Part shown: piece after piece, positions 1 through 64,000 of the stretch
How the letters are laid out: every line of letters begins with the position of its first letter
Numbering within the stretch: position 1 is the first letter of the stretch
Origin: Sideroxyarcus sp.
GTDB taxonomy: Bacteria; Pseudomonadota; Gammaproteobacteria; Burkholderiales; Gallionellaceae
NCBI GenBank assembly: GCA_030651895.1
Contig: JAUSBR010000009.1
Span: 62,001-126,000 of the forward strand
DNA: 64,000 nt
Direction: 5' to 3'
Program-made: the position numbers and the translations under genes
The notes under the pieces: generated by a model
What the model was told of the DNA's origin: nothing
Seen by the model: the letters and a program-made list of their open reading frames with translations, nothing else
Databases searched by the model: none

Positions 1-1
1 C

Positions 2-64
2 CCTTCGACCTTGCTCAGGACTAAAGGCGATGTCGAAGGAACGAACGGCGCTCAGCACGAACGG
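2..64. repeat. Palindromic repeat arm(s) translated in frame within mfd
   Basis: CCTTCGAC...GCTCAGGAC is followed by TGTCGAAGGAACGAACGG and GCTCAGCACGAACGG. These are the same arm sequences seen in mutS (32781-32887) and hscA (23329-23352). The Mfd frame runs through it without a stop. The left boundary may be outside the window. Confidence 0.75.
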
Positions 65-2488
65 CTTAATCAAGAGTCGGTAGCAAGCACAGCGAAAAAC
101 ATTACCCCCTGCTCAACGGCCACCATCCCCCCCATCGCCGTAGACCGCAAAGCCGAGGTCCCCACCCACGCCTTCCAAAACTTCCTGGAAGTTTATACCG
201 GCCGCGTACTCCTTCTCGCCGACAGCCTCGGCCGCCGCGAAATCATGTCCGGCTACCTCAAGGAATACGGCCTGCTGCCCGCCGTATGCGAAGACTACGC
301 CTCGTTCCTCGCCGTAAAAGACAAGTTCATGCTCGGTGTCGGCCCACTCCAGATCGGATTTGCGCTGCCGGATGACAAACTCGCCATCGTCACCGAGACC
401 GAACTGTATGCCGCCCAGCCCAGAAGCCGCGCCGCGCGTGCCGCCAAGAAGAGCAACGTGGAAGGCATGTTGCGCGACCTGTCCGAGCTCAAGCCGGGCG
501 ATCCGGTGGTGCATGAGCAGCACGGCATCGCGCGCTATCAGGGACTGGTCAACCTCGACCTCGGCGAGGGCGAGAACGAATTTTTGCTGCTGGAATATGC
601 GGGCAGCGACAAGCTCTACGTTCCGGTTTCGCAACTGCACGTCATCAGCCGCTACAGCGGCGGCGCGCCCGAAGCCGCGCCGCTGCACAAACTGGGCAGC
701 GGCGCGTGGGACAAGGCCAAGCGCCGCGCCATGCAGCAGGTGCGCGACACTGCTGCCGAGCTATTGAACATCTACGCACAGCGCGCCACGCGCAAAGGTC
801 ACGCCTTCAAGCTCACCTATCACGACTACGAGGCTTTCTCCGCCGGATTCGGTTTCGAGGAAACGGCCGACCAGGCCGCCGCCATCGAAGCGGTGCTGCT
901 CGACCTGCAATCCGGCAAACCGATGGACCGCCTCATCTGCGGCGACGTGGGCTTCGGCAAAACCGAAGTCGCCTTGCGCGCCGCCTTCGTCGCGGTGATG
1001 GATGGAAAACAGGTCGCGGTGCTGGTACCGACCACACTGCTGGCCGAGCAACACTTCCAGAATTTCTCCGACCGCTTCGCCGACTGGCCGATCAAGATCG
1101 CCGAGCTGTCGCGTTTCCGCTCGGCAAAGGAAGTGACACAGGCACTGAAGGACCTCGCCGATGGCAAGCTCGACATCGTGATCGGAACGCACAAACTGAT
1201 TCAGAAGGACGTGAAGTTCCACAACCTCGGCCTGGTCATCCTCGACGAAGAGCATCGCTTCGGCGTGCAACAGAAGGAACGCCTCAAGGCCTTGCGCGCC
1301 GAAGTCGATGTGCTCACGCTCACCGCCACGCCCATACCACGCACGCTGGCGATGTCGCTGGAAGGCCTGCGCGATTTCTCCGTGATCGCCACCGCGCCGC
1401 AGCGCCGCTTGTCCATCAAGACCTTCGTCGCCGGCTTCAGCCAGGGCATCATCCGCGAAGCCGTGCTGCGCGAACTCAAGCGCGGCGGACAGGTGTACTT
1501 CCTGCACAACGAAGTCGATACCATCAACAATATGCTGGAGAAACTGGAGACGCTGCTGCCGGAAGCACGCATCCGCGTGGCGCACGGCCAGATGGGCGAA
1601 CGCGATCTGGAAGCGGTGATGCGCGACTTCACCCACCAGCGCTTCAACGTGCTGCTGTGCTCCACGATCATCGAAACCGGCATCGACGTACCCACCGCCA
1701 ACACCATCATCATGAACCGCGCCGACCGCTTCGGCCTCGCACAACTGCACCAATTGCGCGGCCGCGTCGGCCGTTCGCACCATCAGGCTTATGCCTACCT
1801 GCTGGTGGACAGCATGGACGGCCTCACCGCGCAGGCGAAGAAACGTCTCGAAGCGATCCAGGCGATGGAACAACTGGGCAGCGGCTTCTTCCTCGCCATG
1901 CACGACCTGGAGATACGCGGCGCGGGCGAAGTGTTGGGCGAATCGCAAAGCGGCGAGATGCAGGAGATCGGTTTCTCGCTCTACAACGACATGCTGAGCG
2001 CCGCCATCTCCTCGCTCAGGCAAGGCCACGAGCCGGACATGGCGCACCCGCTGGGCGTGACCACCGAGATCAACCTGCATACGCCTGCGCTGCTGCCCAA
2101 CGACTATTGCGGCGACATCCACCAGCGCCTTGTCATCTACAAGCGCCTCGCGCACTGCAATACGCAGCAAGACCTGGACGACATGCAGCAAGAGTTGATC
2201 GACCGCTTCGGTCTGCTGCCCGAACCTGCGCAAACCCTGCTCGACAGCCACCGCCTGCGCATCATGGCCAAGCCGCTCGGCATCAGCAAAGTGGATGCGT
2301 CAAGCGAAGCCATCGTCATCCAGTTCGTGCCCAACCCGCCCATCGACCCAATGAAGGTCATCACCATGATCCAGAGCAAACGGCACATCAAGATGGCGGG
2401 ACAGGACAAGCTGCGGATCGAGTTGAAGTATGGGGATTTGCAGCAGCGGGTGTTGGCGGTTAAGAATTTCTTTGGGGAGTTGAAGTAA
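2..2488 (+). CDS. mfd: Transcription-repair coupling factor Mfd (5' truncated by window edge)
   Basis: This is the C-terminal part of Mfd, the ATP-dependent DNA translocase that removes RNA polymerase stalled at lesions and recruits UvrA. The reading frame is open to the left edge, so the true start lies outside; about 828 of the usual ~1150 residues are present. Visible are the RNA-polymerase-interacting region (LKPGDPVVHEQHGIARYQG), the helicase Walker A GDVGFGKTE, PTTLLAEQH, the DEEH box, LTATPIPRTL, and the second RecA lobe with TIIETGIDVPTANT and QLRGRVGRS. The C-terminal domain runs to the TAA stop and looks complete. Its first ~21 visible residues are not Mfd-like: they are translated from a repeat (see separate entry). 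Confidence 0.97.
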   Translation, partial: PSTLLRTKGDVEGTNGAQHERLNQESVASTAKNITPCSTATIPPIAVDRKAEVPTHAFQNFLEVYTGRVLLLADSLGRREIMSGYLKEYGLLPAVCEDYASFLAVKDKFMLGVGPLQIGFALPDDKLAIVTETELYAAQPRSRAARAAKKSNVEGMLRDLSELKPGDPVVHEQHGIARYQGLVNLDLGEGENEFLLLEYAGSDKLYVPVSQLHVISRYSGGAPEAAPLHKLGSGAWDKAKRRAMQQVRDTAAELLNIYAQRATRKGHAFKLTYHDYEAFSAGFGFEETADQAAAIEAVLLDLQSGKPMDRLICGDVGFGKTEVALRAAFVAVMDGKQVAVLVPTTLLAEQHFQNFSDRFADWPIKIAELSRFRSAKEVTQALKDLADGKLDIVIGTHKLIQKDVKFHNLGLVILDEEHRFGVQQKERLKALRAEVDVLTLTATPIPRTLAMSLEGLRDFSVIATAPQRRLSIKTFVAGFSQGIIREAVLRELKRGGQVYFLHNEVDTINNMLEKLETLLPEARIRVAHGQMGERDLEAVMRDFTHQRFNVLLCSTIIETGIDVPTANTIIMNRADRFGLAQLHQLRGRVGRSHHQAYAYLLVDSMDGLTAQAKKRLEAIQAMEQLGSGFFLAMHDLEIRGAGEVLGESQSGEMQEIGFSLYNDMLSAAISSLRQGHEPDMAHPLGVTTEINLHTPALLPNDYCGDIHQRLVIYKRLAHCNTQQDLDDMQQELIDRFGLLPEPAQTLLDSHRLRIMAKPLGISKVDASSEAIVIQFVPNPPIDPMKVITMIQSKRHIKMAGQDKLRIELKYGDLQQRVLAVKNFFGELK

Positions 2489-2490
2489 AC

Positions 2491-2601
2491 CCAAGTAGGG
2501 TGCAATCAGCGTTGCGCATTGCACCAATCCCCAAACCAACCATGCGACGCAAAGTCCGTTGGTCATTGCTCTCTACGTGAGTTGCTGCTTACCCTACTTG
2601 G
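2491..2601. repeat. GTAGGG-type intergenic inverted repeat (degenerate copy)
   Basis: Perfect 11-bp inverted repeats CCAAGTAGGGT (2491-2501) and ACCCTACTTGG (2591-2601) bound the gap between mfd and the DUF4238 gene. The inner sequence GTAGGGTGCAAT...GCGCATTGCACC resembles the copy at 63181-63264, with 5 differences in 31 positions. The right arm overlaps the last codons of the DUF4238 gene. It may act as a bidirectional terminator or be a mobile REP-like unit. Confidence 0.65.
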
Positions 2602-3562
2602 CTCTTTCCTCAAGAGCACATATCTCCGTTAGCACCTCTTCTAGCTGCCTGCCAGTTACGAAAAATCTACTAGCACCCTGCCACAGCATCAGGTTGAAAG
2701 CTCCTGCGTTTTGGCTAATCAGAGAATAGTACTGGTTGACTGCTTCAGCGTGTAAATCATCCAGCACCAGAAGCCTGGTAGGACTAAGGGGGAAGCTGAT
2801 AATCGAGCCAGGCGTTCCGTAACCGAAACGCTCTCGCGTTGGATGAGACACCACCACGGGTTTGTCGGTCGTTATAAAGGTATCTATCTCGCTAACGACA
2901 ATGGACCATCGTTTGTCCAGCAAGTGCTTTGCCATGCTGCCCGCCTCTGATCGAATGAACGAGACAAAGGAGCGATGATGGTCATCCTTGTCTGCATTCT
3001 TGTACTTATGCCAATCGCTCGTGTCCATCTGACAAGTCCGTCCGTCGATTTCAAACGAGCCAACTACGGGAGCGGCGTCTGTTTTTAGTGGCCCAGGCTC
3101 GTAGAATGCGACAAGTTGCGCATGAATTTCTTCCACCTTGTGAAGGTTGTCTATGTGTCTTAAGTGCATTACTGCGATGAACAGCGATACTGCTTTTCGA
3201 ATGCTCTCATCACCCAAATTAACGTAACCAGTGGCTAGGTCAGGCCATAGTTGGCCGAGCAAGGCTTCTAGGTCACCGATCTGATCGTCGACATCCCAGT
3301 TTCTGTTACCGTCTTGATCCTTCGGTGCATAAAGATATCGCTTGCCGCACACGTTTCTGACGTTTGTAGGATTTTCATCACAATTGGATGAATCCTTTGA
3401 AAACATCCATACCTGCGGTTTTTTGGTACCTCGCGTCGCCGGTGTAGCAAAGTAGCTGAGATAGAACTGTGACACCCAGTGTTGGTTCTTGGAGCGATTT
3501 CTGGAAGGAGGCTCATGACGGGGGGCTGAACAGCTCAGCATCGCAATAGTTTTCTTGCTCAC
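2594..3562 (-). CDS. DUF4238 domain-containing protein
   Basis: This is a 322-residue protein of the DUF4238 family, recognised by the N-terminal NQHWVSQFYLSYFA signature (about residues 26-39) followed by a WMFSKD strand. The family has no established biochemical function. The GTG start at 3562 overlaps the TGA of the upstream toxin gene, so translation is probably coupled. An ATG at codon 8 is the alternative start. Codon use is less GC-rich than its neighbours, which suggests acquisition together with the toxin-antitoxin genes. There is no signal peptide or membrane segment. Confidence 0.75.
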   Translation of the reverse strand: MSKKTIAMLSCSAPRHEPPSRNRSKNQHWVSQFYLSYFATPATRGTKKPQVWMFSKDSSNCDENPTNVRNVCGKRYLYAPKDQDGNRNWDVDDQIGDLEALLGQLWPDLATGYVNLGDESIRKAVSLFIAVMHLRHIDNLHKVEEIHAQLVAFYEPGPLKTDAAPVVGSFEIDGRTCQMDTSDWHKYKNADKDDHHRSFVSFIRSEAGSMAKHLLDKRWSIVVSEIDTFITTDKPVVVSHPTRERFGYGTPGSIISFPLSPTRLLVLDDLHAEAVNQYYSLISQNAGAFNLMLWQGASRFFVTGRQLEEVLTEICALEERAK

Positions 3563-3852
3563 ACCCGATCATCCCAATAGTTCGGATGCCGCCGCTGATG
3601 GGCGACAGCGATGATGTAGATATGCTCACCTTTGCTGCGATAAACGACTGAATACGGGAATCGGCGGACGATTACGCGGCGATATCCGCCTGCAACTGGC
3701 GCACCTGCTTCTGGATGTGAAAAAGCGAATGCAACGGCAGCTTGCACTTCGATAGAAAATTCCAAACCAAGGCCGGGAAACTTCCCGTCATAAAAGAGCG
3801 CCGATTTTTCAAACTCGGCACTCGCCTTGGGATGAAACTGCGGCTGATTCAC
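3559..3852 (-). CDS. RelE/ParE-family toxin
   Basis: This 97-residue protein has the ParE/RelE toxin pattern: an N-terminal helical hairpin (FHPKASAEFEKSALFYD), a YRRVIVRRFPYSVVYR strand pair with basic residues, and a C-terminal VAHQRRHPNYW strand typical of plasmid-stabilisation-type ParE toxins. Members either poison gyrase (ParE) or cleave mRNA on ribosomes (RelE). The sequence fits the ParE side better, but the target is an inference. Its start overlaps the antitoxin stop by 4 nt, and its stop overlaps the start of the DUF4238 gene. Confidence 0.87.
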   Translation of the reverse strand: MNQPQFHPKASAEFEKSALFYDGKFPGLGLEFSIEVQAAVAFAFSHPEAGAPVAGGYRRVIVRRFPYSVVYRSKGEHIYIIAVAHQRRHPNYWDDRV

Positions 3853-4079
3853 GAAAGCTTGCGGCGGATGTCGGCAAACACTTTAGTTGCGGGAATCAAT
3901 TCAACATCTCCTCGTTCGATCTCTGCCCAGCGCGCTTTGATTTCGGCTTCCCATGCTTGGTTGACATCGCCGCTCTCGGATGGCTCCAAGGTTTCAAGCA
4001 AAAAACTAGCTAGTTGCGCCCGTTCTTCCGAACCTAGCTGTTTGGCCTGTGCCTGTAGTTCTGCAAGTTTGGCTGACAT
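3849..4079 (-). CDS. Addiction-module antitoxin (TIGR02574-like)
   Basis: This 76-residue acidic protein resembles putative addiction-module components of the TIGR02574 family, with LGSEERAQLASFLLETLE followed by WEAEIKARWAEIERGDVELIPA. That family habitually precedes a ParE-type toxin. The start was placed at the ATG preceded by AGGAAAA. A longer upstream frame lacks a ribosome-binding site. It is first gene of a three-gene overlapping unit with the toxin and the DUF4238 gene, and presumably neutralises the toxin by direct binding. Confidence 0.83.
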   Translation of the reverse strand: MSAKLAELQAQAKQLGSEERAQLASFLLETLEPSESGDVNQAWEAEIKARWAEIERGDVELIPATKVFADIRRKLS

Positions 4080-4142
4080 GGCTTTTCCTATAAAGGTTGA
4101 TGGCCAAACGATAGGTGGATTCATTCTTGCAGTCAAGGCTGC

Positions 4143-4176
4143 GGCAAAAGGGCAGGCCTTAGCCTGCCCTTTTGCC
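4143..4176. terminator. Hairpin terminator downstream of qorB
   Basis: A perfect 15-bp stem (GGCAAAAGGGCAGGC with its complement) and a 4-nt loop lie directly after the qorB stop. The A/T-rich stem base gives a TTTT run on both strands. It sits between two minus-strand units and probably ends qorB transcription. Confidence 0.75.
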
Positions 4177-4177
4177 T

Positions 4178-5026
4178 CTAAAGCGCGGCCTTGACTGCCG
4201 TCACCAACGGCGTCGTCGGTCTGCCGATGAGCTTGCTCAATTGCTTGCCGTCATCGAACAGCGCTCCTTTTGAAACGCCCGTATCGGAATCCGCCAGCAA
4301 TGCCGCCAGCGGTTCCGGCAGGCCTGCGCCGAGCAGCGCCTTCTTGTATTCCGTTTCCGGCAGGTTGACGTAGTTGATGTCCTTGCCGGACTGGCGCGTT
4401 ATCTCCGCGGCGAACTCGGTCAGTGTGTAAGCGGTGTCGCCCGCCAGTTCATAGACTTTGCCGGCCTGATTGTCTGCGGTCAGCACGGCAACATCCGCTT
4501 CGGCGTAGTCGGCGCGGGTGGCGGATGAGATGCGGCCATCGCCCGCGCAGCCATACACCGCGCCCAGCTTCAATGCAGTGGGTATGCCCATCGCGTAGTT
4601 CTCGGTGTACCAGCCGTGGCGCAGCAGCACGAAGGGAACGCCGGAGGCGCGGATGGCGGCTTCGGTGTCGCGATGTTCGGCGGCCAGTCCGAGCACTGAG
4701 GTGTCGGCGTGCAGCACGCTGGTGTAGGCCAGCAGTTTCACGCCTGCGCGCTTGGCCGCGTCGATAACGGCTTGGTGTTGTCTTGCACGCTGCCCGATCT
4801 CGCTGGAGGAGATGAGCAGCACTTTGTCCGCGCCTTTCAGCGCGGCATCCCAGTTTGCAGGCTGAGTGTAATCGGCCTGGCGCACTTGCACGCCCAGCGC
4901 GGCGAGGTCTTTTGCTTTCTCCACATTGCGCACGGCGGCGACGATCTGCGCTGCGGGGACTTTCTTCAGCAGCGCGGCGATGACGAGGCGGCCCAGTTGG
5001 CCGGTTGCTCCGGTGATGACGATCAT
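4178..5026 (-). CDS. qorB: NAD(P)H-binding quinone oxidoreductase, QorB/YtfG-like
   Basis: This is a 282-residue atypical short-chain dehydrogenase of the NmrA/QorB type. The N-terminal Rossmann motif is MIVITGATGQLGRLV. LLISSSEIGQRARQHQAVIDAA and the HGWYTENY segment are hallmark QorB features. The expected activity is NAD(P)H-dependent quinone reduction or redox sensing in the cytosol. A GAAAGGAAA ribosome-binding site precedes the ATG. It lies divergent to an HxlR regulator, the same arrangement as ytfG/ytfH in Escherichia coli, so control by that regulator under electrophile or quinone stress is likely. Confidence 0.93.
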   Translation of the reverse strand: MIVITGATGQLGRLVIAALLKKVPAAQIVAAVRNVEKAKDLAALGVQVRQADYTQPANWDAALKGADKVLLISSSEIGQRARQHQAVIDAAKRAGVKLLAYTSVLHADTSVLGLAAEHRDTEAAIRASGVPFVLLRHGWYTENYAMGIPTALKLGAVYGCAGDGRISSATRADYAEADVAVLTADNQAGKVYELAGDTAYTLTEFAAEITRQSGKDINYVNLPETEYKKALLGAGLPEPLAALLADSDTGVSKGALFDDGKQLSKLIGRPTTPLVTAVKAAL

Positions 5027-5123
5027 GATGTTTCCTTTCTTGTCTTGGTTGAATAATGAACAGCTGGACGAAGCATAATCGTTGTGCTAACTTTCCGTAA
5101 GTACGTACAAAAAGGTAAGTGTC

Positions 5124-5513
5124 ATGGCGAATACGGGTAATGGGAAAGTACTGACCAAGATCAGGCGCGGGGAGGTCTTCGCCGCCGAATGTCCCTCGCG
5201 CGCGATCCTCAATCATGTGACCAGCCGCTGGGGGGTGCTGGTGCTGGTCGCGCTACGGGAAGGGACGCACCGTTTCAGCGAGCTGAGGCGCAAGATCGGT
5301 GGGGTGAGCGAGAAGATGCTGGCGCAGACGCTGGTGCAACTGGAGCAGGACGGCTTTGTCGACCGGGTGTCGTACCCGGTGGTGCCGCCGCATGTGGAGT
5401 ATTCATTGACGCCGCTGGGTGAGCAGATCGGCAGTCAGGTGGAGTCGTTGACCGACTGGATCGAGGTCAACCTGCCGAAGATCATGCTGGCGCAGCAGAA
5501 GCGCCAGGCCTGA
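5124..5513 (+). CDS. HxlR-family transcriptional regulator (YtfH-like)
   Basis: This is a 129-residue winged-helix regulator of the HxlR family. It has CPSRAILNHVTSRWGVLVLVAL (the conserved Cys before the first helix is kept), then LRRKIGGVSEKMLAQTLVQLEQDGFVDR, and the wing with YSLTPLG. The N-terminal cysteine (about residue 23) is the redox- or quinone-sensing position in homologues such as YodB, QorR and HypR. It is divergent from qorB over a 97-bp gap and most likely represses it. Confidence 0.93.
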   Translation: MANTGNGKVLTKIRRGEVFAAECPSRAILNHVTSRWGVLVLVALREGTHRFSELRRKIGGVSEKMLAQTLVQLEQDGFVDRVSYPVVPPHVEYSLTPLGEQIGSQVESLTDWIEVNLPKIMLAQQKRQA

Positions 5514-5524
5514 AACGCGGCCAA

Positions 5525-5552
5525 GAAAGACCGGGGCATGCCCCGATCTTTC
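5525..5552. terminator. Bidirectional hairpin between convergent genes
   Basis: GAAAGA-C-CGGGGC and the complementary GCCCCG-A-TCTTTC form a near-perfect stem with a 2-nt loop. It lies between the hxlR stop and the convergent lipoprotein gene. Confidence 0.7.
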
Positions 5553-5591
5553 CTCTGACCGCACAGCGGCGGCCTTGATGATTGACTGTTC

Positions 5592-6320
5592 CTAGAAATT
5601 CAAGCCCACATCAAGCGTCGGCCCGCTGAACGTCATGCGGAAATCCGATGCCCCATATCCGCTCTTGCCGTTCACTTCCCATTTGGCATAGCCCGCGCGC
5701 AGGGCGAGGTTGTCCCCGAGCGCCTGCGCCAGGAACAACTGGTAGCGCCCCATGTCTCTGAGACCGACCTCATCACGCCCGGCGAAACCGGACACATGCG
5801 CGTGCAGGCTGGTGCCGGGGCGCATGCGCCAGATGAGACCGACTCCGCCTTGTGCACCATAATTGTTGAAGCGGGCGGAAGCATTTTGCGTAGCCGAGGA
5901 CACGGTCAGGCCCATGGAGGTATGGCCGATGCCGCCGGACAACTCCAGACCCAGCGCCCGCTCGCGGAAGAATTTGCGCCAGCGGAACGAGATGTCTGCA
6001 TAGTTGATGTCGAAATCGTTCTTGAGCTGCTCCGGCGCCAGGAACGTCGTATTGTTGTAGATGATGGGCGGGCGTCCGGTGGCAAGGGTCTGTTCACCAT
6101 TGCCTTTTGCCCGCACCAGCCCGAACTCGATGGCTTTGCCCGTCTGCGGGTCGGAAGGAGTCTGTGTGCCATCGTCGAGACTGACTGCTACCCTGAGCGA
6201 AGGCAATGTGACTCGCTTGTCGTCGGCCACGATCTGTGAAGCCGTCTTGCAGCCTGCCAAGGCCAGCGCTGCGAACAACCCGGCGAGCAGACGGGTGCGG
6301 ATGGGATCTGCGGTGTTCAT
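5592..6320 (-). CDS. Outer-membrane lipoprotein of unknown function
   Basis: This protein of about 242 residues starts at the ATG preceded by AGGAGG. It has a lipoprotein signal peptide ending in LALAGC (Cys about residue 23), so the mature protein is probably lipidated. Alternating strands rich in aromatic residues end in DVGLNF, a terminal Phe typical of outer-membrane beta-barrels. The strands include INYADISFRWRKFF, ALGLELSGGIG and NLALRAGYAKWEV. No enzymatic motif is seen. A surface or barrel role is inferred from the pattern only. Confidence 0.7.
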   Translation of the reverse strand: MNTADPIRTRLLAGLFAALALAGCKTASQIVADDKRVTLPSLRVAVSLDDGTQTPSDPQTGKAIEFGLVRAKGNGEQTLATGRPPIIYNNTTFLAPEQLKNDFDINYADISFRWRKFFRERALGLELSGGIGHTSMGLTVSSATQNASARFNNYGAQGGVGLIWRMRPGTSLHAHVSGFAGRDEVGLRDMGRYQLFLAQALGDNLALRAGYAKWEVNGKSGYGASDFRMTFSGPTLDVGLNF

Positions 6321-6496
6321 CTTGCCTCCTTTGAATGATCGGACCGTTCGAAAACGATAGCGCAAGGGCATGATAGGCGAACCGCCAAGGGCTTGCCACC
6401 CCGCCCTGCAACTTCTTCCCGTCCTCCGCCCCCGTTGAATTAAAATGCAGCGCTTTTGATTTGAATCCCCGCTGCGGCGGAAACGAATAACAGAAC

Positions 6497-7333
6497 ATGA
6501 ACCTCATCCTTCAAGCCCTGCACAACATCCCCTCCGCCCAGGTCGAGCATCTCGCCAGTGTCGCCAATGCCGCCCGCATCGAACAGGTCGCCGCGCATCT
6601 GTATCGCTTGCGCGCGGTCAATCCGCAGGCGAACATCGCCGCCTACTGTTTCGAGCACCAGATCGATTACGGTTTCGTACCGCAGGGCAAGCAGATTGCC
6701 GATTTCGGGCTGCTGGTGATGGACATGGATTCGACGCTCATCAACATCGAGTGCATCGACGAGATCGCCGACATGCAGGGTATCAAGCCGCTGGTGGCGG
6801 AGATCACCGAGTCGGCCATGCGTGGCGAGATCGATTTCGCCGAGAGCCTGCGCCGCCGCGTGGCATTGCTGAAGGGTTTGGACGAGAGCGCGCTGCTGCG
6901 CGTGTACGACGAACGGCTGAAACTCAATCCGGGTGCCGAGACGATGCTCTCCGCGCTGATGAAGCACGGCGTCAGGACGCTGCTGGTCTCGGGCGGTTTC
7001 GTGTTCTTCACCGAACGACTGAAGGCAAGACTGGGGCTCGACTTCGCCCATGCCAACGAACTGGAGATCGTCGATGGCAAGCTCACCGGCAATGTGTCCG
7101 GCAAGATCGTGGATGCGCAGGGCAAAGCAGACTGGCTGAACCATGTACGCGAGGAACTCGGACTGCAATCCGCGCAGGTCATCGCGATGGGCGACGGAGC
7201 CAACGACCTGAAGATGATGGCGCAGGCGGGCGTGAGTATCGCCTACCACGCCAAACCGGTAGTGCGCGCGCAGGCCAGTTATGCGCTGAACTTCGTTGGT
7301 CTGGATGGATTGGTCAATCTGCTGGGCAATTGA
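6497..7333 (+). CDS. serB: Phosphoserine phosphatase SerB
   Basis: This 278-residue HAD-superfamily enzyme carries out the last step of serine synthesis, from phosphoserine to serine. Motif I is DMDSTLINIECIDE, with nucleophile and acid/base Asp. Motif II is in LLVSGGFVFF, and motif III is the Lys and GDGANDLKMM segment. A short N-terminal domain replaces the ACT domains seen in some SerB. The start ATG follows a GAATAACAGAAC stretch with no strong ribosome-binding site. The product supplies serine, the substrate of CysE encoded at 26.9 kb. Confidence 0.97.
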   Translation: MNLILQALHNIPSAQVEHLASVANAARIEQVAAHLYRLRAVNPQANIAAYCFEHQIDYGFVPQGKQIADFGLLVMDMDSTLINIECIDEIADMQGIKPLVAEITESAMRGEIDFAESLRRRVALLKGLDESALLRVYDERLKLNPGAETMLSALMKHGVRTLLVSGGFVFFTERLKARLGLDFAHANELEIVDGKLTGNVSGKIVDAQGKADWLNHVREELGLQSAQVIAMGDGANDLKMMAQAGVSIAYHAKPVVRAQASYALNFVGLDGLVNLLGN

Positions 7334-7416
7334 GCAGTCCGACCCGCGCGATTCCAATCAGATTTTGATGTGCTAAAGTAGCCGCGTTCGCTGCGATTCA
7401 GACTGAAAGGATAGTC

Positions 7417-7974
7417 ATGAAAGATGTCATGTTGAGGCTGGTCGATGTACCCATGGTGCGCATGTTCGTGCTGGCGGGCATCATCTTTCTGATGATCGCA
7501 GTGCTGGGCAAGATCGAAGGAAAGATCGAACCGGGCCGCATGGGCCGCATCGGCGCCGCCATTCTGGGCGCGGTGCTGATCGTGATCGGCCTCGTGATGC
7601 AATACGGTGAAACACCGGAGATGTACTCCAAGCTTCCGCCCAACCTGATCGCCACTATCCAGCCGAACACGGTTGCGGTCGTACCAGCGAGTGCCGCTGT
7701 CCCGGTGATTCCCATCAAAGTAGTCTCCGGCACCTATGGCCGCAACTGCAACGCCAAAGCCGGCAATGCCACCGCGCAACTGGCCAAGGCCTGCGACGGA
7801 CAGGGCAGCTGTGATTTCGTGATCGATCCGGCCACGCTGGAAGACCCCGCCCCGACCTGCAGCAAGGATTTTGCCGCCGAATGGAGATGCGGCGACGGCA
7901 ATGCGGTCTATTCCGCCGCGCTTTCCGCCCTCAGCGGCAAGAATGACAAACTTCGTTTGAACTGCGCCGGATAA
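7417..7974 (+). CDS. Two-TM membrane protein with C-terminal Cys-rich lectin-like domain
   Basis: This is a 185-residue protein. Two hydrophobic segments (about residues 15-32 and 43-62) are followed by a Pro/Ala linker and a compact Cys-rich domain: GTYGRNCNAKAGNAT, CDGQGSCDF, a DPAPTCSKDFAAEWRC segment. Six cysteines and the C-x-G-x-x-x-C, DPxPxCxK and aromatic-x-C spacing resemble SUEL-type galactose/rhamnose-binding lectin domains. The domain is probably on the periplasmic side and disulfide-bonded. The similarity is judged by eye and the function is unknown. A ribosome-binding site (AAAGGATAG) precedes the ATG. Confidence 0.6.
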   Translation: MKDVMLRLVDVPMVRMFVLAGIIFLMIAVLGKIEGKIEPGRMGRIGAAILGAVLIVIGLVMQYGETPEMYSKLPPNLIATIQPNTVAVVPASAAVPVIPIKVVSGTYGRNCNAKAGNATAQLAKACDGQGSCDFVIDPATLEDPAPTCSKDFAAEWRCGDGNAVYSAALSALSGKNDKLRLNCAG

Positions 7975-8048
7975 GAACGGTCGGTTTTCAGGGATTTCCT
8001 CTAACGCTTCCCGCCAGCCAAGTCAATTTTCGGGCGAGAATTTATCGC

Positions 8049-8114
8049 TTGAAAAAACTTTTCGACCCCCTACAATTAGTCGAATCCAAGCAGTCGACCA
8101 CTAGATATAGTGGT
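8049..8114 (+). promoter_or_regulatory. nrdJ promoter with tandem NrdR boxes
   Basis: A sigma70-type promoter is visible: TTGAAA (8049-8054), a 16-bp spacer, TACAAT (8071-8076). Two NrdR-box-like palindromes overlap it: CCCCTACAATTAGTCG (8067-8082), covering the -10, and ACCACTAGATATAGTGGT (8097-8114), nearly perfect against the known core CACTATATATAGTG. Their centres are 31 bp apart, the three-turn spacing known for NrdR operators. This predicts ATP/dATP-dependent NrdR repression of nrdJ. Confidence 0.8.
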
Positions 8115-8162
8115 TTTTGCTTTTGCGACTGAAGTATTCCATGCAATCAAGGGGGTAGTGTC

Positions 8163-11100
8163 GTGTTCGATTCCGAGAGCGTCTCCTCGTCCACCCAAAG
8201 CGATTCAGAATCCACTGTCATACACAAAAAGCCCTCCGGTCGACACCCGATAACCAAGCAAAAAAGTCAGCCAAGATCCCTCCAAAAAGGCGAAGGTCAA
8301 AACCCCGGAGACCACTCCCCGGACGAACAGGTAAATAACATGGGCAATAAAAGTGCAATAACGACGCAAGAGATCAGCACCGAAGTACTGCTGGAAAAAT
8401 ACGCGGAGGCGGACGAGAAATCGGTACAGGACGTGCGCCGCCGCGTGGCGCGCGGACTGGCGCAGGCCGAGAAGCCGGAGCAGCGCGCCAAATGGGAACA
8501 GGCTTTCTTCGACGCGCAGGAGAACGGCTTCGTCCCCGCCGGGCGCATCAACTCCGCCGCCGGACTGAAGATACAGGCCACGCTCATCAACTGCTTCGTA
8601 CAACCGGTGGGCGATGCCATCTCCGGCCTCAGCGACGGCAAGCCGGGCATCTACGATGCGCTGCAGCAGGCCGCCGAGACCATGCGCCGCGGCGGCGGTG
8701 TCGGTTACGACTTCTCTTCCATCCGCCCCGAAGGCGCGCATGTCAAAGGCACCAACTCGCGTGCCAGCGGCCCCATCTCCTACATGCGCGTGTTCGACCG
8801 CTCTTGCGAGACCGTCGAGTCTGCCGGTGCACGCCGAGGCGCGCAGATGGGCGTGTTGCGCTGCGACCACCCCGACATCGAGAGATTCATCAGCGCCAAG
8901 GACCAGGGCGACCTGCGCAACTTCAACATCTCCGTCGGCGTGACCGATGCGCTGATGCTGGCCGTGGAAAAGGACGAAGAGTTCGAACTGGTGCACAGCG
9001 CCGCGCCTTCCGACGCCATCAAGGCCGCCGGCGCGACCCAGCGCGCCGACGGCAAGTGGATCTATCGCAAAGTCCGCGCCACCGACCTGTGGAAGCAGAT
9101 CATCGCCAGCACCTACGATCATGCCGAGCCTGGCGTGCTGTTCATTGACCTGATGAACCGCGACAACAACCTGTCGTATTGCGAACTCATCGAGGCTACG
9201 AATCCATGCGCCGAACAGCCGCTGCCGCCCTACGGCTGCTGCTGCCTCGGCTCCATCGACCTCTCGCGCATGGTGAAGAACCCGTTCTCCAAACATGCGG
9301 GCTTCGACTACGAACCCTTCAAGCAACTGGTGCGCGTCTCGGTGCGCATGCTCGACAACGTGCTCGATGTGACCGCCTGGCCGCTCCCGGAACAACAGCA
9401 GGAAGCGCAGAACAAGCGCCGCGTCGGACTGGGTTTCACCGGCCTCGGCGATGCGCTGGTGATGCTGGGTCTGCGTTACGACACGGACGAGGCGCGCAAT
9501 TTCGCCGCCGACATCACGCGCATCATGCGCGACGAGGCCTATCTCGCCTCGGTCGATCTGGCGCAGGAACGCGGCGCCTTCCCGCTGCTGGATGCCGGGA
9601 AATATCTTTCCGCACCGCGCTTCGCCTCGCGCCTGCCGGACGAACTCAAGGACAAGATCCGCAAGCACGGCATCCGCAACAGCCACCTGCTTTCCATCGC
9701 GCCGACCGGCACCATCTCGCTGGCCTTTGCCGACAACGCATCGAACGGCATCGAGCCCGCGTTCTCCTGGTTCTACACGCGCAAGAAACGCATGATGGAT
9801 GGCAGCACCAAGGATTACCCGGTGGAAGACCACGCCTGGCGCGTCTACAAACAGCAGGGTGGCGACACAAACAAACTGCCACCCGCTTTCGTCACCGCGC
9901 TGGAGATCTCTGCCATCGATCACATGAAGATGGTCGCTGCCGTGGCGCCGTTCATCGACACATCGATCAGCAAGACGGTGAACGTGCCCGCCGACTATCC
10001 CTACGAAGATTTCAAAGACCTCTACACCGAAGCGTGGAAGGCCGGATTGAAAGGCTTGGCGACCTACCGCCCGAACAGCGTGCTGGGCTCGGTGCTGTCG
10101 GTCACGCCGGAGAAGAAGGCAGAAGAGCAGCCGCAGGACTTCGTGTTCGACCAGGATCGACGCATCGTGCTGGAGACCGCGCCCAAGCCGGCGCTCGCCT
10201 CCCTACGCTGGCCCGGCCGCCCCTCGCTTCCCGCCGGCAGCGAAGGCTGGACATCACCGGTAGTGAAACACTCACTGGGCAGTTTCGTCGCCTTCGTGTC
10301 GCACACCAAGAACGGCTGCAACCATCCGTTCGAAGTCTGGGTGAACGGCTCGGAGCAACCGCGCGGTCTCGGCGCATTGGCAAAATCGCTGTCGATGGAC
10401 ATGCGTACGCGCGACCCGGTGTGGATACGAATGAAACTCGAGATGCTGATGAAATCGGCGGGCGACGACGCCTTCGACATGCCGATGCCACCGGAAGGCG
10501 AAGTGAAACGCATGCCAAGTCTGGTGGCCGCGTTCGCACATCTGCTCAAGTACCGCATCGAAGAACTGGGCGCGCTGGAAGTCTGCGACGGCGTGACCAC
10601 GCCGATGATGGATGCACTGTTCGCCCGCAAGGAACCCAAGACCGGCACCGACGGCACCATGAGCTGGACAGTGGACATCTCCAACGCCGGGGCCGGTGAC
10701 GACTTCGTGCTGGGTCTGAAGGAACTGATGCTGCCGGACGGACAGCGCCGCCCCTATTCGATGTGGCTGTCCGGTGTGTATCCGCGTTCGCTCGACGGCT
10801 TGTGCAAAGTGCTGAGTCTCGACATGCGCGTGATCGACCCGGCCTGGATCGGCATGAAGCTGCGCAAGCTGCTCAACTTCGGCGAACCACTGGGCGACTT
10901 CATGGCGCGCGTGCCGGGCGGCAACAAGATGGAAAGCTATCCGTCCACCGTCTCCTACGTTGCCAAGCTCATCATCCACCGCTATGCCATGCTCGGCATC
11001 CTCGACGAGCACGGCTACCCGGTGCAGCAGATGGGCGTGCTGGAGATTCCCGAAGGCCACATCAAACCCACCGCCATCAAGCCCATCGTCGGCAAGCTTT

Positions 11101-11186
11101 GCAAGGAATGCGGTAACGCCACGCTGATCAAGAAGGACGGTTGCGAGTTCTGCACCAGTTGCGGGGCGATCGGGGCGTGCGGCTAA
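8163..11186 (+). CDS. nrdJ: Adenosylcobalamin-dependent (class II) ribonucleoside-diphosphate reductase
   Basis: This protein of about 1007 residues reduces ribonucleotides to deoxyribonucleotides using coenzyme B12, independent of oxygen. The active-site features are INCFVQPV (first redox Cys), the [10 protein letters not shown] thiyl-radical loop, [15 protein letters not shown] and APTGTISL. The C-terminal tail [18 protein letters not shown]...CGAIGACG has the Cys pairs that re-reduce the active site. Two tandem TSCPD-type modules (about residues 680-800 and 830-950) precede the tail. The GTG start at 8163 has AAGGGGG 7 nt upstream and is preferred; an internal ATG at 8341, without a ribosome-binding site, would give a shorter 948-residue form that loses only a low-complexity leader. 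Confidence 0.96.
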
Positions 11187-11210
11187 CTGGGCAATCTCAA
11201 GCGAAATAAA

Positions 11211-11236
11211 AAACCGCCCTCGGGCGGTTTTTTATT
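11211..11236. terminator. Bidirectional rho-independent terminator after nrdJ
   Basis: AAAAAACCGCCC-TC-GGGCGGTTTTTT is a perfect GC stem with flanking A and T runs. It ends nrdJ and can also serve the convergent cytochrome gene. Confidence 0.93.
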
Positions 11237-11256
11237 TCGGATGGATAAATCACCGA

Positions 11257-11853
11257 CTACTCCATGAAGTCTTCCGCCCCTGCGGGCAGTTCATGCGTGA
11301 TGCCTTTGTGGCAATCGATACAGGTCTTGCCGGAACCGGGTTTTGCCGCCTGCGCATGCTTGGTCTTGGCACTCGGGTCCTGCACTTCGGTATCCATCCC
11401 CTCGAAGCTGTGGCAGTTGCGGCATTCGCGCGAATCGGATGCCTTCATACGCGCCCATTCATGCTTGGCCAACTCCAGCCGTTTGGCTTCGAACTTCTCC
11501 TTGGTATCAATGGATCCGGTGATCTTGCCCCACAGTTCGCCGCTCGCCTGGATCTTGCGCTTCATCTTGTGCACCCAGTCCTTGGGTACATGGCAGTCGG
11601 AGCAGATTGCGCGCACGCCGGTACGGTTGGAGTAATGCACGGAAAGCTTGTATTCCTCGTAAACGGTATCGCGCATCTCGTGGCACGAGACGCAGAACTC
11701 CATCTTGTTGGTCGCTTCCATGCCGGTGTTGAAGCCGCCCCAGAAGATGATGCCGGCTATAAATCCGCCCCCCAGCAGTGCAAGCATCGAATACTTTGCC
11801 GACGGACTGCGCAATACTTGCCCCCACTTTTTCAGTGTTTGTTTGATATTCAT
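11257..11853 (-). CDS. NapC/NirT-family tetraheme cytochrome c
   Basis: This is a 198-residue membrane-anchored multiheme cytochrome. It has one N-terminal TM helix (about residues 22-40), then four CXXCH sites at residues 54 (CVSCH), 84 (CSDCH), 144 (CRNCH) and 178 (CIDCH). The length and spacing match NapC/NirT quinol dehydrogenases, which oxidise quinol and pass electrons to periplasmic partners. The start is the ATG preceded by GGGGAGA. It lies just downstream of a diheme cytochrome on the same strand, separated by a hairpin. No terminal reductase is adjacent, so its partner may be that cytochrome or be encoded elsewhere. Confidence 0.93.
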   Translation of the reverse strand: MNIKQTLKKWGQVLRSPSAKYSMLALLGGGFIAGIIFWGGFNTGMEATNKMEFCVSCHEMRDTVYEEYKLSVHYSNRTGVRAICSDCHVPKDWVHKMKRKIQASGELWGKITGSIDTKEKFEAKRLELAKHEWARMKASDSRECRNCHSFEGMDTEVQDPSAKTKHAQAAKPGSGKTCIDCHKGITHELPAGAEDFME

Positions 11854-11922
11854 TTTATTCTCCCCTTTGTTCGGCCTTGTTGTCGGCCGCCCCTGAAACA
11901 ACACAACATGTAATTCAACGAC

Positions 11923-11953
11923 AAAGCCCGGGAACCTGAAGCTTCCCGGGCTT
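11923..11953. terminator. Hairpin between the two cytochrome genes
   Basis: AAAGCCCGGGAA and TTCCCGGGCTTT form a perfect 12-bp stem between the diheme and tetraheme genes. The T-tract beyond it is weak on the minus strand, so it could be an attenuator or mRNA-stabilising structure rather than a full terminator. Confidence 0.6.
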
Positions 11954-11976
11954 TATCTCTAACCGCCTATTGTTGA

Positions 11977-12600
11977 TTACTGGATGCTGCCGAAGTAATG
12001 GATGACAGCCTCGACTTCGCCTTCACTGAGTGCTTCAAGTTTCGGCAGCATCTTTTTGGGAGCTACACGTGTGCCATCCTTGAAATACTTGATCTGCTGT
12101 TTGATATAAGTCATTTTCTGACCTGCCAGGATACCGGCGTGATCTCCCGGGAAGCCGCCATCTTCGCTATGGCAGGTGTAGCACTTCAGCTTGTAGACTG
12201 ACTTGCCTTTCTTCACCAATTCCGGATCGGTGGTCTGCGCGGTGCGCACGAACGGCTGCGCGACAAAATATGCGCCGATCTGCGTGATGTCTGCCGCGCT
12301 CAGTTCGCTGGCAACTTTGCACATATTTGTTTTTGTGCCTTTCTTGCTGCCGGACAGGTATTCCGACTCGACGCAGGGCCGTTCTTTCTTCTGATACTTG
12401 GTCAGGCTGCGCTCGAGATATTCTTCGGAGTAGCTGGCGATGCTGGGCACGTTGGCGTCGGTACTGTTGCCGTCGGCGCCGTGACAGGCGGTGCATGATT
12501 CCGCTGCCTTGGGTGCGGCAGCAGAGGCGCCAACAGAGAGCGACATTCCTAACAGTGCACTACAGACCAGCAGAATGTGTGCGGCGAAATTCTTTTTCAT
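11977..12600 (-). CDS. Periplasmic diheme cytochrome c (cytochrome c4-like)
   Basis: This 207-residue protein has a signal peptide (cleavage near SVGASAAAP) and two class I haem domains with CTACH (residue 36) and CYTCH (residue 140). PSIASYSEEYLERSLTKYQ and YIKQQIKYFKDGTR are the conserved c4-type helices preceding the Met ligands. An extra Cys pair (CVESEYL and NMCKV, about residues 76 and 94) is unusual for c4 and may form a disulfide. It probably shuttles electrons between membrane complexes, and is a candidate partner of the tetraheme protein encoded next to it. Confidence 0.9.
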   Translation of the reverse strand: MKKNFAAHILLVCSALLGMSLSVGASAAAPKAAESCTACHGADGNSTDANVPSIASYSEEYLERSLTKYQKKERPCVESEYLSGSKKGTKTNMCKVASELSAADITQIGAYFVAQPFVRTAQTTDPELVKKGKSVYKLKCYTCHSEDGGFPGDHAGILAGQKMTYIKQQIKYFKDGTRVAPKKMLPKLEALSEGEVEAVIHYFGSIQ

Positions 12601-12864
12601 CTTGGACCCCTCATATATTTTTTTGACAACAAAAAAACGTTTGCATCCCAGCCTCGAACGAAACGGTCATCATGCAGATCACTCTCGCCAACTCCCGTGT
12701 TCACAGTTCACAAGGTGATCCATCATTAAGGCAAGCCGAGTGTAGCATGACGAACAGGCACATCAAGTGATGGCTAGCGCACACAATTAACCACTCTGCG
12801 AGAAGTGCTTTCAGCGTTCACGCACCCTGCTATAGTTATCCCAACGACACTATCCTCTGCCGCC

Positions 12865-13239
12865 ATGAGTAAACACACCACACCAGATCACGCCCGACTC
12901 GACCGCGTCGTCGCCGAAGCGCGCAAGCAGCGCGAACTGCGCGAGGCCGGCTATCGCGAGAAGGCGCTCAAACTGTTTCCGTGGATATGCGGGAGATGCG
13001 GCAGGGAGTTTTCCGGCGTGCGTTTGCGCGAGCTGACCGTGCATCACAAGGATCACAATCACGACAATAATCCGCCGGACGGCAGCAACTGGGAACTGCT
13101 CTGCCTGTATTGCCACGACAACGAGCATTCGCGCGTGATGGATGAGGTGGTGCGGGATAGGAAGGAAGGCGCTCAGGCCGTGGCGACGCACAACCCCTTC
13201 GCCGACCTGAAGGCGATGCTCAACAAGAAGACCGATTGA
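12865..13239 (+). CDS. yajD: HNH-nuclease-family protein YajD
   Basis: This 124-residue protein is of the YajD type. It has a CGRCGREF zinc-knuckle pair, an LTVHHKDHNHDNNPPDGSNWELLCLYCHDNEH HNH core in two parts (the first His-His pair and the CxxC-H) and a basic N-terminal helix. YajD is conserved in Proteobacteria. HNH chemistry suggests metal-dependent nucleic-acid cleavage, but the physiological role is not known. The start was taken at the ATG before SKHTTPDHARLD, because the longer upstream frame carries no conserved sequence. Confidence 0.92.
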   Translation: MSKHTTPDHARLDRVVAEARKQRELREAGYREKALKLFPWICGRCGREFSGVRLRELTVHHKDHNHDNNPPDGSNWELLCLYCHDNEHSRVMDEVVRDRKEGAQAVATHNPFADLKAMLNKKTD

Positions 13240-13301
13240 TAATCCGAAGTACCGCTACAGCGCGCGGCAGCTGAGCACGAAACGAAATCAGTCCCGAGTG
13301 A

Positions 13302-14672
13302 TCAGCCCTGGCGCTTCATGAACAACGCCGGGATCTGCGGTTTCGGCTTGCTCGTCACCGGCTCGTGGGGCTTCTTCGCCGGTTCTGCCGCCGGAGCGCT
13401 GATGCTCGGCACATATGGCTTGTCGAACCACGGATCGTGCGCCGGTTTCTTCGGTGCGGGTGTGTGGTAACCGCGACTGTGCTCGGCGTGTTCGCCGCGC
13501 GGCTCGCGTTGCGGTCTGCTGTTGTGCGCGGGCAGATTCGCTTTTTCTTTCTTGATCTCGGTCTTGATCAGCTTCTCGATATCGGCCAGATATCTTTCTT
13601 CTTCCGGCGACACCAGCGAGATCGCCGTGCCGGATGCGCCGGCGCGGCCGGTACGACCGATACGGTGCACATAGTCTTCTGCCGCGTGCGGAATCTCGTA
13701 ATTGATCACCATCGGCAGATGGTCGATATCCAGACCGCGCGCGGCCACGTCGGTCGCGATCAGCACGGCGACCTTGCCCTGCTTGAAGGCGTCCAGCGCC
13801 TGCATGCGCTCGAGCTGGGTCTTGTCGCCGTGAATGGCATCGGCAGAAACGCCCTCGCGCTGCAACTGCTTGGCCAGACGGCTGGCGGTGAGCTTGGTCT
13901 TGGTGAACACGATGACCTGCTTCGCATCGTCGCCGCGCAACAGTTGCGCCAGCAGTTGATGCTTGTCAGTCTGCTCGACCAGATAGACTTTCTGCGTGAT
14001 GTTCTCGGCGGAAGCATTGCTGCGCGCAACCTCGATCAGGGTCGGGTAGTTCATGAAATCTTCCGACAATTTCTTGATCTCGTTGGAAAAGGTGGCGGAG
14101 AACATCAGGCTCTGGCGCTGGCGCGGCAGCAGTGCAAGGATGCGTTTCAGCGCGGGCATGAAGCCCATGTCCAGCATGCGGTCAGCCTCGTCCAGCACCA
14201 GCACCTGCACTTGGTTCAGCAACACCGTCTTCTGTTCGATGTGGTCCAGCAAGCGGCCCGGTGTCGCCACCAGTATCTCCACACCGGTCTTCAGGTGCGG
14301 CGTCTGTGTCTTGATGTCCACGCCGCCGTACACCACCAACGAACGCAGGTGCGTGTGCTTGGCGTAGGCTTTGACGCTCTCTTCAACCTGTACTGCAAGT
14401 TCGCGTGTCGGCACCAGGATCAGCGCGCGCACCGGATGGCGCGCGGGCGAGGTGCTGGAACTCGCATGCGGCAGCAGTTTCTGTAGCAGGGGCAGCGCGA
14501 AAGCGGCAGTCTTGCCGGTGCCGGTCTGCGCGCCCGCCATTAAATCATGGCCTTCGAGCACGACTGGAATGGCTTGTGCCTGGACCGGGGTGGGAGTGGT
14601 GTAACCGGATTCGGTAAGTGCCTTGAGGATTTCCGGAGCCAACTTCAAGTCGGCAAAACTAACGGTGTTCAA
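13302..14672 (-). CDS. rhlE: DEAD-box ATP-dependent RNA helicase (RhlE-like)
   Basis: This is a 456-residue RNA helicase. The Q motif is TTPTPVQAQAIP, motif I AQTGTGKTAAF, Ia PTRELA, Ib TPGRLLD, II DEAD, III SATFS, V ARGLDI and VI HRIGRTGRAG. The RhlE subgroup is suggested by the short N-terminus (SFADLKLAPEILKALTESGY) and the basic, Pro-rich, disordered tail after about residue 385, which usually gives RNA affinity. The expected role is ribosome assembly or RNA turnover. It stands alone, divergent from the flavoprotein at 14792. Confidence 0.93.
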   Translation of the reverse strand: MNTVSFADLKLAPEILKALTESGYTTPTPVQAQAIPVVLEGHDLMAGAQTGTGKTAAFALPLLQKLLPHASSSTSPARHPVRALILVPTRELAVQVEESVKAYAKHTHLRSLVVYGGVDIKTQTPHLKTGVEILVATPGRLLDHIEQKTVLLNQVQVLVLDEADRMLDMGFMPALKRILALLPRQRQSLMFSATFSNEIKKLSEDFMNYPTLIEVARSNASAENITQKVYLVEQTDKHQLLAQLLRGDDAKQVIVFTKTKLTASRLAKQLQREGVSADAIHGDKTQLERMQALDAFKQGKVAVLIATDVAARGLDIDHLPMVINYEIPHAAEDYVHRIGRTGRAGASGTAISLVSPEEERYLADIEKLIKTEIKKEKANLPAHNSRPQREPRGEHAEHSRGYHTPAPKKPAHDPWFDKPYVPSISAPAAEPAKKPHEPVTSKPKPQIPALFMKRQG

Positions 14673-14791
14673 TATCGTTCTCTTCGTTATAGTCGGGGTT
14701 TGAATGGCAGCATTATACGCCCCCGCACCGTTAGCGCTCCGCGCAAGCGAGAGGCTCTATAATCACCTTAACCAACAATACCTTACAGAAC

Positions 14792-16042
14792 ATGAGCCTG
14801 CATTCCTCACCGCCCAGCACCCCCACCGTTGCCGTCATCGGCGGCGGACCGGCCGGATTGATGGCTGCCGAGGCACTGGCGCAAGCCGGCGTGCGCGTGG
14901 ATCTGTACGACGCGATGCCCAGCGTGGGGCGCAAGTTCCTGATGGCCGGCAAGGGCGGCATGAACATCACCCATGCCGAGCCGTTCGAGGTCTTCATCAC
15001 CCGCTACGCCGTGCGCAGCGCCGATATCGAACCGCTGCTGCGCGCTTTCCCGCCGGATGCCTTGCGCGCGTGGATACACGGGCTCGGAATCGAGACTTTC
15101 GTCGGCACCTCCAATCGCGTCTTCCCCGCCGATATGAAAGCCGCACCGCTGCTGCGCGCGTGGCTGCACCGTCTGCGCGAACTGGGCGTCCATTTCCATG
15201 CGCGGCATCGGTGGTGCGGTTGGGATGATCATGACGCTTTGCGTTTCACCACCCCCGATGGCGAACTCGTCGTGCAGACAGATGCGACTGTGCTGGCTTT
15301 GGGCGGTGCAAGCTGGCCGCAACTCGGATCGGACGGGGCATGGGTGAAGTTGCTGGGACAACGCGGCATAGACATCGCACCGCTGCGTCCGTCCAATTGC
15401 GGTTTTGACGTGCAGTGGAGCGCTCACCTGCGCGAACGCTTCGTCGGCGAACCGCTCAAATCCGTCGCCGCCACTTTCGGCGGTGTACGCAAACAGGGCG
15501 AGTGCATCATCACCGAACACGGCATCGAGGGCGGCCTGATCTACGCGCTTTCCGCCGCGCTGCGCGACGAGATCGAGCACGGCGGTCAGGCGACATTGCA
15601 TCTCGATCTGCTGCCGGACTTCACCGCGCAGCGTGTGAAAGACGAAGTGTCGCATCCGCGCGGTGCGCGCTCGCTCTCCAGCCATCTGCAAAGTCGTTTG
15701 GGATTGAAAGGCGTGAAGGCCAACCTGTTGCGCGAAGTGTTGAGTGCGGAGCAGATGCACGACACCGCGCTGCTGGCGCAGTCCATCAAGGCGTTGCCGC
15801 TGCGGCTCGACGCACCCCGCCCTTTGGCCGAAGCGATCAGCACTGCGGGCGGCATCCCCTTCGAGGCGTTGGACGCGAACCTGATGCTGAAACGATTGCC
15901 CGGCATCTTCCCCGCCGGCGAGATGCTGGACTGGGAGGCACCCACCGGCGGCTACCTGCTCTCAGCCTGTTTCGCCAGCGGCCGCGCGGCCGGAACCGGT
16001 GCCGCGCTCTGGCTGCAACAACCCCGCCAGGCACAGGGTTAG
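14792..16042 (+). CDS. TIGR03862-family NAD(P)/FAD-dependent flavoprotein (HI0933-like)
   Basis: This 416-residue protein has the dinucleotide-binding motif VAVIGGGPAGLMAAEALA, then the HI0933/BaiN signature GRKFLMAGKGGMNITH, LALGGASWPQLGSDG, and the C-terminal second FAD contact PTGGYLLSACFASGRAAG. Members are FAD-binding, predicted reductases without a settled physiological substrate. It stands between rhlE (divergent) and cytochrome b561 (same strand), with no clear operon partner. Confidence 0.88.
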   Translation: MSLHSSPPSTPTVAVIGGGPAGLMAAEALAQAGVRVDLYDAMPSVGRKFLMAGKGGMNITHAEPFEVFITRYAVRSADIEPLLRAFPPDALRAWIHGLGIETFVGTSNRVFPADMKAAPLLRAWLHRLRELGVHFHARHRWCGWDDHDALRFTTPDGELVVQTDATVLALGGASWPQLGSDGAWVKLLGQRGIDIAPLRPSNCGFDVQWSAHLRERFVGEPLKSVAATFGGVRKQGECIITEHGIEGGLIYALSAALRDEIEHGGQATLHLDLLPDFTAQRVKDEVSHPRGARSLSSHLQSRLGLKGVKANLLREVLSAEQMHDTALLAQSIKALPLRLDAPRPLAEAISTAGGIPFEALDANLMLKRLPGIFPAGEMLDWEAPTGGYLLSACFASGRAAGTGAALWLQQPRQAQG

Positions 16043-16119
16043 CGCTGCCGCCACGGCAAGCCGCGACATATTCATGCGTTACAATGCGCGGCGCTTTTCC
16101 AAACTGAAAGGATAGAAAC

Positions 16120-16638
16120 ATGAAGCAATACAGCAAACGCACCGCCATCATGCACTGGCTGATCTTCCTGCTCGTCATCGCCGCTTTCTACTTCGGCCAT
16201 CAACTTGATGAAAGCAAGGACGGCGCGCAAAAGCTCTCCATGTATCCGCTGCACTTCCTGATCGGCGACCTGATCCTGCTGTTGGTCCTGGTGCGCATCT
16301 ATTTCCGCAAGAAGGACGGTGAACCGGCACCGGCCAACGCTAATCCGCTGCTGAACAAACTAGCTGCCGCCACGCACGGCCTGCTGAACATCGCGCTCAT
16401 CGCGGTGGTGGTGTCCGGCATGGCTACCGCAGCCACCTCCGGTGTGATCGATGCGCTGAAAGCAAATGACCCGTCACTGATCCCCGACTTCGCCACTGTC
16501 GGCGCCAAGGGATATCACGAGCTGTTCATCGGCATACTGCTCCTGCTCGTCGCATTCCACGTCGTGGCGACGCTGTACCACCAGCTCGTCGTCAAGGACA
16601 ACCTGCTGCGCCGTATCATGATCAAGCGTTTCGACTGA
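16120..16638 (+). CDS. Cytochrome b561 family protein
   Basis: This is a 172-residue four-helix membrane protein. Conserved haem-ligand-type histidines are seen in TAIMHWLIFL, YPLHFLIGDLILL, HGLLNIALI and AFHVVATLYHQ. The predicted role is di-haem b transmembrane electron transfer, for example quinol oxidation with reduction of a periplasmic acceptor. An AAAGGATAG ribosome-binding site precedes the ATG. A hairpin directly after the stop probably ends the transcript. Confidence 0.92.
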   Translation: MKQYSKRTAIMHWLIFLLVIAAFYFGHQLDESKDGAQKLSMYPLHFLIGDLILLLVLVRIYFRKKDGEPAPANANPLLNKLAAATHGLLNIALIAVVVSGMATAATSGVIDALKANDPSLIPDFATVGAKGYHELFIGILLLLVAFHVVATLYHQLVVKDNLLRRIMIKRFD

Positions 16639-16654
16639 GCCGCACCCATTCGCG

Positions 16655-17071
16655 ATGGGCGGCCTCGGCGCCGCCCTTTTTATTTTGGACACCAGCCTTC
16701 TCAAATCCATCCACCTCACCTGCGTGACGCTCAGCTACTCGCTGTTCTTCCTGCGCGGGGGGTGGATGCTGCGCGATTCGCCGATGATGAGGCAAGGCTG
16801 GGCGAGATATGTGCCGCACACGGTGGACACCTTCCTGCTCGGCAGCGCCATCGCGCTGGCCTGGCAGCTCGGCATCTCGCCGCTGGAGCACAGCTGGCTG
16901 GCCGCCAAGATCGTCGCGCTGCTGGGCTACATCGTCATCGGTTCGGTGGCTTTGAAACGCGGCAAGACCAAGCTCATCCGGCTGTTTTCCTGGCTGATCG
17001 CACAGATGATATTCATCTATATGGTGGGTGTGGCCGTGACGCACGACCCGCAACCGTGGCACGCTTTATGA
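16655..17071 (+). CDS. SirB2-family integral membrane protein
   Basis: This is a small protein (138 residues from the ATG, 128 from an in-frame TTG at 16685) with four hydrophobic helices and the SirB2 signature SLLKSIHLTCVTLSYSLFFLRGGWM, quoted here in two parts (SLLKSIHLTC; LRGGWML). The family has no proven activity. The ATG at 16655 lies in a terminator stem, and family members usually begin right at the SLLK segment, so the TTG is a serious alternative. It is followed 10 bp later by a DUF2798 gene. Confidence 0.82.
   Translation: MGGLGAALFILDTSLLKSIHLTCVTLSYSLFFLRGGWMLRDSPMMRQGWARYVPHTVDTFLLGSAIALAWQLGISPLEHSWLAAKIVALLGYIVIGSVALKRGKTKLIRLFSWLIAQMIFIYMVGVAVTHDPQPWHAL
16657..16686 (+). 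terminator. Terminator after cytochrome b561
   Basis: GGGCGGC, a 6-nt loop and GCCGCCC are followed by TTTTTATTTT. It overlaps the first codons of the longest possible SirB2 reading frame, which argues for a later start of that gene. Confidence 0.8.
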
Positions 17072-17081
17072 GGAAAATGAA

Positions 17082-17312
17082 ATGAAGAAGATACCCGCCC
17101 GCTACAGCAACATATTGTTCGGAGCCATGCTCTCCATCATCATGGTCACGATCATCTCGGGGACGGTGGTGCTGATCAATCAGGGATACGACGCGGATTT
17201 CTTCGGCCGCTGGTTCAAGGGCTTCATCACCGCCTGGCCCATCGCCTTTCCCACCGTGCTGTTCGTCGCCCCGTTCGTGCGCAGGGTGGTGGCTAGAATC
17301 ACGACGCCATAA
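17082..17312 (+). CDS. DUF2798 small membrane protein
   Basis: This is a 76-residue protein with two TM helices (about residues 10-31 and 47-66) and the DUF2798 pattern: an N-terminal basic stretch, ISGTVVLINQG, FFGRWFKGFITAW, and a basic tail. The function is unknown. A GAGGAAAATGAA region just upstream supplies the ribosome-binding site. It is the last gene of a run with SirB2, and converges on the large signalling gene with only 15 bp between stops. Confidence 0.82.
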   Translation: MKKIPARYSNILFGAMLSIIMVTIISGTVVLINQGYDADFFGRWFKGFITAWPIAFPTVLFVAPFVRRVVARITTP

Positions 17313-17327
17313 GTTGGTGACGCACAC

Positions 17328-20300
17328 TCATTGCCTATCGATACCGACCGAGTTTTTGAAGGCCGTGATGTAGGTGTAGCAGGTACGTGCATCATCAGCC
17401 AGTTCCAGAAAACTGATAATCCGTTTGCGCCAATCGCCGAAGTCAGGCTCCGCTTCCAGTTTCGACATGTCGTGAAAGCCCATGCTCCAATCCATGAACA
17501 CCCGGCGTTGGGCATCACCCTGAACCACGATGCGCACATTGCGGTGGCGCGGGTCTCTCTTTACCAGCTCCATCAGTGACAGTACCGCCTCGCGCTTGCC
17601 TTCCAGCATCTGCATGAAACAGCCATCCTGATAGAGCAGGCAACCGGTGATGCCCAGAGCCTGATTGTTCTTTCTCGAGATGCGCAGGATTTTGGCGATC
17701 TCGTCCCCGCTCATAGCTTTGCTGGTCTCGCTAACATAGAGCAGGAAGAACAGCGGAGCGCTGACTTCGGGACGTCCCTGCAGCAATTGTCGCTCGAAGT
17801 TTTCGACGAATGCCTGTGCCTCCAGTGGACGGAAGAACAGATACCCTTGGATGAAATCGCAACCGCTGGCACGCAACTCCATCAATTGCGCCTCATCCTC
17901 CACCCCTTCGGCCACAAGTTTGAGTCCGAGCGCGTGACCGAGACCGATGATGGCGCGGATCACGACGCGGCTTTCCGTTTGCTTCCCCACGCCATCCACA
18001 AAAGCCTTGTCGATCTTCAGCACACTCACCGGCATGCGCTGCAATTGTGCCAGTGAAGAATATCCGGTACCGAAGTCGTCCACCGCCACGCGCAGTCCGA
18101 GTTGCGCCAGACGGCGCAGCACCCGCAGATTGCTTTCCACATCGGCCATCAACGATGTCTCGGTGATCTCGATCAGGATGCGCGAAGGATCGGCACCGGT
18201 CTCCTTCAGGATGGCGGCGAATTCATCCGCCAGATTCTCCTCGCTCAACTGGCGCGTAGACACGTTGACCGAGATGTATGACGGGGCACGTTCACCCCAG
18301 CGCTGCCGCCAGTCAACTTCGGCCAAACACCCCTGACGGAACACCCAGGTTCCGATCGGGACGATACTGCCGGTCATCTCGGCGATGGGAATGAATACTG
18401 CAGGAGAGATATCGCCCGCGGCGGGGTGCCAGCGCAGCAACAGTTCCGCGCCGACGATGCGGCGACTATCCGCCGCCACGATGGGCTGAAAGCGACAGGA
18501 AAGTTCGTTGCGCTCGATCGCCAGACGCAGCCCCTGCGTCACTGATAGCCGCTGACGGACCTTCTCTTCGAGACTGTCGCTGAAGAACTGCCAACCGTCG
18601 CGTCCTTTTTCCTTGACTGCATACATCGCCGAATCGGCGGAACGCAACATGTCATCGGCACTGTGCGTAGTACCGTGCCCCACCGCGATGCCGATACTGC
18701 CGGTAACGAACAGCGAGACATCGCCGTATGCGACCGGCTGCCGCAGCGCGACATTGATCCGTTCGGCCAGTGCCGAGATCGATGCCGGTTGCTCCAGTTG
18801 TTCGCAGAGGATGACGAACTCGTCACCGGCCAGCCGCGCGACCGTGTCGCCGGGGCGCACTTCCTCGATGAGTCGGGCGGCGACAACTTCCAGCAGCGCG
18901 TCCCCGGCTTCATGTCCGTAGGTGTCATTGATCAGCTTGAAACCGTCTAGATCAACGAATAGCAGTGCCACACTCAGCCCTTGCCGTTGCGAACGCACCA
19001 GTGCATTGGCCAGGCGTTCGCGAATCAAAGCCCGATTCGGCAAACCGGTCAGCAAATCGTGCGAGGCTCGCCACAACATCTCTTCCTCGGCGATCTTGCG
19101 CTCGGTGATGTCGCGCATGGTGACCACCAGCAGCCACTCTCTACCGTTGTGCAGCTTTGTGATGGACGCCTCCATCGAGAAGAAACTGCCATCCTTGCGG
19201 TATCCGGTGATCTGGCTGCGCTCAGCCATGCGCCGCGTAGTCTCCGCACCTTCAACGAAACCCTGCATCAGCGCCGCATGGTTCTGGCGCAGATGCGGCG
19301 GCAACAACTGGTGAACCGGCATTCCGATCATTTCCTGCGCGGTGTAACCGAACAGATGGCACGCGCTCTGGTTGACTTCGCTGATGATGCCTTTTTCGTC
19401 GGTCGCGATGACCGCCACATCGGCGACGGCAAGGATCTGCTGTGCCGTGCCTAGCCTGCGTATGGCGGCATTCGCCTCGGCAGCGATGCGCGCCACCGCC
19501 TGCGCGGTGGGCGGCGATTCATGCAGCTTGGCACCGGCGACCTGCCCGCGGTAACGTTCGGGTATCTGTGGCGGAATACTGCCGAATCGCTCGACGATGG
19601 CAAAAGTACCATCGGCATCGCAGCGCGCAAGATAGCTGTTCACGCAGGCATGGTGCGTCAGCGCATCCATCTCCACCTCGCCCTGCGGGCCGACCACGCG
19701 CACCTTTTCAAGCGCCGCAACCAAAGCTTCCGGCTCCGTCGTGCCTGCCAGTTCCGCGGCCTGGGCGAACGCAAGCACACACAGGTAAGTGCCTTCGCCA
19801 AAATTGGTGAGGATGCCGTTACCCTTCGGCCAGATGCCGGTGATACCCGGCAGCCGCGCCAGTCGCTGCAGATAGCTGCGATTGGCCCCGGTTTCCACCG
19901 ACATGAAATAGGTATTGCTGGAATAGAAACCTTCGCGAACCTTTGGCGGCAGCCCGCTGACCATCATCTCGTCGTAATGCCCCATCACCACGGCCATGCG
20001 ATTCTTCAAGCCCATCTCGGTGAAGCGAGTCAACAGGGCGCTCTGGTCGGCACCGGCAAAATAGGGCACGAACACATCGGCACCGGAACGGGCCACATGC
20101 TCAAGCAAGCCATCGATCTCACCGGCACTGGCACCGATAGGCAAATATTCCTCACCGACGATGTCGCCCCCCAAAATACTCAGCGAGCGCTTCGCCGCAT
20201 CGATGGAGCCGCGCGGCCACTCATAGTTGCTGCCCGCGAAGAACATCTTCAGGCCGTAATGACGCGCCATGAAGGGGATCATCTTGTCGATCTGCTGGTT

Positions 20301-20696
20301 CGGCAGTGCGGCGAAGTGAAAGAAATAGCGCCCGGCGATGCTGCCCTCGTAGAAGGAGAAATTCAGATAGGGGATGCGTAGCGGCTCAGCCACCTCGCTG
20401 GCGACCGCGATTCGTGAATTGGACAGCAGATTGCCGATGATCGCGGCACAGTGATGGTGCTCGACAAGACGTAGCGCGGCGGGAACGGCGGTATCGGGCA
20501 AACTGCCATCGTCTTCGATGATGAGTTCGAGTGGCCTTCCCAAAACGCCGCCGCGCTCGTTGATCTCGTCAACGGCGATGCGCGCCGCGTTGGATATCTC
20601 CTCGCCATAAATGGCGACCAGCCCGGTCAGGGGAGGCATCAGTCCTATTCTGACCGGATCGGTCTTTGGCTGCTTTGACTGATTCACGATAAACAC
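17328..20696 (-). CDS. Ligand-binding/PAS/GGDEF/EAL/BLUF multidomain c-di-GMP signalling protein
   Basis: This is a 1122-residue protein. Residues ~13-375 form a branched-chain-amino-acid-type periplasmic-binding fold (VRIGLMPPLTG) but there is no signal peptide or TM helix, so it is probably a cytosolic sensor as in AmiC. A PAS domain (~415-530) precedes GGDEF (~545-705, AGDEF at 624-628) and EAL (~715-965, with ELL in place of EAL at 751-753 but with ITETSL, DDFGTGYSS and AEGVE kept). A C-terminal BLUF flavin domain (~982-1075) has Y987, N1011, Q1029, W1070 and M1072. It would integrate a small ligand and blue light to make or degrade c-di-GMP. Both catalytic domains look largely intact, and which activity dominates cannot be told. 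Confidence 0.93.
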   Translation of the reverse strand: MFIVNQSKQPKTDPVRIGLMPPLTGLVAIYGEEISNAARIAVDEINERGGVLGRPLELIIEDDGSLPDTAVPAALRLVEHHHCAAIIGNLLSNSRIAVASEVAEPLRIPYLNFSFYEGSIAGRYFFHFAALPNQQIDKMIPFMARHYGLKMFFAGSNYEWPRGSIDAAKRSLSILGGDIVGEEYLPIGASAGEIDGLLEHVARSGADVFVPYFAGADQSALLTRFTEMGLKNRMAVVMGHYDEMMVSGLPPKVREGFYSSNTYFMSVETGANRSYLQRLARLPGITGIWPKGNGILTNFGEGTYLCVLAFAQAAELAGTTEPEALVAALEKVRVVGPQGEVEMDALTHHACVNSYLARCDADGTFAIVERFGSIPPQIPERYRGQVAGAKLHESPPTAQAVARIAAEANAAIRRLGTAQQILAVADVAVIATDEKGIISEVNQSACHLFGYTAQEMIGMPVHQLLPPHLRQNHAALMQGFVEGAETTRRMAERSQITGYRKDGSFFSMEASITKLHNGREWLLVVTMRDITERKIAEEEMLWRASHDLLTGLPNRALIRERLANALVRSQRQGLSVALLFVDLDGFKLINDTYGHEAGDALLEVVAARLIEEVRPGDTVARLAGDEFVILCEQLEQPASISALAERINVALRQPVAYGDVSLFVTGSIGIAVGHGTTHSADDMLRSADSAMYAVKEKGRDGWQFFSDSLEEKVRQRLSVTQGLRLAIERNELSCRFQPIVAADSRRIVGAELLLRWHPAAGDISPAVFIPIAEMTGSIVPIGTWVFRQGCLAEVDWRQRWGERAPSYISVNVSTRQLSEENLADEFAAILKETGADPSRILIEITETSLMADVESNLRVLRRLAQLGLRVAVDDFGTGYSSLAQLQRMPVSVLKIDKAFVDGVGKQTESRVVIRAIIGLGHALGLKLVAEGVEDEAQLMELRASGCDFIQGYLFFRPLEAQAFVENFERQLLQGRPEVSAPLFFLLYVSETSKAMSGDEIAKILRISRKNNQALGITGCLLYQDGCFMQMLEGKREAVLSLMELVKRDPRHRNVRIVVQGDAQRRVFMDWSMGFHDMSKLEAEPDFGDWRKRIISFLELADDARTCYTYITAFKNSVGIDRQ

Positions 20697-20752
20697 CGAT
20701 GAATGTCCCGGTCAATATTCTAACTGGGGACAGATTTAGCGACTGGGAATCC

Positions 20753-21259
20753 TCAAACGACCTTCCTGTATGCGGCCATCAGTGCGAACACGCCGAGCAG
20801 CACATACCAGAGCAGCGACCATTCCGGGATGCCGAGCGTGAGGAAGGTCCAGCTCTTCTCCGCGCATTCGCCGGAACCATGCAGCAGTTCCTGCCAGACC
20901 TCGGACAAGGGAAAGTTCTGCAACATGTAATCCAGACCGGGACCGCAACCGGGAACCTGATCTTTCGGCAGGTGCTGTATCCAGATATGGCGCGATGCGA
21001 CTGCCACCCCGCCCAATGAAACAAGCGCGATCAAAATGGAATAGACCTTCGCGCCTGCCTGTTTCGGACTGTGCAGCGCGGCAATGAGAAACAACACACC
21101 GATGGCGATGAAGATGACGCGCTGGATCATGCACAGCGGACAGGGTTCCAGATGCAGCACGTATTGCAGATACAGACCGAAACCGAACAATCCGGTCACG
21201 ACCACTGCTCCGGCCAGATATAGCCAGCTACCGGGGATACCGTTCCAGAATTTCAACAT
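20753..21259 (-). CDS. dsbB: Disulfide bond formation protein DsbB
   Basis: This is a 168-residue inner-membrane quinone reductase that reoxidises DsbA. It has four TM helices, the first redox pair CPLC in EPCPLCMIQR, and a second periplasmic pair in DQVPGCGPGLDY and HGSGECAEKSW. It begins one base after the iscX stop, so it is read as the last gene of the isc transcript, an uncommon position. A redox link with Fe-S assembly is only suggestive. Confidence 0.95.
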   Translation of the reverse strand: MLKFWNGIPGSWLYLAGAVVVTGLFGFGLYLQYVLHLEPCPLCMIQRVIFIAIGVLFLIAALHSPKQAGAKVYSILIALVSLGGVAVASRHIWIQHLPKDQVPGCGPGLDYMLQNFPLSEVWQELLHGSGECAEKSWTFLTLGIPEWSLLWYVLLGVFALMAAYRKVV

Positions 21260-21260
21260 G

Positions 21261-21455
21261 TCACTCGGACTCGTCTATCCACGCAGCCTGGATCGCTTCC
21301 AGCACCTTCTCGCCGCCGCGGTGATGGTCGTCGTCAAAGTCCGGCAGGTCGACCACGAAGTTGTGCAGGTCGACGAAGCGCACGGTCTTCGGGTCGATAT
21401 CGGAATGCTTCTCGCTCAGCGAGATCGCGATGTCGCGCACATCGGTCCATTTCAT
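21261..21455 (-). CDS. iscX: Fe-S cluster assembly protein IscX
   Basis: This is a 64-residue acidic protein with the IscX/YfhJ pattern [34 protein letters not shown]. IscX binds IscS and iron and tunes the desulfurase. The start is the ATG with GGAGGGACATT upstream, overlapping the fdx stop. This is the usual last gene of the ISC cluster, followed here by dsbB. Confidence 0.95.
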   Translation of the reverse strand: MKWTDVRDIAISLSEKHSDIDPKTVRFVDLHNFVVDLPDFDDDHHRGGEKVLEAIQAAWIDESE

Positions 21456-21796
21456 TTTGAATGTCCCTCCTTCGCCATGTTGATGGTGTACTTGGGTATC
21501 TCGATCACCAGCTCTTTGTCTGCGACTATGGCCTGACAACTCAGGCGCGAGCTGGATTCCAGCCCCCAGGCCTTGTCCAGCATATCCTCTTCCAGTTCGG
21601 TCGCTTCCGCCAGGCTGCCGAGACCCTCACGCACGATGACGTGGCAGGTGGTGCAGGCGCAGGATTTCTCGCAGGCATGCTCGATCTCGATGCCGTGTTC
21701 CAGCAGAGCGTCGCAGATGGACGTGCCCGGTGCAGCGTCGAACAGCGCGCCCTGGGGACATAGCTCCTCATGCGGCAGTATGATGATCTGTGTCAT
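21452..21796 (-). CDS. fdx: ISC-type [2Fe-2S] ferredoxin
   Basis: This is a 114-residue adrenodoxin-like ferredoxin that donates electrons for cluster building on IscU. Cluster ligands are C42, C48, C51 and C87 ([21 protein letters not shown]). Its start overlaps the hscA stop by 4 nt and its stop overlaps the iscX start by 4 nt, so the three genes are translationally coupled. Confidence 0.96.
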
Positions 21797-23682
21797 TCCA
21801 GCTCCGATAGTCTGTGTCCGGCCAATGCGCTCTTCACGCTCTTGTCCATGCGCTTTTGCGCGAACTCGGTGGTGACCTGATTCAGGGCCTCGACCGCACG
21901 CTTGATGGCCTGATGGTCGCTGCCCGCGATCACCGCGTGCAATCCGTCCATGCTGCCGCGGATACGCGCCTGCGCGGCGGCATCCAGCAGGGCCTCGCCA
22001 TCCTGCTGCAGGGCATTATCCACCGCTTCCAGCAACTGCGCAGCCTCGGTCTGCTGCTCGCGCAGCGCGCGCGCCATCATGTCGTCGCGCGCATGCCGGT
22101 TGGAGTCGTGCAGCATGCGCGTGATCTCCTCGTCGCTCAAGCCGTACGAGGGCTTGACCACGATGCTCGCCTCGGTGCCGCTCGCCATCTCGCGCGCGGA
22201 GACGCTGAGCAGGCCGTCGGCATCTATCTGAAAGGTGACGCGAATACGCGCCGACCCGGCCACCATCGCCGGGATGCCGCGCAGTTCGAACTTCGCCAGC
22301 GAACGGCAATCGCTCACCAGTTCGCGCTCGCCCTGCACCACGTGGATGCTCATCGCGGTCTGGCCGTCCTTGTAGGTGGTGAACTCCTGCGCGCGGGCGC
22401 TGGGGATGGTGCTGTTGCGGGGTACGATCTTTTCGACCAGCCCGCCCATGGTCTCGATGCCCAGGCTGAGCGGGATGACATCGAGCAGCAACCAGTCTTC
22501 GCCGCTGCGGTTGCCTGCCAACACGTTGGCCTGGATCGCCGCGCCAAGCGCCACCACCTTGTCCGGATCGAGATTATTCAACGGCGATTGTCCGAAGAAG
22601 TCACCGACCGCCTGCTGGATATGCGGCATGCGCGTCGCGCCGCCCACCATCACCACACCCTTGACCTCGGACGCGGTCAGCTTGGCGTCGCGCAATGCCT
22701 TGCGCAGCGCCTGCAGGGTTCGCTGCACCAGGTTCTGCGACATTTCGTGGAATTCGGCGCGGGTGAGCACATTGTCGATGACCTCGCCGCTGGACAGCAC
22801 GGCCGTAACACGTGTTTCCAGATGATCGGTCAGTTGTTCCTTGGCGGTGCGCGCATGGGTCAGCAAGGAACGGATATCCGGCGCGGGCAAAGCGGAAAGG
22901 CCGTTTTTCTCCAAAAGCCGGCAATAGATGCGGTGGTCGAAATCGTCGCCGCCCAGCCCCGAGTCGCCGTTGGTCGCCAACACTTCGAACACGCCGCGCG
23001 ACAGGCGCAGGATGGAGATATCGAAAGTGCCGCCGCCGAGGTCGTATACCGCGTACACGCCTTCGGCCGCGTTATCCAGCCCGTAGGCGATCGCGGCGGC
23101 GGTGGGTTCGTTGAGCAGGCGCAGCACATTCAGTCCGGCCAGTTTCGCCGCATCCTTGGTCGCCTGACGCTGCGCATCGTCGAAGTAGGCGGGCACGGTG
23201 ATCACCGCGCCGACCAGTTCTCCGCCGAGCGCCAGCTCGGCACGGACGCGCAACACCCGGAGTATCTCGGCGGAGACTTCGACCGGACTCTTCACGCCCG
23301 CCGCCGTGCGCAACTGCAGCATTCCCGGTGCCTGTCCTGAGCTTGTCGAAGGAGCCTCGACGAAACGGTAGGGCAGATTGCTGACGTCGCCGACATCCTT
23401 GAGACCGCGCCCCATGAAGCGTTTCACCGAGACGATGGTGTTGTGCGGATAGGCGGTCTGCTCTTCCTGCGCCAGTTGACCGACCAGCACTTCGCCGTCC
23501 GCTGCGTAATGCACCACGGAAGGCAGCAATGCGCAGCCCTGCTCGTCGTTCAGCACCGTACTGATGCCGCTACGCACGGTGGCTACAAGTGAATTGGTGG
23601 TGCCTAGGTCGATGCCGACGGCCAGGCGGTGCTGGTGCGGTTCGGCGCTGAGGCCGGGTTCTGATATCTGGAGCAGTGCCAT
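21793..23682 (-). CDS. hscA: Fe-S assembly chaperone HscA (Hsp70 type)
   Basis: This 629-residue DnaK-like ATPase takes the IscU LPPVK motif as substrate, and with HscB drives cluster release. Nucleotide-binding motifs are [26 protein letters not shown] and [11 protein letters not shown]. The substrate-binding domain starts near [14 protein letters not shown]. At about residues 111-118 there is an 8-residue insert, PSTSSGQA, between VEA and PGMLQL. It comes from a dispersed DNA repeat arm (separate entry) and lies on the nucleotide-binding domain. The rest of the protein is normal. Confidence 0.96.
23329..23352. repeat. Single repeat arm inserted in frame in hscA
   Basis: On the minus strand the 24 nt read CCTTCGACAAGCTCAGGACA plus GGCA. 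This is one arm of the repeat present in mutS and mfd. Removing it restores a continuous HscA alignment (VEA|PGM). The insert is flanked by similar GCTCC/GCACC pentamers, compatible with a small target duplication. Confidence 0.75.
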
Positions 23683-24228
23683 TTATGAATCGAGTTCGTC
23701 GAATGCGGAGCCGATTTCTTCCGCAAGTTTTTCAAGGAATTTGAGCTTGCGCACTATACCGGAAGCGGCAGTGAAATCGCGAGTGTCGTCGATATCGACC
23801 GCCAGTTGCTGTTGCAAAAACCGCACTTCGCGCTGCACGCGCTGCTCCAGTTCCTCCAGCACGCCGAGGTCCTTGCCCTGCAGTGCCTCTTCCAACGCCT
23901 CGCGCCATTCCATCTGCTGCATCAGGAAGTCGGTCGGCATGGAGGTGTTGCTTTCCTCCTGCGTATCCACGCCCTGCAGCGAGAGCAGATAGCGCGCGCG
24001 ATTGAGCGGACTGCGCAGGGTCTGATAGCCCTCGTTGACCCGTGTGGTCCACTGCATGGAAAGCCGGCGCTCGGCTTCGGGAAGATGGGCGAACTTGTCG
24101 GGATGCACCTGTGCCTGCAGCGCCAGATAGCTGCGCTCAAGCGCGGTTGCGTCGATCTGGAATCGCGCAGGTTGATTGAAGAGTGAGAAGAAGTCCTGCT
24201 GGAAATCGGCGCCGCTGGGTAGCATCAA
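23683..24228 (-). CDS. hscB: Co-chaperone HscB (J-domain)
   Basis: This is a 181-residue J-protein partner of HscA. The N-terminal J domain carries HPDKF at residues 42-46. The C-terminal three-helix domain (from about residue 100) binds IscU. Two adjacent ATG codons could be the start. It directly abuts hscA with no gap. A 90-bp gap separates it from iscA upstream, and no promoter stands out there. Confidence 0.95.
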   Translation of the reverse strand: MMLPSGADFQQDFFSLFNQPARFQIDATALERSYLALQAQVHPDKFAHLPEAERRLSMQWTTRVNEGYQTLRSPLNRARYLLSLQGVDTQEESNTSMPTDFLMQQMEWREALEEALQGKDLGVLEELEQRVQREVRFLQQQLAVDIDDTRDFTAASGIVRKLKFLEKLAEEIGSAFDELDS

Positions 24229-24318
24229 TAGGTTCTCACAAATGCGAACGATTATCCGCCACGGACATCGGAAACTTCTTTGCGGCGCTTGTCAGCGCCC
24301 GGCCGTGGCAGAAGGAAT

Positions 24319-24642
24319 TCAGACCTTGAAGCTCTCGCCGCAGCCGCAAGAATCCTTGACGTTAGGATTGTTGAACTTGAAACCCTCGTTCAATCCCTCG
24401 CGCGTGTAGTCCAGTTCCATGCCGTCGATGTACGGCAGGCTGTGCTGGTCCACCAATACGGTCACGCCATTGCTGACGAACTGGAGATCCTCGCTGTCCA
24501 CCGCATCGGCGAATTCAAGCTTGTAAGCCATGCCGGAACAGCCGCTGGTGCGCACACCAAGACGCAGCCCCACGCCCTTGCCGCGTTTGGTCAGGAAATT
24601 CTGCACGTGTTTTGCCGCATTTTCTGTCAAAGAAATCGCCAC
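24319..24642 (-). CDS. iscA: A-type Fe-S carrier IscA
   Basis: This is a 107-residue A-type carrier with the three conserved cysteines C35 (TSGCSGMAY), C99 and C101 (DSCGCGESF), which bind a cluster for delivery to apo-proteins. It sits 9 bp after iscU, in the standard ISC order. Confidence 0.97.
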
Positions 24643-24651
24643 ATTGCTCTC

Positions 24652-25068
24652 CTATTTGTTTCCGTTGCAGGCCGCGGTCTCGACCATCGCGCCGCTCTTT
24701 GCCTTGTAATCTGCCACCGCCGCCTTGATGGCGTCTTCCGCCAGGATGGAGCAGTGGATCTTCACCGGCGGCAATGCCAACTCCTCGGCGATATGTGTGT
24801 TCTTGATCGCCAGCGCCTGATCGACGGTCTTGCCCTTCACCCACTCCGTAACCAGCGAACTCGACGCAATGGCGGAGCCGCAACCGTAGGTCTTGAACTT
24901 CGCATCCTCGATGATGCCGTCCTTGCCGACCTTGATCTGCAACTTCATCACGTCGCCGCAGGCGGGCGCGCCGACCATGCCGGTACCGACGAGTGCATCG
25001 TCCTTATCGAGAGAACCGACGTTGCGCGGATTCTCGTAGTGATCCAGTACTTTTTCACTGTAAGCCAT
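24652..25068 (-). CDS. iscU: Fe-S cluster scaffold IscU
   Basis: This 138-residue scaffold has ligands C37 (PACGDV), C63 (YGCGSA) and C106 (IHCSIL), the conserved Asp in DVMKLQ, and the LPPVK chaperone motif at 99-103. An AGGAGGATGT stretch gives a strong ribosome-binding site. It receives sulfur from IscS, and HscA/HscB release the finished cluster. Confidence 0.98.
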   Translation of the reverse strand: MAYSEKVLDHYENPRNVGSLDKDDALVGTGMVGAPACGDVMKLQIKVGKDGIIEDAKFKTYGCGSAIASSSLVTEWVKGKTVDQALAIKNTHIAEELALPPVKIHCSILAEDAIKAAVADYKAKSGAMVETAACNGNK

Positions 25069-25127
25069 AACATCCTCCTATTCTTTCTGGGGAATCGACT
25101 GCTTGCCGACCGGCAAAGCGCGATTCT

Positions 25128-26342
25128 CTAGTGTGCAGCCCACTGCACAGTATTCAGATCCACGCCCTCTTTGAACATATCCCACAACGGGGAGAGGTCA
25201 CGGAGTTTGGCAATCTTTTCCTGCAACAGTTTCACGGTGTAATCCACTTCTTCGACAGTGGTAAAGCGCCCGATGGTAAAACGGATGGAGCTGTGCGCCA
25301 GTTCGTCGTTGCGTCCGAGCGCGCGCAACACATAAGACGGCTCCAGACTGGCCGAAGTGCAGGCCGATCCGCTGGAGACCGCGATGTCCTTCACCGCCAT
25401 GATCAGCGATTCGCCTTCGACGAAGTTGAAGCTCACGTTCAGGTTGTGCGGCACGCGTTGTTCCATGTCGCCGTTGAGGTAGACCTCTTCCATACCGGAG
25501 AGACCTTTCCACAGGCGGTCGCGCAGCATGCGGATGCGCTCGTTCTCGCTCGCCATCTCTTCTTTGGCGATACGGAAGGCCTCGCCCATACCGACGATCT
25601 GGTGCGTCGCCAGCGTGCCGGAACGGAAACCGCGCTCGTGGCCGCCGCCGTGCATCTGCGCTTCCAGACGCACACGCGGTTTGCGCCGCACGTACAGCGC
25701 GCCGATGCCCTTGGGGCCGTAGGTCTTGTGCGCCGAGAACGACATCAGGTCGACCTTGAGCTTTTGCAGATCGATGACCATCTTGCCGGTCGCCTGTGCC
25801 GCATCGACATGGAACAGGATACCCTTGGCTCGACAGATTTCGCCGATGGCGGCGATGTCCTGAATGACGCCGATCTCGTTGTTCACCAGCATCACCGAAA
25901 CGATGGTGGTGTCGGGACGCAGCGCCGCCTTCAGCTTCTCCAGATCGATCAGACCGTTCGGCTCCGGATCGAGATAGGTTGCCGAAAATCCCTGCCGCTC
26001 CAGTTCGCGAACGGTATCCAGCACCGCCTTGTGTTCGGTCTGCACGGTGATGATGTGCTTGCCCTTGTCGGCGTAGAAATGTGCGGCACCCTTGATCGCG
26101 AGGTTGTTCGACTCCGTCGCGCCGGAGGTCCACACGATCTCTTTCGGATCGGCATTGACTAGCGCCGCCACCTGATCGCGCGCCCGCTCCACCGCCTCAT
26201 CCGCCGTCCAGCCGAACGAATGCGAACGCGAAGCCGGATTGCCGAACTTCTCGGTCAGGTAGGGGATCATCGCTTCGGCAACACGCGGATCGACCGGTGT
26301 AGTCGCCGAATAGTCCAGATAGATGGGAAGATGCAGTGCCAT
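25128..26342 (-). CDS. iscS: Cysteine desulfurase IscS
   Basis: This is a 404-residue PLP enzyme that takes sulfur from cysteine for clusters and tRNA thiolation. The PLP lysine is in [12 protein letters not shown], and the persulfide-forming cysteine is in [17 protein letters not shown]. The N-terminal [15 protein letters not shown] is typical. The C-terminus, [17 protein letters not shown], is the IscU/IscX-contact tail of group I IscS. It lies 15 bp after iscR. Confidence 0.98.
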
Positions 26343-26357
26343 TGATTACCTCTAAAT

Positions 26358-26822
26358 TCAGGCGACAGCCTGTTGCGCAGACTTGCTCACTTTTACGATC
26401 GATTCGGGCGAATCGGAACGCAGCTGCCCATCCACCAACTGTTGCAGATTGATCTTGCCCAGATACTCGTGGATCGTCTCGTTGAGACCGAACCACAGAT
26501 CATGCGTCAGGCAGGGCTTGCCATCCTGGCAAGTACCGCGCGCCTCGCAATTGGTGGCATCCAGTGCTTCATCCACGGCAACGATGATGTCGACCACGGA
26601 GATCTTGTTCGCCGGGCGCGCCAGGCAATAACCGCCGCCGGGACCGCGCACGCTGGCGACCACGTTGTTGCGGCGCAACTTGCCGAACAACTGCTCCAGA
26701 TATGACAAGGAAATCTTCTGACGCTCGCTGATGCCGGCCAGTGTCACCGGGCCTTTGCCGCCGCGCATTGCCAGATCGACCATCGCTGTAACTGCAAAAC
26801 GACCTTTGGTAGTAAGTCTCAT
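26358..26822 (-). CDS. iscR: Fe-S-responsive regulator IscR
   Basis: This 154-residue Rrf2-family winged-helix repressor has cluster ligands C92, C98 and C104 (NCEARGTCQDGKPC) and the DNA-recognition helix ISLSYLEQLFGKLRRNNVV. With a [2Fe-2S] cluster it represses its own operon; when clusters are scarce, repression is relieved. It heads the isc operon and a type 1 operator lies just upstream. Confidence 0.98.
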   Translation of the reverse strand: MRLTTKGRFAVTAMVDLAMRGGKGPVTLAGISERQKISLSYLEQLFGKLRRNNVVASVRGPGGGYCLARPANKISVVDIIVAVDEALDATNCEARGTCQDGKPCLTHDLWFGLNETIHEYLGKINLQQLVDGQLRSDSPESIVKVSKSAQQAVA

Positions 26823-26897
26823 AATCTCGATCCCTTAAAAATTATTTTCTAGTTGGTCGGCAATAGCCGCACGCTTATCCCTGCAACTTCTGAGGAT

Positions 26898-26930
26898 ATA
26901 ATAGAATACCTGATACTTTTAATCAACAAT
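26898..26930 (-). promoter_or_regulatory. isc operon promoter with type 1 IscR operator
   Basis: Read on the minus strand: -35 TTGATT (26921-26926), a 17-bp spacer, -10 TATTAT (26898-26903). A 25-bp site at 26906-26930 matches the published type 1 IscR consensus at 20 of 25 positions by my count (ATTGTTGATTAAAA... TCAGGTAT). It overlaps the -35 and the end of cysE. This predicts [2Fe-2S]-IscR autorepression. Confidence 0.72.
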
Positions 26931-27647
26931 CTTGTTGAGATAGTTTGGATCGAACTTGTCGGCGGTAGCCTGCTCGTCTTCCACACGCACACCGAGCTTT
27001 TCGAGTTGTTGCAGGATATGTTCTATGCGCTGGTCCACGGTCACACTGTGCCCGATCAAGCCGTGCAAGGCTTTGGCGACCGGATCGTTCTGGTCATTGC
27101 TGATGCCGTAGGCATTGAAACCGGTCGTTTTCTTGGCTTCGTCGAGGATGCGCGCCGGAATACCCGCCGCCGTCGCCCCGGCCGGAACGTCCTTCACCAC
27201 CACCGCATTCGAGCCGATCTTGGCGTTTTCGCCTATATATATGGGGCCGAGGATCTTGGCGCCCGCCCCCACCACCACACCGTTGCCCAGTGTCGGATGG
27301 CGTTTGCCTTCCTTCCACGATGTACCGCCCAGCGTGACACCGTGATACAGCGTCACATCGTCGCCGATCTCGGCAGTCTCGCCGATCACCACCCCCATGC
27401 CGTGGTCGATGAAGAAGCGGCGGCCGATGGTCGCGCCCGGATGGATCTCGATACCGGTGAACCAGCGTGCGAAATGCGAAGTGAAACGCGCCATCCATTT
27501 CAGCTCGACGTGCCACAGCCAGTTGGAAAGGCGATGGAAGATGCGAGCGTGCAACCCCGGATAGCAGGTCAGCACCTCGAAGGTGGTGCGCGCCGCCGGG
27601 TCGCGGGCGAATACGCTGGCGATGTCCTCACGGATATTCTTAAACAT
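26919..27647 (-). CDS. cysE: Serine O-acetyltransferase CysE
   Basis: This protein of about 242 residues makes O-acetylserine from serine and acetyl-CoA for cysteine synthesis. An N-terminal helical domain ([20 protein letters not shown]) precedes a left-handed beta-helix of hexapeptide repeats ([31 protein letters not shown]). The catalytic His region is [12 protein letters not shown] and HGVTLGG. The chosen start MFKNIRED overlaps the trmJ end by 8 nt. The gene directly precedes iscR, so cysteine supply sits beside cysteine use. Confidence 0.96.
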
Positions 27648-28404
27648 CTTTATGTTCTTGCTGATAACGAGCCTTGAGGCGAGCATTGTACTCGGTTGTG
27701 ACGGTCAGGATACCGCGCAGGATGTTGACCTCCTCGTCTTCCAGGCGCGTGCGCGAATACAGGCGGCGCAGGCGCTGCATCAGCCGCGCCGGGTTCTGCG
27801 TGGTGAAGAAACCGATCTCGAACAGGGTCTTTTCCAGATGCGCGTAAAGCCCTTCCACGCGCTCGTGCGCGGCCGGAACGATCTCCGCCGCCTGCGGCCG
27901 GTAGCTCTGCGCCGCCACGCTCAGCTCGTAAGCGATCACCTGCACCGATGCCGCGATGTTGAGCGAGGAAAAATCGGGATTGGCCGGGATGTTCACTCCC
28001 AGCTGGGCATGGCCCATCTCCTCGTTGGTCAGGCCCGACATCTCGGTGCCGAACAGCAGCGCCACCGGCGCGGCCTGCGCCTGCTGCAGCACCTGCGGCA
28101 TCGCCTCGCGCGGCATCTGCACCTCGATGGAGATGTCGCGCAGCCGCGCCGTCATCGCCACGGTGAAGGCCACGCCCTGCAGCGCCTCGTCGATGGACGC
28201 GCAAACCACGGCATTCTGCAGGATATCGTCCGCCCCGGCGGCCATCGCCGTCGCCTGCGGATCCGGGAAATGACGTGGATTGATGAGATACAGCCGGCCC
28301 AATCCCATGGTCTTCATCGCCCGCGCGGCCGCGCCGATGTTGCCCGGATGGGTGGTATGGCTGAGGACGACGCGGACGTTATTCAAAGGATTAGGTTTAT
28401 TCAA
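27640..28404 (-). CDS. trmJ: tRNA (cytidine/uridine-2'-O-)-methyltransferase TrmJ
   Basis: This is a SPOUT-fold 2'-O-methyltransferase acting on position 32 of tRNAs. It carries [46 protein letters not shown] and the trefoil-knot segment [14 protein letters not shown] (from [14 protein letters not shown]). A TTG at 28404 is taken as start because no in-frame ATG exists upstream. A GTG at 28497 would add 31 residues translated from the hairpin element at 28445-28587 and is unlikely. The gene overlaps cysE, as often seen in Proteobacteria with the trmJ-iscR neighbourhood. Confidence 0.92.
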
Positions 28405-28444
28405 AGCGGAATACCAACTAAAATGCGGGGCGGTTACACCAATT

Positions 28445-28587
28445 CGAAACTTTGAGTAACCGTAGCGAGCGGCTTGAGTGCAAGGCGCACGGCGCACAGG
28501 AACCGGAGTGTACTCATAAGTACATGAGGATTCCGAGCACCGCGCAACGCAGCAATCGGGCCGCGCAGTAGGTTAATCAAAGTTTCG
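28445..28587. repeat. MITE-like 143-bp hairpin element with 17-bp terminal inverted repeats
   Basis: The ends CGAAACTTTGAGTAACC (28445-28461) and GGTTAATCAAAGTTTCG (28571-28587) match as inverted repeats at 16 of 17 positions. The centre GTAC-TCATAA-GTAC (28510-28523) coincides with the element midpoint. Inner segments (CGGCGCACAGGAACCGGAGT versus ATTCCGAGCACCG) also pair imperfectly, so the whole unit can fold as one long hairpin. It carries no coding sequence of its own and fills the trmJ/suhB divergent gap. Confidence 0.78.
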
Positions 28588-28612
28588 CGCTCATTAAAAA
28601 GGTCGTACTGAT

Positions 28613-29413
28613 ATGCACCCCATGCTCAACATCGCGGTGAAGGCCGCTATTCGCGCCGGCAAGATGATTTACCGTGCCGCCGACAACCTCGATCACCTCA
28701 CCGTGACCAAAAAATCCCACGCGGATTACGTCAGCGAAGTGGATCGCGCCGCCGAGCGCATCATCATCGAAGCCTTGCAGCAAGCCTATCCGACGCATGC
28801 GATTCTAGCAGAAGAGAGCGGCGCCCAAGGCGAGTCGGAGTACGTCTGGATCATCGATCCGCTCGACGGCACCACCAACTTCCTGCACGGCGTGCAGCAA
28901 TATGCCGTCTCCATCGCCCTGCAGCACAATGGTGTGCTGACCCAGGCTGTCGTGTACGACCCGACCAAGAACGACCTCTTCACCGCCACCCGCGGCCGCG
29001 GCGCTTTCCTTAACGACAAGCGCATCCGCGTGAGCAAGCGCAAGGAACTGGCCGACAGCCTCATCGGCACCGGCTTCCCCTACACCAATTTCGAACACAA
29101 GGACGCCTACATGGCGATCTTCACCGACGTCATGCAAAAGACCGCCGGCCTGCGTCGTCCCGGTGCCGCCTCGCTCGATCTGGCCTGGACGGCCGCCGGA
29201 CGTTTCGACGGTTTCTTCGAGACCGCGCTCAAACCCTGGGATCTCGCCGCCGGCGCGCTGCTCATCATCGAAGCGGGCGGCATGGTCAGCGACCTGCACG
29301 GCTCGGACACCTATATCAAGAGCGGCCACATCTGCGCGGGCAACCCCTTCATCCACCCGCAACTGCTGGAAGTCATCGCCCCGCACCTGACTGCCGGACT
29401 CAAGGGTCAATAA
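28613..29413 (+). CDS. suhB: Inositol-1-monophosphatase family protein SuhB
   Basis: This 266-residue Mg-dependent phosphatase has motif 1 [15 protein letters not shown], the upstream metal-ligand Glu in AILAEESGA, and motif 2 [20 protein letters not shown] with [17 protein letters not shown]. In Proteobacteria SuhB also acts in rRNA transcription antitermination. The ATG is 25 bp from the hairpin element, whose insertion must therefore affect the promoter or leader. Confidence 0.95.
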
Positions 29414-29434
29414 ACAGCGCTTCCGACCGCCACC

Positions 29435-30466
29435 ATGGACACCCTGCTCATCCTCGCGATCGCGACCATCGCCATCGTCCTGATCTTCGAGTACACCAAC
29501 GGTTTCCATGACGCCGCCAACATCATCGCCACCGTCATCGCCTCGCGCGCGATGACGCCGGTGCAGGCGGTGGTGCTGGTGGCCTTCTTTGAATTCCTCG
29601 GCCCGCTGCTGGGCGGCACTGCTGTGGCCAACACCATCGGCAAGTTCATCACGCTGGACGACATCGACCGCACGCTCGCGCTCGTCATCGTGCTGTGCGG
29701 CCTTTCCGGCGCCATCGCCTGGAACCTCATCACCTGGTGGTTCGGTATCCCCTCCTCGTCCTCGCATGCACTGGTCGGCGGGCTGGCCGGCGTGGTGATG
29801 GTCGCCGCCGGTGGCGACCATGTGGCCTGGGGCTTTGGCGACTTGCTGCACGGCGAACTCAACGGCGTCGCCAAAGTTATCGTCGCGCTCATCCTCTCGC
29901 CCATCATCGGCTTCTGGGTCGGTTTTGTGCTGCACCGGGTCATGCTGGGGCTGCTGCGCGGCGCGCGCCCTTCCATCAACCGCGACCTGCGCCACCTGCA
30001 GTTTGTCACCTCGGCCGGGCTGGCTTTCTCGCACGGCGCCAACGACGCGCAGAAGAGCATGGGCATATTGACGCTGGTGCTGGTGCTGGGCGGCTTCATT
30101 CCCACCTTCGAGGTGCCGTTCTGGGTGATGCTGACCTGCTCCTTCGCCATCACGCTGGGCATCCTCTCCGGCGGCTGGCAGATCGTGCGCACGCTTGGCT
30201 TCTCCATCTACAAGATCCGTCCGCTGCACGCGCTCGATTCGCAGATGACCGCTGCCGGCGTCATCTTCGCTTCATCGCTGGCCGGCGCCCCGGTCTCCAC
30301 CACCCATGTGGTCGCCACCTCCATCATGGGCATCGGCGCCTCCGAGCGGCCCAAGGCGGTACGCTGGAGCAAGGCCTTCGAGATCATCGCCACCTGGATC
30401 ATCACCATCCCCGGTGCAGCGCTGATGTCGATTAGCTGCTATCTTCTCGTCCACTTCTTCGTCTAG
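29435..30466 (+). CDS. pit: Low-affinity inorganic phosphate transporter (PiT family)
   Basis: This is a 343-residue integral membrane protein with the two PiT signatures: FEYTNGFHDAANIIATVIAS near the N-terminus and FSHGANDAQKSMGI in the second half. It also has about ten hydrophobic helices. It imports metal-phosphate with protons. It is followed 10 bp later by the DUF47 partner, the usual pit-accessory pair, and starts 21 bp after suhB. Confidence 0.96.
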   Translation: MDTLLILAIATIAIVLIFEYTNGFHDAANIIATVIASRAMTPVQAVVLVAFFEFLGPLLGGTAVANTIGKFITLDDIDRTLALVIVLCGLSGAIAWNLITWWFGIPSSSSHALVGGLAGVVMVAAGGDHVAWGFGDLLHGELNGVAKVIVALILSPIIGFWVGFVLHRVMLGLLRGARPSINRDLRHLQFVTSAGLAFSHGANDAQKSMGILTLVLVLGGFIPTFEVPFWVMLTCSFAITLGILSGGWQIVRTLGFSIYKIRPLHALDSQMTAAGVIFASSLAGAPVSTTHVVATSIMGIGASERPKAVRWSKAFEIIATWIITIPGAALMSISCYLLVHFFV

Positions 30467-30476
30467 AGGCCACCCC

Positions 30477-31127
30477 ATGAATGCCGCACTCAAAGCATCC
30501 CAGACCATGCTGGCCCGCATCCTTGACCGCGTCTTCCCCAAGGTGCCGGATTTCTTCCACATGCTCACCGAGCAGAACCTCAAGGTCGCGCACACAGTCG
30601 ATCTGCTGGTCGAATACATGGAGCACGACGGCCCCGAAGTGGCCGATGCGCTCAAGCTCGACGTGCACGAGGCCGACCTCATCAAGGCGCGCAACCTGCA
30701 CGAACTCAACGACGCCTTCTCCACGCCCATCGACCGCGAGGACATCTACCGTGCCATCATGACGCTGGACGAGATCGTGATGTATTGCAAGACCACCGTG
30801 CACGAGATGGACGTGCTCGGCGTCAAACCGGACCCTTTCATGCGCGACATCTCGCACTGCATCAAGGAAGGCGTGGAAGCCCTGTCCAGCGGCTTCGCCA
30901 AGCTGGCCACGACCCCCGCCGCTGCCGCGCACGATGCCGATGCCGCGCGCAAGGCCGAGCGCCGAGCCGAGAAACAATACCGTATCGCTCTCTCCACTCT
31001 GTTCGAGGGCAGCGACTACGTCAGCATGTTCAAGCGCCGCGAGATCTACCGCCACCTGACCAACGCCGCGCACCACATGGCGCAATGCGCCAACACACTG
31101 CACGACATCGTGGTGAAGATAAGCTGA
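30477..31127 (+). CDS. DUF47 / PhoU-like Pit accessory protein
   Basis: This 216-residue all-helical protein of the TIGR00153/DUF47 family is related to PhoU. Acidic E/D-x-x-D motifs for metal binding are seen in KVAHTVDLLVEYMEHDG, DVHEADLIKARNLHELND and HDIVVKIS. It is predicted to regulate the neighbouring phosphate transporter at the cytoplasmic face. It is co-directional with pit and the thioesterase, with gaps of 10 and 3 bp. Confidence 0.92.
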   Translation: MNAALKASQTMLARILDRVFPKVPDFFHMLTEQNLKVAHTVDLLVEYMEHDGPEVADALKLDVHEADLIKARNLHELNDAFSTPIDREDIYRAIMTLDEIVMYCKTTVHEMDVLGVKPDPFMRDISHCIKEGVEALSSGFAKLATTPAAAAHDADAARKAERRAEKQYRIALSTLFEGSDYVSMFKRREIYRHLTNAAHHMAQCANTLHDIVVKIS

Positions 31128-31130
31128 ACG

Positions 31131-31574
31131 ATGAGCCAGACCGCAGAACTCACCCGCTTTCTGCACGCGCACATCCCGCTATCGCAGGCGATGCAGATCA
31201 CCGCGCGCGCTTACGACGGCCAGAGTCTGCTCCTGAGCGCCCCGCTCGCCCCCAACGTCAACGATAAATCCACCGCTTTCGGCGGCAGCCTCTACAACCT
31301 CGCCGTGCTATGCGGCTGGAGCCTGCTGCGGCTCAGGCTGGACGAGGCCGGACTGGAAAGAAAGAACATCGTCATTCAGGAAGCCGATACCCGCTACCTG
31401 TTACCGGTCACCGGAGAACTGCAGGCGGAATGCCGCCTAGTGCCCGAGGCCTGGCAGGATTTTCTGCAGCCCCTGCAACAGCGCGGACGTGCTCGCATCA
31501 CGCTCAACATCATCATCCGCCAGCAGGACAAACCTGCCGTCGAATTCACCGGCACCTACGTCGCGCTCGATTAG
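31131..31574 (+). CDS. YiiD C-terminal-type thioesterase
   Basis: This is a 147-residue hotdog-fold protein of the putative-thioesterase family (YiiD C-terminal domain). Characteristic segments are [30 protein letters not shown], and [17 protein letters not shown]. The substrate acyl-CoA is unknown. It starts 3 bp after the DUF47 gene and ends 4 bp before mutS, so it looks co-transcribed with both. Confidence 0.86.
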
Positions 31575-31578
31575 AACC

Positions 31579-34245
31579 ATGTCCGACACCGCACTCGAAA
31601 AACACACGCCCATGATGCAGCAGTACCTGCGACTGAAGGCAGACCACGCCGACAAGTTGCTGTTCTACCGCATGGGCGACTTCTACGAACTGTTCCATGA
31701 CGACGCCGTGCGCGTCGCCAAACTGCTCGACATCACCCTCACCCAACGCGGCGCCTCCAACGGCCAGCCGATCAAGATGGCGGGTGTGCCCTATCACGCC
31801 GCCGAGCAATACCTCGCGCGATTGGTGAAGATGGGCGAGTCGGTCGCCATCTGCGAACAGATCGGCGACCCCGCTACCAGCAAAGGCCCGGTCGAACGCA
31901 AAGTCGTGCGCATCGTCACCCCCGGCACCGTCACCGACTCCGCATTGCTCGAAGAGAAGCGCGACAACCTGCTGCTCGCGCTGCACCAGCGCAACAACGA
32001 AGTCGGCCTCGCCTGGCTCAACCTCGCCGCAGGCACCTTCACCCTCGCCGAAGTCGCCGCCAAACAACTGCCCGCCGAACTCGAACGCCTGCAACCTTCC
32101 GAGATTCTCTACGCCGAAAGCTCCACTGCGCCGCAGTTCAGGAACGCGGCAAGTAAATCCCTGCCCGAGTGGCACTTCGCCCGCGACACCGCGCACCGTG
32201 CGCTGTGCCAGCAATTCGGCACACGCGACCTCGCCGGATTCGGCTGTGACGATTTCTCTGTGGGTTTGGAAGCCGCAGGCGCACTGCTCGGCTACGCCAA
32301 ACTGACCCAGGGCCAGAGCATCGCCCACATCCGCAGCGCGCAGGTCTATCACGCCGACGAATACGTGCGCATGGACGCCGCCACAAGACGCAACCTGGAG
32401 ATCACCCAGACCCTGCGCGGCGAACCCGCGCCGACCTTGCTCTCGCTGCTCGACACCTGCGGCACCAACATGGGCAGCCGTTTGCTGGCGCACTGGCTGC
32501 ATCATCCGTTGCGTAACCGGACAACGCTGCAAGCCAGACTGGATGCAGTCGAACAACTGGGCAGCCTGCACCACACCGTGCGTGAACAACTCAAACCCAG
32601 CGTGGACGTGGAACGCATCACCGCCCGTATCGCGCTGCGCAGTGCAAGGCCGCGCGACCTCTCCGGTTTGCGCGAGACGCTCAAGACCTTGCCGCAGTTG
32701 CACACGCTGCTGGCAAACGTGGATGCGCCACGCATCAAACACCTGGCCGCCGAACTTAACCAAACAGCCCCTCACCAGACCGTTCGTCCTGAGCCTGTCG
32801 AAGGATCGGCGCAAAGCGCCGGCGGACCTGAAGGTACCCACCAGACCGGCGCGCCCGCCAACCCTTCGACAGGCTCAGGGCGAACGGGAATAGAGTTAGT
32901 GGAGTTGCTACAAAGAACAATCAAAGAAGAGCCCTCCTCCGTATTAAGAGAAGGCAGCGTAATCGCCGACGGCTTCGACGCCGAGCTGGACGAACTACGC
33001 GGCATCCAGACCAACTGCGGCGATTTCCTGATGGAATTGGAACTGCGCGAACGCGCCCGCACCGGCATCGATAAACTGAAAGTTGAATACAACCGCGTCC
33101 ACGGCTTCTACATCGAGGTCAGCTTTGCCAATGCCGACAAGGTACCGGACGACTACCGCCGCCGCCAGACGCTGAAGAACGTCGAGCGCTACATCACGCC
33201 GGAACTCAAGGCCTTCGAGGACAAAGCGCTCTCCGCCAACGACCGCGCACTGGCGCGCGAAAAATTCCTCTACGAACAACTGCTCGACCAGCTCGCGCCC
33301 TTCATCCCGCAACTGCAGCGCATCGCCGCCGCCATCGCCGAGCTGGACGTGCTCGCCACCTTCGCCGAACGCGCCGCCACGCTCAACTTCTGCGCGCCGC
33401 AGTTCAGCGACGACGCGCAACTCGTCATCAAGCAAGGCCGTCATCCGGTGGTGCAAGCGCAAGTGGACACCTTCACCCCCAACGACACCACGCTCAACGA
33501 CGCGCGCCGCACACTGCTCATCACCGGCCCCAACATGGGCGGTAAATCGACCTACATGCGCCAGGTCGCCATCATCGCGCTGCTCGCGCATGTCGGCTGC
33601 TTCGTCCCCGCGCAGGCAGCGGTGCTGGGCGAGATTGACCAGATATTCACGCGCATCGGCGCATCGGACGACCTAGCCTCCGGACGTTCCACCTTCATGG
33701 TCGAGATGACCGAGGCCGCCAACATCCTGCACAACGCCACCGAAAAGAGTCTGGTACTGGTGGACGAGATCGGGCGCGGTACCAGCACCTTCGACGGTCT
33801 CGCCCTCGCCTACGCCATCGCGCGCCACCTGCTGGAGATCAACCGCAGCTACACCCTGTTCGCCACGCACTATTTCGAACTCACGCGGCTGGCCGAAGAA
33901 TTCACTCAGCTCGCCAACGTCCACCTCGCCGCCATCGAACACCAGCACAGCATCGTCTTCCTGCACTCTGTGAACGAAGGCGCCGCCAGCCAGAGCTACG
34001 GCCTGCAAGTCGCCGCACTCGCGGGCGTGCCGAACAGCGTCATTCGCTCTGCGAAGAAACAACTGGTGAAACTGGAACAGAACAGCGCCGCACAAAACCC
34101 ACAGGGTGACCTCTTCACCGCCGCGCCGGAAGCACCGGAGCCGGAAGAACATCCGCTGCTGTCGGCACTGCGCGACCTGCAGCCGGATGAGATGAGTCCG
34201 AAGGAAGCGCTGGAGAGGATTTATCAGTTGAAGAAGTTGGTGTAG
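31579..34245 (+). CDS. mutS: DNA mismatch repair protein MutS
   Basis: This is an 888-residue mismatch-recognition ATPase. The mismatch-reading [10 protein letters not shown] motif is near residue 30, Walker [17 protein letters not shown] near 650, [12 protein letters not shown] near 728, and the [10 protein letters not shown] box follows. The dimer/MutL-contact tail ends in [13 protein letters not shown]. The start was set at the ATG before [11 protein letters not shown]; a longer frame overlaps the thioesterase gene. Residues ~401-437 are a foreign insert read from a palindromic repeat, between LAAELNQ and [13 protein letters not shown] in the helical lever region. Otherwise the protein appears intact. 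Confidence 0.97.
32781..32887. repeat. Complete palindromic repeat inserted in frame in mutS
   Basis: The left arm CGTTCGTCCTGAGCCTGTCG+AAGG (32781-32804) and the right arm CCTTCGACAGGCTCAGGGCG+AACGG (32863-32887) are inverted copies of each other. A central segment contains a second small hairpin (CGGCGCAAAGCGCCG). Read in the MutS frame it gives RPEPVEG at one end and [10 protein letters not shown] at the other, with no stop. Confidence 0.88.
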
Positions 34246-34278
34246 CCTCCCTAATCATATTTTAGAAAGTGAAATTCC

Positions 34279-35337
34279 ATGGATAAATTCGCGCATGACA
34301 AAAAACATGAGTGCACGATTATCCTCGACACAAATCAGTTCATTCGTGATCTATCTTTGTCTGAAATACGATGGAAGAATCTTATCGACTATGTTCGTAA
34401 AACTGACGCTGTCGTAAAAATGCCCAGAGTGGTCTGGGATGAAATTGGCGTCAACTACAAAAAACGGATTAACGAACATCTTCGAAAAGCACAAGAAAGC
34501 ACAGAGCAATTCAACAACCTCATCAACTTCCAGAGTGAACACCACCAATTTTATGGACAACTGCATAGGATTGAGCCTCCCATTTCAACTCTTACACCTA
34601 AAGAGTTAATGGAGCGATACCTCGCCCATATCAAGTCGAAGCTGCAATTAAAAACACAAGACTTTTTGGAAATAGAGAATAAGTGGTATGAGGAAATATA
34701 CAAGCGATCTCTTACTCATCAAAAACCGTTTTCCACAGAAAATGACAAAGGGTTTAAAGATTCCATACTATGGAAGTGTGTTCTTTCACTTTCAAGTCGC
34801 CCCGGCTTCAAAGAAGCTCCGATAGTCCTCATCTCTTCAAATACGAGAGATTTCTGCGACGGCAAACCATCACTTCATCCAGACTTACACAAAGAAGCAA
34901 AGACTCTTGGACTTGACGTACATTTCTTTGATGGTTTGGATAAGTTCTTCCAAGAATGGGGAGCAGAAGCACTCAATATCAACTTCGACAAATTGAGACG
35001 AGACATACCTGAAAAGTTGATTAAGGAAGCACTCCTTCCATCCACTCAAAAACTAATGCGCCGAAGTGAGAATAGGCCTGAAAACATTCTCATACTAGGC
35101 ATTAGCTTTAAGCTTAAAGAGGCAACGGGAAACAATAGAAAGCTCGAAATGTCTATTTCAGGCTCGTTAACCAACACAATTGCCAAATGCGAATATTTAG
35201 ACTTTAGTGCAGAAGCAATATTTATCGAAGATGGGGCCGACAAACAAATTTCCATTCAGCACTTTTCTCCCCATATAGAAACCGAAAAACAAACAGCCGA
35301 TTTCTTCACGTCATATCTATCGTTTGACGCTAATTAA
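34279..35337 (+). CDS. PIN-like domain protein (DUF4935 type)
   Basis: This is a 352-residue protein. The first ~220 residues look like a PIN-type nuclease: ILDTNQF (Asp ~18), VVWDEIG (~52), FKDSILWKCVL (Asp ~157) and SSNTRDFCDG provide the acidic residues expected of a metal centre. The C-terminal ~120 residues are not recognised. The gene is markedly AT-richer than mutS before it and stands alone, suggesting horizontal acquisition. An RNase role in toxin or defence function would fit the family but is an inference. Its start is preceded by a weak GAAAGTGAAA. Confidence 0.75.
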   Translation: MDKFAHDKKHECTIILDTNQFIRDLSLSEIRWKNLIDYVRKTDAVVKMPRVVWDEIGVNYKKRINEHLRKAQESTEQFNNLINFQSEHHQFYGQLHRIEPPISTLTPKELMERYLAHIKSKLQLKTQDFLEIENKWYEEIYKRSLTHQKPFSTENDKGFKDSILWKCVLSLSSRPGFKEAPIVLISSNTRDFCDGKPSLHPDLHKEAKTLGLDVHFFDGLDKFFQEWGAEALNINFDKLRRDIPEKLIKEALLPSTQKLMRRSENRPENILILGISFKLKEATGNNRKLEMSISGSLTNTIAKCEYLDFSAEAIFIEDGADKQISIQHFSPHIETEKQTADFFTSYLSFDAN

Positions 35338-35428
35338 TATCGCCGAAAAACGCTAAAGTGCTCACACCACGTTTTCAAGAGCTAATGGGGGCGGGTTAGG
35401 ATTGTTCTGCACTCCGCAAAGGTAAGCA

Positions 35429-35920
35429 ATGGAAATTCTAGCTTGGGCGTTTCTCGGCGGCATCGTCGGTGCCGTGCTGATGGATGTCACCGAGTCTTAC
35501 GCTGCGAAGTTCGGCATCACCAGCGGCGTCAACATCGCCTTGGTGGGGCGCTGGTTTCTGGGCTTGCTGCACGGGCGTTTCGCTTACTCCAACATTCTCG
35601 ATTCCGCCCCGCTTTCCAATGAAGTGAAAGCCGGGTGGGTGTTTCATTTTCTGGTTGGCGGTGGCGGGGTGGCGTTGCTCTATCCGCTCTTCTTTCAAAT
35701 CACCGGCCTGCCCTTTCCCGGCAATCATCTGCTTGGCGGCGCGCTGTTCGGCCTTGCCACTTCAGCGCTGCCCTGGTTCATTCTGCTGCCCGCGTTTGGC
35801 TGGGGGATATTCGGGCGGCGCGGACCGCGCGGCTCGAATGCCTTGCTGGCAAGCACGCTTTCTCATCTCCCTTACGGATTGGGCGTCGGTGCGATGATCG
35901 CGTTGGGCGGGAACAGCTAA
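35429..35920 (+). CDS. DUF2938 membrane protein
   Basis: This is a 163-residue integral membrane protein of the DUF2938 family. It has four hydrophobic segments and the family pattern GGIVGAVLMDVTESY, GRWFLGLLHGRF, HFLVGGGGVALLYP and GLATSALPWFILLPAFGWG. The function is unknown. An AAAGGTAAGC ribosome-binding site precedes the ATG. It has no operon partner. Confidence 0.85.
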   Translation: MEILAWAFLGGIVGAVLMDVTESYAAKFGITSGVNIALVGRWFLGLLHGRFAYSNILDSAPLSNEVKAGWVFHFLVGGGGVALLYPLFFQITGLPFPGNHLLGGALFGLATSALPWFILLPAFGWGIFGRRGPRGSNALLASTLSHLPYGLGVGAMIALGGNS

Positions 35921-36117
35921 CGGGCTCTGCTTCGCATACCTGCCACAGGTTCAGTCAACAGGGGCGAATCGCGTCACCGATCGCCAGCCCCCGCCAAAAG
36001 ACCTCGTGCATATCATTGGTAATTGACGCCAAGTCCGTACTTTGCGGAAAAAGTATTACCGTTTTGGCCGATATTCCGGTTATGCTTTTTCCCTCGCCAC
36101 TCAAGAGGCCCACAGTC

Positions 36118-36954
36118 ATGATCCTGTTATTCTCTGAACAATGGATGTCCGCCCTGAAGGATGCCTGGAACTCGGCACCCCAAGTCTTCGAGCCTTTGCA
36201 GAAGGCTGCGTTTTCTTCCCGTGTCGGTTACGGTTTCGTTGGGGAACCCCAGCCGCGGGGCGTACTCGTGATTGAGGACGGAATGGCGACTTCGACGCTT
36301 TCCGGAACCAGCATCGGCGAGGTCGATTGGGATCTGCGCGCAACGGAAGACAACTGGAAGGGCTGGATCGAGAATGGCTTTTCGCTTTACAACCTGGGCA
36401 TCGCATTCGCTTCCCATCAGTTGCAGTTCCAAAAAGGCGATTACGCCCAGATGCTGAAGAACCCGCTGCTGAGTCGGCCCTTCGTCAGGCACTTTGAACT
36501 GTTCGAGAACATTCAGACCTATCAGACCAACTCGGGACTCCTGTACCGTCTGGGACTGAAAAAGAAGAAAGGCGTCATCGAAGCGGACAATTCCGGGCAG
36601 CGCTCCGGCTTGGACTTGATGGAAGCAATCCAGGCTCATATCAAATGGAAAACGCGATTCCAGAGTGCGATCGATGGCGTTTCAAAGGAGAAGTTCAGTC
36701 CCGAGGAAGCCTATATCGATACGGGATGCGAGTTGGGAAAATGGATCCACAGCCCCTTTTCGAAGATATTCCACGACCAACCCCATTTTGAAGATCTCAA
36801 GAAGACCCACGCCGAGTTTCACAAGATCGCCGGGGACATCGTGATCAAGATTCAAAACGGCTCAAGGGAAAGTCTGGATCAGTCGTTAGACGAGTTCAAT
36901 CGCATTTCCCGCAGCTTGATTCGGGATCTGCATGAACTGGCCAAGTTCATGTAG
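36118..36954 (+). CDS. SCP2-like plus CZB (chemoreceptor zinc-binding) domain protein
   Basis: This protein is about 278 residues long. Residues 1-150 resemble a bacterial sterol-carrier (SCP2-like) lipid-binding fold: VDWDLRATEDNWKGWIENG, HQLQFQKGDYAQMLKNPLL, a C-terminal hydrophobic helix. Residues ~165-278 are a CZB domain with the zinc set H (AIQAHIKWK), C-x-x-G-x-W (GCELGKWIHS) and H-x-x-F-H (KTHAEFHKIAG). CZB domains sense zinc or hypochlorous acid and are usually attached to chemoreceptors or diguanylate cyclases. Here it stands alone with a lipid-carrier-like module. The start was chosen at the ATG with AAGAGG upstream. Confidence 0.68.
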   Translation: MILLFSEQWMSALKDAWNSAPQVFEPLQKAAFSSRVGYGFVGEPQPRGVLVIEDGMATSTLSGTSIGEVDWDLRATEDNWKGWIENGFSLYNLGIAFASHQLQFQKGDYAQMLKNPLLSRPFVRHFELFENIQTYQTNSGLLYRLGLKKKKGVIEADNSGQRSGLDLMEAIQAHIKWKTRFQSAIDGVSKEKFSPEEAYIDTGCELGKWIHSPFSKIFHDQPHFEDLKKTHAEFHKIAGDIVIKIQNGSRESLDQSLDEFNRISRSLIRDLHELAKFM

Positions 36955-36978
36955 GCGGTTCCGCCAATATAGTCAGCT

Positions 36979-37851
36979 TTAGTCTGCGTAGCGCTGGTTG
37001 TATGCCGCCAGTGCCTGCGCGATCTGTCCGGTGGGTCTGGCGGCGTCGCCTGTGCCGAACTCTGCGCGCAGGTCGGTGCCGTTGTCTGCGATGTAGTCGA
37101 TGGCGCGATCGAGATTGTCGAGTTGGTTGGGAATGAAGTTGTTGTTCGCATTGAGCAGGCTGGCTGATCGGGCGAAGTTCCCACCGAATTCCTGAAGGGT
37201 ACTCACCACGCCTTGTTTGTTGGATGCGAGCATGGCATCGAGTTTGGCGCTATCCAAGGCGAGTGCTCCGCTGACGGGGTCGACGCTGATACCGAGAGCG
37301 GCCATGCCGCGCACGCCGTCTTTCGCTCCGAAGAAGATGTTTTTGACGCTCTGTTCCAGCTCGTAACGGGCGACCTGTGCTGCCTGTGTGCCGGCCAACA
37401 GGCCATCTTGCTGCATATCCGGATCGAAGCGTTGCGTCCATTCGTTATAGCGGGTAATGAAGTCTTGCAGGCCTGTTTTGATGTCGGCATTGCTGCCGGC
37501 GATACTGGCCAGGTCTGTTCCGGCTTGCTCCATCCTGGCGACGCTCTCGCCCATCTGGCTCAGTTCGGCGTATTGCGCTTTGTAGAGCACCTCTTTGTTG
37601 TTGATGAGGGTCATCATCTTGTAGGCGGATTCGGGGTCGTACAGCGCCATGTTGCGGCCTGCGTGCAGCGCGCCCGCCTGGGTAGCGCTGCCCGGCATGA
37701 ATGCGCTCAACAAATCGCTACCGGTGAAAGCGGACGAATAGGCCGCATCGAAAAAGCTGCTGAAATCCGGAGTCGAACCCCGCATGGAGCCGAGCACCTG
37801 TGATCTGACGTTGGCGAGTGCTACGGCGGAAAGTAAGGGAGAGACGTGCAT
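36979..37851 (-). CDS. Hypothetical protein with FliD C-terminal-like pattern
   Basis: This is a 290-residue protein without a signal peptide or TM helix. The second half resembles the C-terminal helical region of the flagellar cap FliD: LQDFITRYNEWTQRF, GLLAGTQAAQVARYELEQ, LGISVDPVSGALALDSAKLD, then a long helix. No other flagellar gene lies nearby. The first ~100 residues are not recognised. It could be a secreted or pilus-like component or a degenerate FliD paralogue, and the similarity is judged by eye only. AGGAGGAAA precedes the ATG. Confidence 0.5.
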   Translation of the reverse strand: MHVSPLLSAVALANVRSQVLGSMRGSTPDFSSFFDAAYSSAFTGSDLLSAFMPGSATQAGALHAGRNMALYDPESAYKMMTLINNKEVLYKAQYAELSQMGESVARMEQAGTDLASIAGSNADIKTGLQDFITRYNEWTQRFDPDMQQDGLLAGTQAAQVARYELEQSVKNIFFGAKDGVRGMAALGISVDPVSGALALDSAKLDAMLASNKQGVVSTLQEFGGNFARSASLLNANNNFIPNQLDNLDRAIDYIADNGTDLRAEFGTGDAARPTGQIAQALAAYNQRYAD

Positions 37852-38075
37852 GATGTTTCCTCCTGCGGGTCGGCATCGCGGATGCCTTTAGAAGGCTCAT
37901 GCTTGCATACGGCGTAGTGCAGCTATCCATCGAATAGCGTGGAGTTTCCGTAGCAGTTCGAGTCTTTGCCGGACGGGCGGACATGAAAACAAGCTAGACC
38001 ATCTCGCCGCCCACAACAGCCGATTCACCACAGTCGGAGACGGTAGCGGTCGGAAGCCATCATCGAGTCTCAAAT

Positions 38076-38351
38076 TCAACTGTTGAAAGTGGCAATGGCG
38101 GGCAATGCAAAAATGACCAGAAAGATACCCGCAATACTCCAGCGAGTGATTTGAGCAATCGTTTTAAATGATCTTGAATGAATTGATTTCATTTTGCCCT
38201 CGCTTTTCAGCGGCCAACTAAATCGTTCCTGTCGTTTCGGCATCTGCAGCGTTATCCGGATATTTTCCATATGTTCTTGCTGGATGTTCATTTGTTGCCG
38301 AAGCCACAGGCCTAAAGTCAGCCCTGCGTATCCACCTTCGTACTTTGACAT
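38076..38351 (-). CDS. Hypothetical small single-TM protein
   Basis: This is a 91-residue protein, unrecognised. A polar, Gln-rich N-terminal half is followed by one hydrophobic helix at about residues 67-87 (ITRWSIAGIFLVIFALPAI). The ribosome-binding site is weak (a CAAATGTCAA context), so the gene may be real but poorly expressed, or an artefact. It lies between the FliD-like and CheB-like genes on the same strand. Confidence 0.4.
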   Translation of the reverse strand: MSKYEGGYAGLTLGLWLRQQMNIQQEHMENIRITLQMPKRQERFSWPLKSEGKMKSIHSRSFKTIAQITRWSIAGIFLVIFALPAIATFNS

Positions 38352-38469
38352 TTGTCTGCGTAATGTTCTGTGCGTTATCGAACGTCGTGCACGGTTAGCC
38401 GGGTTGGGAATTGTTGCCGGTCATGAAATGCTGCGGGAATGCTGTGCCAATAACGGGCCGCAAGGATAC

Positions 38470-39072
38470 TCAGGCTTCAACCCGCGCGATTCGTATGATC
38501 TCTTTGGCTATATCTTCCGGCGACAAGATGAAGTCGATGCAACCGCTTTCGATTGCGCTTTCCGGCATGTCCGGTTGTTTTGCGGTACTGAGTTTCTGCG
38601 CGATGGTGATGCCGCCGACTTGTTTGATGCCGCACATTGCAGCAGCCCCGTCGCCATCGTAGCCGGAGACGATCACGGCAACCAGCTTGCCGTCCCAGTA
38701 ACGGGTAAGTGAGCGCAGAAAAACGGTGATGACATCGGGCCAGCCGCGCGGCTTGGATATGGGCTTGAGCATGAACTCGCCGTCGAGGACGTGCAGGTCG
38801 CGATTTTCGGGAATGATAAATACGCAGTTCGGTTTGATTTCCAAACGATCCGAAATGAGCGTAACCGGCATGGTTGTAAAGTTGGGAAGAACTTCATGCA
38901 GGTGGGTAGGCATTTCCGTGATGTGATTCACGATGACGATCGCCACGCCCATATCATCCGGAAGATTTTGCAACAAGCGAATATAGGCATCGAGGCCGCC
39001 CGCCGATCCTCCTACACACACGATGGGGAAATCTTTTGCCCGGCCATCTGTCTTGTCATTCATCTCCATCAC
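38470..39072 (-). CDS. Stand-alone CheB-type methylesterase domain protein
   Basis: This 200-residue protein consists only of the CheB catalytic domain, with no receiver domain. The catalytic triad can be placed at S23 (VGGSAGGLDA), H50 (IVNHITEMP) and D140 (SGYDGDGAAAM). It presumably demethylates or deamidates chemoreceptor glutamyl esters, or acts in a CheB/CheR-hybrid system. Without a receiver it would not be controlled by CheA phosphorylation. No che genes are nearby. Confidence 0.88.
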   Translation of the reverse strand: MMEMNDKTDGRAKDFPIVCVGGSAGGLDAYIRLLQNLPDDMGVAIVIVNHITEMPTHLHEVLPNFTTMPVTLISDRLEIKPNCVFIIPENRDLHVLDGEFMLKPISKPRGWPDVITVFLRSLTRYWDGKLVAVIVSGYDGDGAAAMCGIKQVGGITIAQKLSTAKQPDMPESAIESGCIDFILSPEDIAKEIIRIARVEA

Positions 39073-39170
39073 CTTTATGACCAGCTATTGACCATGGCTT
39101 GAAGGGTAATGAATTACCAGCAATCACTCCGTCCGCTAACGAACATAATCAGAGACGGGCTATACCACCC

Positions 39171-39488
39171 TCACTCCAGAATCTCATACGGCTCCATCGC
39201 GACCCTTTCGACGCGCTCACCGAGCATGACCACTTCCCCAACCCTTCTGCTGTTGCCCGTCTCGCTAAATTCGAAGCGATAGCTGCGGCGCAGCACCCGG
39301 CGGCCGTTGCTGTCGCGTGCCAGTGCCAGCTTGGTGCCGGCGACGGTGTCGTCCAGAAACTGCACATCCATCTTGATGCAGGCTTGCTTGCCGGCATTGC
39401 GCGCGATCTCGAGGATGCGGATGCTGTGCAGCCAGAACCAGACCCCCAGTCCCAATACGGCCAGTACCAATAAACTCGCGAAGTCCAT
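39171..39488 (-). CDS. DUF3301 protein
   Basis: This is a 105-residue protein with one N-terminal TM helix (about residues 3-20), then a small beta domain with the DUF3301 pattern: EIARNAGKQACIKMDVQFLDDTV is seen in parts (ARNAGKQACI; VQFLDDTVAG) and RRSYRFEFS. The function is unknown. The family is widespread in beta- and gammaproteobacteria. Confidence 0.87.
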   Translation of the reverse strand: MDFASLLVLAVLGLGVWFWLHSIRILEIARNAGKQACIKMDVQFLDDTVAGTKLALARDSNGRRVLRRSYRFEFSETGNSRRVGEVVMLGERVERVAMEPYEILE

Positions 39489-39512
39489 GATGATTCCCGT
39501 TGCCGAGGTTGC

Positions 39513-39704
39513 TTAGTTCAGGGGAGCAAAGCGCGGCACGGTTTTGCCTTCGTGCTGCACCGGCTCGTGGAAGGCGGACTTGGGGCGCGTCCATATCTGC
39601 CCTTGCTCGGATCTGTAGACCATCATGATGATGTCGGGGTCGGCCTCCAGCTTCGCCTCGCAGACGATCTCGTAGATGCCTCCCTTGTAGTGCCGGTATT
39701 TCAT
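39513..39704 (-). CDS. DUF1653 protein
   Basis: This 63-residue DUF1653 protein has the pattern YRHYKGGIYEIVCEA, VYRSEQGQIWTRPKSAF. Members are compact single-domain proteins of unknown function. It lies 24 bp upstream of the DUF3301 gene on the same strand. Confidence 0.9.
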   Translation of the reverse strand: MKYRHYKGGIYEIVCEAKLEADPDIIMMVYRSEQGQIWTRPKSAFHEPVQHEGKTVPRFAPLN

Positions 39705-39809
39705 GGTTCGCCCCTTGCCGATCGGTGATGCGCAGATTCTACCGCCATCGGCTTACCCCGCACTCAATCAATCACAGGCCGCCACCCCATAGCTGCTAGA
39801 CTCCAGCGC

Positions 39810-40403
39810 ATGGACATCCCGCAGATCTCCAGACAGCTTGAGGACACCGGCTACATCGTTCTGGCCAAACCGCTGGTCGATGAGCTATTGGCAAAACTTT
39901 TCACGCGTTGCCACGATGATGACTCCGGGCGATTCCACGCGGCGCAGGTGGGCAGGGGCGCGGCGAAACAGCAGGCCGGTTCGATACGCAGCGATGTGAT
40001 CGACTGGCTGGATGCATCCAACGGCACCGATCAGATCTATCTGGCCTGCATGGAAGAGTTGCGCCTGGGGCTGAATGAGTCGCTTTTTCTGGGCTTGTTC
40101 GATTACGAGTGTCACTATGCCATCTACTGCGAAGGCGACGGCTACGCAAAACATTCCGATGTGCTGCAGGGCAAGAAGAACCGAATACTGACGACCGTGC
40201 TCTATCTGAATGAAGACTGGCACGCCAGCGACGGTGGCGAGCTGGTTGTGTTCGAATCGACCGGAAAATCGATCCTCACCACGGTCAACCCGACGTTCGG
40301 CACGATGATCATATTCCTGAGCGAGTCTTTTCCGCACGAAGTACTCATCTCGCACGCCACCCGCCGCAGCATCGCCGGATGGTTCCGGGTCAGCGGCAGT
40401 TGA
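39810..40403 (+). CDS. 2OG-Fe(II) dioxygenase (SM-20/PHD-like)
   Basis: This 197-residue prolyl-4-hydroxylase-like dioxygenase has the iron triad in YAKHSDV (H and D about residues 113-115) and FPHEV, with the 2-oxoglutarate Arg in RRSIAGWFRV. Family members in bacteria hydroxylate proline of EF-Tu (PPHD). That substrate is a possibility, not shown here. It stands alone. Confidence 0.9.
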   Translation: MDIPQISRQLEDTGYIVLAKPLVDELLAKLFTRCHDDDSGRFHAAQVGRGAAKQQAGSIRSDVIDWLDASNGTDQIYLACMEELRLGLNESLFLGLFDYECHYAIYCEGDGYAKHSDVLQGKKNRILTTVLYLNEDWHASDGGELVVFESTGKSILTTVNPTFGTMIIFLSESFPHEVLISHATRRSIAGWFRVSGS

Positions 40404-40596
40404 TTCTGAACGTCAAACTGAACATAACCGCTGCACTTTAATGTGATTCAACCGGTCGACGCTTCCCTGTCCGACATATTCCCTTCATTTAAGCGCCGTA
40501 ACATCCCCCTCCCTGACTAACCCAAATCAGTCATTGCAGCTTCACCATCCTGGTCGTATCATCATATTAGAATCCTCTAATATAAAGGAGCTCATC

Positions 40597-41082
40597 ATGG
40601 ACATCGATGCAAAGAGTGCGCTCGGCGAGCAGGCTTATGCGAAGGCCCTGAAGTACGAGCTGGATTACGGCTGTTGTCCGCAATGCGTGCTGGCGACGGT
40701 ACAGGAGACCATCGGCATCATCGACGACCAGACGGTGAAGGCGAGCCACGGGCTTTCCGGCGGCGGCGGACTGCTGGGCGAGGGTGTCTGCGGTGCGCTC
40801 ACCGGCGGGCTGCTGGCGTTGAGCGCGAAGTATGGCCGCGACCGCGACAAGCTGGACAGCGGCCGCCACATCAATAATTTCAAGAAGGCGAAGGAACTCA
40901 CCGAGCGCTTCCGCCAGGAGTTCGGCGGTGTGACCTGCCAGCAGTTGCAGCAGCAGTTCACCGGGCGCACCTATGACATGTGGAATGCCGAGGAGTACAA
41001 AGCCTTCGATACGGCGCGCGGCAACCAGTGCGCGCATGCCACCGGCACGGTGACCAAGTGGGTCGTCGAGTCGATGGCATGA
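40597..41082 (+). CDS. C_GCAxxG_C_C family redox protein
   Basis: This 161-residue protein of the C_GCAxxG_C_C family has an N-terminal Cys cluster (YGCCPQCVLAT), a GGLLGEGVCGALTGGLLAL core (the central Cys-Gly-Ala motif) and later single Cys residues (GGVTCQQLQ, GNQCAHATG). This Cys pattern suggests binding of a metal cluster, but the reaction is unknown. A strong AAGGAG lies 7 bp before the ATG. Its stop overlaps the next gene by 4 nt (ATGA). Confidence 0.85.
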   Translation: MDIDAKSALGEQAYAKALKYELDYGCCPQCVLATVQETIGIIDDQTVKASHGLSGGGGLLGEGVCGALTGGLLALSAKYGRDRDKLDSGRHINNFKKAKELTERFRQEFGGVTCQQLQQQFTGRTYDMWNAEEYKAFDTARGNQCAHATGTVTKWVVESMA

Positions 41083-42032
41083 CAAAGACGCGCGAGACAT
41101 TGCAGGAGAGCATCGCACAGCAACGGCGGGAACTGCTGGAAACCATGCAGGAGCCGTTGCGGCAACTGGCTGCACGTTGTGCCGCAGTGTGGGCGGAGCG
41201 CGACAGGCTGGATGCGGTACTGGGCGAGGGACTGCCGTCGCTGACTTACGGCCGTTCGCTGTATGCGCTGGATACCCGCGGCATCCAGGTGAGCAGCAAC
41301 GTGAGCGCCGAGGGGCTGATGCCGGCTTCCTTCGGGCGCGACCGCTCGAAGCGGCCTTACATGACGGAAGTGTTGCCGATCTCGGGCACGCTGCTGTCGG
41401 AGGCCTACATCAGCCAGCTCGGGCGGCGTCCTTCGCTCTCCGCCTTGCAGATCGTGCGTGACGCAGCGGGAACGGCGTTGGGATTCATCGGCACGGATTT
41501 CGATCTGCGCGACCTGCCGCTGACGCGCAAGCTCTACGACGAGCCGGTCGTTTGGCGCCAGATCAAAGGCGACCCCTCGATCCGCAGCACGGTGTATCAC
41601 CAGAGCCGGGTGGAGAGCGCGCTGGACCGGCAACTCGATACCGTGCTCGGCGTGATCGAGGAACTGATGATCTACCACGGCGTGTACCACGTGAAGCTGC
41701 ATTTCTCCAGTAACCGCGCGGTGATCTGGGAGATGGGCGATCCCTACCGTTATCGCCTGCTCGACTTCGATGCACTGGTCGATCCGAACATCTGCCTCGC
41801 CTATCCGCGCAAATCCTACCCCGCCGATGCGCTGGTGCCGCGCGAACGCATCCGCGCCGTGCTGGACCTGTTCCGCGAACTGCGCTTCATGGACGATACC
41901 TTCTACCTGCGCTCGGGCACGCTGAACGTGTTCAACGGCATCGTCGGTCTCACCTTCTCCTGCGACGGTTCGCACTACATCCCGCACGACGAGTTCCTGC
42001 GCGCGGGGTTCGACTTCTGGGTGAAGAGCTGA
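41079..42032 (+). CDS. PDC-sensor (cache-like) domain protein
   Basis: This is a 317-residue protein without TM helix or signal peptide. An N-terminal helix (TLQESIAQQRRELLETMQ) is followed by a cache/PDC-like sensor: LYALDTRGIQVSSNVS, RSKRPYMTEVLP, SEAYISQLGRRPSLSALQIV, and GFIGTDFDLRDLP. These resemble the ligand-binding strands of dCache sensors. The C-terminal ~120 residues are less clear. It is coupled by overlap to the C_GCAxxG_C_C gene and probably monitors something for that redox protein. The function is unproven. Confidence 0.65.
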   Translation: MTKTRETLQESIAQQRRELLETMQEPLRQLAARCAAVWAERDRLDAVLGEGLPSLTYGRSLYALDTRGIQVSSNVSAEGLMPASFGRDRSKRPYMTEVLPISGTLLSEAYISQLGRRPSLSALQIVRDAAGTALGFIGTDFDLRDLPLTRKLYDEPVVWRQIKGDPSIRSTVYHQSRVESALDRQLDTVLGVIEELMIYHGVYHVKLHFSSNRAVIWEMGDPYRYRLLDFDALVDPNICLAYPRKSYPADALVPRERIRAVLDLFRELRFMDDTFYLRSGTLNVFNGIVGLTFSCDGSHYIPHDEFLRAGFDFWVKS

Positions 42033-42208
42033 ACGCTATCGTTCCAAAGCCCCACTCGCGATAGTTATATTCATCCGCAACGCTTGCTCCGTCCGGAGAT
42101 TAACGGCGTAAGATTGCACTTCAAGTTGGCAATCCACACCTTGTTTCCTTGATGCAGCACGTCATGAACTATTCGACATGGCGAGCCTGACAACTGAAAG
42201 GGGCAGAC

Positions 42209-43387
42209 ATGAAAGACTCCAGATACCTCATCGTCGGCGGCGGCATGACTGCCGACTCTGCCGCGCGCGGCATCCGCAAGGTCGACGCCAGCGGCAGCAT
42301 CACCATGATCTGCGAAGAGCGCGATCCCCCGTATGACCGCCCGCCCCTGTCCAAGTCTTTGTGGAAGGACAAGCCGCTCGAAACCATCTGGCGCGACACC
42401 GCCACGCTCAACGTCGAGGTGCTGCGCGGCCGCAAGGTAGTCACCCTCAATGCGGCAAAGAAAACGGTGACCGACGATGCCGGCAACGTCTACGGCTACG
42501 AGAAGCTGCTGCTTGCCACGGGCGGCTCCCCGCGCCTGTTGCCGGATGCCGACGAGCAGGTGATCTATTTCCGGACCGCCAATGACTACCGCAAGCTGCG
42601 CGCACTGAGCGAGCGCGGCAAGGATTTTGTGGTGATCGGCGGCGGCTTCATCGGTTCGGAAGTGGCGGCAGCGCTGGCCATGAACGGCAAGCACGTCACG
42701 ATGGTCTTCCCGTCCAACGGCATCGGTTCGCGCGTGTATCCCCCCAACCTCATGACGTTCCTGAATTCGTATTACGAGGAGAAAGGCGTCACCCTGCTCG
42801 CATCCGAGACGGTCAAATCGGTGCGCAAGCTGGGCGGCAAGATGGTCGTGACCACGGGCAGCGGGCGCGAACTGACTGCCGACGGTGTCGTGGCCGGGCT
42901 GGGTATCCTGCCCAACACCGCGCTGGCCGAACAGGCCGGGCTCGACATCAACAACGGCATCATCGTGGACGAGCTGCTGCGCACCAGCGACCCGAATATC
43001 TTCGCGGCGGGCGATGTGGCGAACTTCCACAGCGCCGCGCTGGATAAACGCATGCGCGTGGAGCACGAGGACAACGCCAATGTGATGGGCGAGATGGCGG
43101 GCCGCAACATGGCCGGACAGACGGATATCTACAGCCACCAGCCCTACTTCTATACCGACCTGTTCGAGCTGGGTTACGAAGCGGTGGGCGTGCTTGATAG
43201 CAGTCTCGATACTGTCGAAGACTGGCAGGAGACGTTCCACAAGGGCGTGATCTACTATCTGCGCGACGGCTACGTGCGCGGCGTGCTGCTGTGGAACACC
43301 TGGGGCCAGGTGGGTGCCGCCACGCAGCTGATCGCGGAAAAGGCGCAGCACACCCGCGAGTCGCTGAAGGGGCGGATAAGCGATTAG
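42209..43387 (+). CDS. FAD/NAD(P)-dependent pyridine nucleotide-disulfide oxidoreductase (ferredoxin-reductase-like)
   Basis: This is a 392-residue flavoprotein with two Rossmann motifs (LIVGGGMTADSAARGI for FAD and FVVIGGGFIGSEVAAALA for NAD(P)H), the PYDRPPLSKSLWK segment, and the C-terminal FAGDVAN-like FAAGDVANFH. It lacks an active-site CxxxxC, so it is more like putidaredoxin/rhodocoxin reductase or AIF than a disulfide reductase. No ferredoxin lies beside it; fdx at 21.5 kb is one possible partner. Confidence 0.9.
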   Translation: MKDSRYLIVGGGMTADSAARGIRKVDASGSITMICEERDPPYDRPPLSKSLWKDKPLETIWRDTATLNVEVLRGRKVVTLNAAKKTVTDDAGNVYGYEKLLLATGGSPRLLPDADEQVIYFRTANDYRKLRALSERGKDFVVIGGGFIGSEVAAALAMNGKHVTMVFPSNGIGSRVYPPNLMTFLNSYYEEKGVTLLASETVKSVRKLGGKMVVTTGSGRELTADGVVAGLGILPNTALAEQAGLDINNGIIVDELLRTSDPNIFAAGDVANFHSAALDKRMRVEHEDNANVMGEMAGRNMAGQTDIYSHQPYFYTDLFELGYEAVGVLDSSLDTVEDWQETFHKGVIYYLRDGYVRGVLLWNTWGQVGAATQLIAEKAQHTRESLKGRISD

Positions 43388-43444
43388 GGAATGAGCGGGG
43401 TCATGCTACGATTCCCGAGGGACATTCCCTCAAGGAGCGACAAC

Positions 43445-44131
43445 TTGGCTGAGCGTTACTTTTCGAAGCAGACTTTCACCTTCCTCTCTGCACTGGCAGA
43501 GAACAACCAGCGCGCCTGGTTCGAGCAACACCAGCAGGAATACGAAGACTTCGTGCGCACGCCCGCACTGGACTTCATCAGCGACATGTCGGACGAGATG
43601 CCCGCGATCTCGCGCCATTTCCTGGCGCAGCCGAAGAAGGTAGGCGGCTCGCTGATGCGCATCTATCGCGACACGCGCTTTTCGCGCGACAAGACGCCGT
43701 ACAAAACCAATGTCGGCATCCAGTTCCGTCACGAGGTGGGTAAGGACATCCATGCACCCGGGTACTACCTGCACATCGAACCGGGTGAGTGTTTTGTGGG
43801 CATCGGGCTGTGGCACCCGGATGCGGATGCGCTGTTCAAGATACGCGACACCATCGCGCAGAAGGGCGACGAATGGCTGGCGGCGCGCGACGACAAGATT
43901 TTCCGCAAGCATTTCACGCTGGAAGGCGATTCGCTCGCCAACGCGCCGCGCGGTTTCGCCAAAGACCATCCGCTGGTAGAAGATATGAAGCGCAAGGATT
44001 TTATCTGCCTGACGCCGTTGAGCGAGGCGATGGTGACTTCGGGGAAATTACGTGAGCAGGTGGTGGAACGCTTCCGCCAGGCGGCGCCCTACATGCGCTT
44101 CCTGTGCAAGGCGCTGGAATTGAGGTTCTGA
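43445..44131 (+). CDS. DUF2461 / TIGR02453 family protein
   Basis: This is a 228-residue protein of the TIGR02453/DUF2461 family: FLSALAENNQRAWFEQHQ, RIYRDTRFSRDKTPYKTNVG and GYYLHIEPGECFVGIGLWHP are diagnostic. The function is unknown. A TTG at 43445 is taken as start because AAGGAG lies 7 nt upstream and the family begins there. ATGs at 43391 and 43403 extend into the gap without a ribosome-binding site. It is convergent with the coiled-coil gene, 1 bp apart. Confidence 0.88.
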   Translation: MAERYFSKQTFTFLSALAENNQRAWFEQHQQEYEDFVRTPALDFISDMSDEMPAISRHFLAQPKKVGGSLMRIYRDTRFSRDKTPYKTNVGIQFRHEVGKDIHAPGYYLHIEPGECFVGIGLWHPDADALFKIRDTIAQKGDEWLAARDDKIFRKHFTLEGDSLANAPRGFAKDHPLVEDMKRKDFICLTPLSEAMVTSGKLREQVVERFRQAAPYMRFLCKALELRF

Positions 44132-44132
44132 A

Positions 44133-44675
44133 TCAGACTTCGCCGACCAGTTTGCCCGCGGCGGCGATACCGGCGATCTTGCTGAGCGAGGCGGACAGAT
44201 CTTTCACCTTGGCCTCCAGCGCGGCGATCTCTTTGGTTCTGGCTTCAAGCTCGGCGGTGTGATCAACCGCGTCGCTCTTCTTTGCCTGTTCCTGTTTAAG
44301 TGTCTCCTTGAGCTGCTCGATGATGCGCATGAATTCGAGCGACTGTTTCTTTTCTTCCTCAAACTGGGTCGTCTTCCGGACGAGCTCCTTTTCCGCCAGC
44401 ACCAGTGATTCCTTCGCATTGGCTTCCAGATCGGCCGCCTTCTTGACGATGTCGGTGGTCTTGATCTGCTCCTGCTTGAGGCTTTCGCGCAATTGCACGA
44501 TGGTCTTCAGCAGGTCCAACGATTTGCTCTTCTCTTCTTCGAGCAGCGACTCCTTCTTCGCCAGCTCAAAAAGAAGGTCGCGGTCTTTCGTTGTCTTGTC
44601 CTGCGTTTCCTCGACAACTGCACCGTTGTTATAGATGGGAATCTTTACTGTCTTGTCCATGCTGTTCTTGTTCAT
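44133..44675 (-). CDS. Coiled-coil protein of unknown function
   Basis: This is a 180-residue, highly charged, helical protein with heptad-rich sequence from about residue 33 to 165. It contains a duplicated unit: EEEKSKSLDLLKTIVQLRESLKQEQ and EEEKKQSLEFMRIIEQLKETLKQEQ, about 60 residues apart, are seen here as SLDLLKTIVQLRESLKQEQ and SLEFMRIIEQLKETLKQEQ. There is no TM helix. Three Met codons close together are possible starts. It lies 23 bp after a single-TM Pro/Ala-rich protein on the same strand, and the two may function together. Confidence 0.65.
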   Translation of the reverse strand: MNKNSMDKTVKIPIYNNGAVVEETQDKTTKDRDLLFELAKKESLLEEEKSKSLDLLKTIVQLRESLKQEQIKTTDIVKKAADLEANAKESLVLAEKELVRKTTQFEEEKKQSLEFMRIIEQLKETLKQEQAKKSDAVDHTAELEARTKEIAALEAKVKDLSASLSKIAGIAAAGKLVGEV

Positions 44676-44698
44676 CATGATTTCGAATAGTGCCTCGA

Positions 44699-45355
44699 TT
44701 ATTTGCCTTGCGGATTGGCCGGCTCGACTTCCGTGGCAGAATCCTTTGCCAACGGGGAAGAGAGCGGCACGGCGATGGCCGGACTGCTGGCCGCGGTTTG
44801 CGGCTTGGGGACCGGCGCCGGAGTGACGATTGGTCTGGGTGCGGGCTTGGCGGGCAGCGACGTTGCAAACTGAGTGGGCGCCAGCAAACCGCCGGTCTCC
44901 TGCGGGGCCGACTGCGGCTTGACCATCACAGGGCGTGGCACCAGCACCGGCTTGGGAGGGGCGACTGCGACCGGCACTGCGCTGGCAGGGACAATTGACG
45001 GCTGAGCATTCACAGGCGCGGGCGCCGCGATTGTTGGGGCTGCTTCGGGCGGGGGGGCTGGTGCGACTTCCGCCACCTCGGCACCAGGAGCGGCCGTCGG
45101 CACATCCGCCACGATCGGTTGCGAAGAGACCCAGCCCTGCCAGGCCACAGCCGCGACGATGCCAGCTCCAATCACCGCCAACAGCCACATAGTGCGATGC
45201 AGCTTGTCGTTCTTGCGAATGATGCGCACCTTGGCTTTGCCGAAGATGTTGTGGGTGATTACCGCATCGCCTATCTCTCTGGACAAGCTCACCCGCGACC
45301 GCGCCGGGATCAGCTGTCGGTCCTGAAGATCGGGTTGGCTGCTCTGTTCACTCAT
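44699..45355 (-). CDS. Single-TM protein with long Pro/Ala-rich tail
   Basis: This is a 218-residue protein. The basic N-terminal cytoplasmic part (VSLSREIGDAVITHNIFGK) precedes one TM helix at about residues 57-77 (MWLLAVIGAGIVAAVAW). A ~140-residue low-complexity tail rich in Pro, Ala and Val follows, presumably spanning the periplasm, as in TonB-like or SPOR-like envelope proteins, though no TonB or SPOR domain is seen. The start is set at the ATG after AAAAGATG. It is adjacent to the coiled-coil gene. Confidence 0.6.
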   Translation of the reverse strand: MSEQSSQPDLQDRQLIPARSRVSLSREIGDAVITHNIFGKAKVRIIRKNDKLHRTMWLLAVIGAGIVAAVAWQGWVSSQPIVADVPTAAPGAEVAEVAPAPPPEAAPTIAAPAPVNAQPSIVPASAVPVAVAPPKPVLVPRPVMVKPQSAPQETGGLLAPTQFATSLPAKPAPRPIVTPAPVPKPQTAASSPAIAVPLSSPLAKDSATEVEPANPQGK

Positions 45356-45534
45356 CTTTTCGCCTCTGGTTCCACTGCTCAACGGGTGCATGATAACAAG
45401 GAATCGCCGGGGCACAACGGCGGAAAAGCAACAGTCGCCCGCAGGCGGTCGACACGGGTGGTTACACCCGCGATTCGGCCTGCCAAGTATCCGCAATTTA
45501 GGATATCTTTCGTCTATCTATCCCGGGAGCGGTT

Positions 45535-46449
45535 ATGAGATTACGAGTATTGATCCTTGGCTATGGCGAGATGGGACATGCCATGGAATACCTGCTGGGC
45601 ACGCGCCACGACGTGCGCATCTGGAACATGGGCGAGGTAGTGCGCGGCAGGCACCGCAAGCTGGAGGGTGAGGTCACCGAAGCGCAAGTGGTGCTGTTCT
45701 GCCTGCCGGTGAACCCGCACCACGAGATCGCCACGCGCATCGCACCGCATCTGCCCAAAGGCAGCCTGTGCCTTTCCATCGCCAAGGGGCTGGACGAATC
45801 GGGACGCACGGCAGCGCAGGTGTTCGACAACGTGTTCGCCGGCAGCCATCACTACGGCGTGATCTACGGCCCGATGATCTCGGAAGAGATCCGTGCTGGC
45901 CGGCATGCCTTTGCCGATGCGGTTTTGTCCGACATGGCGGATTTCGACGTGATGAACAACCTGTTCCGTGGCAGCACGCTGGTGTGCCAGCAGGCGAGCG
46001 ACATGCACGGACGCAGCTGGTCGGTGATCCTGAAGAACGTTTATGCCATCCTGTTCGGCGTGGCGGACGAGATGAAACTGGGCAAGAACATGCGCGGCCA
46101 CCTGATGGTCGCCGCCATGGCGGAACTCTCCGGCATCGTTCAGTCCTTCGGCGGGCAGGCGCACACGCCTTACAGCTATGCCGGGCTGGGCGACCTGCTG
46201 ACCACGGCAACGAGCACGGATTCACACCATCACGAACTCGGTTGCAAACTGGTGCGCGGCGAACTGGACGATATCTCCGGCGAGGGTGTGCATACCCTGC
46301 GCATGGTGGAAAAGTTCAAGGTGTTCGACTGGCGCGCCTATCCGCTGTTCTCGCTGTCGCACGACATCGTCGCCGAACCGGAGAAGTTACCCGAACGCGT
46401 GGAGGAATATCTGAACTACCTGCGCGGGATGCAGAGCTGCCCGATCTGA
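45535..46449 (+). CDS. Glycerol-3-phosphate dehydrogenase-like NAD-binding protein
   Basis: This 304-residue protein resembles GpsA. It has the N-terminal Rossmann segment LILGYGEMGHAMEYLLG, LCLSIAKGLDESG, IYGPMISEEIRAG and the C-terminal helical domain (KNVYAILFGVADEMKLGKN, SYAGLGDLLTTATS) that carries the catalytic Lys. It is shorter than typical GpsA (~330) and its motif GYGEMG departs from GAGAWG, so it may be a paralogue with altered substrate. It stands alone, divergent from the Pro/Ala-rich gene. Confidence 0.8.
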   Translation: MRLRVLILGYGEMGHAMEYLLGTRHDVRIWNMGEVVRGRHRKLEGEVTEAQVVLFCLPVNPHHEIATRIAPHLPKGSLCLSIAKGLDESGRTAAQVFDNVFAGSHHYGVIYGPMISEEIRAGRHAFADAVLSDMADFDVMNNLFRGSTLVCQQASDMHGRSWSVILKNVYAILFGVADEMKLGKNMRGHLMVAAMAELSGIVQSFGGQAHTPYSYAGLGDLLTTATSTDSHHHELGCKLVRGELDDISGEGVHTLRMVEKFKVFDWRAYPLFSLSHDIVAEPEKLPERVEEYLNYLRGMQSCPI

Positions 46450-46471
46450 GGTCGGCACCGCGCCGCCTTGG

Positions 46472-46708
46472 CTACAGCAAACTCGCCGGGCCGGCGCCCT
46501 TCTCCACCATCCATTCGCCGTCGCTCTTGCTGACGCTGTCGGTGTAGTTGGCGATCTTGAGCGCGATGTGGGTGGATTTTTTCACATAGTGGTCGATGTT
46601 GTCATCGCCGACTTCGCCCTTTTGCACATAGGCGGAGAAGATGCGCGAGGCCATGCTGGCGATGACGCTCTCGCTGGGTTGCAGGCTGAGGTAGTTCTCT
46701 TCGGACAT
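46472..46708 (-). CDS. Hypothetical small protein
   Basis: This is a 78-residue soluble acidic protein, SEENYLSLQPSESVIASMAS at the start and KSDGEWMVEKGAGPASLL near the end. It has no recognised domain, TM helix or Cys. An AAGGAGCC ribosome-binding site precedes the ATG. It sits just downstream of pilU on the same strand. Confidence 0.65.
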   Translation of the reverse strand: MSEENYLSLQPSESVIASMASRIFSAYVQKGEVGDDNIDHYVKKSTHIALKIANYTDSVSKSDGEWMVEKGAGPASLL

Positions 46709-46746
46709 GATGGCTCCTTGCTGATCGTTATCTGAATGGACCGGGC

Positions 46747-48093
46747 CTACTCCAGCGACAGTTGCAGCTTGTCCAACTGGATGGGGGGCGCTTGCGGCTT
46801 CTCGGCCCCGGCGGCTTCCTGCTGCTGTTGCTGTTTCTCCTGTTGCTGTTTGGTGAGTTGCGCCGCTTCGAACTGGCGTTTGTGTTCCTCCTGTGCCACC
46901 AGTTCTGCCTGCCGTTCCGCTTCCAGCTCTTCCGGGCTCTTGTGCACGTGCAGCGACAACTCCACGCTCGATGCTGTGGCTGGTTCGCCGCGCTTGCTCT
47001 TGAGCTTTATGTTCAGACGCAACTCGTTGGCCGAATCGGCGTTGCGGATGGCTTCTTCGTAAGAGATATGGCCGTCGTTGTATAACTCGAACAGCGACCA
47101 GTCGAAGGTGCGCATGCCCAGCTCGCGCGACTTTTCCATGATGCCTTTGATCTCGTGGAATTCACCCTTGAATATCTTGTCGGCGATGATGGGCGTGTTG
47201 AGCAGAATCTCGATGGCGGCCTTGCGCCCCTTGCCGTCCGGCGTGCGGATCAGACGTTGCGAGATGAGCGCGCGCATATTGGCGGAAAGATCCATCAGCA
47301 ACTGGTTGCGACGTTCTTCCGGAAAGAAATTGATGATGCGGTCTATGGTCTGGTTGGTGCTGTTGGCGTGCAACGTGCCCAGACACAGGTGGCCGGTCTC
47401 GGCGAAGGCGATGGCGTGCTCCATGGTCTCGGCGTCGCGGATCTCGCCGATCAGGATCACGTCCGGTGCCTGGCGCAAGGTGTTCTTCAGCGCGTGATGC
47501 CAGCTATGCGTGTCCACACCCACTTCGCGGTGTGTGATCAGCGACTGTTTGGACTGGTGCACATACTCCACCGGGTCTTCGACGGTGATGATGTGTCCTT
47601 TGGAGGTGCGGTTGCGGTGGTCGATCATCGCGGCCAGCGAGGTAGACTTGCCGGAGCCGGTGCCACCGACCACCAGCACCAGGCCGCGCTTGTTCATGAT
47701 GACCTCCTTCAATATCTCAGGCAGGTCAAGCTTCTCGAAGTTGGGGATCTCGGCGGCGATGGTGCGGATGACCATGCCGACATTCTGCTGCTGCACGAAA
47801 ACGTTGACGCGGAAACGCGACACGCCCGGCACCGAGATGGCGAAGTTGCATTCCATCTCTTTCTCGAATTCGGCGCGCTGGTCTTCGTTCATCAATGCAC
47901 GCGCGAGCTGGCGCGTGATCGCACCGTTGAGTTTCTGCGCGGTCATCGGCTGCATCTCGCCGTGCGACTTCATGCTGGGCGGGAAGTCGTTGGAAATGAA
48001 CAGGTCGGAACCGCCCGCCTTGCTCATGGCGGTGAGCAGTTTGATGATGTATTCGTACGCTTGCTGATCGGTGAGACCTGACGACATCTGCAT
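46747..48093 (-). CDS. pilU: Type IV pilus retraction ATPase PilU
   Basis: This is a 448-residue PilT/PilU-family hexameric ATPase. Walker A is GGTGSGKSTS, the Asp box EDPVEYVHQ, Walker B ILIGEIRD, the His box GHLCLGTLHANST, and a retraction-type AIRNADSANELRL motif is in the C-terminal part. PilU assignment (rather than PilT) rests on the ~70-residue Gln/Pro-rich C-terminal extension after NIKLKSKRG and on EYIIKLLTAMSKAGGSDLF at the N-terminus. PilT itself is not in the window. Confidence 0.88.
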   Translation of the reverse strand: MQMSSGLTDQQAYEYIIKLLTAMSKAGGSDLFISNDFPPSMKSHGEMQPMTAQKLNGAITRQLARALMNEDQRAEFEKEMECNFAISVPGVSRFRVNVFVQQQNVGMVIRTIAAEIPNFEKLDLPEILKEVIMNKRGLVLVVGGTGSGKSTSLAAMIDHRNRTSKGHIITVEDPVEYVHQSKQSLITHREVGVDTHSWHHALKNTLRQAPDVILIGEIRDAETMEHAIAFAETGHLCLGTLHANSTNQTIDRIINFFPEERRNQLLMDLSANMRALISQRLIRTPDGKGRKAAIEILLNTPIIADKIFKGEFHEIKGIMEKSRELGMRTFDWSLFELYNDGHISYEEAIRNADSANELRLNIKLKSKRGEPATASSVELSLHVHKSPEELEAERQAELVAQEEHKRQFEAAQLTKQQQEKQQQQQEAAGAEKPQAPPIQLDKLQLSLE

Positions 48094-48473
48094 TTCCTCG
48101 CAACGGTTATCAAAACGAAAACGGCAGAGTATTTTAGCAGCAAGACTGCCTCAGGATTTCAGCAGCCAAGCCCCGAAATACGCCTCAGCTTAACTGATAA
48201 ATCCCGATAATTTAAACCCCATTCTTGACTGGGTTTATTGGTAAAAATCAGGCACCTGTCAGGTGGAAACAAACTTACCAGTTATGAACCACAAGCGCAG
48301 AGAGGTCTTCCCTATCCCCGACTGAATTTAACGCAATTTTTACATTAAGCCGTTGTTTACCCACACTATCAAAAAGGTGGCATGGGAATTGTTTATTGCC
48401 ACGCAGTTTTACAAACGCAAATTCGAGTTTTTTGAACGCTTTTTTGTTGCCGACAATAACAAGGGAAGAGGAC
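48094..48473. other. Non-coding gap between pilU and the hyb operon (380 bp)
   Basis: No convincing gene is seen. It holds a hairpin-forming AAACCC...GGGTTT pair (about 48211-48236), a 13-bp palindrome CACCTG-T-CAGGTG (48253-48265) and a -24/-12-like element (48378-48393). It is the only intergenic stretch above 300 bp in the window and must hold the divergent promoters. Confidence 0.6.
48378..48393 (+). promoter_or_regulatory. Possible sigma54 (-24/-12) promoter of the hyb operon
   Basis: TGGCATGGGAATTGTTT has GG and the downstream TTG at the right 10-nt distance. The -12 element reads GT instead of the conserved GC. It lies about 81 bp before the hybO ATG. Several betaproteobacterial hydrogenase operons are sigma54-driven, so this fits, but a one-base mismatch makes it tentative. 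Confidence 0.4.
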
Positions 48474-49628
48474 ATGATGGACGAGAACACCATTGAAAAT
48501 GACGAAAGTCTGGTAGCGCTGGAAAAACGGCTGGGGATGTCCCGCCGCAGTTTCCTGCAACTGATCACCGCAATGGCGGCGACGATGGGCTTGCCCAACG
48601 ATGCGGTGGCCGCGATGGCGAAAGCCGTCGCCACCAAGAAACGTCCCTCGGTGATCTGGCTGCACTTCCAGGAATGTACCGGCTGCACCGAATCGCTGCT
48701 GCGCGCCGAGCATCCCACGCTTGAGAAACTCATCCTCGACATCATCTCCCTCGACTATCACGAAACGCTGTTCGCCGCCGCCGGTCACCAGGCCGAAGCA
48801 GCACGCCGTGCCGCGATGAAGGCGAACAAGGGCAAATACATCCTGGTGGTGGAAGGCGCGATCCCGACCAAGGACAACGGTATCTACTGCAAGATCGGCG
48901 GCCAGACCGCGATCGAGATGCTGAAAGAGTGCGCGGCCGATGCGGCCGCAGTCATCGCCATCGGCAGCTGTGCATCGTGGGGCGGCATGCCCGCCACACC
49001 GCCCAACCCCACCGGCGCGAAGAGCGCTGGCGAAGTACTCGGCAAGGTCATCCCCAACATCCCCGGCTGCCCGCCCAACCCCTACAACTTCCTTTCCACC
49101 GTCGTGCACTTCCTCACCTTCGGCAAACTGCCGGATGTGGACGACATCGGCCGTCCCAAGTTCGCCTACTCGCGTCTCATCCACGAGAACTGCGAACGCC
49201 GTCCGCACTTCGATGCGGGCCGCTTCGCGATGGAGTTCGGCGATGCGGGACACAAGCAGGGCTGGTGCCTGTACAAGCTGGGCTGCAAAGGGCCGGAGAC
49301 TTATGCCAACTGCCCGGCGATCCTGTTCGGCGATGTCGGCAATGCGAGCTGGCCGGTCGGTACGGGCCACCCCTGTATCGGCTGTACCGAGAAGGGTATC
49401 GCCTTCACCAAACCCATCCATGCCCTGGCCGATGTGAAGACCATGCGTCCGCCCGTCGGCTTCCCGCGCATCGTCGAGGAGCAAGGCGTGGGCGCGACCA
49501 TAGGCGCGGCCGTGCTGACCGCCGCCGTGGCTGGTGCCGCGTTCGGCGCGGGCGCACAGATGGCCAAGAACCTCGGCAAGAACGTGCCGCTCGATGAGGG
49601 CAAGCCAGAGGAAAGGAAACCATCATGA
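48474..49628 (+). CDS. hybO: [NiFe] hydrogenase small subunit HybO (group 1c)
   Basis: This 384-residue iron-sulfur subunit carries electrons away from the NiFe site. The Tat signal is MSRRSFLQLITAM, and mature motifs include FQECTGCTESLL, IAIGSCASWGGMPA, CKGPETYANCPAILF and the last-cluster ligands GTGHPCIGCTEKG. A C-terminal hydrophobic anchor (TAAVAGAAFGAGAQM) holds it to the membrane. The start is the first of two adjacent ATGs after AGAGGAC. It heads the operon hybOABC-hybD-hypC and overlaps hybA by 4 nt. Confidence 0.95.
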   Translation: MMDENTIENDESLVALEKRLGMSRRSFLQLITAMAATMGLPNDAVAAMAKAVATKKRPSVIWLHFQECTGCTESLLRAEHPTLEKLILDIISLDYHETLFAAAGHQAEAARRAAMKANKGKYILVVEGAIPTKDNGIYCKIGGQTAIEMLKECAADAAAVIAIGSCASWGGMPATPPNPTGAKSAGEVLGKVIPNIPGCPPNPYNFLSTVVHFLTFGKLPDVDDIGRPKFAYSRLIHENCERRPHFDAGRFAMEFGDAGHKQGWCLYKLGCKGPETYANCPAILFGDVGNASWPVGTGHPCIGCTEKGIAFTKPIHALADVKTMRPPVGFPRIVEEQGVGATIGAAVLTAAVAGAAFGAGAQMAKNLGKNVPLDEGKPEERKPS

Positions 49629-50605
49629 GCATCAGCCGGCGCGATTTCCTGAAAGGAGCGCTGGCCGGGGGCGCGATGCTTGCAACGGCAGCGCCCGCCG
49701 AGGCGCGCGAGAACCTGACCATGCCGGAAGAAGCACTGGGGCTGCTGTATGACAGCACCCTGTGCATCGGCTGCAAGGCCTGCGTTGCCGCCTGCAAGGA
49801 TGTGAACGACATGCCTCCGGAGTTCTCCTCCGAATCACAACTGTGGGATACCCCGCTCGACATCTCCGGCAAGACGCTCAACGTCATCAAGCTGTACCAA
49901 GATGGCAACAGTGCGACCAAGGACAGCGTGAAGGACGGTTTCGCCTACATGAAGGTGTCCTGCCTGCACTGCGTCGATCCCTCGTGCGTGTCCGCCTGCC
50001 CGGTATCGGCGATGACCAAGGACCCGGTCACCGGCATCGTCGGCTACGACAAGGACGCCTGCATCGGCTGCCGTTACTGTGTGGCCGCCTGCCCGTTCGG
50101 CGTACCGCGTTTCGAGTACGACAAGGCGCTGCCGCAGATCAGCAAGTGCCAGTTGTGCAAGCACCGCATCGGCGAAGGCAAGTATGCCGCCTGCGCGGAA
50201 GTGTGCCCGACCGGCGCGACGCTGTACGGCAAAGTGAAGACCCTGAAGGCCGAAGCCAAGCGCCGCGTCGCGTTGAAGCCCGGCGAAGAGACCAGCTTCC
50301 CGCGCGGCAACCTCGACACGCACGACCAGTCTCCGCACACGGCAGCAGCAGCGAAGTATCTGCCGCAGGTCTACGGCGAGAAGGAAGTCGGCGGCACGCA
50401 GATGCTCAAGCTCTCCGCCGTGCCGTTCGAGAAGTTGGGCATGCCGACACTGCCGGAACGTTCCTACGCAGCCACCTCCGAAACCATGCAGCACACCCTC
50501 TACGGCAACGCCCTGGCGCTGCCGCTGGCTTTCCTCGGTGTGTTGACCTATGTCGCCAAGCGCAACGTCAAGCATGACGACGACGCCGACGACAAGAAAG
50601 AATAA
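49625..50605 (+). CDS. hybA: Hydrogenase electron-transfer protein HybA (4x[4Fe-4S])
   Basis: This 326-residue ferredoxin-like protein has a Tat signal (ISRRDFLKGALAGG) and a series of Cys clusters: CIGCKACVAAC, CLHCVDPSCVSACPV, CIGCRYCVAACPFG and CQLCKHR...CAEVCPTG. Together these hold four [4Fe-4S] clusters. A C-terminal TM helix (GNALALPLAFLGVLTYVA) anchors it. It wires the small subunit to HybB. It overlaps hybO and is followed 10 bp later by hybB. Confidence 0.95.
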   Translation: MSISRRDFLKGALAGGAMLATAAPAEARENLTMPEEALGLLYDSTLCIGCKACVAACKDVNDMPPEFSSESQLWDTPLDISGKTLNVIKLYQDGNSATKDSVKDGFAYMKVSCLHCVDPSCVSACPVSAMTKDPVTGIVGYDKDACIGCRYCVAACPFGVPRFEYDKALPQISKCQLCKHRIGEGKYAACAEVCPTGATLYGKVKTLKAEAKRRVALKPGEETSFPRGNLDTHDQSPHTAAAAKYLPQVYGEKEVGGTQMLKLSAVPFEKLGMPTLPERSYAATSETMQHTLYGNALALPLAFLGVLTYVAKRNVKHDDDADDKKE

Positions 50606-50615
50606 GGAGATAACG

Positions 50616-51791
50616 ATGTCTGCATCCCATAACCATCCCGCACCCGCGCCGCTCGGCGGACCGCTGTGGACGCCCACCACGAAGATACTGGCGGCGCTGG
50701 TCGCGATCGCCGGGGTCATCCTGCTGGTGCGTTTCATCTTCGGTCTCGGGGCGGTGACCAACATCAACGACGGCTACACCTGGGGTATCTGGGTGGTGTA
50801 CGACGTGGTGATCGGTTCCGCCTTCGCCTGCGGCGGCTACTCCGTGGCCTTGCTGGTGTACATCTTCAACAAGGGCGAATACCACCCGATGGTGCGACCG
50901 GCGCTGCTGGCCAGTCTGTTCGGCTACACGCTGGCCGGTGCCGGAGTCATCTTCGACCTCGGCCGCTACTGGAACTTCTGGCACATCTTCTGGCCCGGCT
51001 ATGCGCAGCCCAACTCGGTGATGTTCGAGGTGGCGGTGTGTATCACGGCCTACATCGTGGTGATGTGGATCGAGTTCTCGCCCGCCTTCCTGGAGAAGTT
51101 CGGCAGACACGACGTGAAGAAGAAGCTCAACAAGCTGCTGTTCTTCATCATCGCGCTCGGCACGCTGCTGCCGTCGATGCACCAGTCCTCGCTTGGTTCG
51201 CTGCTGGTGGTGTTCGGTTATCAGGTACATCCGCTGTGGCAGTCCATTCTGCTGCCGCTGTTCTACCTGATGACGGCGCTGACCATCGGCTTCGCGGTGG
51301 TGATCTTCGAAGCCTGCCTGTCGTCCTCAGGCTTCAAGCGTCCGCTGGAGATGCATCTGCTCGGCAAACTCTCCAAGGTGATGCTCGGCATGCTGGCCGC
51401 CTATCTGGTGGTGCGCTTCGGCGACCTGCTGGTGCGCGGCGCGCTGGGCAGCATGTTCGGTTTCAACATCAAGGCGCTGATGTTCTGGATCGAGACCGCG
51501 CTGTTTGTCGCCCCGCTGGTGCTGCTGTGGAAAGAGCAGTCCCGCAGGCAGCCGGACAAGCTTTTCATCGCGGCCTGCAGTCTGATGCTGGCGGGCTTCA
51601 TCCTGCGCATCAACTCATTCCTGGTCGGTTACGAAACCGGCCCGGGCTGGCACTACTTCCCCTCGGTCTCCGAGATCATGGTCTCCATCGGCATGATCGC
51701 GCTGGAGGTGCTGGGATACATCGTGCTGGTGCGCTACTTGCCGATCATGTCGGGCAATTCCGAATCCGCTGCCGTGGCAGCCAATAAATAA
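50616..51791 (+). CDS. hybB: Hydrogenase membrane subunit HybB (NrfD/PsrC type)
   Basis: This 391-residue integral membrane protein of the HybB/NrfD family has about ten TM helices, starting with ILAALVAIAGVILLVRFIF, and NrfD-like GYTWGIWVVYDVVIGSAFA. It takes electrons from HybA and reduces quinone. The start is the ATG with AAGGAG upstream, the longer frame having no support. HybC begins 23 bp after it. Confidence 0.94.
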   Translation: MSASHNHPAPAPLGGPLWTPTTKILAALVAIAGVILLVRFIFGLGAVTNINDGYTWGIWVVYDVVIGSAFACGGYSVALLVYIFNKGEYHPMVRPALLASLFGYTLAGAGVIFDLGRYWNFWHIFWPGYAQPNSVMFEVAVCITAYIVVMWIEFSPAFLEKFGRHDVKKKLNKLLFFIIALGTLLPSMHQSSLGSLLVVFGYQVHPLWQSILLPLFYLMTALTIGFAVVIFEACLSSSGFKRPLEMHLLGKLSKVMLGMLAAYLVVRFGDLLVRGALGSMFGFNIKALMFWIETALFVAPLVLLWKEQSRRQPDKLFIAACSLMLAGFILRINSFLVGYETGPGWHYFPSVSEIMVSIGMIALEVLGYIVLVRYLPIMSGNSESAAVAANK

Positions 51792-51814
51792 CCAGAATCT
51801 CCGGGAGAATCTAA

Positions 51815-53518
51815 ATGAGCAAAAGAATCACAATCGATCCGATCACCCGCATCGAAGGCCACCTGCGTATCGACTGCGAAGTGAACAACGGCAAAGTTTC
51901 CAAGGCCTGGGCCTCCGGCCAGATGTGGCGCGGCGTCGAGCAGATCCTGCTCGGCCACGATGCGCGCGACGCCTGGGCGATCACCCAGCGTATCTGCGGC
52001 GTGTGTACCACGGTGCATGCGGTTGCCTCGGTGCGCGCGGTCGAGAACGCGCTGCAGATGGAAGTGCCGCTCAACGCGCAGTACATCCGCAACCTCATCA
52101 TCACCGCGCACGCCATCCACGACCACATCGTGCACTTCTACCACCTCTCCGCGCTGGACTGGGTGGATGTGGTTTCCGCCCTCAAGGCCGATCCCGGCAA
52201 GACCGCTGTACTCGCCGGAAGCCTGTCGAGCTGGAGCGGCAACAGCAAACAGGAATTCACCAAGGTGAAAGAGCGTCTGTCCGGCTTCGTCGGCACCGGC
52301 CAGCTCGGCATCTTCACCAACGGTTACTGGGGCCATCCGGCGATGAAGCTGCCGCCGGAAGTGAACCTGCTGGCCGTGACCCACTATTTGCAGGCGCTGG
52401 AGATACAGCGTTACGCCAGCAAGATCGTGAGCATCCTCGGCTCCAAGTCGCCGCACATCCAGAACATGGCTGTGGGTGGCGTCTCCAACCCGATCTCGCT
52501 AGATTCGCAATCGGTGCTGACCGTCGAGCGACTGATGGCGGTCAAGGAATGGATCGACAAGCTCGATGACTTCGTGAAGAACGTGTATCTGGTGGATGTG
52601 GCCGCGATCGGCGCGTTCTATTCCGACTGGACCGCGATCGGCGCGGGCGTGATGGATTATCTGTCTGTTCCCGACCTGCCGCTCGACACCAAGGGCACCA
52701 AGTTCGCCCTGCCCGGCGGCTACCTCAAGGGCGGCGACCTGGCCGGCATCAAGCCAATTACCTCGTTCAACGACAAATATTTCCGCGACGGCGTGCAGGA
52801 GAGCGTGAAGCACTCCTGGTACAAGGGCGGCAAGGGCGCGCTGCACCCGTACGAGGGTGAGACCATCCCGAAATACACCGACTTCCAGGACGACGGCAAA
52901 TATTCCTGGGTGAAGTCGCCGACCTTCTACGGCCATCCCGCCCAAGTCGGCCCACTCTCGCGCGTGCTGGCGATGGCGGCGCAGAACCACGCACCGACCT
53001 TGAAATATCTGACCGGTGTGCTGGATACCGCAGGCTCGCTGGCCAAAACCAAGATCCCGCTATCCGCCGTGCATTCCACCATCGGCCGTCATGCCGCCCG
53101 TGCCGTGTCTTGCGCGGTGCAGGTGGACGAGCTGGCCAACCAGTGGAACCTGCTGGTGAACAACATCGCCAAGGGTGACACCGACACCTTCAACAAGCCG
53201 GTGTTCCCCAAGGGCGAGATCGAAGGCGTCGGCTTCCACGAAGCTCCGCGCGGCGTGCTGTCGCACTGGGTCGTCATCGACGATGGCAAGATCACCAACT
53301 ACCAGGCCGTGGTTCCGACCACTTGGAACGCCGCCCCGCGCAACGAAGGCGACGTGCCCGGCCCCTACGAAGCTTCGCTATTGAACACACCGGTCGCCGA
53401 TGAGGAGCGTCCGCTCGAAGTGCTGCGCACCGTGCACTCGTTCGACCCCTGCCTGGCTTGCGCCGTGCACGTGCTCGATGCCGAAGGCAAACCCGTTGTA
53501 CAGGTGAAGGTGTTGTGA
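51815..53518 (+). CDS. hybC: [NiFe] hydrogenase large subunit HybC
   Basis: This is a 567-residue catalytic subunit. The nickel ligands are the two CxxC pairs: RICGVCTTVHA (N-terminal) and DPCLACAVH (C-terminal). The 15-residue tail after His (VLDAEGKPVVQVKVL) is the peptide that HybD clips after Ni insertion. Its stop overlaps the hybD ATG by 1 nt. It completes the H2-uptake, quinone-linked group 1c enzyme. Confidence 0.97.
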   Translation: MSKRITIDPITRIEGHLRIDCEVNNGKVSKAWASGQMWRGVEQILLGHDARDAWAITQRICGVCTTVHAVASVRAVENALQMEVPLNAQYIRNLIITAHAIHDHIVHFYHLSALDWVDVVSALKADPGKTAVLAGSLSSWSGNSKQEFTKVKERLSGFVGTGQLGIFTNGYWGHPAMKLPPEVNLLAVTHYLQALEIQRYASKIVSILGSKSPHIQNMAVGGVSNPISLDSQSVLTVERLMAVKEWIDKLDDFVKNVYLVDVAAIGAFYSDWTAIGAGVMDYLSVPDLPLDTKGTKFALPGGYLKGGDLAGIKPITSFNDKYFRDGVQESVKHSWYKGGKGALHPYEGETIPKYTDFQDDGKYSWVKSPTFYGHPAQVGPLSRVLAMAAQNHAPTLKYLTGVLDTAGSLAKTKIPLSAVHSTIGRHAARAVSCAVQVDELANQWNLLVNNIAKGDTDTFNKPVFPKGEIEGVGFHEAPRGVLSHWVVIDDGKITNYQAVVPTTWNAAPRNEGDVPGPYEASLLNTPVADEERPLEVLRTVHSFDPCLACAVHVLDAEGKPVVQVKVL

Positions 53519-54009
53519 TGCGCATCGTCGTATTAGGTGTCGGCAACACCCTGCTCTCCGATGAAGGCATCGGCGTGCGAGCCATCGAGCAGTTGCAGCA
53601 GGATTACGACCTCCCCCCGGAGGTTGTGGTCATCGACGGTGGCACCACCGGCATGGAGATGCTGGACGACCTTTCCAATGCCGACCACATCATCATCGTC
53701 GATGCGGTGCGCAGCGGCAGACCGCCCGCCGCCATCATCCGGTTGGCCGACGAGCAGGTGCCGGTGTTCTTCAAGACCAAACTGTCACCGCACCAGATCG
53801 GCCTGTCCGACGTACTAGCCACATTGGCTTTCATCGGCGAGCAGCCCGGCGGCGTGACGGTGATCGGCGTCGAACCGGTGTCGCTGGAAACTTCCATGTC
53901 GCTGTCGCCGCAGGTGGAAGCGCGCCTGCCCGAGCTGCTGGACCTACTGGTGACGGAATTGCATGAGCTGGGCGTGGCAGTCCGCAGCAGAGTACCCAAG
54001 GCGGCCTGA
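53518..54009 (+). CDS. hybD: Hydrogenase maturation endopeptidase HybD
   Basis: This 163-residue HybD/HycI-type protease removes the C-terminal tail of HybC. GVGNTLLSDEGIGVRAIE holds the first Ni-ligand acid residue, VIDGGTTGMEML the second, and SPHQIGLSDVLA the His. It is translationally coupled to hybC and 2 bp from hypC. The tail length in HybC matches what such proteases cut. Confidence 0.95.
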   Translation: MRIVVLGVGNTLLSDEGIGVRAIEQLQQDYDLPPEVVVIDGGTTGMEMLDDLSNADHIIIVDAVRSGRPPAAIIRLADEQVPVFFKTKLSPHQIGLSDVLATLAFIGEQPGGVTVIGVEPVSLETSMSLSPQVEARLPELLDLLVTELHELGVAVRSRVPKAA

Positions 54010-54011
54010 CC

Positions 54012-54245
54012 ATGTGCATGGCGATCCCTTCCCGCGTCGTTGCCCTGGCCGGCGAGATGGCCACGGTCGAATGCTTCGGCGAGCAGCGCGATGTCAGCCT
54101 GATGCTCATCGACAGCCCGCTGGCATTGGGCGATTACGTGCTGGTGCAGGCTGGCGGCTTTGCCTACGAGCGCGTCGAAGCCACGGCCGCCATGCAGACG
54201 CTGGAACTGCTGGGTTCCGTGCTGGGCCAGCCTGAGATCGCATAA
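54012..54245 (+). CDS. HypC/HybG-type hydrogenase maturation chaperone
   Basis: This 77-residue HypC/HybG/HupF chaperone has MCMAIPSRVVAL at the N-terminus, whose Cys2 is needed for carrying the Fe(CN)2CO unit with HypD. The C-terminal helix follows a beta barrel (GDYVLVQAGGFAYERV). In the hyb operon of E. coli this place is held by hybG. The other hyp genes (A, B, D, E, F) are not in the window. Confidence 0.94.
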   Translation: MCMAIPSRVVALAGEMATVECFGEQRDVSLMLIDSPLALGDYVLVQAGGFAYERVEATAAMQTLELLGSVLGQPEIA

Positions 54246-54267
54246 GTTTGTTTCACCTCCCTGAATC

Positions 54268-54293
54268 GCCGACCTTCGGGTCGGCATTTTTTT
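54268..54293 (+). terminator. Rho-independent terminator of the hyb operon
   Basis: GCCGACC-TTCG-GGTCGGC is a 7-bp stem with a stable tetraloop, followed by ATTTTTTT. It is 22 bp after the hypC stop. Confidence 0.93.
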
Positions 54294-54440
54294 GGTCGTG
54301 TTTCCAGCTCAAGTATTCGTATATATCGTTTCTGTCGATGAGGCTTGAAGCCGGACTGACAGGGCGCGTAGAATGGTTCGGGTGAGTCGAACGCAGTAAC
54401 GCAGGTTTCTTTTATGTCAGCCAAGCAAGGGGGAAGCACA

Positions 54441-57236
54441 ATGACCGGCACCAAGCAATTCATCTACGATTTCGAGAATGGCGATGGCAAGAACAAGATG
54501 CTGCTTGGAGGCAAAGGCGCGAACCTCTGCGAGATGACGCAGATCGGCCTCAACGTCCCTCCCGGATTCACCATCACCACCGAAGCCTGCAACGCCTATC
54601 TGGAAAAGAACCAGTTGCCCGCCGGGTTGATGGATTCGGTCAAAACGCACATGAAGGCGCTGGAGAAGAAGACCGGCAAGAGTTTCGGCGGCAAGGACAA
54701 TCCCCTGCTGGTTTCGGTGCGCTCCGGTTCGTCCATGTCCATGCCCGGCATGATGGACACCATCCTCAACCTCGGCCTTAACGAGACTTCGCTCAAGGGC
54801 CTGATCAAGCAGACCGGCAACGAGCGTTTTGCCTACGACACCTATCGCCGTTTCATCCAGCTGTTCGGCAAGATCGCGCTCGACATCAACGACGAGCATT
54901 TCGACGAACGCATGACCGCGATCAAGCGCAAATACGGCGCGCCGCATGACCTGGACCTGAACGTTGACCACCTGAAAGAACTGGTGAAAGACTACCTCGC
55001 CATCGTCGAGAAACACCACGGCAAACCCTTCCCGCAGGACCCCTTCGAACAAATGGAGATCGCGGTGGGCGCGGTGTTCGGTTCGTGGATGGGCAAGCGC
55101 GCGGTGGATTACCGCAAGCAGTTCAAGATCACCAAAGACCAGGCCAACGGCACCGCAGTCAACATCTGCACCATGGTGTTCGGCAACATGGGCAACGATT
55201 CCGGCACCGGCGTCGGCTTCACGCGCAACCCCGGCACCGGCGAGAACCTGATCTACGGCGAATATCTGGTGAACGCGCAGGGCGAGGACGTGGTCGCTGG
55301 CATCCGCACGCCCAAGGCCATCGCCGAGATGGAAAAGGAGATGCCGGAGATCTACCGCCAGCTCATCACGCTGCACAACCGCCTCGAATCGCATTACCAC
55401 GAGGTGCAGGACTTCGAGTTCACCATCGAGAAAGGCATCCTGTATTGCCTGCAGACACGTAACGGCAAGATGAACGCGCGCGGCATGGTGCGCACCTCGG
55501 TGGAAATGTTCAACGAGGGATTGATCGACAAGGAACGCGCACTGCTGCGCATCGAACCGGCCATCCTTGAGCAATTGCTGGTGCCGCAACTGGCGCCCAA
55601 TTTCCACGGCAAATCACTGGCGCAGGGCCTGCCCGCCTCGCCGGGTGCCGCCTCCGGCAAGATCGTGTTCGATGCCGACACCGCCGAAGCACGCGGCCGC
55701 GCCGGCGAGAAGATCATCCTGGTGCGCGAAGAGACCAAACCGGAAGACATCCACGGCTTCTTCCAGGCGCAGGGCATCCTGACCAGCCGCGGCGGCAAGA
55801 CCTCGCACGCAGCAGTCGTTGCGCGCGGTATGGGCAAGCCCTGCGTCTCGGGTTGCGACCAGATCGTCATCAACGACGTGCTGCGCAGCGCGCAGATCGG
55901 CGACACCACATTGCAGGAAGGCGACATCATCACCATCAACGGCAGCACCGGCCATGTGTATGCGGGCGATGTGCCGACGGTGGAGGCGGAGTTCTCCGAG
56001 GAACTGGTCACGCTGTTGTCTTGGGCGGATGAAGTGTCGCGCCTCAAGGTGATGGCGAATGCCGACACCCCCGGCGATGCCGCGCGCGCGCGCGAATTCG
56101 GCGCGATGGGTATCGGCCTGTGCCGCACCGAGCGCATGTTCAACAGCACCGACCGCCTGCCCATCGTGCAGGAAATGATCCTGTCGGAGACGCCGGAAGA
56201 ACGCCAGGCCGCCCTCGACCGCCTGCTGCCGATACAGCGCGCCGACTTCAAGGGCATCTTCAAGGCGATGAAGGGTTTGCCCGTCACCGTGCGCCTGCTC
56301 GATCCGCCGATGCACGAGTTCCTGCCCACCGCAGCACAACTTGAACTGGAGATCGCCCACTTGCACCAGTTGCGCGACACCATCAAGGGACTGGAAGAAC
56401 TGCCCGACACGCTCAAGCTGCTCAACCCCAAGCTGTACCAGCAATATGCCGACGGCCTGACCAAGCTCATGGGCGGGCTGGGCGACTTCAAGGAATCGCA
56501 TCTGGAAGAGGATGTGATCAGCAGAAAAGAGATTGTGCTGAAGAAAGTGCGCGCGCTGGCCGAGGTCAACCCGATGCTGGGCCACCGCGGCGTGCGCCTG
56601 GGCATCACCTATCCCGAAATCTACTCGATGCAGATACGCGCCGTGCTGGAAGCCGCCGCGCTGTGCGCCAAGGAAGGACTGGAGATCTACCCAGAGATCA
56701 TGGTGCCGCAAGTGGCCACCGTGGAAGAGCTTAAGCGCATCCACAGCTATGTGCAGCGCATCCATGAAGAAGTGGAAGCGACCCACGGTATCAACGTGAA
56801 GTTCAAGTTCGGCTCCATGCTAGAAGTGGTGCGTGCCTGCGTGCGCGCCGGACGCATGGCCGAGACCGCCGAGTTCTTCTCCTTCGGCACCAATGACCTC
56901 ACCCAGGCCACCTTCTCGTTCAGCCGCGAAGATGCCGAGAACAAGTTCCTGCCCGCCTACACCGAGACCGGCATCCTCGAAGATAACCCGTTCGAAGTAC
57001 TCGACATCAAGGGCGTGGGACAGCTGATGAAGATGGCGGTAGGCAAAGGTCGCACGACCAACCCGGAACTGAAAGTCGGCATCTGCGGCGAACACGGCGG
57101 CCACCCCGGCTCCATCCGCTTCTGCCACCACATCGGCCTCAACTACGTCTCCTGCTCCGGCCCGCGCGTGCCCATCGCACGACTGGCGGCGGCGCAGGCG
57201 AAGTTGCTGGAGGACAAGTATCAGGAACCGAACTGA
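54441..57236 (+). CDS. ppdK: Pyruvate, phosphate dikinase
   Basis: This 931-residue enzyme interconverts pyruvate + ATP + Pi and PEP + AMP + PPi. The N-terminal ATP-grasp part carries FENGDGKNKMLLGGKGANL and GFTRNPGTGENLIYGEYL. The phosphohistidine is in RGGKTSHAAVVARGMGKP. The C-terminal barrel has GTNDLTQATFSFSREDAE and the catalytic Cys in CGEHGGHPGS. The start is the ATG at 54441 with AGGGGGAAG upstream; an ATG 27 nt earlier is less well placed. With the two-subunit pyruvate carboxylase downstream it could serve gluconeogenesis or anaplerosis. Confidence 0.96.
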   Translation: MTGTKQFIYDFENGDGKNKMLLGGKGANLCEMTQIGLNVPPGFTITTEACNAYLEKNQLPAGLMDSVKTHMKALEKKTGKSFGGKDNPLLVSVRSGSSMSMPGMMDTILNLGLNETSLKGLIKQTGNERFAYDTYRRFIQLFGKIALDINDEHFDERMTAIKRKYGAPHDLDLNVDHLKELVKDYLAIVEKHHGKPFPQDPFEQMEIAVGAVFGSWMGKRAVDYRKQFKITKDQANGTAVNICTMVFGNMGNDSGTGVGFTRNPGTGENLIYGEYLVNAQGEDVVAGIRTPKAIAEMEKEMPEIYRQLITLHNRLESHYHEVQDFEFTIEKGILYCLQTRNGKMNARGMVRTSVEMFNEGLIDKERALLRIEPAILEQLLVPQLAPNFHGKSLAQGLPASPGAASGKIVFDADTAEARGRAGEKIILVREETKPEDIHGFFQAQGILTSRGGKTSHAAVVARGMGKPCVSGCDQIVINDVLRSAQIGDTTLQEGDIITINGSTGHVYAGDVPTVEAEFSEELVTLLSWADEVSRLKVMANADTPGDAARAREFGAMGIGLCRTERMFNSTDRLPIVQEMILSETPEERQAALDRLLPIQRADFKGIFKAMKGLPVTVRLLDPPMHEFLPTAAQLELEIAHLHQLRDTIKGLEELPDTLKLLNPKLYQQYADGLTKLMGGLGDFKESHLEEDVISRKEIVLKKVRALAEVNPMLGHRGVRLGITYPEIYSMQIRAVLEAAALCAKEGLEIYPEIMVPQVATVEELKRIHSYVQRIHEEVEATHGINVKFKFGSMLEVVRACVRAGRMAETAEFFSFGTNDLTQATFSFSREDAENKFLPAYTETGILEDNPFEVLDIKGVGQLMKMAVGKGRTTNPELKVGICGEHGGHPGSIRFCHHIGLNYVSCSGPRVPIARLAAAQAKLLEDKYQEPN

Positions 57237-57351
57237 GATAGCCTTATTGCTTGCAACAAATGAAGAGATTAGGAACGGAACGCCCTTTCTCTTCATTTGG
57301 CACAGCTGCGCTATTCAACAATTTCTCTTTGATTCGATTTAAATTACCGCG

Positions 57352-58620
57352 ATGATCATTACAATGAAGCACACCACTCGAAGCATATTCTTGTTCGCAT
57401 TGCTATCAGGAGTGATCACATTACATTCTCCCTTAGCAATTGCCACGAATGAGGCTGATCAACGATTACGAGACGCGATAGTCCACAACAATTTGCAAAA
57501 AGCAAAAAATGAAATCGCACTCGGCGCCAATGTGAATTCAATTGATTCGACAGGTACTCAACCAATCCATTACGCAAATGCCCAACTTGCCAAGTTGCTT
57601 CTTGACTCAGGGGCAAAATTTGACGCCACAGACAACCGTGGAGAACAACCGATTCATCATGCAGGCAAAAGTGGTGATACAGAGCTTCTTAAAGTACTAC
57701 TCTCAGCAGGTGCAAAAATTGATGCCCCAAACCAGGATGGTTTGCAGCCCATTCACTTTGCCGTAATTGGAAAACACAGTGAAATGGTTAAGGCTCTATT
57801 AGCTGCTGGAGCAAATCCAAATGCTCAGGCTAGCAATGGATTACCGCTTGTGAATTTCGCCTTCGCAGCATGGATTGCGAGTGGAAAGGATGACATCCTG
57901 AGATATTTACTTGCTGCCGGAGCAAAGATTGATGCAACAGATAAGAACACAGTAAGTGTAATTCAAAAAGCTGCTTTCAGCGCAACTCCTGAATTGATAA
58001 AGGCACTGTTGGCTGCTGGCGTGAAAGTGGATACAGCAGATGCCAAAGGTATACAACTAATTCATGCAGCAGCAACAAACCCCAATACTGAGATACTCAA
58101 ATATTTACTCTCAATCGGCGCAAAAGCAGATGTGGCAAACAATTGGGGGGATCAGCCATTACACTTTGCGGCGATTACGGGAAACATGGATGCAATCAAC
58201 ATCCTTGTGAAGTCTGGTGCAAAAATTGCCGCCCCAAATGCTGCCGGCATTCAAGCGATTCATCTTGCCTCGACTTCTGGCAATCCCGCGCTTATCCAAT
58301 TTTTAGTGAACACTGGTGCCAGTGCAAACGCCATAGACCTCAATGGGAGTCGCCCCTTGCATTTTGCCGCTATAAAAGGAAATGCACTGTCTATTAAGAC
58401 ACTTATTGCAGCTGGGGCTGAGATTAACGCATCAGATAATCAAGGCAACCTCCCTATTCATCAGGCGGCGTGGAGTGGAAAAACTGAAAATGTTCAGGCC
58501 ATCCTTGATGGTGGCGGGCAAATTGATACTAAAAATAATGCTGGCAAAACACCTTTTGATATAGCCACACAGCGAGAACACAAAGTCGTAATTGAATTGC
58601 TACAGCATGCGAAAAAATAA
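57352..58620 (+). CDS. Exported ankyrin-repeat protein
   Basis: This is a 422-residue protein with an N-terminal signal peptide (FLFALLSGVITLHSPLAIA, cleavage near ATNEAD) followed by about eleven ankyrin repeats of ~33 residues. The repeats show the usual consensus: GTQPIHYANAQLAKLLLDSG, GEQPIHHAGKSGDTELLKVL, GDQPLHFAAITGNMDAINIL, QGNLPIHQAAWSGKTENVQA. A protein-binding or envelope role is expected, without a known target. The gene is AT-richer than ppdK and pyc genes, which hints at acquisition. The start was taken at the first ATG; an ATG 12 nt later (MKHTTRS) also serves. Confidence 0.88.
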   Translation: MIITMKHTTRSIFLFALLSGVITLHSPLAIATNEADQRLRDAIVHNNLQKAKNEIALGANVNSIDSTGTQPIHYANAQLAKLLLDSGAKFDATDNRGEQPIHHAGKSGDTELLKVLLSAGAKIDAPNQDGLQPIHFAVIGKHSEMVKALLAAGANPNAQASNGLPLVNFAFAAWIASGKDDILRYLLAAGAKIDATDKNTVSVIQKAAFSATPELIKALLAAGVKVDTADAKGIQLIHAAATNPNTEILKYLLSIGAKADVANNWGDQPLHFAAITGNMDAINILVKSGAKIAAPNAAGIQAIHLASTSGNPALIQFLVNTGASANAIDLNGSRPLHFAAIKGNALSIKTLIAAGAEINASDNQGNLPIHQAAWSGKTENVQAILDGGGQIDTKNNAGKTPFDIATQREHKVVIELLQHAKK

Positions 58621-58650
58621 AATGGACGGGAGTATTTCCAATTCCAATGG

Positions 58651-58682
58651 CGAAGAGGGGTGCGATATCGCACCCCTCTTCG
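58651..58682. terminator. 32-bp perfect palindrome
   Basis: CGAAGAGGGGTGCGAT and its exact complement form a 16-bp stem with no loop, lying between the convergent ankyrin and oadA genes. The two flanks lack a long T run, so termination is possible but unproven. Confidence 0.55.
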
Positions 58683-58695
58683 TTTGCAGCTGACC

Positions 58696-58725
58696 GCGTG
58701 GGCACAAGGAACGTGCCCACCCTAC
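58696..58725. repeat. GTAGGG-type small inverted repeat
   Basis: GTGGGCAC (58698-58705) and GTGCCCAC (58713-58720) with a 7-nt loop, the right side followed by CCTAC (complement GTAGG). It resembles common intergenic repeats beginning GTAGGGTGGGCAC. It precedes the oadA stop. Confidence 0.55.
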
Positions 58726-58732
58726 ACTGACC

Positions 58733-60580
58733 TTACTCGGTAGCCTGAATCTCCACCAGCGTCTCGTCCGGCGACACGCTGTCGCCCTTCTTCACATGCA
58801 CGCTGATAACGACGCCGCTCAGTGGGGCCTGGATCTCGTTCTCCATCTTCATGGCTTCGATGACCAGCACGCCGTCGCCCGCTTCCACCTTGTCGCCGAT
58901 CTTGGCTTTGACATCGACGATGGTGCCGGGCATGGCGGTGGTGACGCAGCCTTGATGTGAAGGGCGCGGACGGTTGCCGCCGCCGACTTGTTGCGCAGCA
59001 GCCTTCTTTTTGCCGCCTTGTTTGCCGCCGCTCACTTCGATCTCGTTCAGCGTCTCGATCATAACCTCTTCGGAGATGCCGTCGACGGAGACATAGAACG
59101 GACGCTGCTCTTCGCCGTGGTGGCCGCTGCCGGTGAGTTTGATGTGGAAGGTCTCGCCGTGCAGGGTGACCTTGAACTCGTTGGGCGCGTAACGCTCGGT
59201 GGTGTGGGTGGCCGCTTCCTTGGGCTGCAGCACTTCGGGCTTGAGCGTGTTGGCATTGCGCTCCTGCAGGAAGGTCTTGCCCAGGTCGGGGAACATGGCG
59301 TAGGTGAGCACGTCTTCTTCGCTCTGCGCGAAGGTCTCGCTCTCGACCTTGAGGCGGCTCATCTCGTCTTCCAGCATATCCGCTGGACGGCAGGTCATCA
59401 CTTCGGCATCACCGACCGCCTGTGCCCTGATCTTCTCGTTGATCTTGCCGGGCGCTTTGCCGTACTGGCCGAGCAGGTAGTTCTTCACTTCGTTGGTGAC
59501 GGACTTGTAACGCTCGCCGGTGAGCACATTGAGAACCGCTTGGGTGCCGACGATCTGCGAGGTCGGTGTGACCAGCGGCGGATAACCCATGTCCTCGCGC
59601 ACGCGCGGGATCTCGGCCAGCACCTCGTTCATGCGGCTGAGCGCGTCCAGTTCCTTGAGTTGGTTGGACAGATTGGAGATCATGCCGCCCGGCACCTGGT
59701 TGACCAGCACGCGCGTATCGACGCCGGTGAAGGCGCTCTCGAACTGCCAGTATTTTTTGCGGACTTCGACGAAGTAGGCAGTGACTTCCTGCATCGCCGC
59801 GAGGTCGAGGCCAGTGTCGTATTCGGTACCGCGCAGCGCGGCGACCACGCTCTCGGTCGAGGAATGGCTGGCGCCTTCACCGAACGATGAGTTGCAGGTG
59901 TCAATCATGGTGGCGCCCGCTTCCACTGCCTTGAGGATACACATCGCGGACAGGCCGGAGGTGGAGTGGCTGTGCAGGTGGATCGGCACGCTTACGGCGG
60001 CGCGCAAGGCCTTGACCAGCTCGAAGGTGGAATACGGCGTGAGCAGGCCGGCCATGTCCTTGATGGCGATGGAGTCGCAGCCGAGCGCTTCCAGTTCTGC
60101 AGCCATGGTAGCGAAGGTGGCGATGTCGTGCACCGGGCTGGTGGTGTAGCTGATACAGCCTTCGGCATGCTTGCCCGACTTCTTCACCGCCTCGATGGAG
60201 ACGCGCAGATTGCGCATGTCGTTCATCGCGTCGAAGATGCGGAACACGTCCACGCCGTTGTCGGCGGATTTCTTCACGAAGGCACGCACCACGTCGTCGG
60301 AATAGTGGCGATAACCGAGCAGATTCTGGCCGCGCAGCAGCATCTGGATGCGCGTGTTCGGCAAGGCCTTGCGCAGGCGCTTCAGACGCTCCCACGGGTC
60401 TTCTTTCAGGAAGCGCACGCAGGAATCGAAGGTCGCCCCGCCCCACGCTTCCAGCGACCAGAAGCCGATGCTGTCCAGCTTGGAACAGATGGGCAGCATG
60501 TCGTCGGTGCGCATGCGCGTGGCGATCATGGATTGGTGTCCGTCGCGCAGTACCAGTTCGGAGATTTGTGTCTTTGCCAT
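58733..60580 (-). CDS. Pyruvate carboxylase subunit B / oxaloacetate decarboxylase alpha-type (biotin-carboxyl-carrier) protein
   Basis: This is a 615-residue carboxyltransferase with a C-terminal biotin domain. The N-terminal barrel begins ELVLRDGHQSMIATRMRTDD and includes the biotin-carboxylate catalytic Lys region IKDMAGLLTP and HSHSTSGLSAM. The biotinyl-Lys motif EAMKMENE lies about 40 residues from the end. No oadB or oadG is nearby, and a biotin carboxylase follows upstream, so the pair most likely forms a two-subunit pyruvate carboxylase making oxaloacetate. The subunits are 26 bp apart. Confidence 0.92.
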   Translation of the reverse strand: MAKTQISELVLRDGHQSMIATRMRTDDMLPICSKLDSIGFWSLEAWGGATFDSCVRFLKEDPWERLKRLRKALPNTRIQMLLRGQNLLGYRHYSDDVVRAFVKKSADNGVDVFRIFDAMNDMRNLRVSIEAVKKSGKHAEGCISYTTSPVHDIATFATMAAELEALGCDSIAIKDMAGLLTPYSTFELVKALRAAVSVPIHLHSHSTSGLSAMCILKAVEAGATMIDTCNSSFGEGASHSSTESVVAALRGTEYDTGLDLAAMQEVTAYFVEVRKKYWQFESAFTGVDTRVLVNQVPGGMISNLSNQLKELDALSRMNEVLAEIPRVREDMGYPPLVTPTSQIVGTQAVLNVLTGERYKSVTNEVKNYLLGQYGKAPGKINEKIRAQAVGDAEVMTCRPADMLEDEMSRLKVESETFAQSEEDVLTYAMFPDLGKTFLQERNANTLKPEVLQPKEAATHTTERYAPNEFKVTLHGETFHIKLTGSGHHGEEQRPFYVSVDGISEEVMIETLNEIEVSGGKQGGKKKAAAQQVGGGNRPRPSHQGCVTTAMPGTIVDVKAKIGDKVEAGDGVLVIEAMKMENEIQAPLSGVVISVHVKKGDSVSPDETLVEIQATE

Positions 60581-60606
60581 GGTGTTAGCTTACGTAAAGA
60601 TTGATG

Positions 60607-62025
60607 TTAGATGCCTTCGTGTGCCGCAATGGCGGCCGCGATCACCGCCGCCCTGAGTTCCGGCGGAACCTTGGTGATGTAATCCACCAGTTCCGGGTGG
60701 GACTCGACGAAGCTGGTATTGAAATCCGCGTTCCTGAAATCGGGATGCTGCAGGATCTCCTGGTAATACGGGATGGTCGTCTTCACGCCGTACACCACCA
60801 TGTCGCTCAGCGCACGGCGGCCGCGCTCGACCACGCCTTCCCAGGTGAGCGCCCAGACAGTGAGCTTGGCGCACATCGAATCGAAATACGGCGGGATGAC
60901 ATAGCCGCTGTACATGGCGGCGTCGATACGCACACCGGGACCGCCGGGTGCGTAGTAACGCGTGATCTTGCCGAAGCTGGGCAGGAAACCGTTCTTGGGA
61001 TCTTCCGCGTTGATGCGGAACTCCATCGCGTAACCGCGGAACTGCACGTCTTCCTGTTTGTATTGCAGCGGCAGACCGTCGGCGATGCGGATCTGCTCCT
61101 GCACGATGTCGATGCCGGTGATGGATTCGGTCACGGTGTGCTCGACCTGCACGCGCGTGTTCATCTCCATGAAATAGAAATCGCCGCTCTGGTCGAGCAA
61201 AAACTCGACCGTGCCCGCGTTCTCGTAACCGACCGCATGGCAGGCCTTCACCGCCAGCGAACCGATGTATTCGCGCTGCGCGGGTGTGATCTGCGGCGAG
61301 GGAGCGATCTCGATGAGTTTCTGGTTGCGGCGCTGGATGGAGCAGTCGCGCTCGAACAGGTGGATGGCGTTGCCGTGGCTGTCGCCCAGCACCTGCACTT
61401 CGATATGCTTGGGATTGACCACGCATTTCTCGAGGAATACTTCCGGCTTGCCGAAGGCCTTACTGGCCTCGGAGATCACGCGGTCGTAGTTGGCGAGCAG
61501 GTCTTTCTCGTTGTCACAACGGCGGATGCCGCGCCCGCCGCCGCCGTTGGTGGCCTTGAGCATGACGGGGTAACCGATCTGTTTGGCCAGCACACGCGCT
61601 TCTTCGACATCGGCAAGGTTACCTTCGCTGCCGGGCACGCAGGGGATACCGGCATTGATCATGGCGGTGCGCGCCTGGATCTTGTCGCCCATCTGGCGGA
61701 TCACATCGGCGCTCGGGCCGATGAACTTGATGCCGCGGCGTTCGCAGATCTCGGCCAGCTCGGGATTCTCGGAAAGGAAACCGTAGCCGGGATGCAGGGC
61801 ATCGCAGCCGGAAGTCACGGCGACATTGACGATGTTATGCGCATTCAGATAGCCGGAGACCGGCTCTGCACCGAGGTTGTAGGCTTCGTCCGCTTTCTTG
61901 ACATGCAATGCCTGACGATCCGCATCTGTATAGATGGCGACCGACTTGATGCCCATCTCTGAGCACGCACGCACGATGCGAACTGCGATCTCTCCTCGGT
62001 TGGCGACGAGTATTTTTTTAATCAC
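60607..62025 (-). CDS. Biotin carboxylase / pyruvate carboxylase subunit A
   Basis: This is a 472-residue ATP-grasp biotin carboxylase. ILVANRGEIAVRIVRA is at the N-terminus, the glycine-rich ATP loop is ATNGGGGRGIRRC, FFME...NTRVQVEHTVTE is seen as MEMNTRVQVEH, and PGYGFLSENPELAEIC is conserved. A GTG at 62025 (VIKKILVANRG) is taken as the start. Upstream sequence is open to 62172 but is not conserved. It carboxylates the biotin of the protein encoded downstream. Fatty-acid accC is a less likely identity because the partner is OadA-like. Confidence 0.92.
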   Translation of the reverse strand: MIKKILVANRGEIAVRIVRACSEMGIKSVAIYTDADRQALHVKKADEAYNLGAEPVSGYLNAHNIVNVAVTSGCDALHPGYGFLSENPELAEICERRGIKFIGPSADVIRQMGDKIQARTAMINAGIPCVPGSEGNLADVEEARVLAKQIGYPVMLKATNGGGGRGIRRCDNEKDLLANYDRVISEASKAFGKPEVFLEKCVVNPKHIEVQVLGDSHGNAIHLFERDCSIQRRNQKLIEIAPSPQITPAQREYIGSLAVKACHAVGYENAGTVEFLLDQSGDFYFMEMNTRVQVEHTVTESITGIDIVQEQIRIADGLPLQYKQEDVQFRGYAMEFRINAEDPKNGFLPSFGKITRYYAPGGPGVRIDAAMYSGYVIPPYFDSMCAKLTVWALTWEGVVERGRRALSDMVVYGVKTTIPYYQEILQHPDFRNADFNTSFVESHPELVDYITKVPPELRAAVIAAAIAAHEGI

Positions 62026-62211
62026 GGGGATTTCCAATTTTGATTCGGCACGCAACTGCTGAATTGTAACATTCGACCCCGCCGAATGAGCCGATTTGGG
62101 GGAAATTTTCCCGAAAAAGTGCTGCGAAAGGAACTGATGAACGAGAGAGAACTGCAAAAATAAACTCGACAACGTTTATCAGATACCGCATGGAACCCAA
62201 TGCGGGCGGGG

Positions 62212-62237
62212 ATTTAAACTGTATGCACAGTTTAAAT
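62212..62237. promoter_or_regulatory. 26-bp palindrome upstream of the pyruvate carboxylase genes
   Basis: ATTTAAACTGT (62212-62222), a 4-nt spacer and ACAGTTTAAAT (62227-62237) form an 11-bp perfect inverted repeat. It lies between the radical SAM gene and the carboxylase operon. It may be a transcription-factor operator. CTGT-N4-ACAG is not the Escherichia coli LexA box spacing. Confidence 0.5.
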
Positions 62238-62321
62238 GGACTCCGACCAGCCACGGGCCGTCGTCATCAAGAATACAACACCACTCTGCCACTGCGTATG
62301 CAGGAGGCATGTGCGAGCAGG

Positions 62322-63164
62322 TCAGGCCGAAACCCGCACATCCACACCCAAGGCCCGGATGCGCGCCGCAAAGCGCTCCAACTCAGCTTCCGGCAATGCG
62401 CTCAGGCGCGGGGCCTCTTCCTGCAACGAAGGCCGTGCCAGACCATAGATCAGCACGCCCCGGGGCCGGATACCCCCGCGCTGCAGGCCATTGAGGAAGT
62501 CCACATAGTCGTCTTCGTCCCGGCTGCTTGGCGCGATGCCGTCGATCGCGAACCAGCAGGTCTGCAACCAGGTGTTCGGACAGCAGGAGATCGCGCTGAC
62601 GAGGTTCTGCTGCACCTTGTCCATCGTCATCTTCGTATCGTTGACCAGCGCCATGCCCGCCTCGCTGGCGCGGTCCAGCTTGAACCAGACTTCGCCGTTA
62701 AGCTGCGCCATGCGGCGCAGTCCCTGCTGCACGTTGTCTCGCTGCATCAGGCTGCCGTTGGTGATGAGAACCAGTTTCAGTTCGGCAGGTTTGAGCCTGC
62801 CGACAAGTTCGATGACCTCGTTGAATTCCTGCGCGCTGGTCGGCTCGCCGTTGCCGGACAGCGCGATGTCGTTGATGCGCCGCGCCTCCGGCGGCACGCG
62901 CTGCATGAAATCGCCGTGCTGCAAATCGTGCAGAAAACCGCCGAGCTCCTTTTCCAGCAAAGCCAGATCGACCGGCGGCGCGGTGCCGCGCGTGAGCTCC
63001 GGCACCTGGCAATAGATGCAGCGCCAGTTGCAGGCATTGTTGGTGTTGAGATTGACGCCGATGGAGACACCACCCGCGCGGCGCGAGACGACGGGATAGA
63101 CATAGCGCAGCCCGGCGCTGTCGCGGCTGTGGTCGGTAACGTTCAATTTGGATATTTCAGTCAT
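62322..63164 (-). CDS. Radical SAM protein
   Basis: This 280-residue radical SAM protein has the cluster motif CNWRCIYC (CxxxCxYC), a following SGNGEPTSAQEF segment that resembles the MoaA-like GGEP motif, and LITNGSLM. A likely SPASM-like extension is absent: the C-terminus is short, with no extra Cys cluster. The family assignment (wybutosine/'radical SAM, Tyw1-like') is uncertain and the substrate is not known. The start was taken at the ATG before TEISKLNVTDHS; a GTG-type extension upstream is unlikely. Confidence 0.8.
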   Translation of the reverse strand: MTEISKLNVTDHSRDSAGLRYVYPVVSRRAGGVSIGVNLNTNNACNWRCIYCQVPELTRGTAPPVDLALLEKELGGFLHDLQHGDFMQRVPPEARRINDIALSGNGEPTSAQEFNEVIELVGRLKPAELKLVLITNGSLMQRDNVQQGLRRMAQLNGEVWFKLDRASEAGMALVNDTKMTMDKVQQNLVSAISCCPNTWLQTCWFAIDGIAPSSRDEDDYVDFLNGLQRGGIRPRGVLIYGLARPSLQEEAPRLSALPEAELERFAARIRALGVDVRVSA

Positions 63165-63180
63165 CAGTGGATACAACCTC

Positions 63181-63264
63181 GTAGGGCGCAATAAGCATAG
63201 CGCATTGCGCCGGATACAGGCATTACATCATTCGGCGCAATGCCCGTGGGTTATTGCGCCCTAC
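63181..63264. repeat. GTAGGG-type intergenic inverted repeat (intact copy)
   Basis: GTAGGGCGCAATAA (63181-63194) and TTATTGCGCCCTAC (63251-63264) are perfect 14-bp inverted repeats. A second nested pair, GCATTGCGCCG with its complement CGGCGCAATGC, lies inside. It resembles the copy at 2491-2601. It fills the 106-bp gap before the immunity-like gene. Confidence 0.75.
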
Positions 63265-63270
63265 ACCAGC

Positions 63271-64000
63271 TTACATCGCCTTGCCGAACAGTTTCCCCCA
63301 CAGGCTTCGCTTGGCTTCGGGACGCACGGGATGGGTGCTGGGGCCATCGGGCCTCAGCAGGTCGCCGGGGTAGTGTTCATGTCCGAGGCACAAACTGTCG
63401 TCGAGGCCAAAGGCTTTGACGGCGGCGACGGCTTCGATGCACCAGCGGCCGAAGTAGCTGCCTTTTTCCAAGGGATGTTTGACGGGGTCGCCGTAGATGT
63501 ACCACCACAACTGCTGGTTACCCTTGCGCGCAAGTTCGGCGTACCAGTGTTCGACGAAATCGCGCAACAGAACGGCTTGTTGGTCTTTCGTGGCATCGAT
63601 TGCTTTGAGCAATCTGGCGTAAGGCTTCTTATGGAGCAAGGCTATGCCGATCTTGCGATTGGGGGAGCGGCTGGCAATCACGCGATCAAGCAACACGTCT
63701 TCGCCTTCGCCGCCGATCAGGGCAAGCAGGCGTTGCCATTGTTCTTCTGGTATCTCCAAGGCCAAAGCAAGACCGACCAGCCAGAAGCACCAGTTGTAGT
63801 GGTTGAGGTTGGAGAGTTCAAACGTCCAATCGCGGCAGGTCTTAAGGTTGTGCTTGGCGCATATCTCAGCGGACAGTTTGTTCGACAACTCCCAGGCGTC
63901 GAGTAGGCCGAGGAAGGGTTGGCTCAGGTCGCGGATGGGGTCACCGCGGGAATAGCGACGAAGAACTAAATTGACGTGGTACTTTGATAAGTCAAAAGTG
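63271..64000 (-). CDS. DUF1910/DUF1911 (PoNi-like) immunity protein, 5' truncated by window edge
   Basis: At least 242 residues are visible and the frame is open to the right edge, so the N-terminus is outside. DUF1911 features are GSYFGRWCIEAVAAVKAFGL, a DDS motif and HEHYPGDLLRP. The adjoining upstream part (RDLSQPFLGLLDAWEL) matches the DUF1910 helical half. The family includes immunity proteins against polymorphic nuclease toxins (PoNe). No toxin gene is visible to the left, so a cognate effector would have to be beyond the edge, or this is an orphan immunity gene. Confidence 0.82.
   Translation of the reverse strand, partial: TFDLSKYHVNLVLRRYSRGDPIRDLSQPFLGLLDAWELSNKLSAEICAKHNLKTCRDWTFELSNLNHYNWCFWLVGLALALEIPEEQWQRLLALIGGEGEDVLLDRVIASRSPNRKIGIALLHKKPYARLLKAIDATKDQQAVLLRDFVEHWYAELARKGNQQLWWYIYGDPVKHPLEKGSYFGRWCIEAVAAVKAFGLDDSLCLGHEHYPGDLLRPDGPSTHPVRPEAKRSLWGKLFGKAM

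What the first reader, a model, noticed from the sequence alone, without database searches (positions are those of the whole stretch)
17328..20696. Five-domain PBP-PAS-GGDEF-EAL-BLUF signalling protein without a membrane anchor
The sequence shows a branched-chain-amino-acid-binding-like fold, PAS, GGDEF with AGDEF, EAL with ELL at 751-753, and a BLUF domain retaining Y987, N1011, Q1029, W1070 and M1072. BLUF domains are commonly found alone or with EAL; a C-terminal BLUF joined to a ligand-binding domain and both c-di-GMP domains would let one protein combine a chemical input and blue light. There is no signal peptide or TM segment, so the binding domain is probably cytosolic.
Basis: partly seen in the sequence, partly recalled or inferred. 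Interest (0 to 1): 0.85.

Follow-up and report, generated by a model that had tools for sequence, protein, structure and literature searches.

The report
Light-sensing c-di-GMP enzyme, BldP family
A bacterium related to iron-oxidising Gallionella carries a five-part signalling protein that probably breaks down the messenger c-di-GMP when it sees blue light; it is a relative of the already characterised BldP proteins, although what its small-molecule-binding part recognises is still unknown.

Summary
A 1122-aa ORF at 17328-20696, minus strand, encodes PBP (14-363), PAS (~420-534), GGDEF (544-700), EAL (723-957) and BLUF (982-1073), all far above Pfam cut-offs. The suggestion that the order is unusual does not hold: a scan with the PBP domain found the same five-domain order in 46 of 80 loci from at least four phyla. 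A review lists BldP of both species as a blue-light-activated phosphodiesterase (PMC8846402). So it is a new member of a known kind: a predicted blue-light-activated c-di-GMP phosphodiesterase. Two points go further. A histidine at the FixL/DosP haem-ligand position is invariant in 64 of 64 c-di-GMP members compared. The cytosolic PBP module, ligand unknown, keeps 124 positions nearly invariant across c-di-GMP and kinase proteins from nine phyla.

The parts
17328..20696 (-). whole gene, 1122 aa: PBP-PAS-GGDEF-EAL-BLUF (BldP-family) protein
   Evidence: ORF; Pfam; homologues
19608..20657 (-). type I periplasmic-binding-protein fold, residues 14-363, no signal peptide seen, AmiC/UrtA-like
   Evidence: Peripla_BP_6 2.4e-67; AmiC and urea-binding proteins by sequence and fold
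19095..19439 (-). PAS domain, residues 420-534, with His473 at the FixL/DosP haem-ligand position
   Evidence: Pfam; best PDB relatives FixL, then DosP; H473 in 64 of 64
18597..19067 (-). GGDEF domain, residues 544-700, AGDEF 623-627, I-site RxxD 614-617
   Evidence: Pfam; motif tally
17826..18530 (-). EAL domain, residues 723-957, ELL 751-753, catalytic residues kept
   Evidence: Pfam; motif tally
17478..17753 (-). BLUF domain, residues 982-1073, with Y987, N1011, Q1029, W1070, M1072
   Evidence: PF04940 4.7e-30; tally; PDB relatives
17331..17477 (-). C-terminal stretch after BLUF, residues 1074-1122, partly helical (possible BLUF cap helices)
   Evidence: secondary structure in the model, low to middling confidence; role by analogy with BlrP1

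Best explanation
The gene encodes a soluble, cytosolic, multi-input c-di-GMP switch of the BldP family. Shown here: intact BLUF, EAL and GGDEF signature residues, full collinearity with the proteins that match A. vinosum and M. marinus BldP, and strong conservation of the PBP and PAS domains. Inferred: FAD in the BLUF domain absorbs blue light, the C-terminal BLUF and its cap helices push on the EAL dimer, and c-di-GMP hydrolysis rises, lowering c-di-GMP and favouring the motile state. The N-terminal PBP closes on an unidentified cytosolic metabolite, and the PAS, possibly a haem-type PAS, reports oxygen or redox state. Both set how strongly the GGDEF-EAL core responds to light. The GGDEF domain is either a working cyclase with product inhibition (AGDEF, RxxD) or a GTP-binding regulator of the EAL domain.
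For: Pfam placement of all five domains. Residue tally in 50 distinct five-domain proteins: EAL E751, N811, E843, E846, D873, D874, K894, E930, E933, Q950 50 of 50; BLUF Y987, S989, N1011, Q1029, W1070 50 of 50, M1072 49 of 50; GGDEF D625 50, E626 49, I-site R614 47 of 50. Identity 58.2% over 1101 aligned positions to the 1124-aa protein of the genome with a 3,526,903-bp contig, and 57.1% over 1099 to that of the genome with a 4,719,581-bp contig; the two are only 52% identical to each other. All 8 genomes of the Allochromatium group searched have exactly one BLUF frame of 1122-1155 aa; 4 of these 8 were checked domain by domain and two more (L101, L125). PMC8846402 Table 1 lists BldP of both species as blue (+), BLUF/FAD, PDE. 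PAS nearest in PDB: FixL, then DosP. No signal peptide seen.
Against: No activity was or could be measured. The FixL distal arginine is not clearly aligned in this PAS (alignments), so O2 binding is uncertain. BLUF is missing from 12 of the 80 loci that do have PBP-PAS-GGDEF-EAL, so the core works without light input in some bacteria. The GGDEF motif is altered in a few members (E626A in 1, G624 replaced in 7 of 50). The gene is patchy within its genus: 5 of 33 other genomes searched have it.
Confidence: 0.85

Rival explanations
1. The protein is mainly a light-regulated diguanylate cyclase: BLUF at the C-terminus turns GGDEF off or on, and EAL is secondary.
For: AGDEF motif, Mg-binding D582 and I-site RxxD are kept in the window protein; GGDEF is as conserved as EAL (mean pairwise identity 0.625 against 0.609).
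Against: BLUF lies next to EAL; EAL residues are fully kept in 50 of 50 while the GGDEF motif varies in a few; BldP is listed as PDE.
Confidence: 0.1
2. The PBP is not a ligand sensor but a structural or dimerisation module, and light is the only input.
For: No ligand is known; none of the four neighbour clusters shared by four or more of 50 loci looks like a transport system (judged by eye from one representative each).
Against: 124 PBP positions have at most 2 exceptions in 81 sequences, among them positions that align with the ligand cleft of AmiC (role recalled), and this holds also in kinases of the same PBP family. The 81 were kept for PBP similarity, so the number is inflated.
Confidence: 0.15
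3. The PAS is an ordinary cofactor-free or FAD-binding signal relay rather than a haem PAS, and any oxygen effect acts through flavin chemistry in BLUF.
For: A His at this column also occurs in 7 of 26 control PAS domains that cover it; the FixL distal Arg is not clearly matched; RmcA, another PBP-PAS-GGDEF-EAL protein, is listed with PAS/FAD (PMC8846402 Table 1).
Against: H473 is invariant in 64 of 64 c-di-GMP members but present in only 2 of 14 other members of the same PBP family, mostly kinases; the closest solved PAS domains are haem sensors.
Confidence: 0.45

Closest known systems
BldP (Allochromatium vinosum, Magnetococcus marinus), blue-light-activated c-di-GMP phosphodiesterase; Ryu et al. 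2017 (paper not held; listed in PMC8846402, passages seen)
   Same: Full-length collinear five-domain proteins in size-matched genomes, 58% and 57% identity; EAL-BLUF C-terminus with all key residues.
   Different: Window protein comes from a Gallionellaceae genome; its own activity is untested; the RxxD I-site is present here but its Arg is lost in the M. marinus-like protein.
BlrP1 (Klebsiella) and BluF/YcgF (E. coli), BLUF-EAL
   Same: BLUF coupled to EAL.
   Different: In BlrP1 the BLUF lies before the EAL and PBP, PAS and GGDEF are absent (recalled); BlrP1 matches this BLUF only weakly (E 1.6e-08).
RmcA (P. aeruginosa PA0575; number recalled), PBP-PAS-GGDEF-EAL
   Same: PBP, PAS, GGDEF and EAL in one protein; the PA0575 GGDEF-EAL structure 5m3c is 41% identical.
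   Different: Its PBP is SBP_bac_3 and senses arginine, in a clan described as periplasmic (PMC8846402 passages), and it has no BLUF (recalled).
AmiC (P. aeruginosa) amide sensor, and urea-binding proteins (UrtA)
   Same: PBP fold and nearest sequence and fold relatives; AmiC is a precedent for a cytosolic PBP sensor (recalled).
   Different: 26-27% identity; several aligned cleft positions differ (e.g. N112, W160, roles recalled), so amide or urea is not implied.
FixL / DosP haem PAS
   Same: Best PDB relatives of this PAS; H473 aligns with the FixL His that binds haem (role recalled).
   Different: Haem binding untested; distal Arg not clearly conserved.

Membership tests
BldP family | C-terminal EAL-BLUF module with intact catalytic and photochemical residues | tested here: met
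BldP family | full-length collinearity with the A. vinosum and M. marinus proteins | tested here: met
BldP family | blue light raises c-di-GMP phosphodiesterase activity | not testable with these tools
   needs purified protein; literature on the homologues only
BldP family | oxygen dependence of light activation | not testable with these tools
   recalled from the abstract of Ryu et al. 2017, not seen here
BLUF photoreceptor (PF04940) | profile match over the gathering score and the Tyr, Asn, Gln, Trp, Met set | tested here: met
   104 bits against cut-off 25; residues present in the window protein and in 50 of 50 homologues, Met 49 of 50
AmiC/UrtA-like type I PBP | sequence and fold relation | tested here: met
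   (TM by target 0.85-0.90)
AmiC/UrtA-like type I PBP | binds short amides or urea | not testable with these tools
   some aligned cleft residues differ from AmiC (roles recalled)
FixL/DosP haem PAS | proximal His ligand | tested here: met
   H473 aligned to the FixL His, 64 of 64
FixL/DosP haem PAS | haem bound, gas-sensitive | not testable with these tools
   needs spectroscopy
RmcA-type periplasmic PBP receptors | periplasmic PBP behind a TM helix | tested here: not met
   no signal peptide or TM segment by open frame and hydropathy

The most novel reading that the evidence does not exclude
The family is a three-input integrator: a cytosolic PBP module that reads one and the same unidentified metabolite in nine phyla and feeds both c-di-GMP and histidine-kinase outputs, a haem PAS that reads oxygen, and BLUF that reads blue light. 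The haem PAS would explain why BldP light activation was reported (recalled) to depend on oxygen.
Probability: 0.3. Interest if true: 0.65.

Novelty: new member of a known kind. Interest (0 to 1): 0.35.

Why it matters
As a member of the BldP family it is not new in kind. It matters because it ties a light-activated c-di-GMP enzyme, from which the optogenetic tool EB1 was made (PMC8846402 passage), to a large natural family, and shows that its two uncharacterised domains are under strong constraint. The invariant PAS histidine makes the recalled oxygen dependence of BldP directly testable. The strongly conserved cytosolic PBP is an orphan receptor whose ligand could be found by a metabolite screen. 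Close relatives that lack only BLUF give a natural comparison for what light adds.

Tried and rejected
Rejected: that the architecture is rare in sequence data. Rejected: a conserved operon. Of 402 neighbouring ORFs within 5 kb in 50 loci, GGDEF-like ones occur in 11 loci (a looser cluster spans 18 loci); the other clusters shared by four or more loci span only 5, 5 and 4 loci, and one of these (ribonucleotide reductase, named by eye) is confined to the window's family. Rejected: an upstream start that adds a signal peptide (open frame 1127 aa). The PBP-only AlphaFold model was poor (mean pLDDT 62) and was not used. Promoter and terminator scan uninformative. Pfam was run on 9 of the 20 census proteins that are neither five-domain nor GGDEF-EAL; the other 11 were classed only by similarity, and L124 and L126 are cut by contig ends.

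Biases and limits: the 80 loci were kept by PBP similarity out of 121 confirmed, so PBP identity (0.70 mean) and invariance are inflated. In 8 other-genus homologues first found through BLUF and read domain by domain (L036, L037, L046, L047, L140-L143) PBP is still more alike than BLUF in 8 of 8. BLUF listings are cut, so their long-frame counts are lower bounds. Of the 12 loci called BLUF-less, L054 shows only 202 bases after its stop codon, the others 761 or more. The PAS control has 30 domains, of which 26 cover the column (3 with a gap there).

Full report
The observation. The window holds an ORF of 1122 aa at 17328-20696 on the minus strand with a GTG start. Pfam places Peripla_BP_6 at 14-363, PAS models within 420-534, GGDEF at 544-700, EAL at 723-957 and BLUF at 982-1073, each well above its cut-off. 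The frame opens only 5 codons before the start (1127 aa) and the N-terminus is not hydrophobic, so the PBP is most likely cytosolic; no dedicated predictor was run. A full-length AlphaFold model folds all five domains (mean pLDDT 84, pTM 0.44), so the domains are credible but their arrangement is not settled.

Where it occurs. The window lies in a 2.13 Mb genome of 17 contigs, 73% complete, with this as its only BLUF hit. The nearest named contig, identical in the PBP domain, is a Gallionellaceae MAG. Of 33 other genomes of the genus searched, five carry the gene: G003, G006, G008 and G017 intact, and G027 with an N-containing assembly gap that splits the frame. So the gene is patchy. In 399 genomes of the order, 133 have BLUF and at least 4, the window's included, have it in a frame over 1000 aa; in 398 of the phylum, 119 and at least 3, again with the window's (listings cut). 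The others of these, read as L031, L036, L037, L046 and L047, are all five-domain proteins.

How common the architecture is. A scan of genome contigs with an alignment of the PBP domain confirmed 121 relatives, of which 80 loci were kept. Of these 80, 46 have all five domains in the same order; some are contigs of genomes already met, and one genome (LM-1) gives two loci. Two more (L050, split by the gap; L104, cut at a contig end as BLUF begins) very probably do. Twelve end after EAL with no BLUF found downstream (L054 shows only 202 bases there); L094 is cut inside EAL. The remaining 19 do not show GGDEF-EAL: of 9 examined by Pfam, 8 are PBP-PAS histidine kinases and one has GGDEF only; 10 were not examined, two of them cut by contig ends. 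Five-domain proteins come from alpha-, beta- and gammaproteobacteria, Thermodesulfobacteriota, and single MAG contigs of Nitrospirota and Myxococcota. Named organisms include Methylomonas, Methylotuvimicrobium, Magnetospirillum, Desulfamplus, Azoarcus, Thiorhodospira, Allochromatium and Marichromatium. A quick tree of the PBP domain separates a c-di-GMP branch from a kinase branch with one exception and weak deep support, and the BLUF label needs 6 to 7 changes on it (at least 2 forced by well-supported branches), so BLUF has been lost, or gained, more than once.

What is known. A 2022 review lists BldP of Allochromatium vinosum and Magnetococcus marinus as BLUF/FAD phosphodiesterases activated by blue light, and EB1 as a synthetic derivative (PMC8846402, passages seen); it also calls BLUF rare among GGDEF and EAL proteins. 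The primary paper, Ryu et al. 2017, is not held. From memory its abstract says that both proteins have C-terminal EAL-BLUF modules, that light activation depended on oxygen, and that the M. marinus EAL-BLUF fragment EB1 is strongly light-activated. A 2014 review reports one BLUF-GGDEF/EAL protein in Methylomicrobium alcaliphilum and says that BLUF proteins are mostly short (64%) or carry EAL (34%) (PMC4844311, section 2.2 read). The genome G437 has a single contig of 4,719,581 bp and G806 a contig of 3,526,903 bp, the sizes I recall for M. marinus MC-1 and A. vinosum DSM 180. Both carry the collinear five-domain protein as their only long BLUF protein, 57% and 58% identical to the window's over ~1100 positions and 52% to each other. 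All 8 genomes of the Allochromatium group have exactly one BLUF frame of that length. This makes the window protein a BldP-family member. Ten paper searches gave listings only; I looked into three papers (PMC8846402 and PMC4477167 passages, PMC4844311 passages and one section) and saw no description of the five-domain order there. That is not proof that none is in print.

Function of the parts. In 50 distinct five-domain proteins the EAL metal and substrate residues and the BLUF flavin residues are invariant (M1072 in 49), and the GGDEF motif and I-site are nearly so. The PAS domain finds FixL first and DosP further down among solved structures, and H473 aligns with the FixL histidine that binds haem (role recalled). 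H473 is kept in 64 of 64 c-di-GMP members, in 2 of 14 other members of the PBP family, mostly kinases, whose first PAS covers the column (leaving out L050 and L068, both H, and two cut ones), and in 7 of 26 control PAS domains that cover it. This favours a haem PAS but does not show one. The PBP is AmiC/UrtA-like in sequence and fold, with 124 positions nearly invariant (at most two exceptions) in 81 sequences of both branches, including runs that align with the AmiC cleft. The set was chosen by PBP similarity, so this is inflated. The ligand is unknown and several cleft positions differ from AmiC.

Mechanism. Most likely, blue light raises EAL activity through the C-terminal BLUF, as reported for BldP, while PBP and PAS tune the response to a metabolite and to oxygen or redox. 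The light step rests on homologues; the ligand and oxygen steps are inference. No gene is conserved next door: GGDEF-like neighbours lie within 5 kb in 11 of 50 loci. In L029, L030 and L031 one starts 22-142 bp downstream on the same strand, while in the window a 76-aa ORF on the opposite strand (17082-17312) lies there.

Verdict. Interest is moderate, and lies in the orphan PBP ligand and the possible haem PAS rather than in the domain order.

Noticed in passing
window 23336-23350 (-), 32788-32802 (-), 32865-32879 (+): The repeat TTCGACA[AG][AG]CTCAGG sits inside the coding sequence of an hscA-like gene and, as an inverted pair, inside a mutS-like gene (gene names by eye), adding stretches such as [10 protein letters not shown] and VRPEPVEG...PSTGSGRTG. 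Three exact matches; 0.48 expected by chance with up to 2 mismatches, and 3 of 100 shuffles reached three. The hscA copy is also in the near-identical genome G027.
   Followed up: partly
L029:10530-11378, L030:6470-7255, L031:6543-7262: In three genus relatives a 239-282 aa GGDEF protein starts 22-142 bp downstream of the BldP-like gene on the same strand; the window lacks it there.
   Followed up: partly
L082, L086, L087, L092, L093, L095, L098, L103, L113, L114, L121, L127: The same strongly conserved PBP domain (66-72% identical to the window's) also heads proteins without GGDEF-EAL. 8 of these 12 were confirmed as PBP-PAS histidine kinases by Pfam (L086, L087, L093, L095, L098, L113, L114, L127); L082, L092, L103 and L121 were not scanned. 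They include Acidobacteriota, Planctomycetota, Spirochaetota and Fidelibacterota MAGs: an orphan sensor family.
   Followed up: partly
L038:4004-6529: A relative with two PAS-like stretches instead of the PBP: PAS-PAS-GGDEF-EAL-BLUF, 841 aa, GGDEF and EAL 60-64% identical, so the GGDEF-EAL-BLUF core takes other sensor heads.
   Followed up: no
L054, L066, L058, L065: Close relatives whose PBP, PAS, GGDEF and EAL domains are 61-81% identical but which stop right after EAL with no BLUF found downstream (L054 shows only 202 bases there): possible natural light-blind versions.
   Followed up: partly
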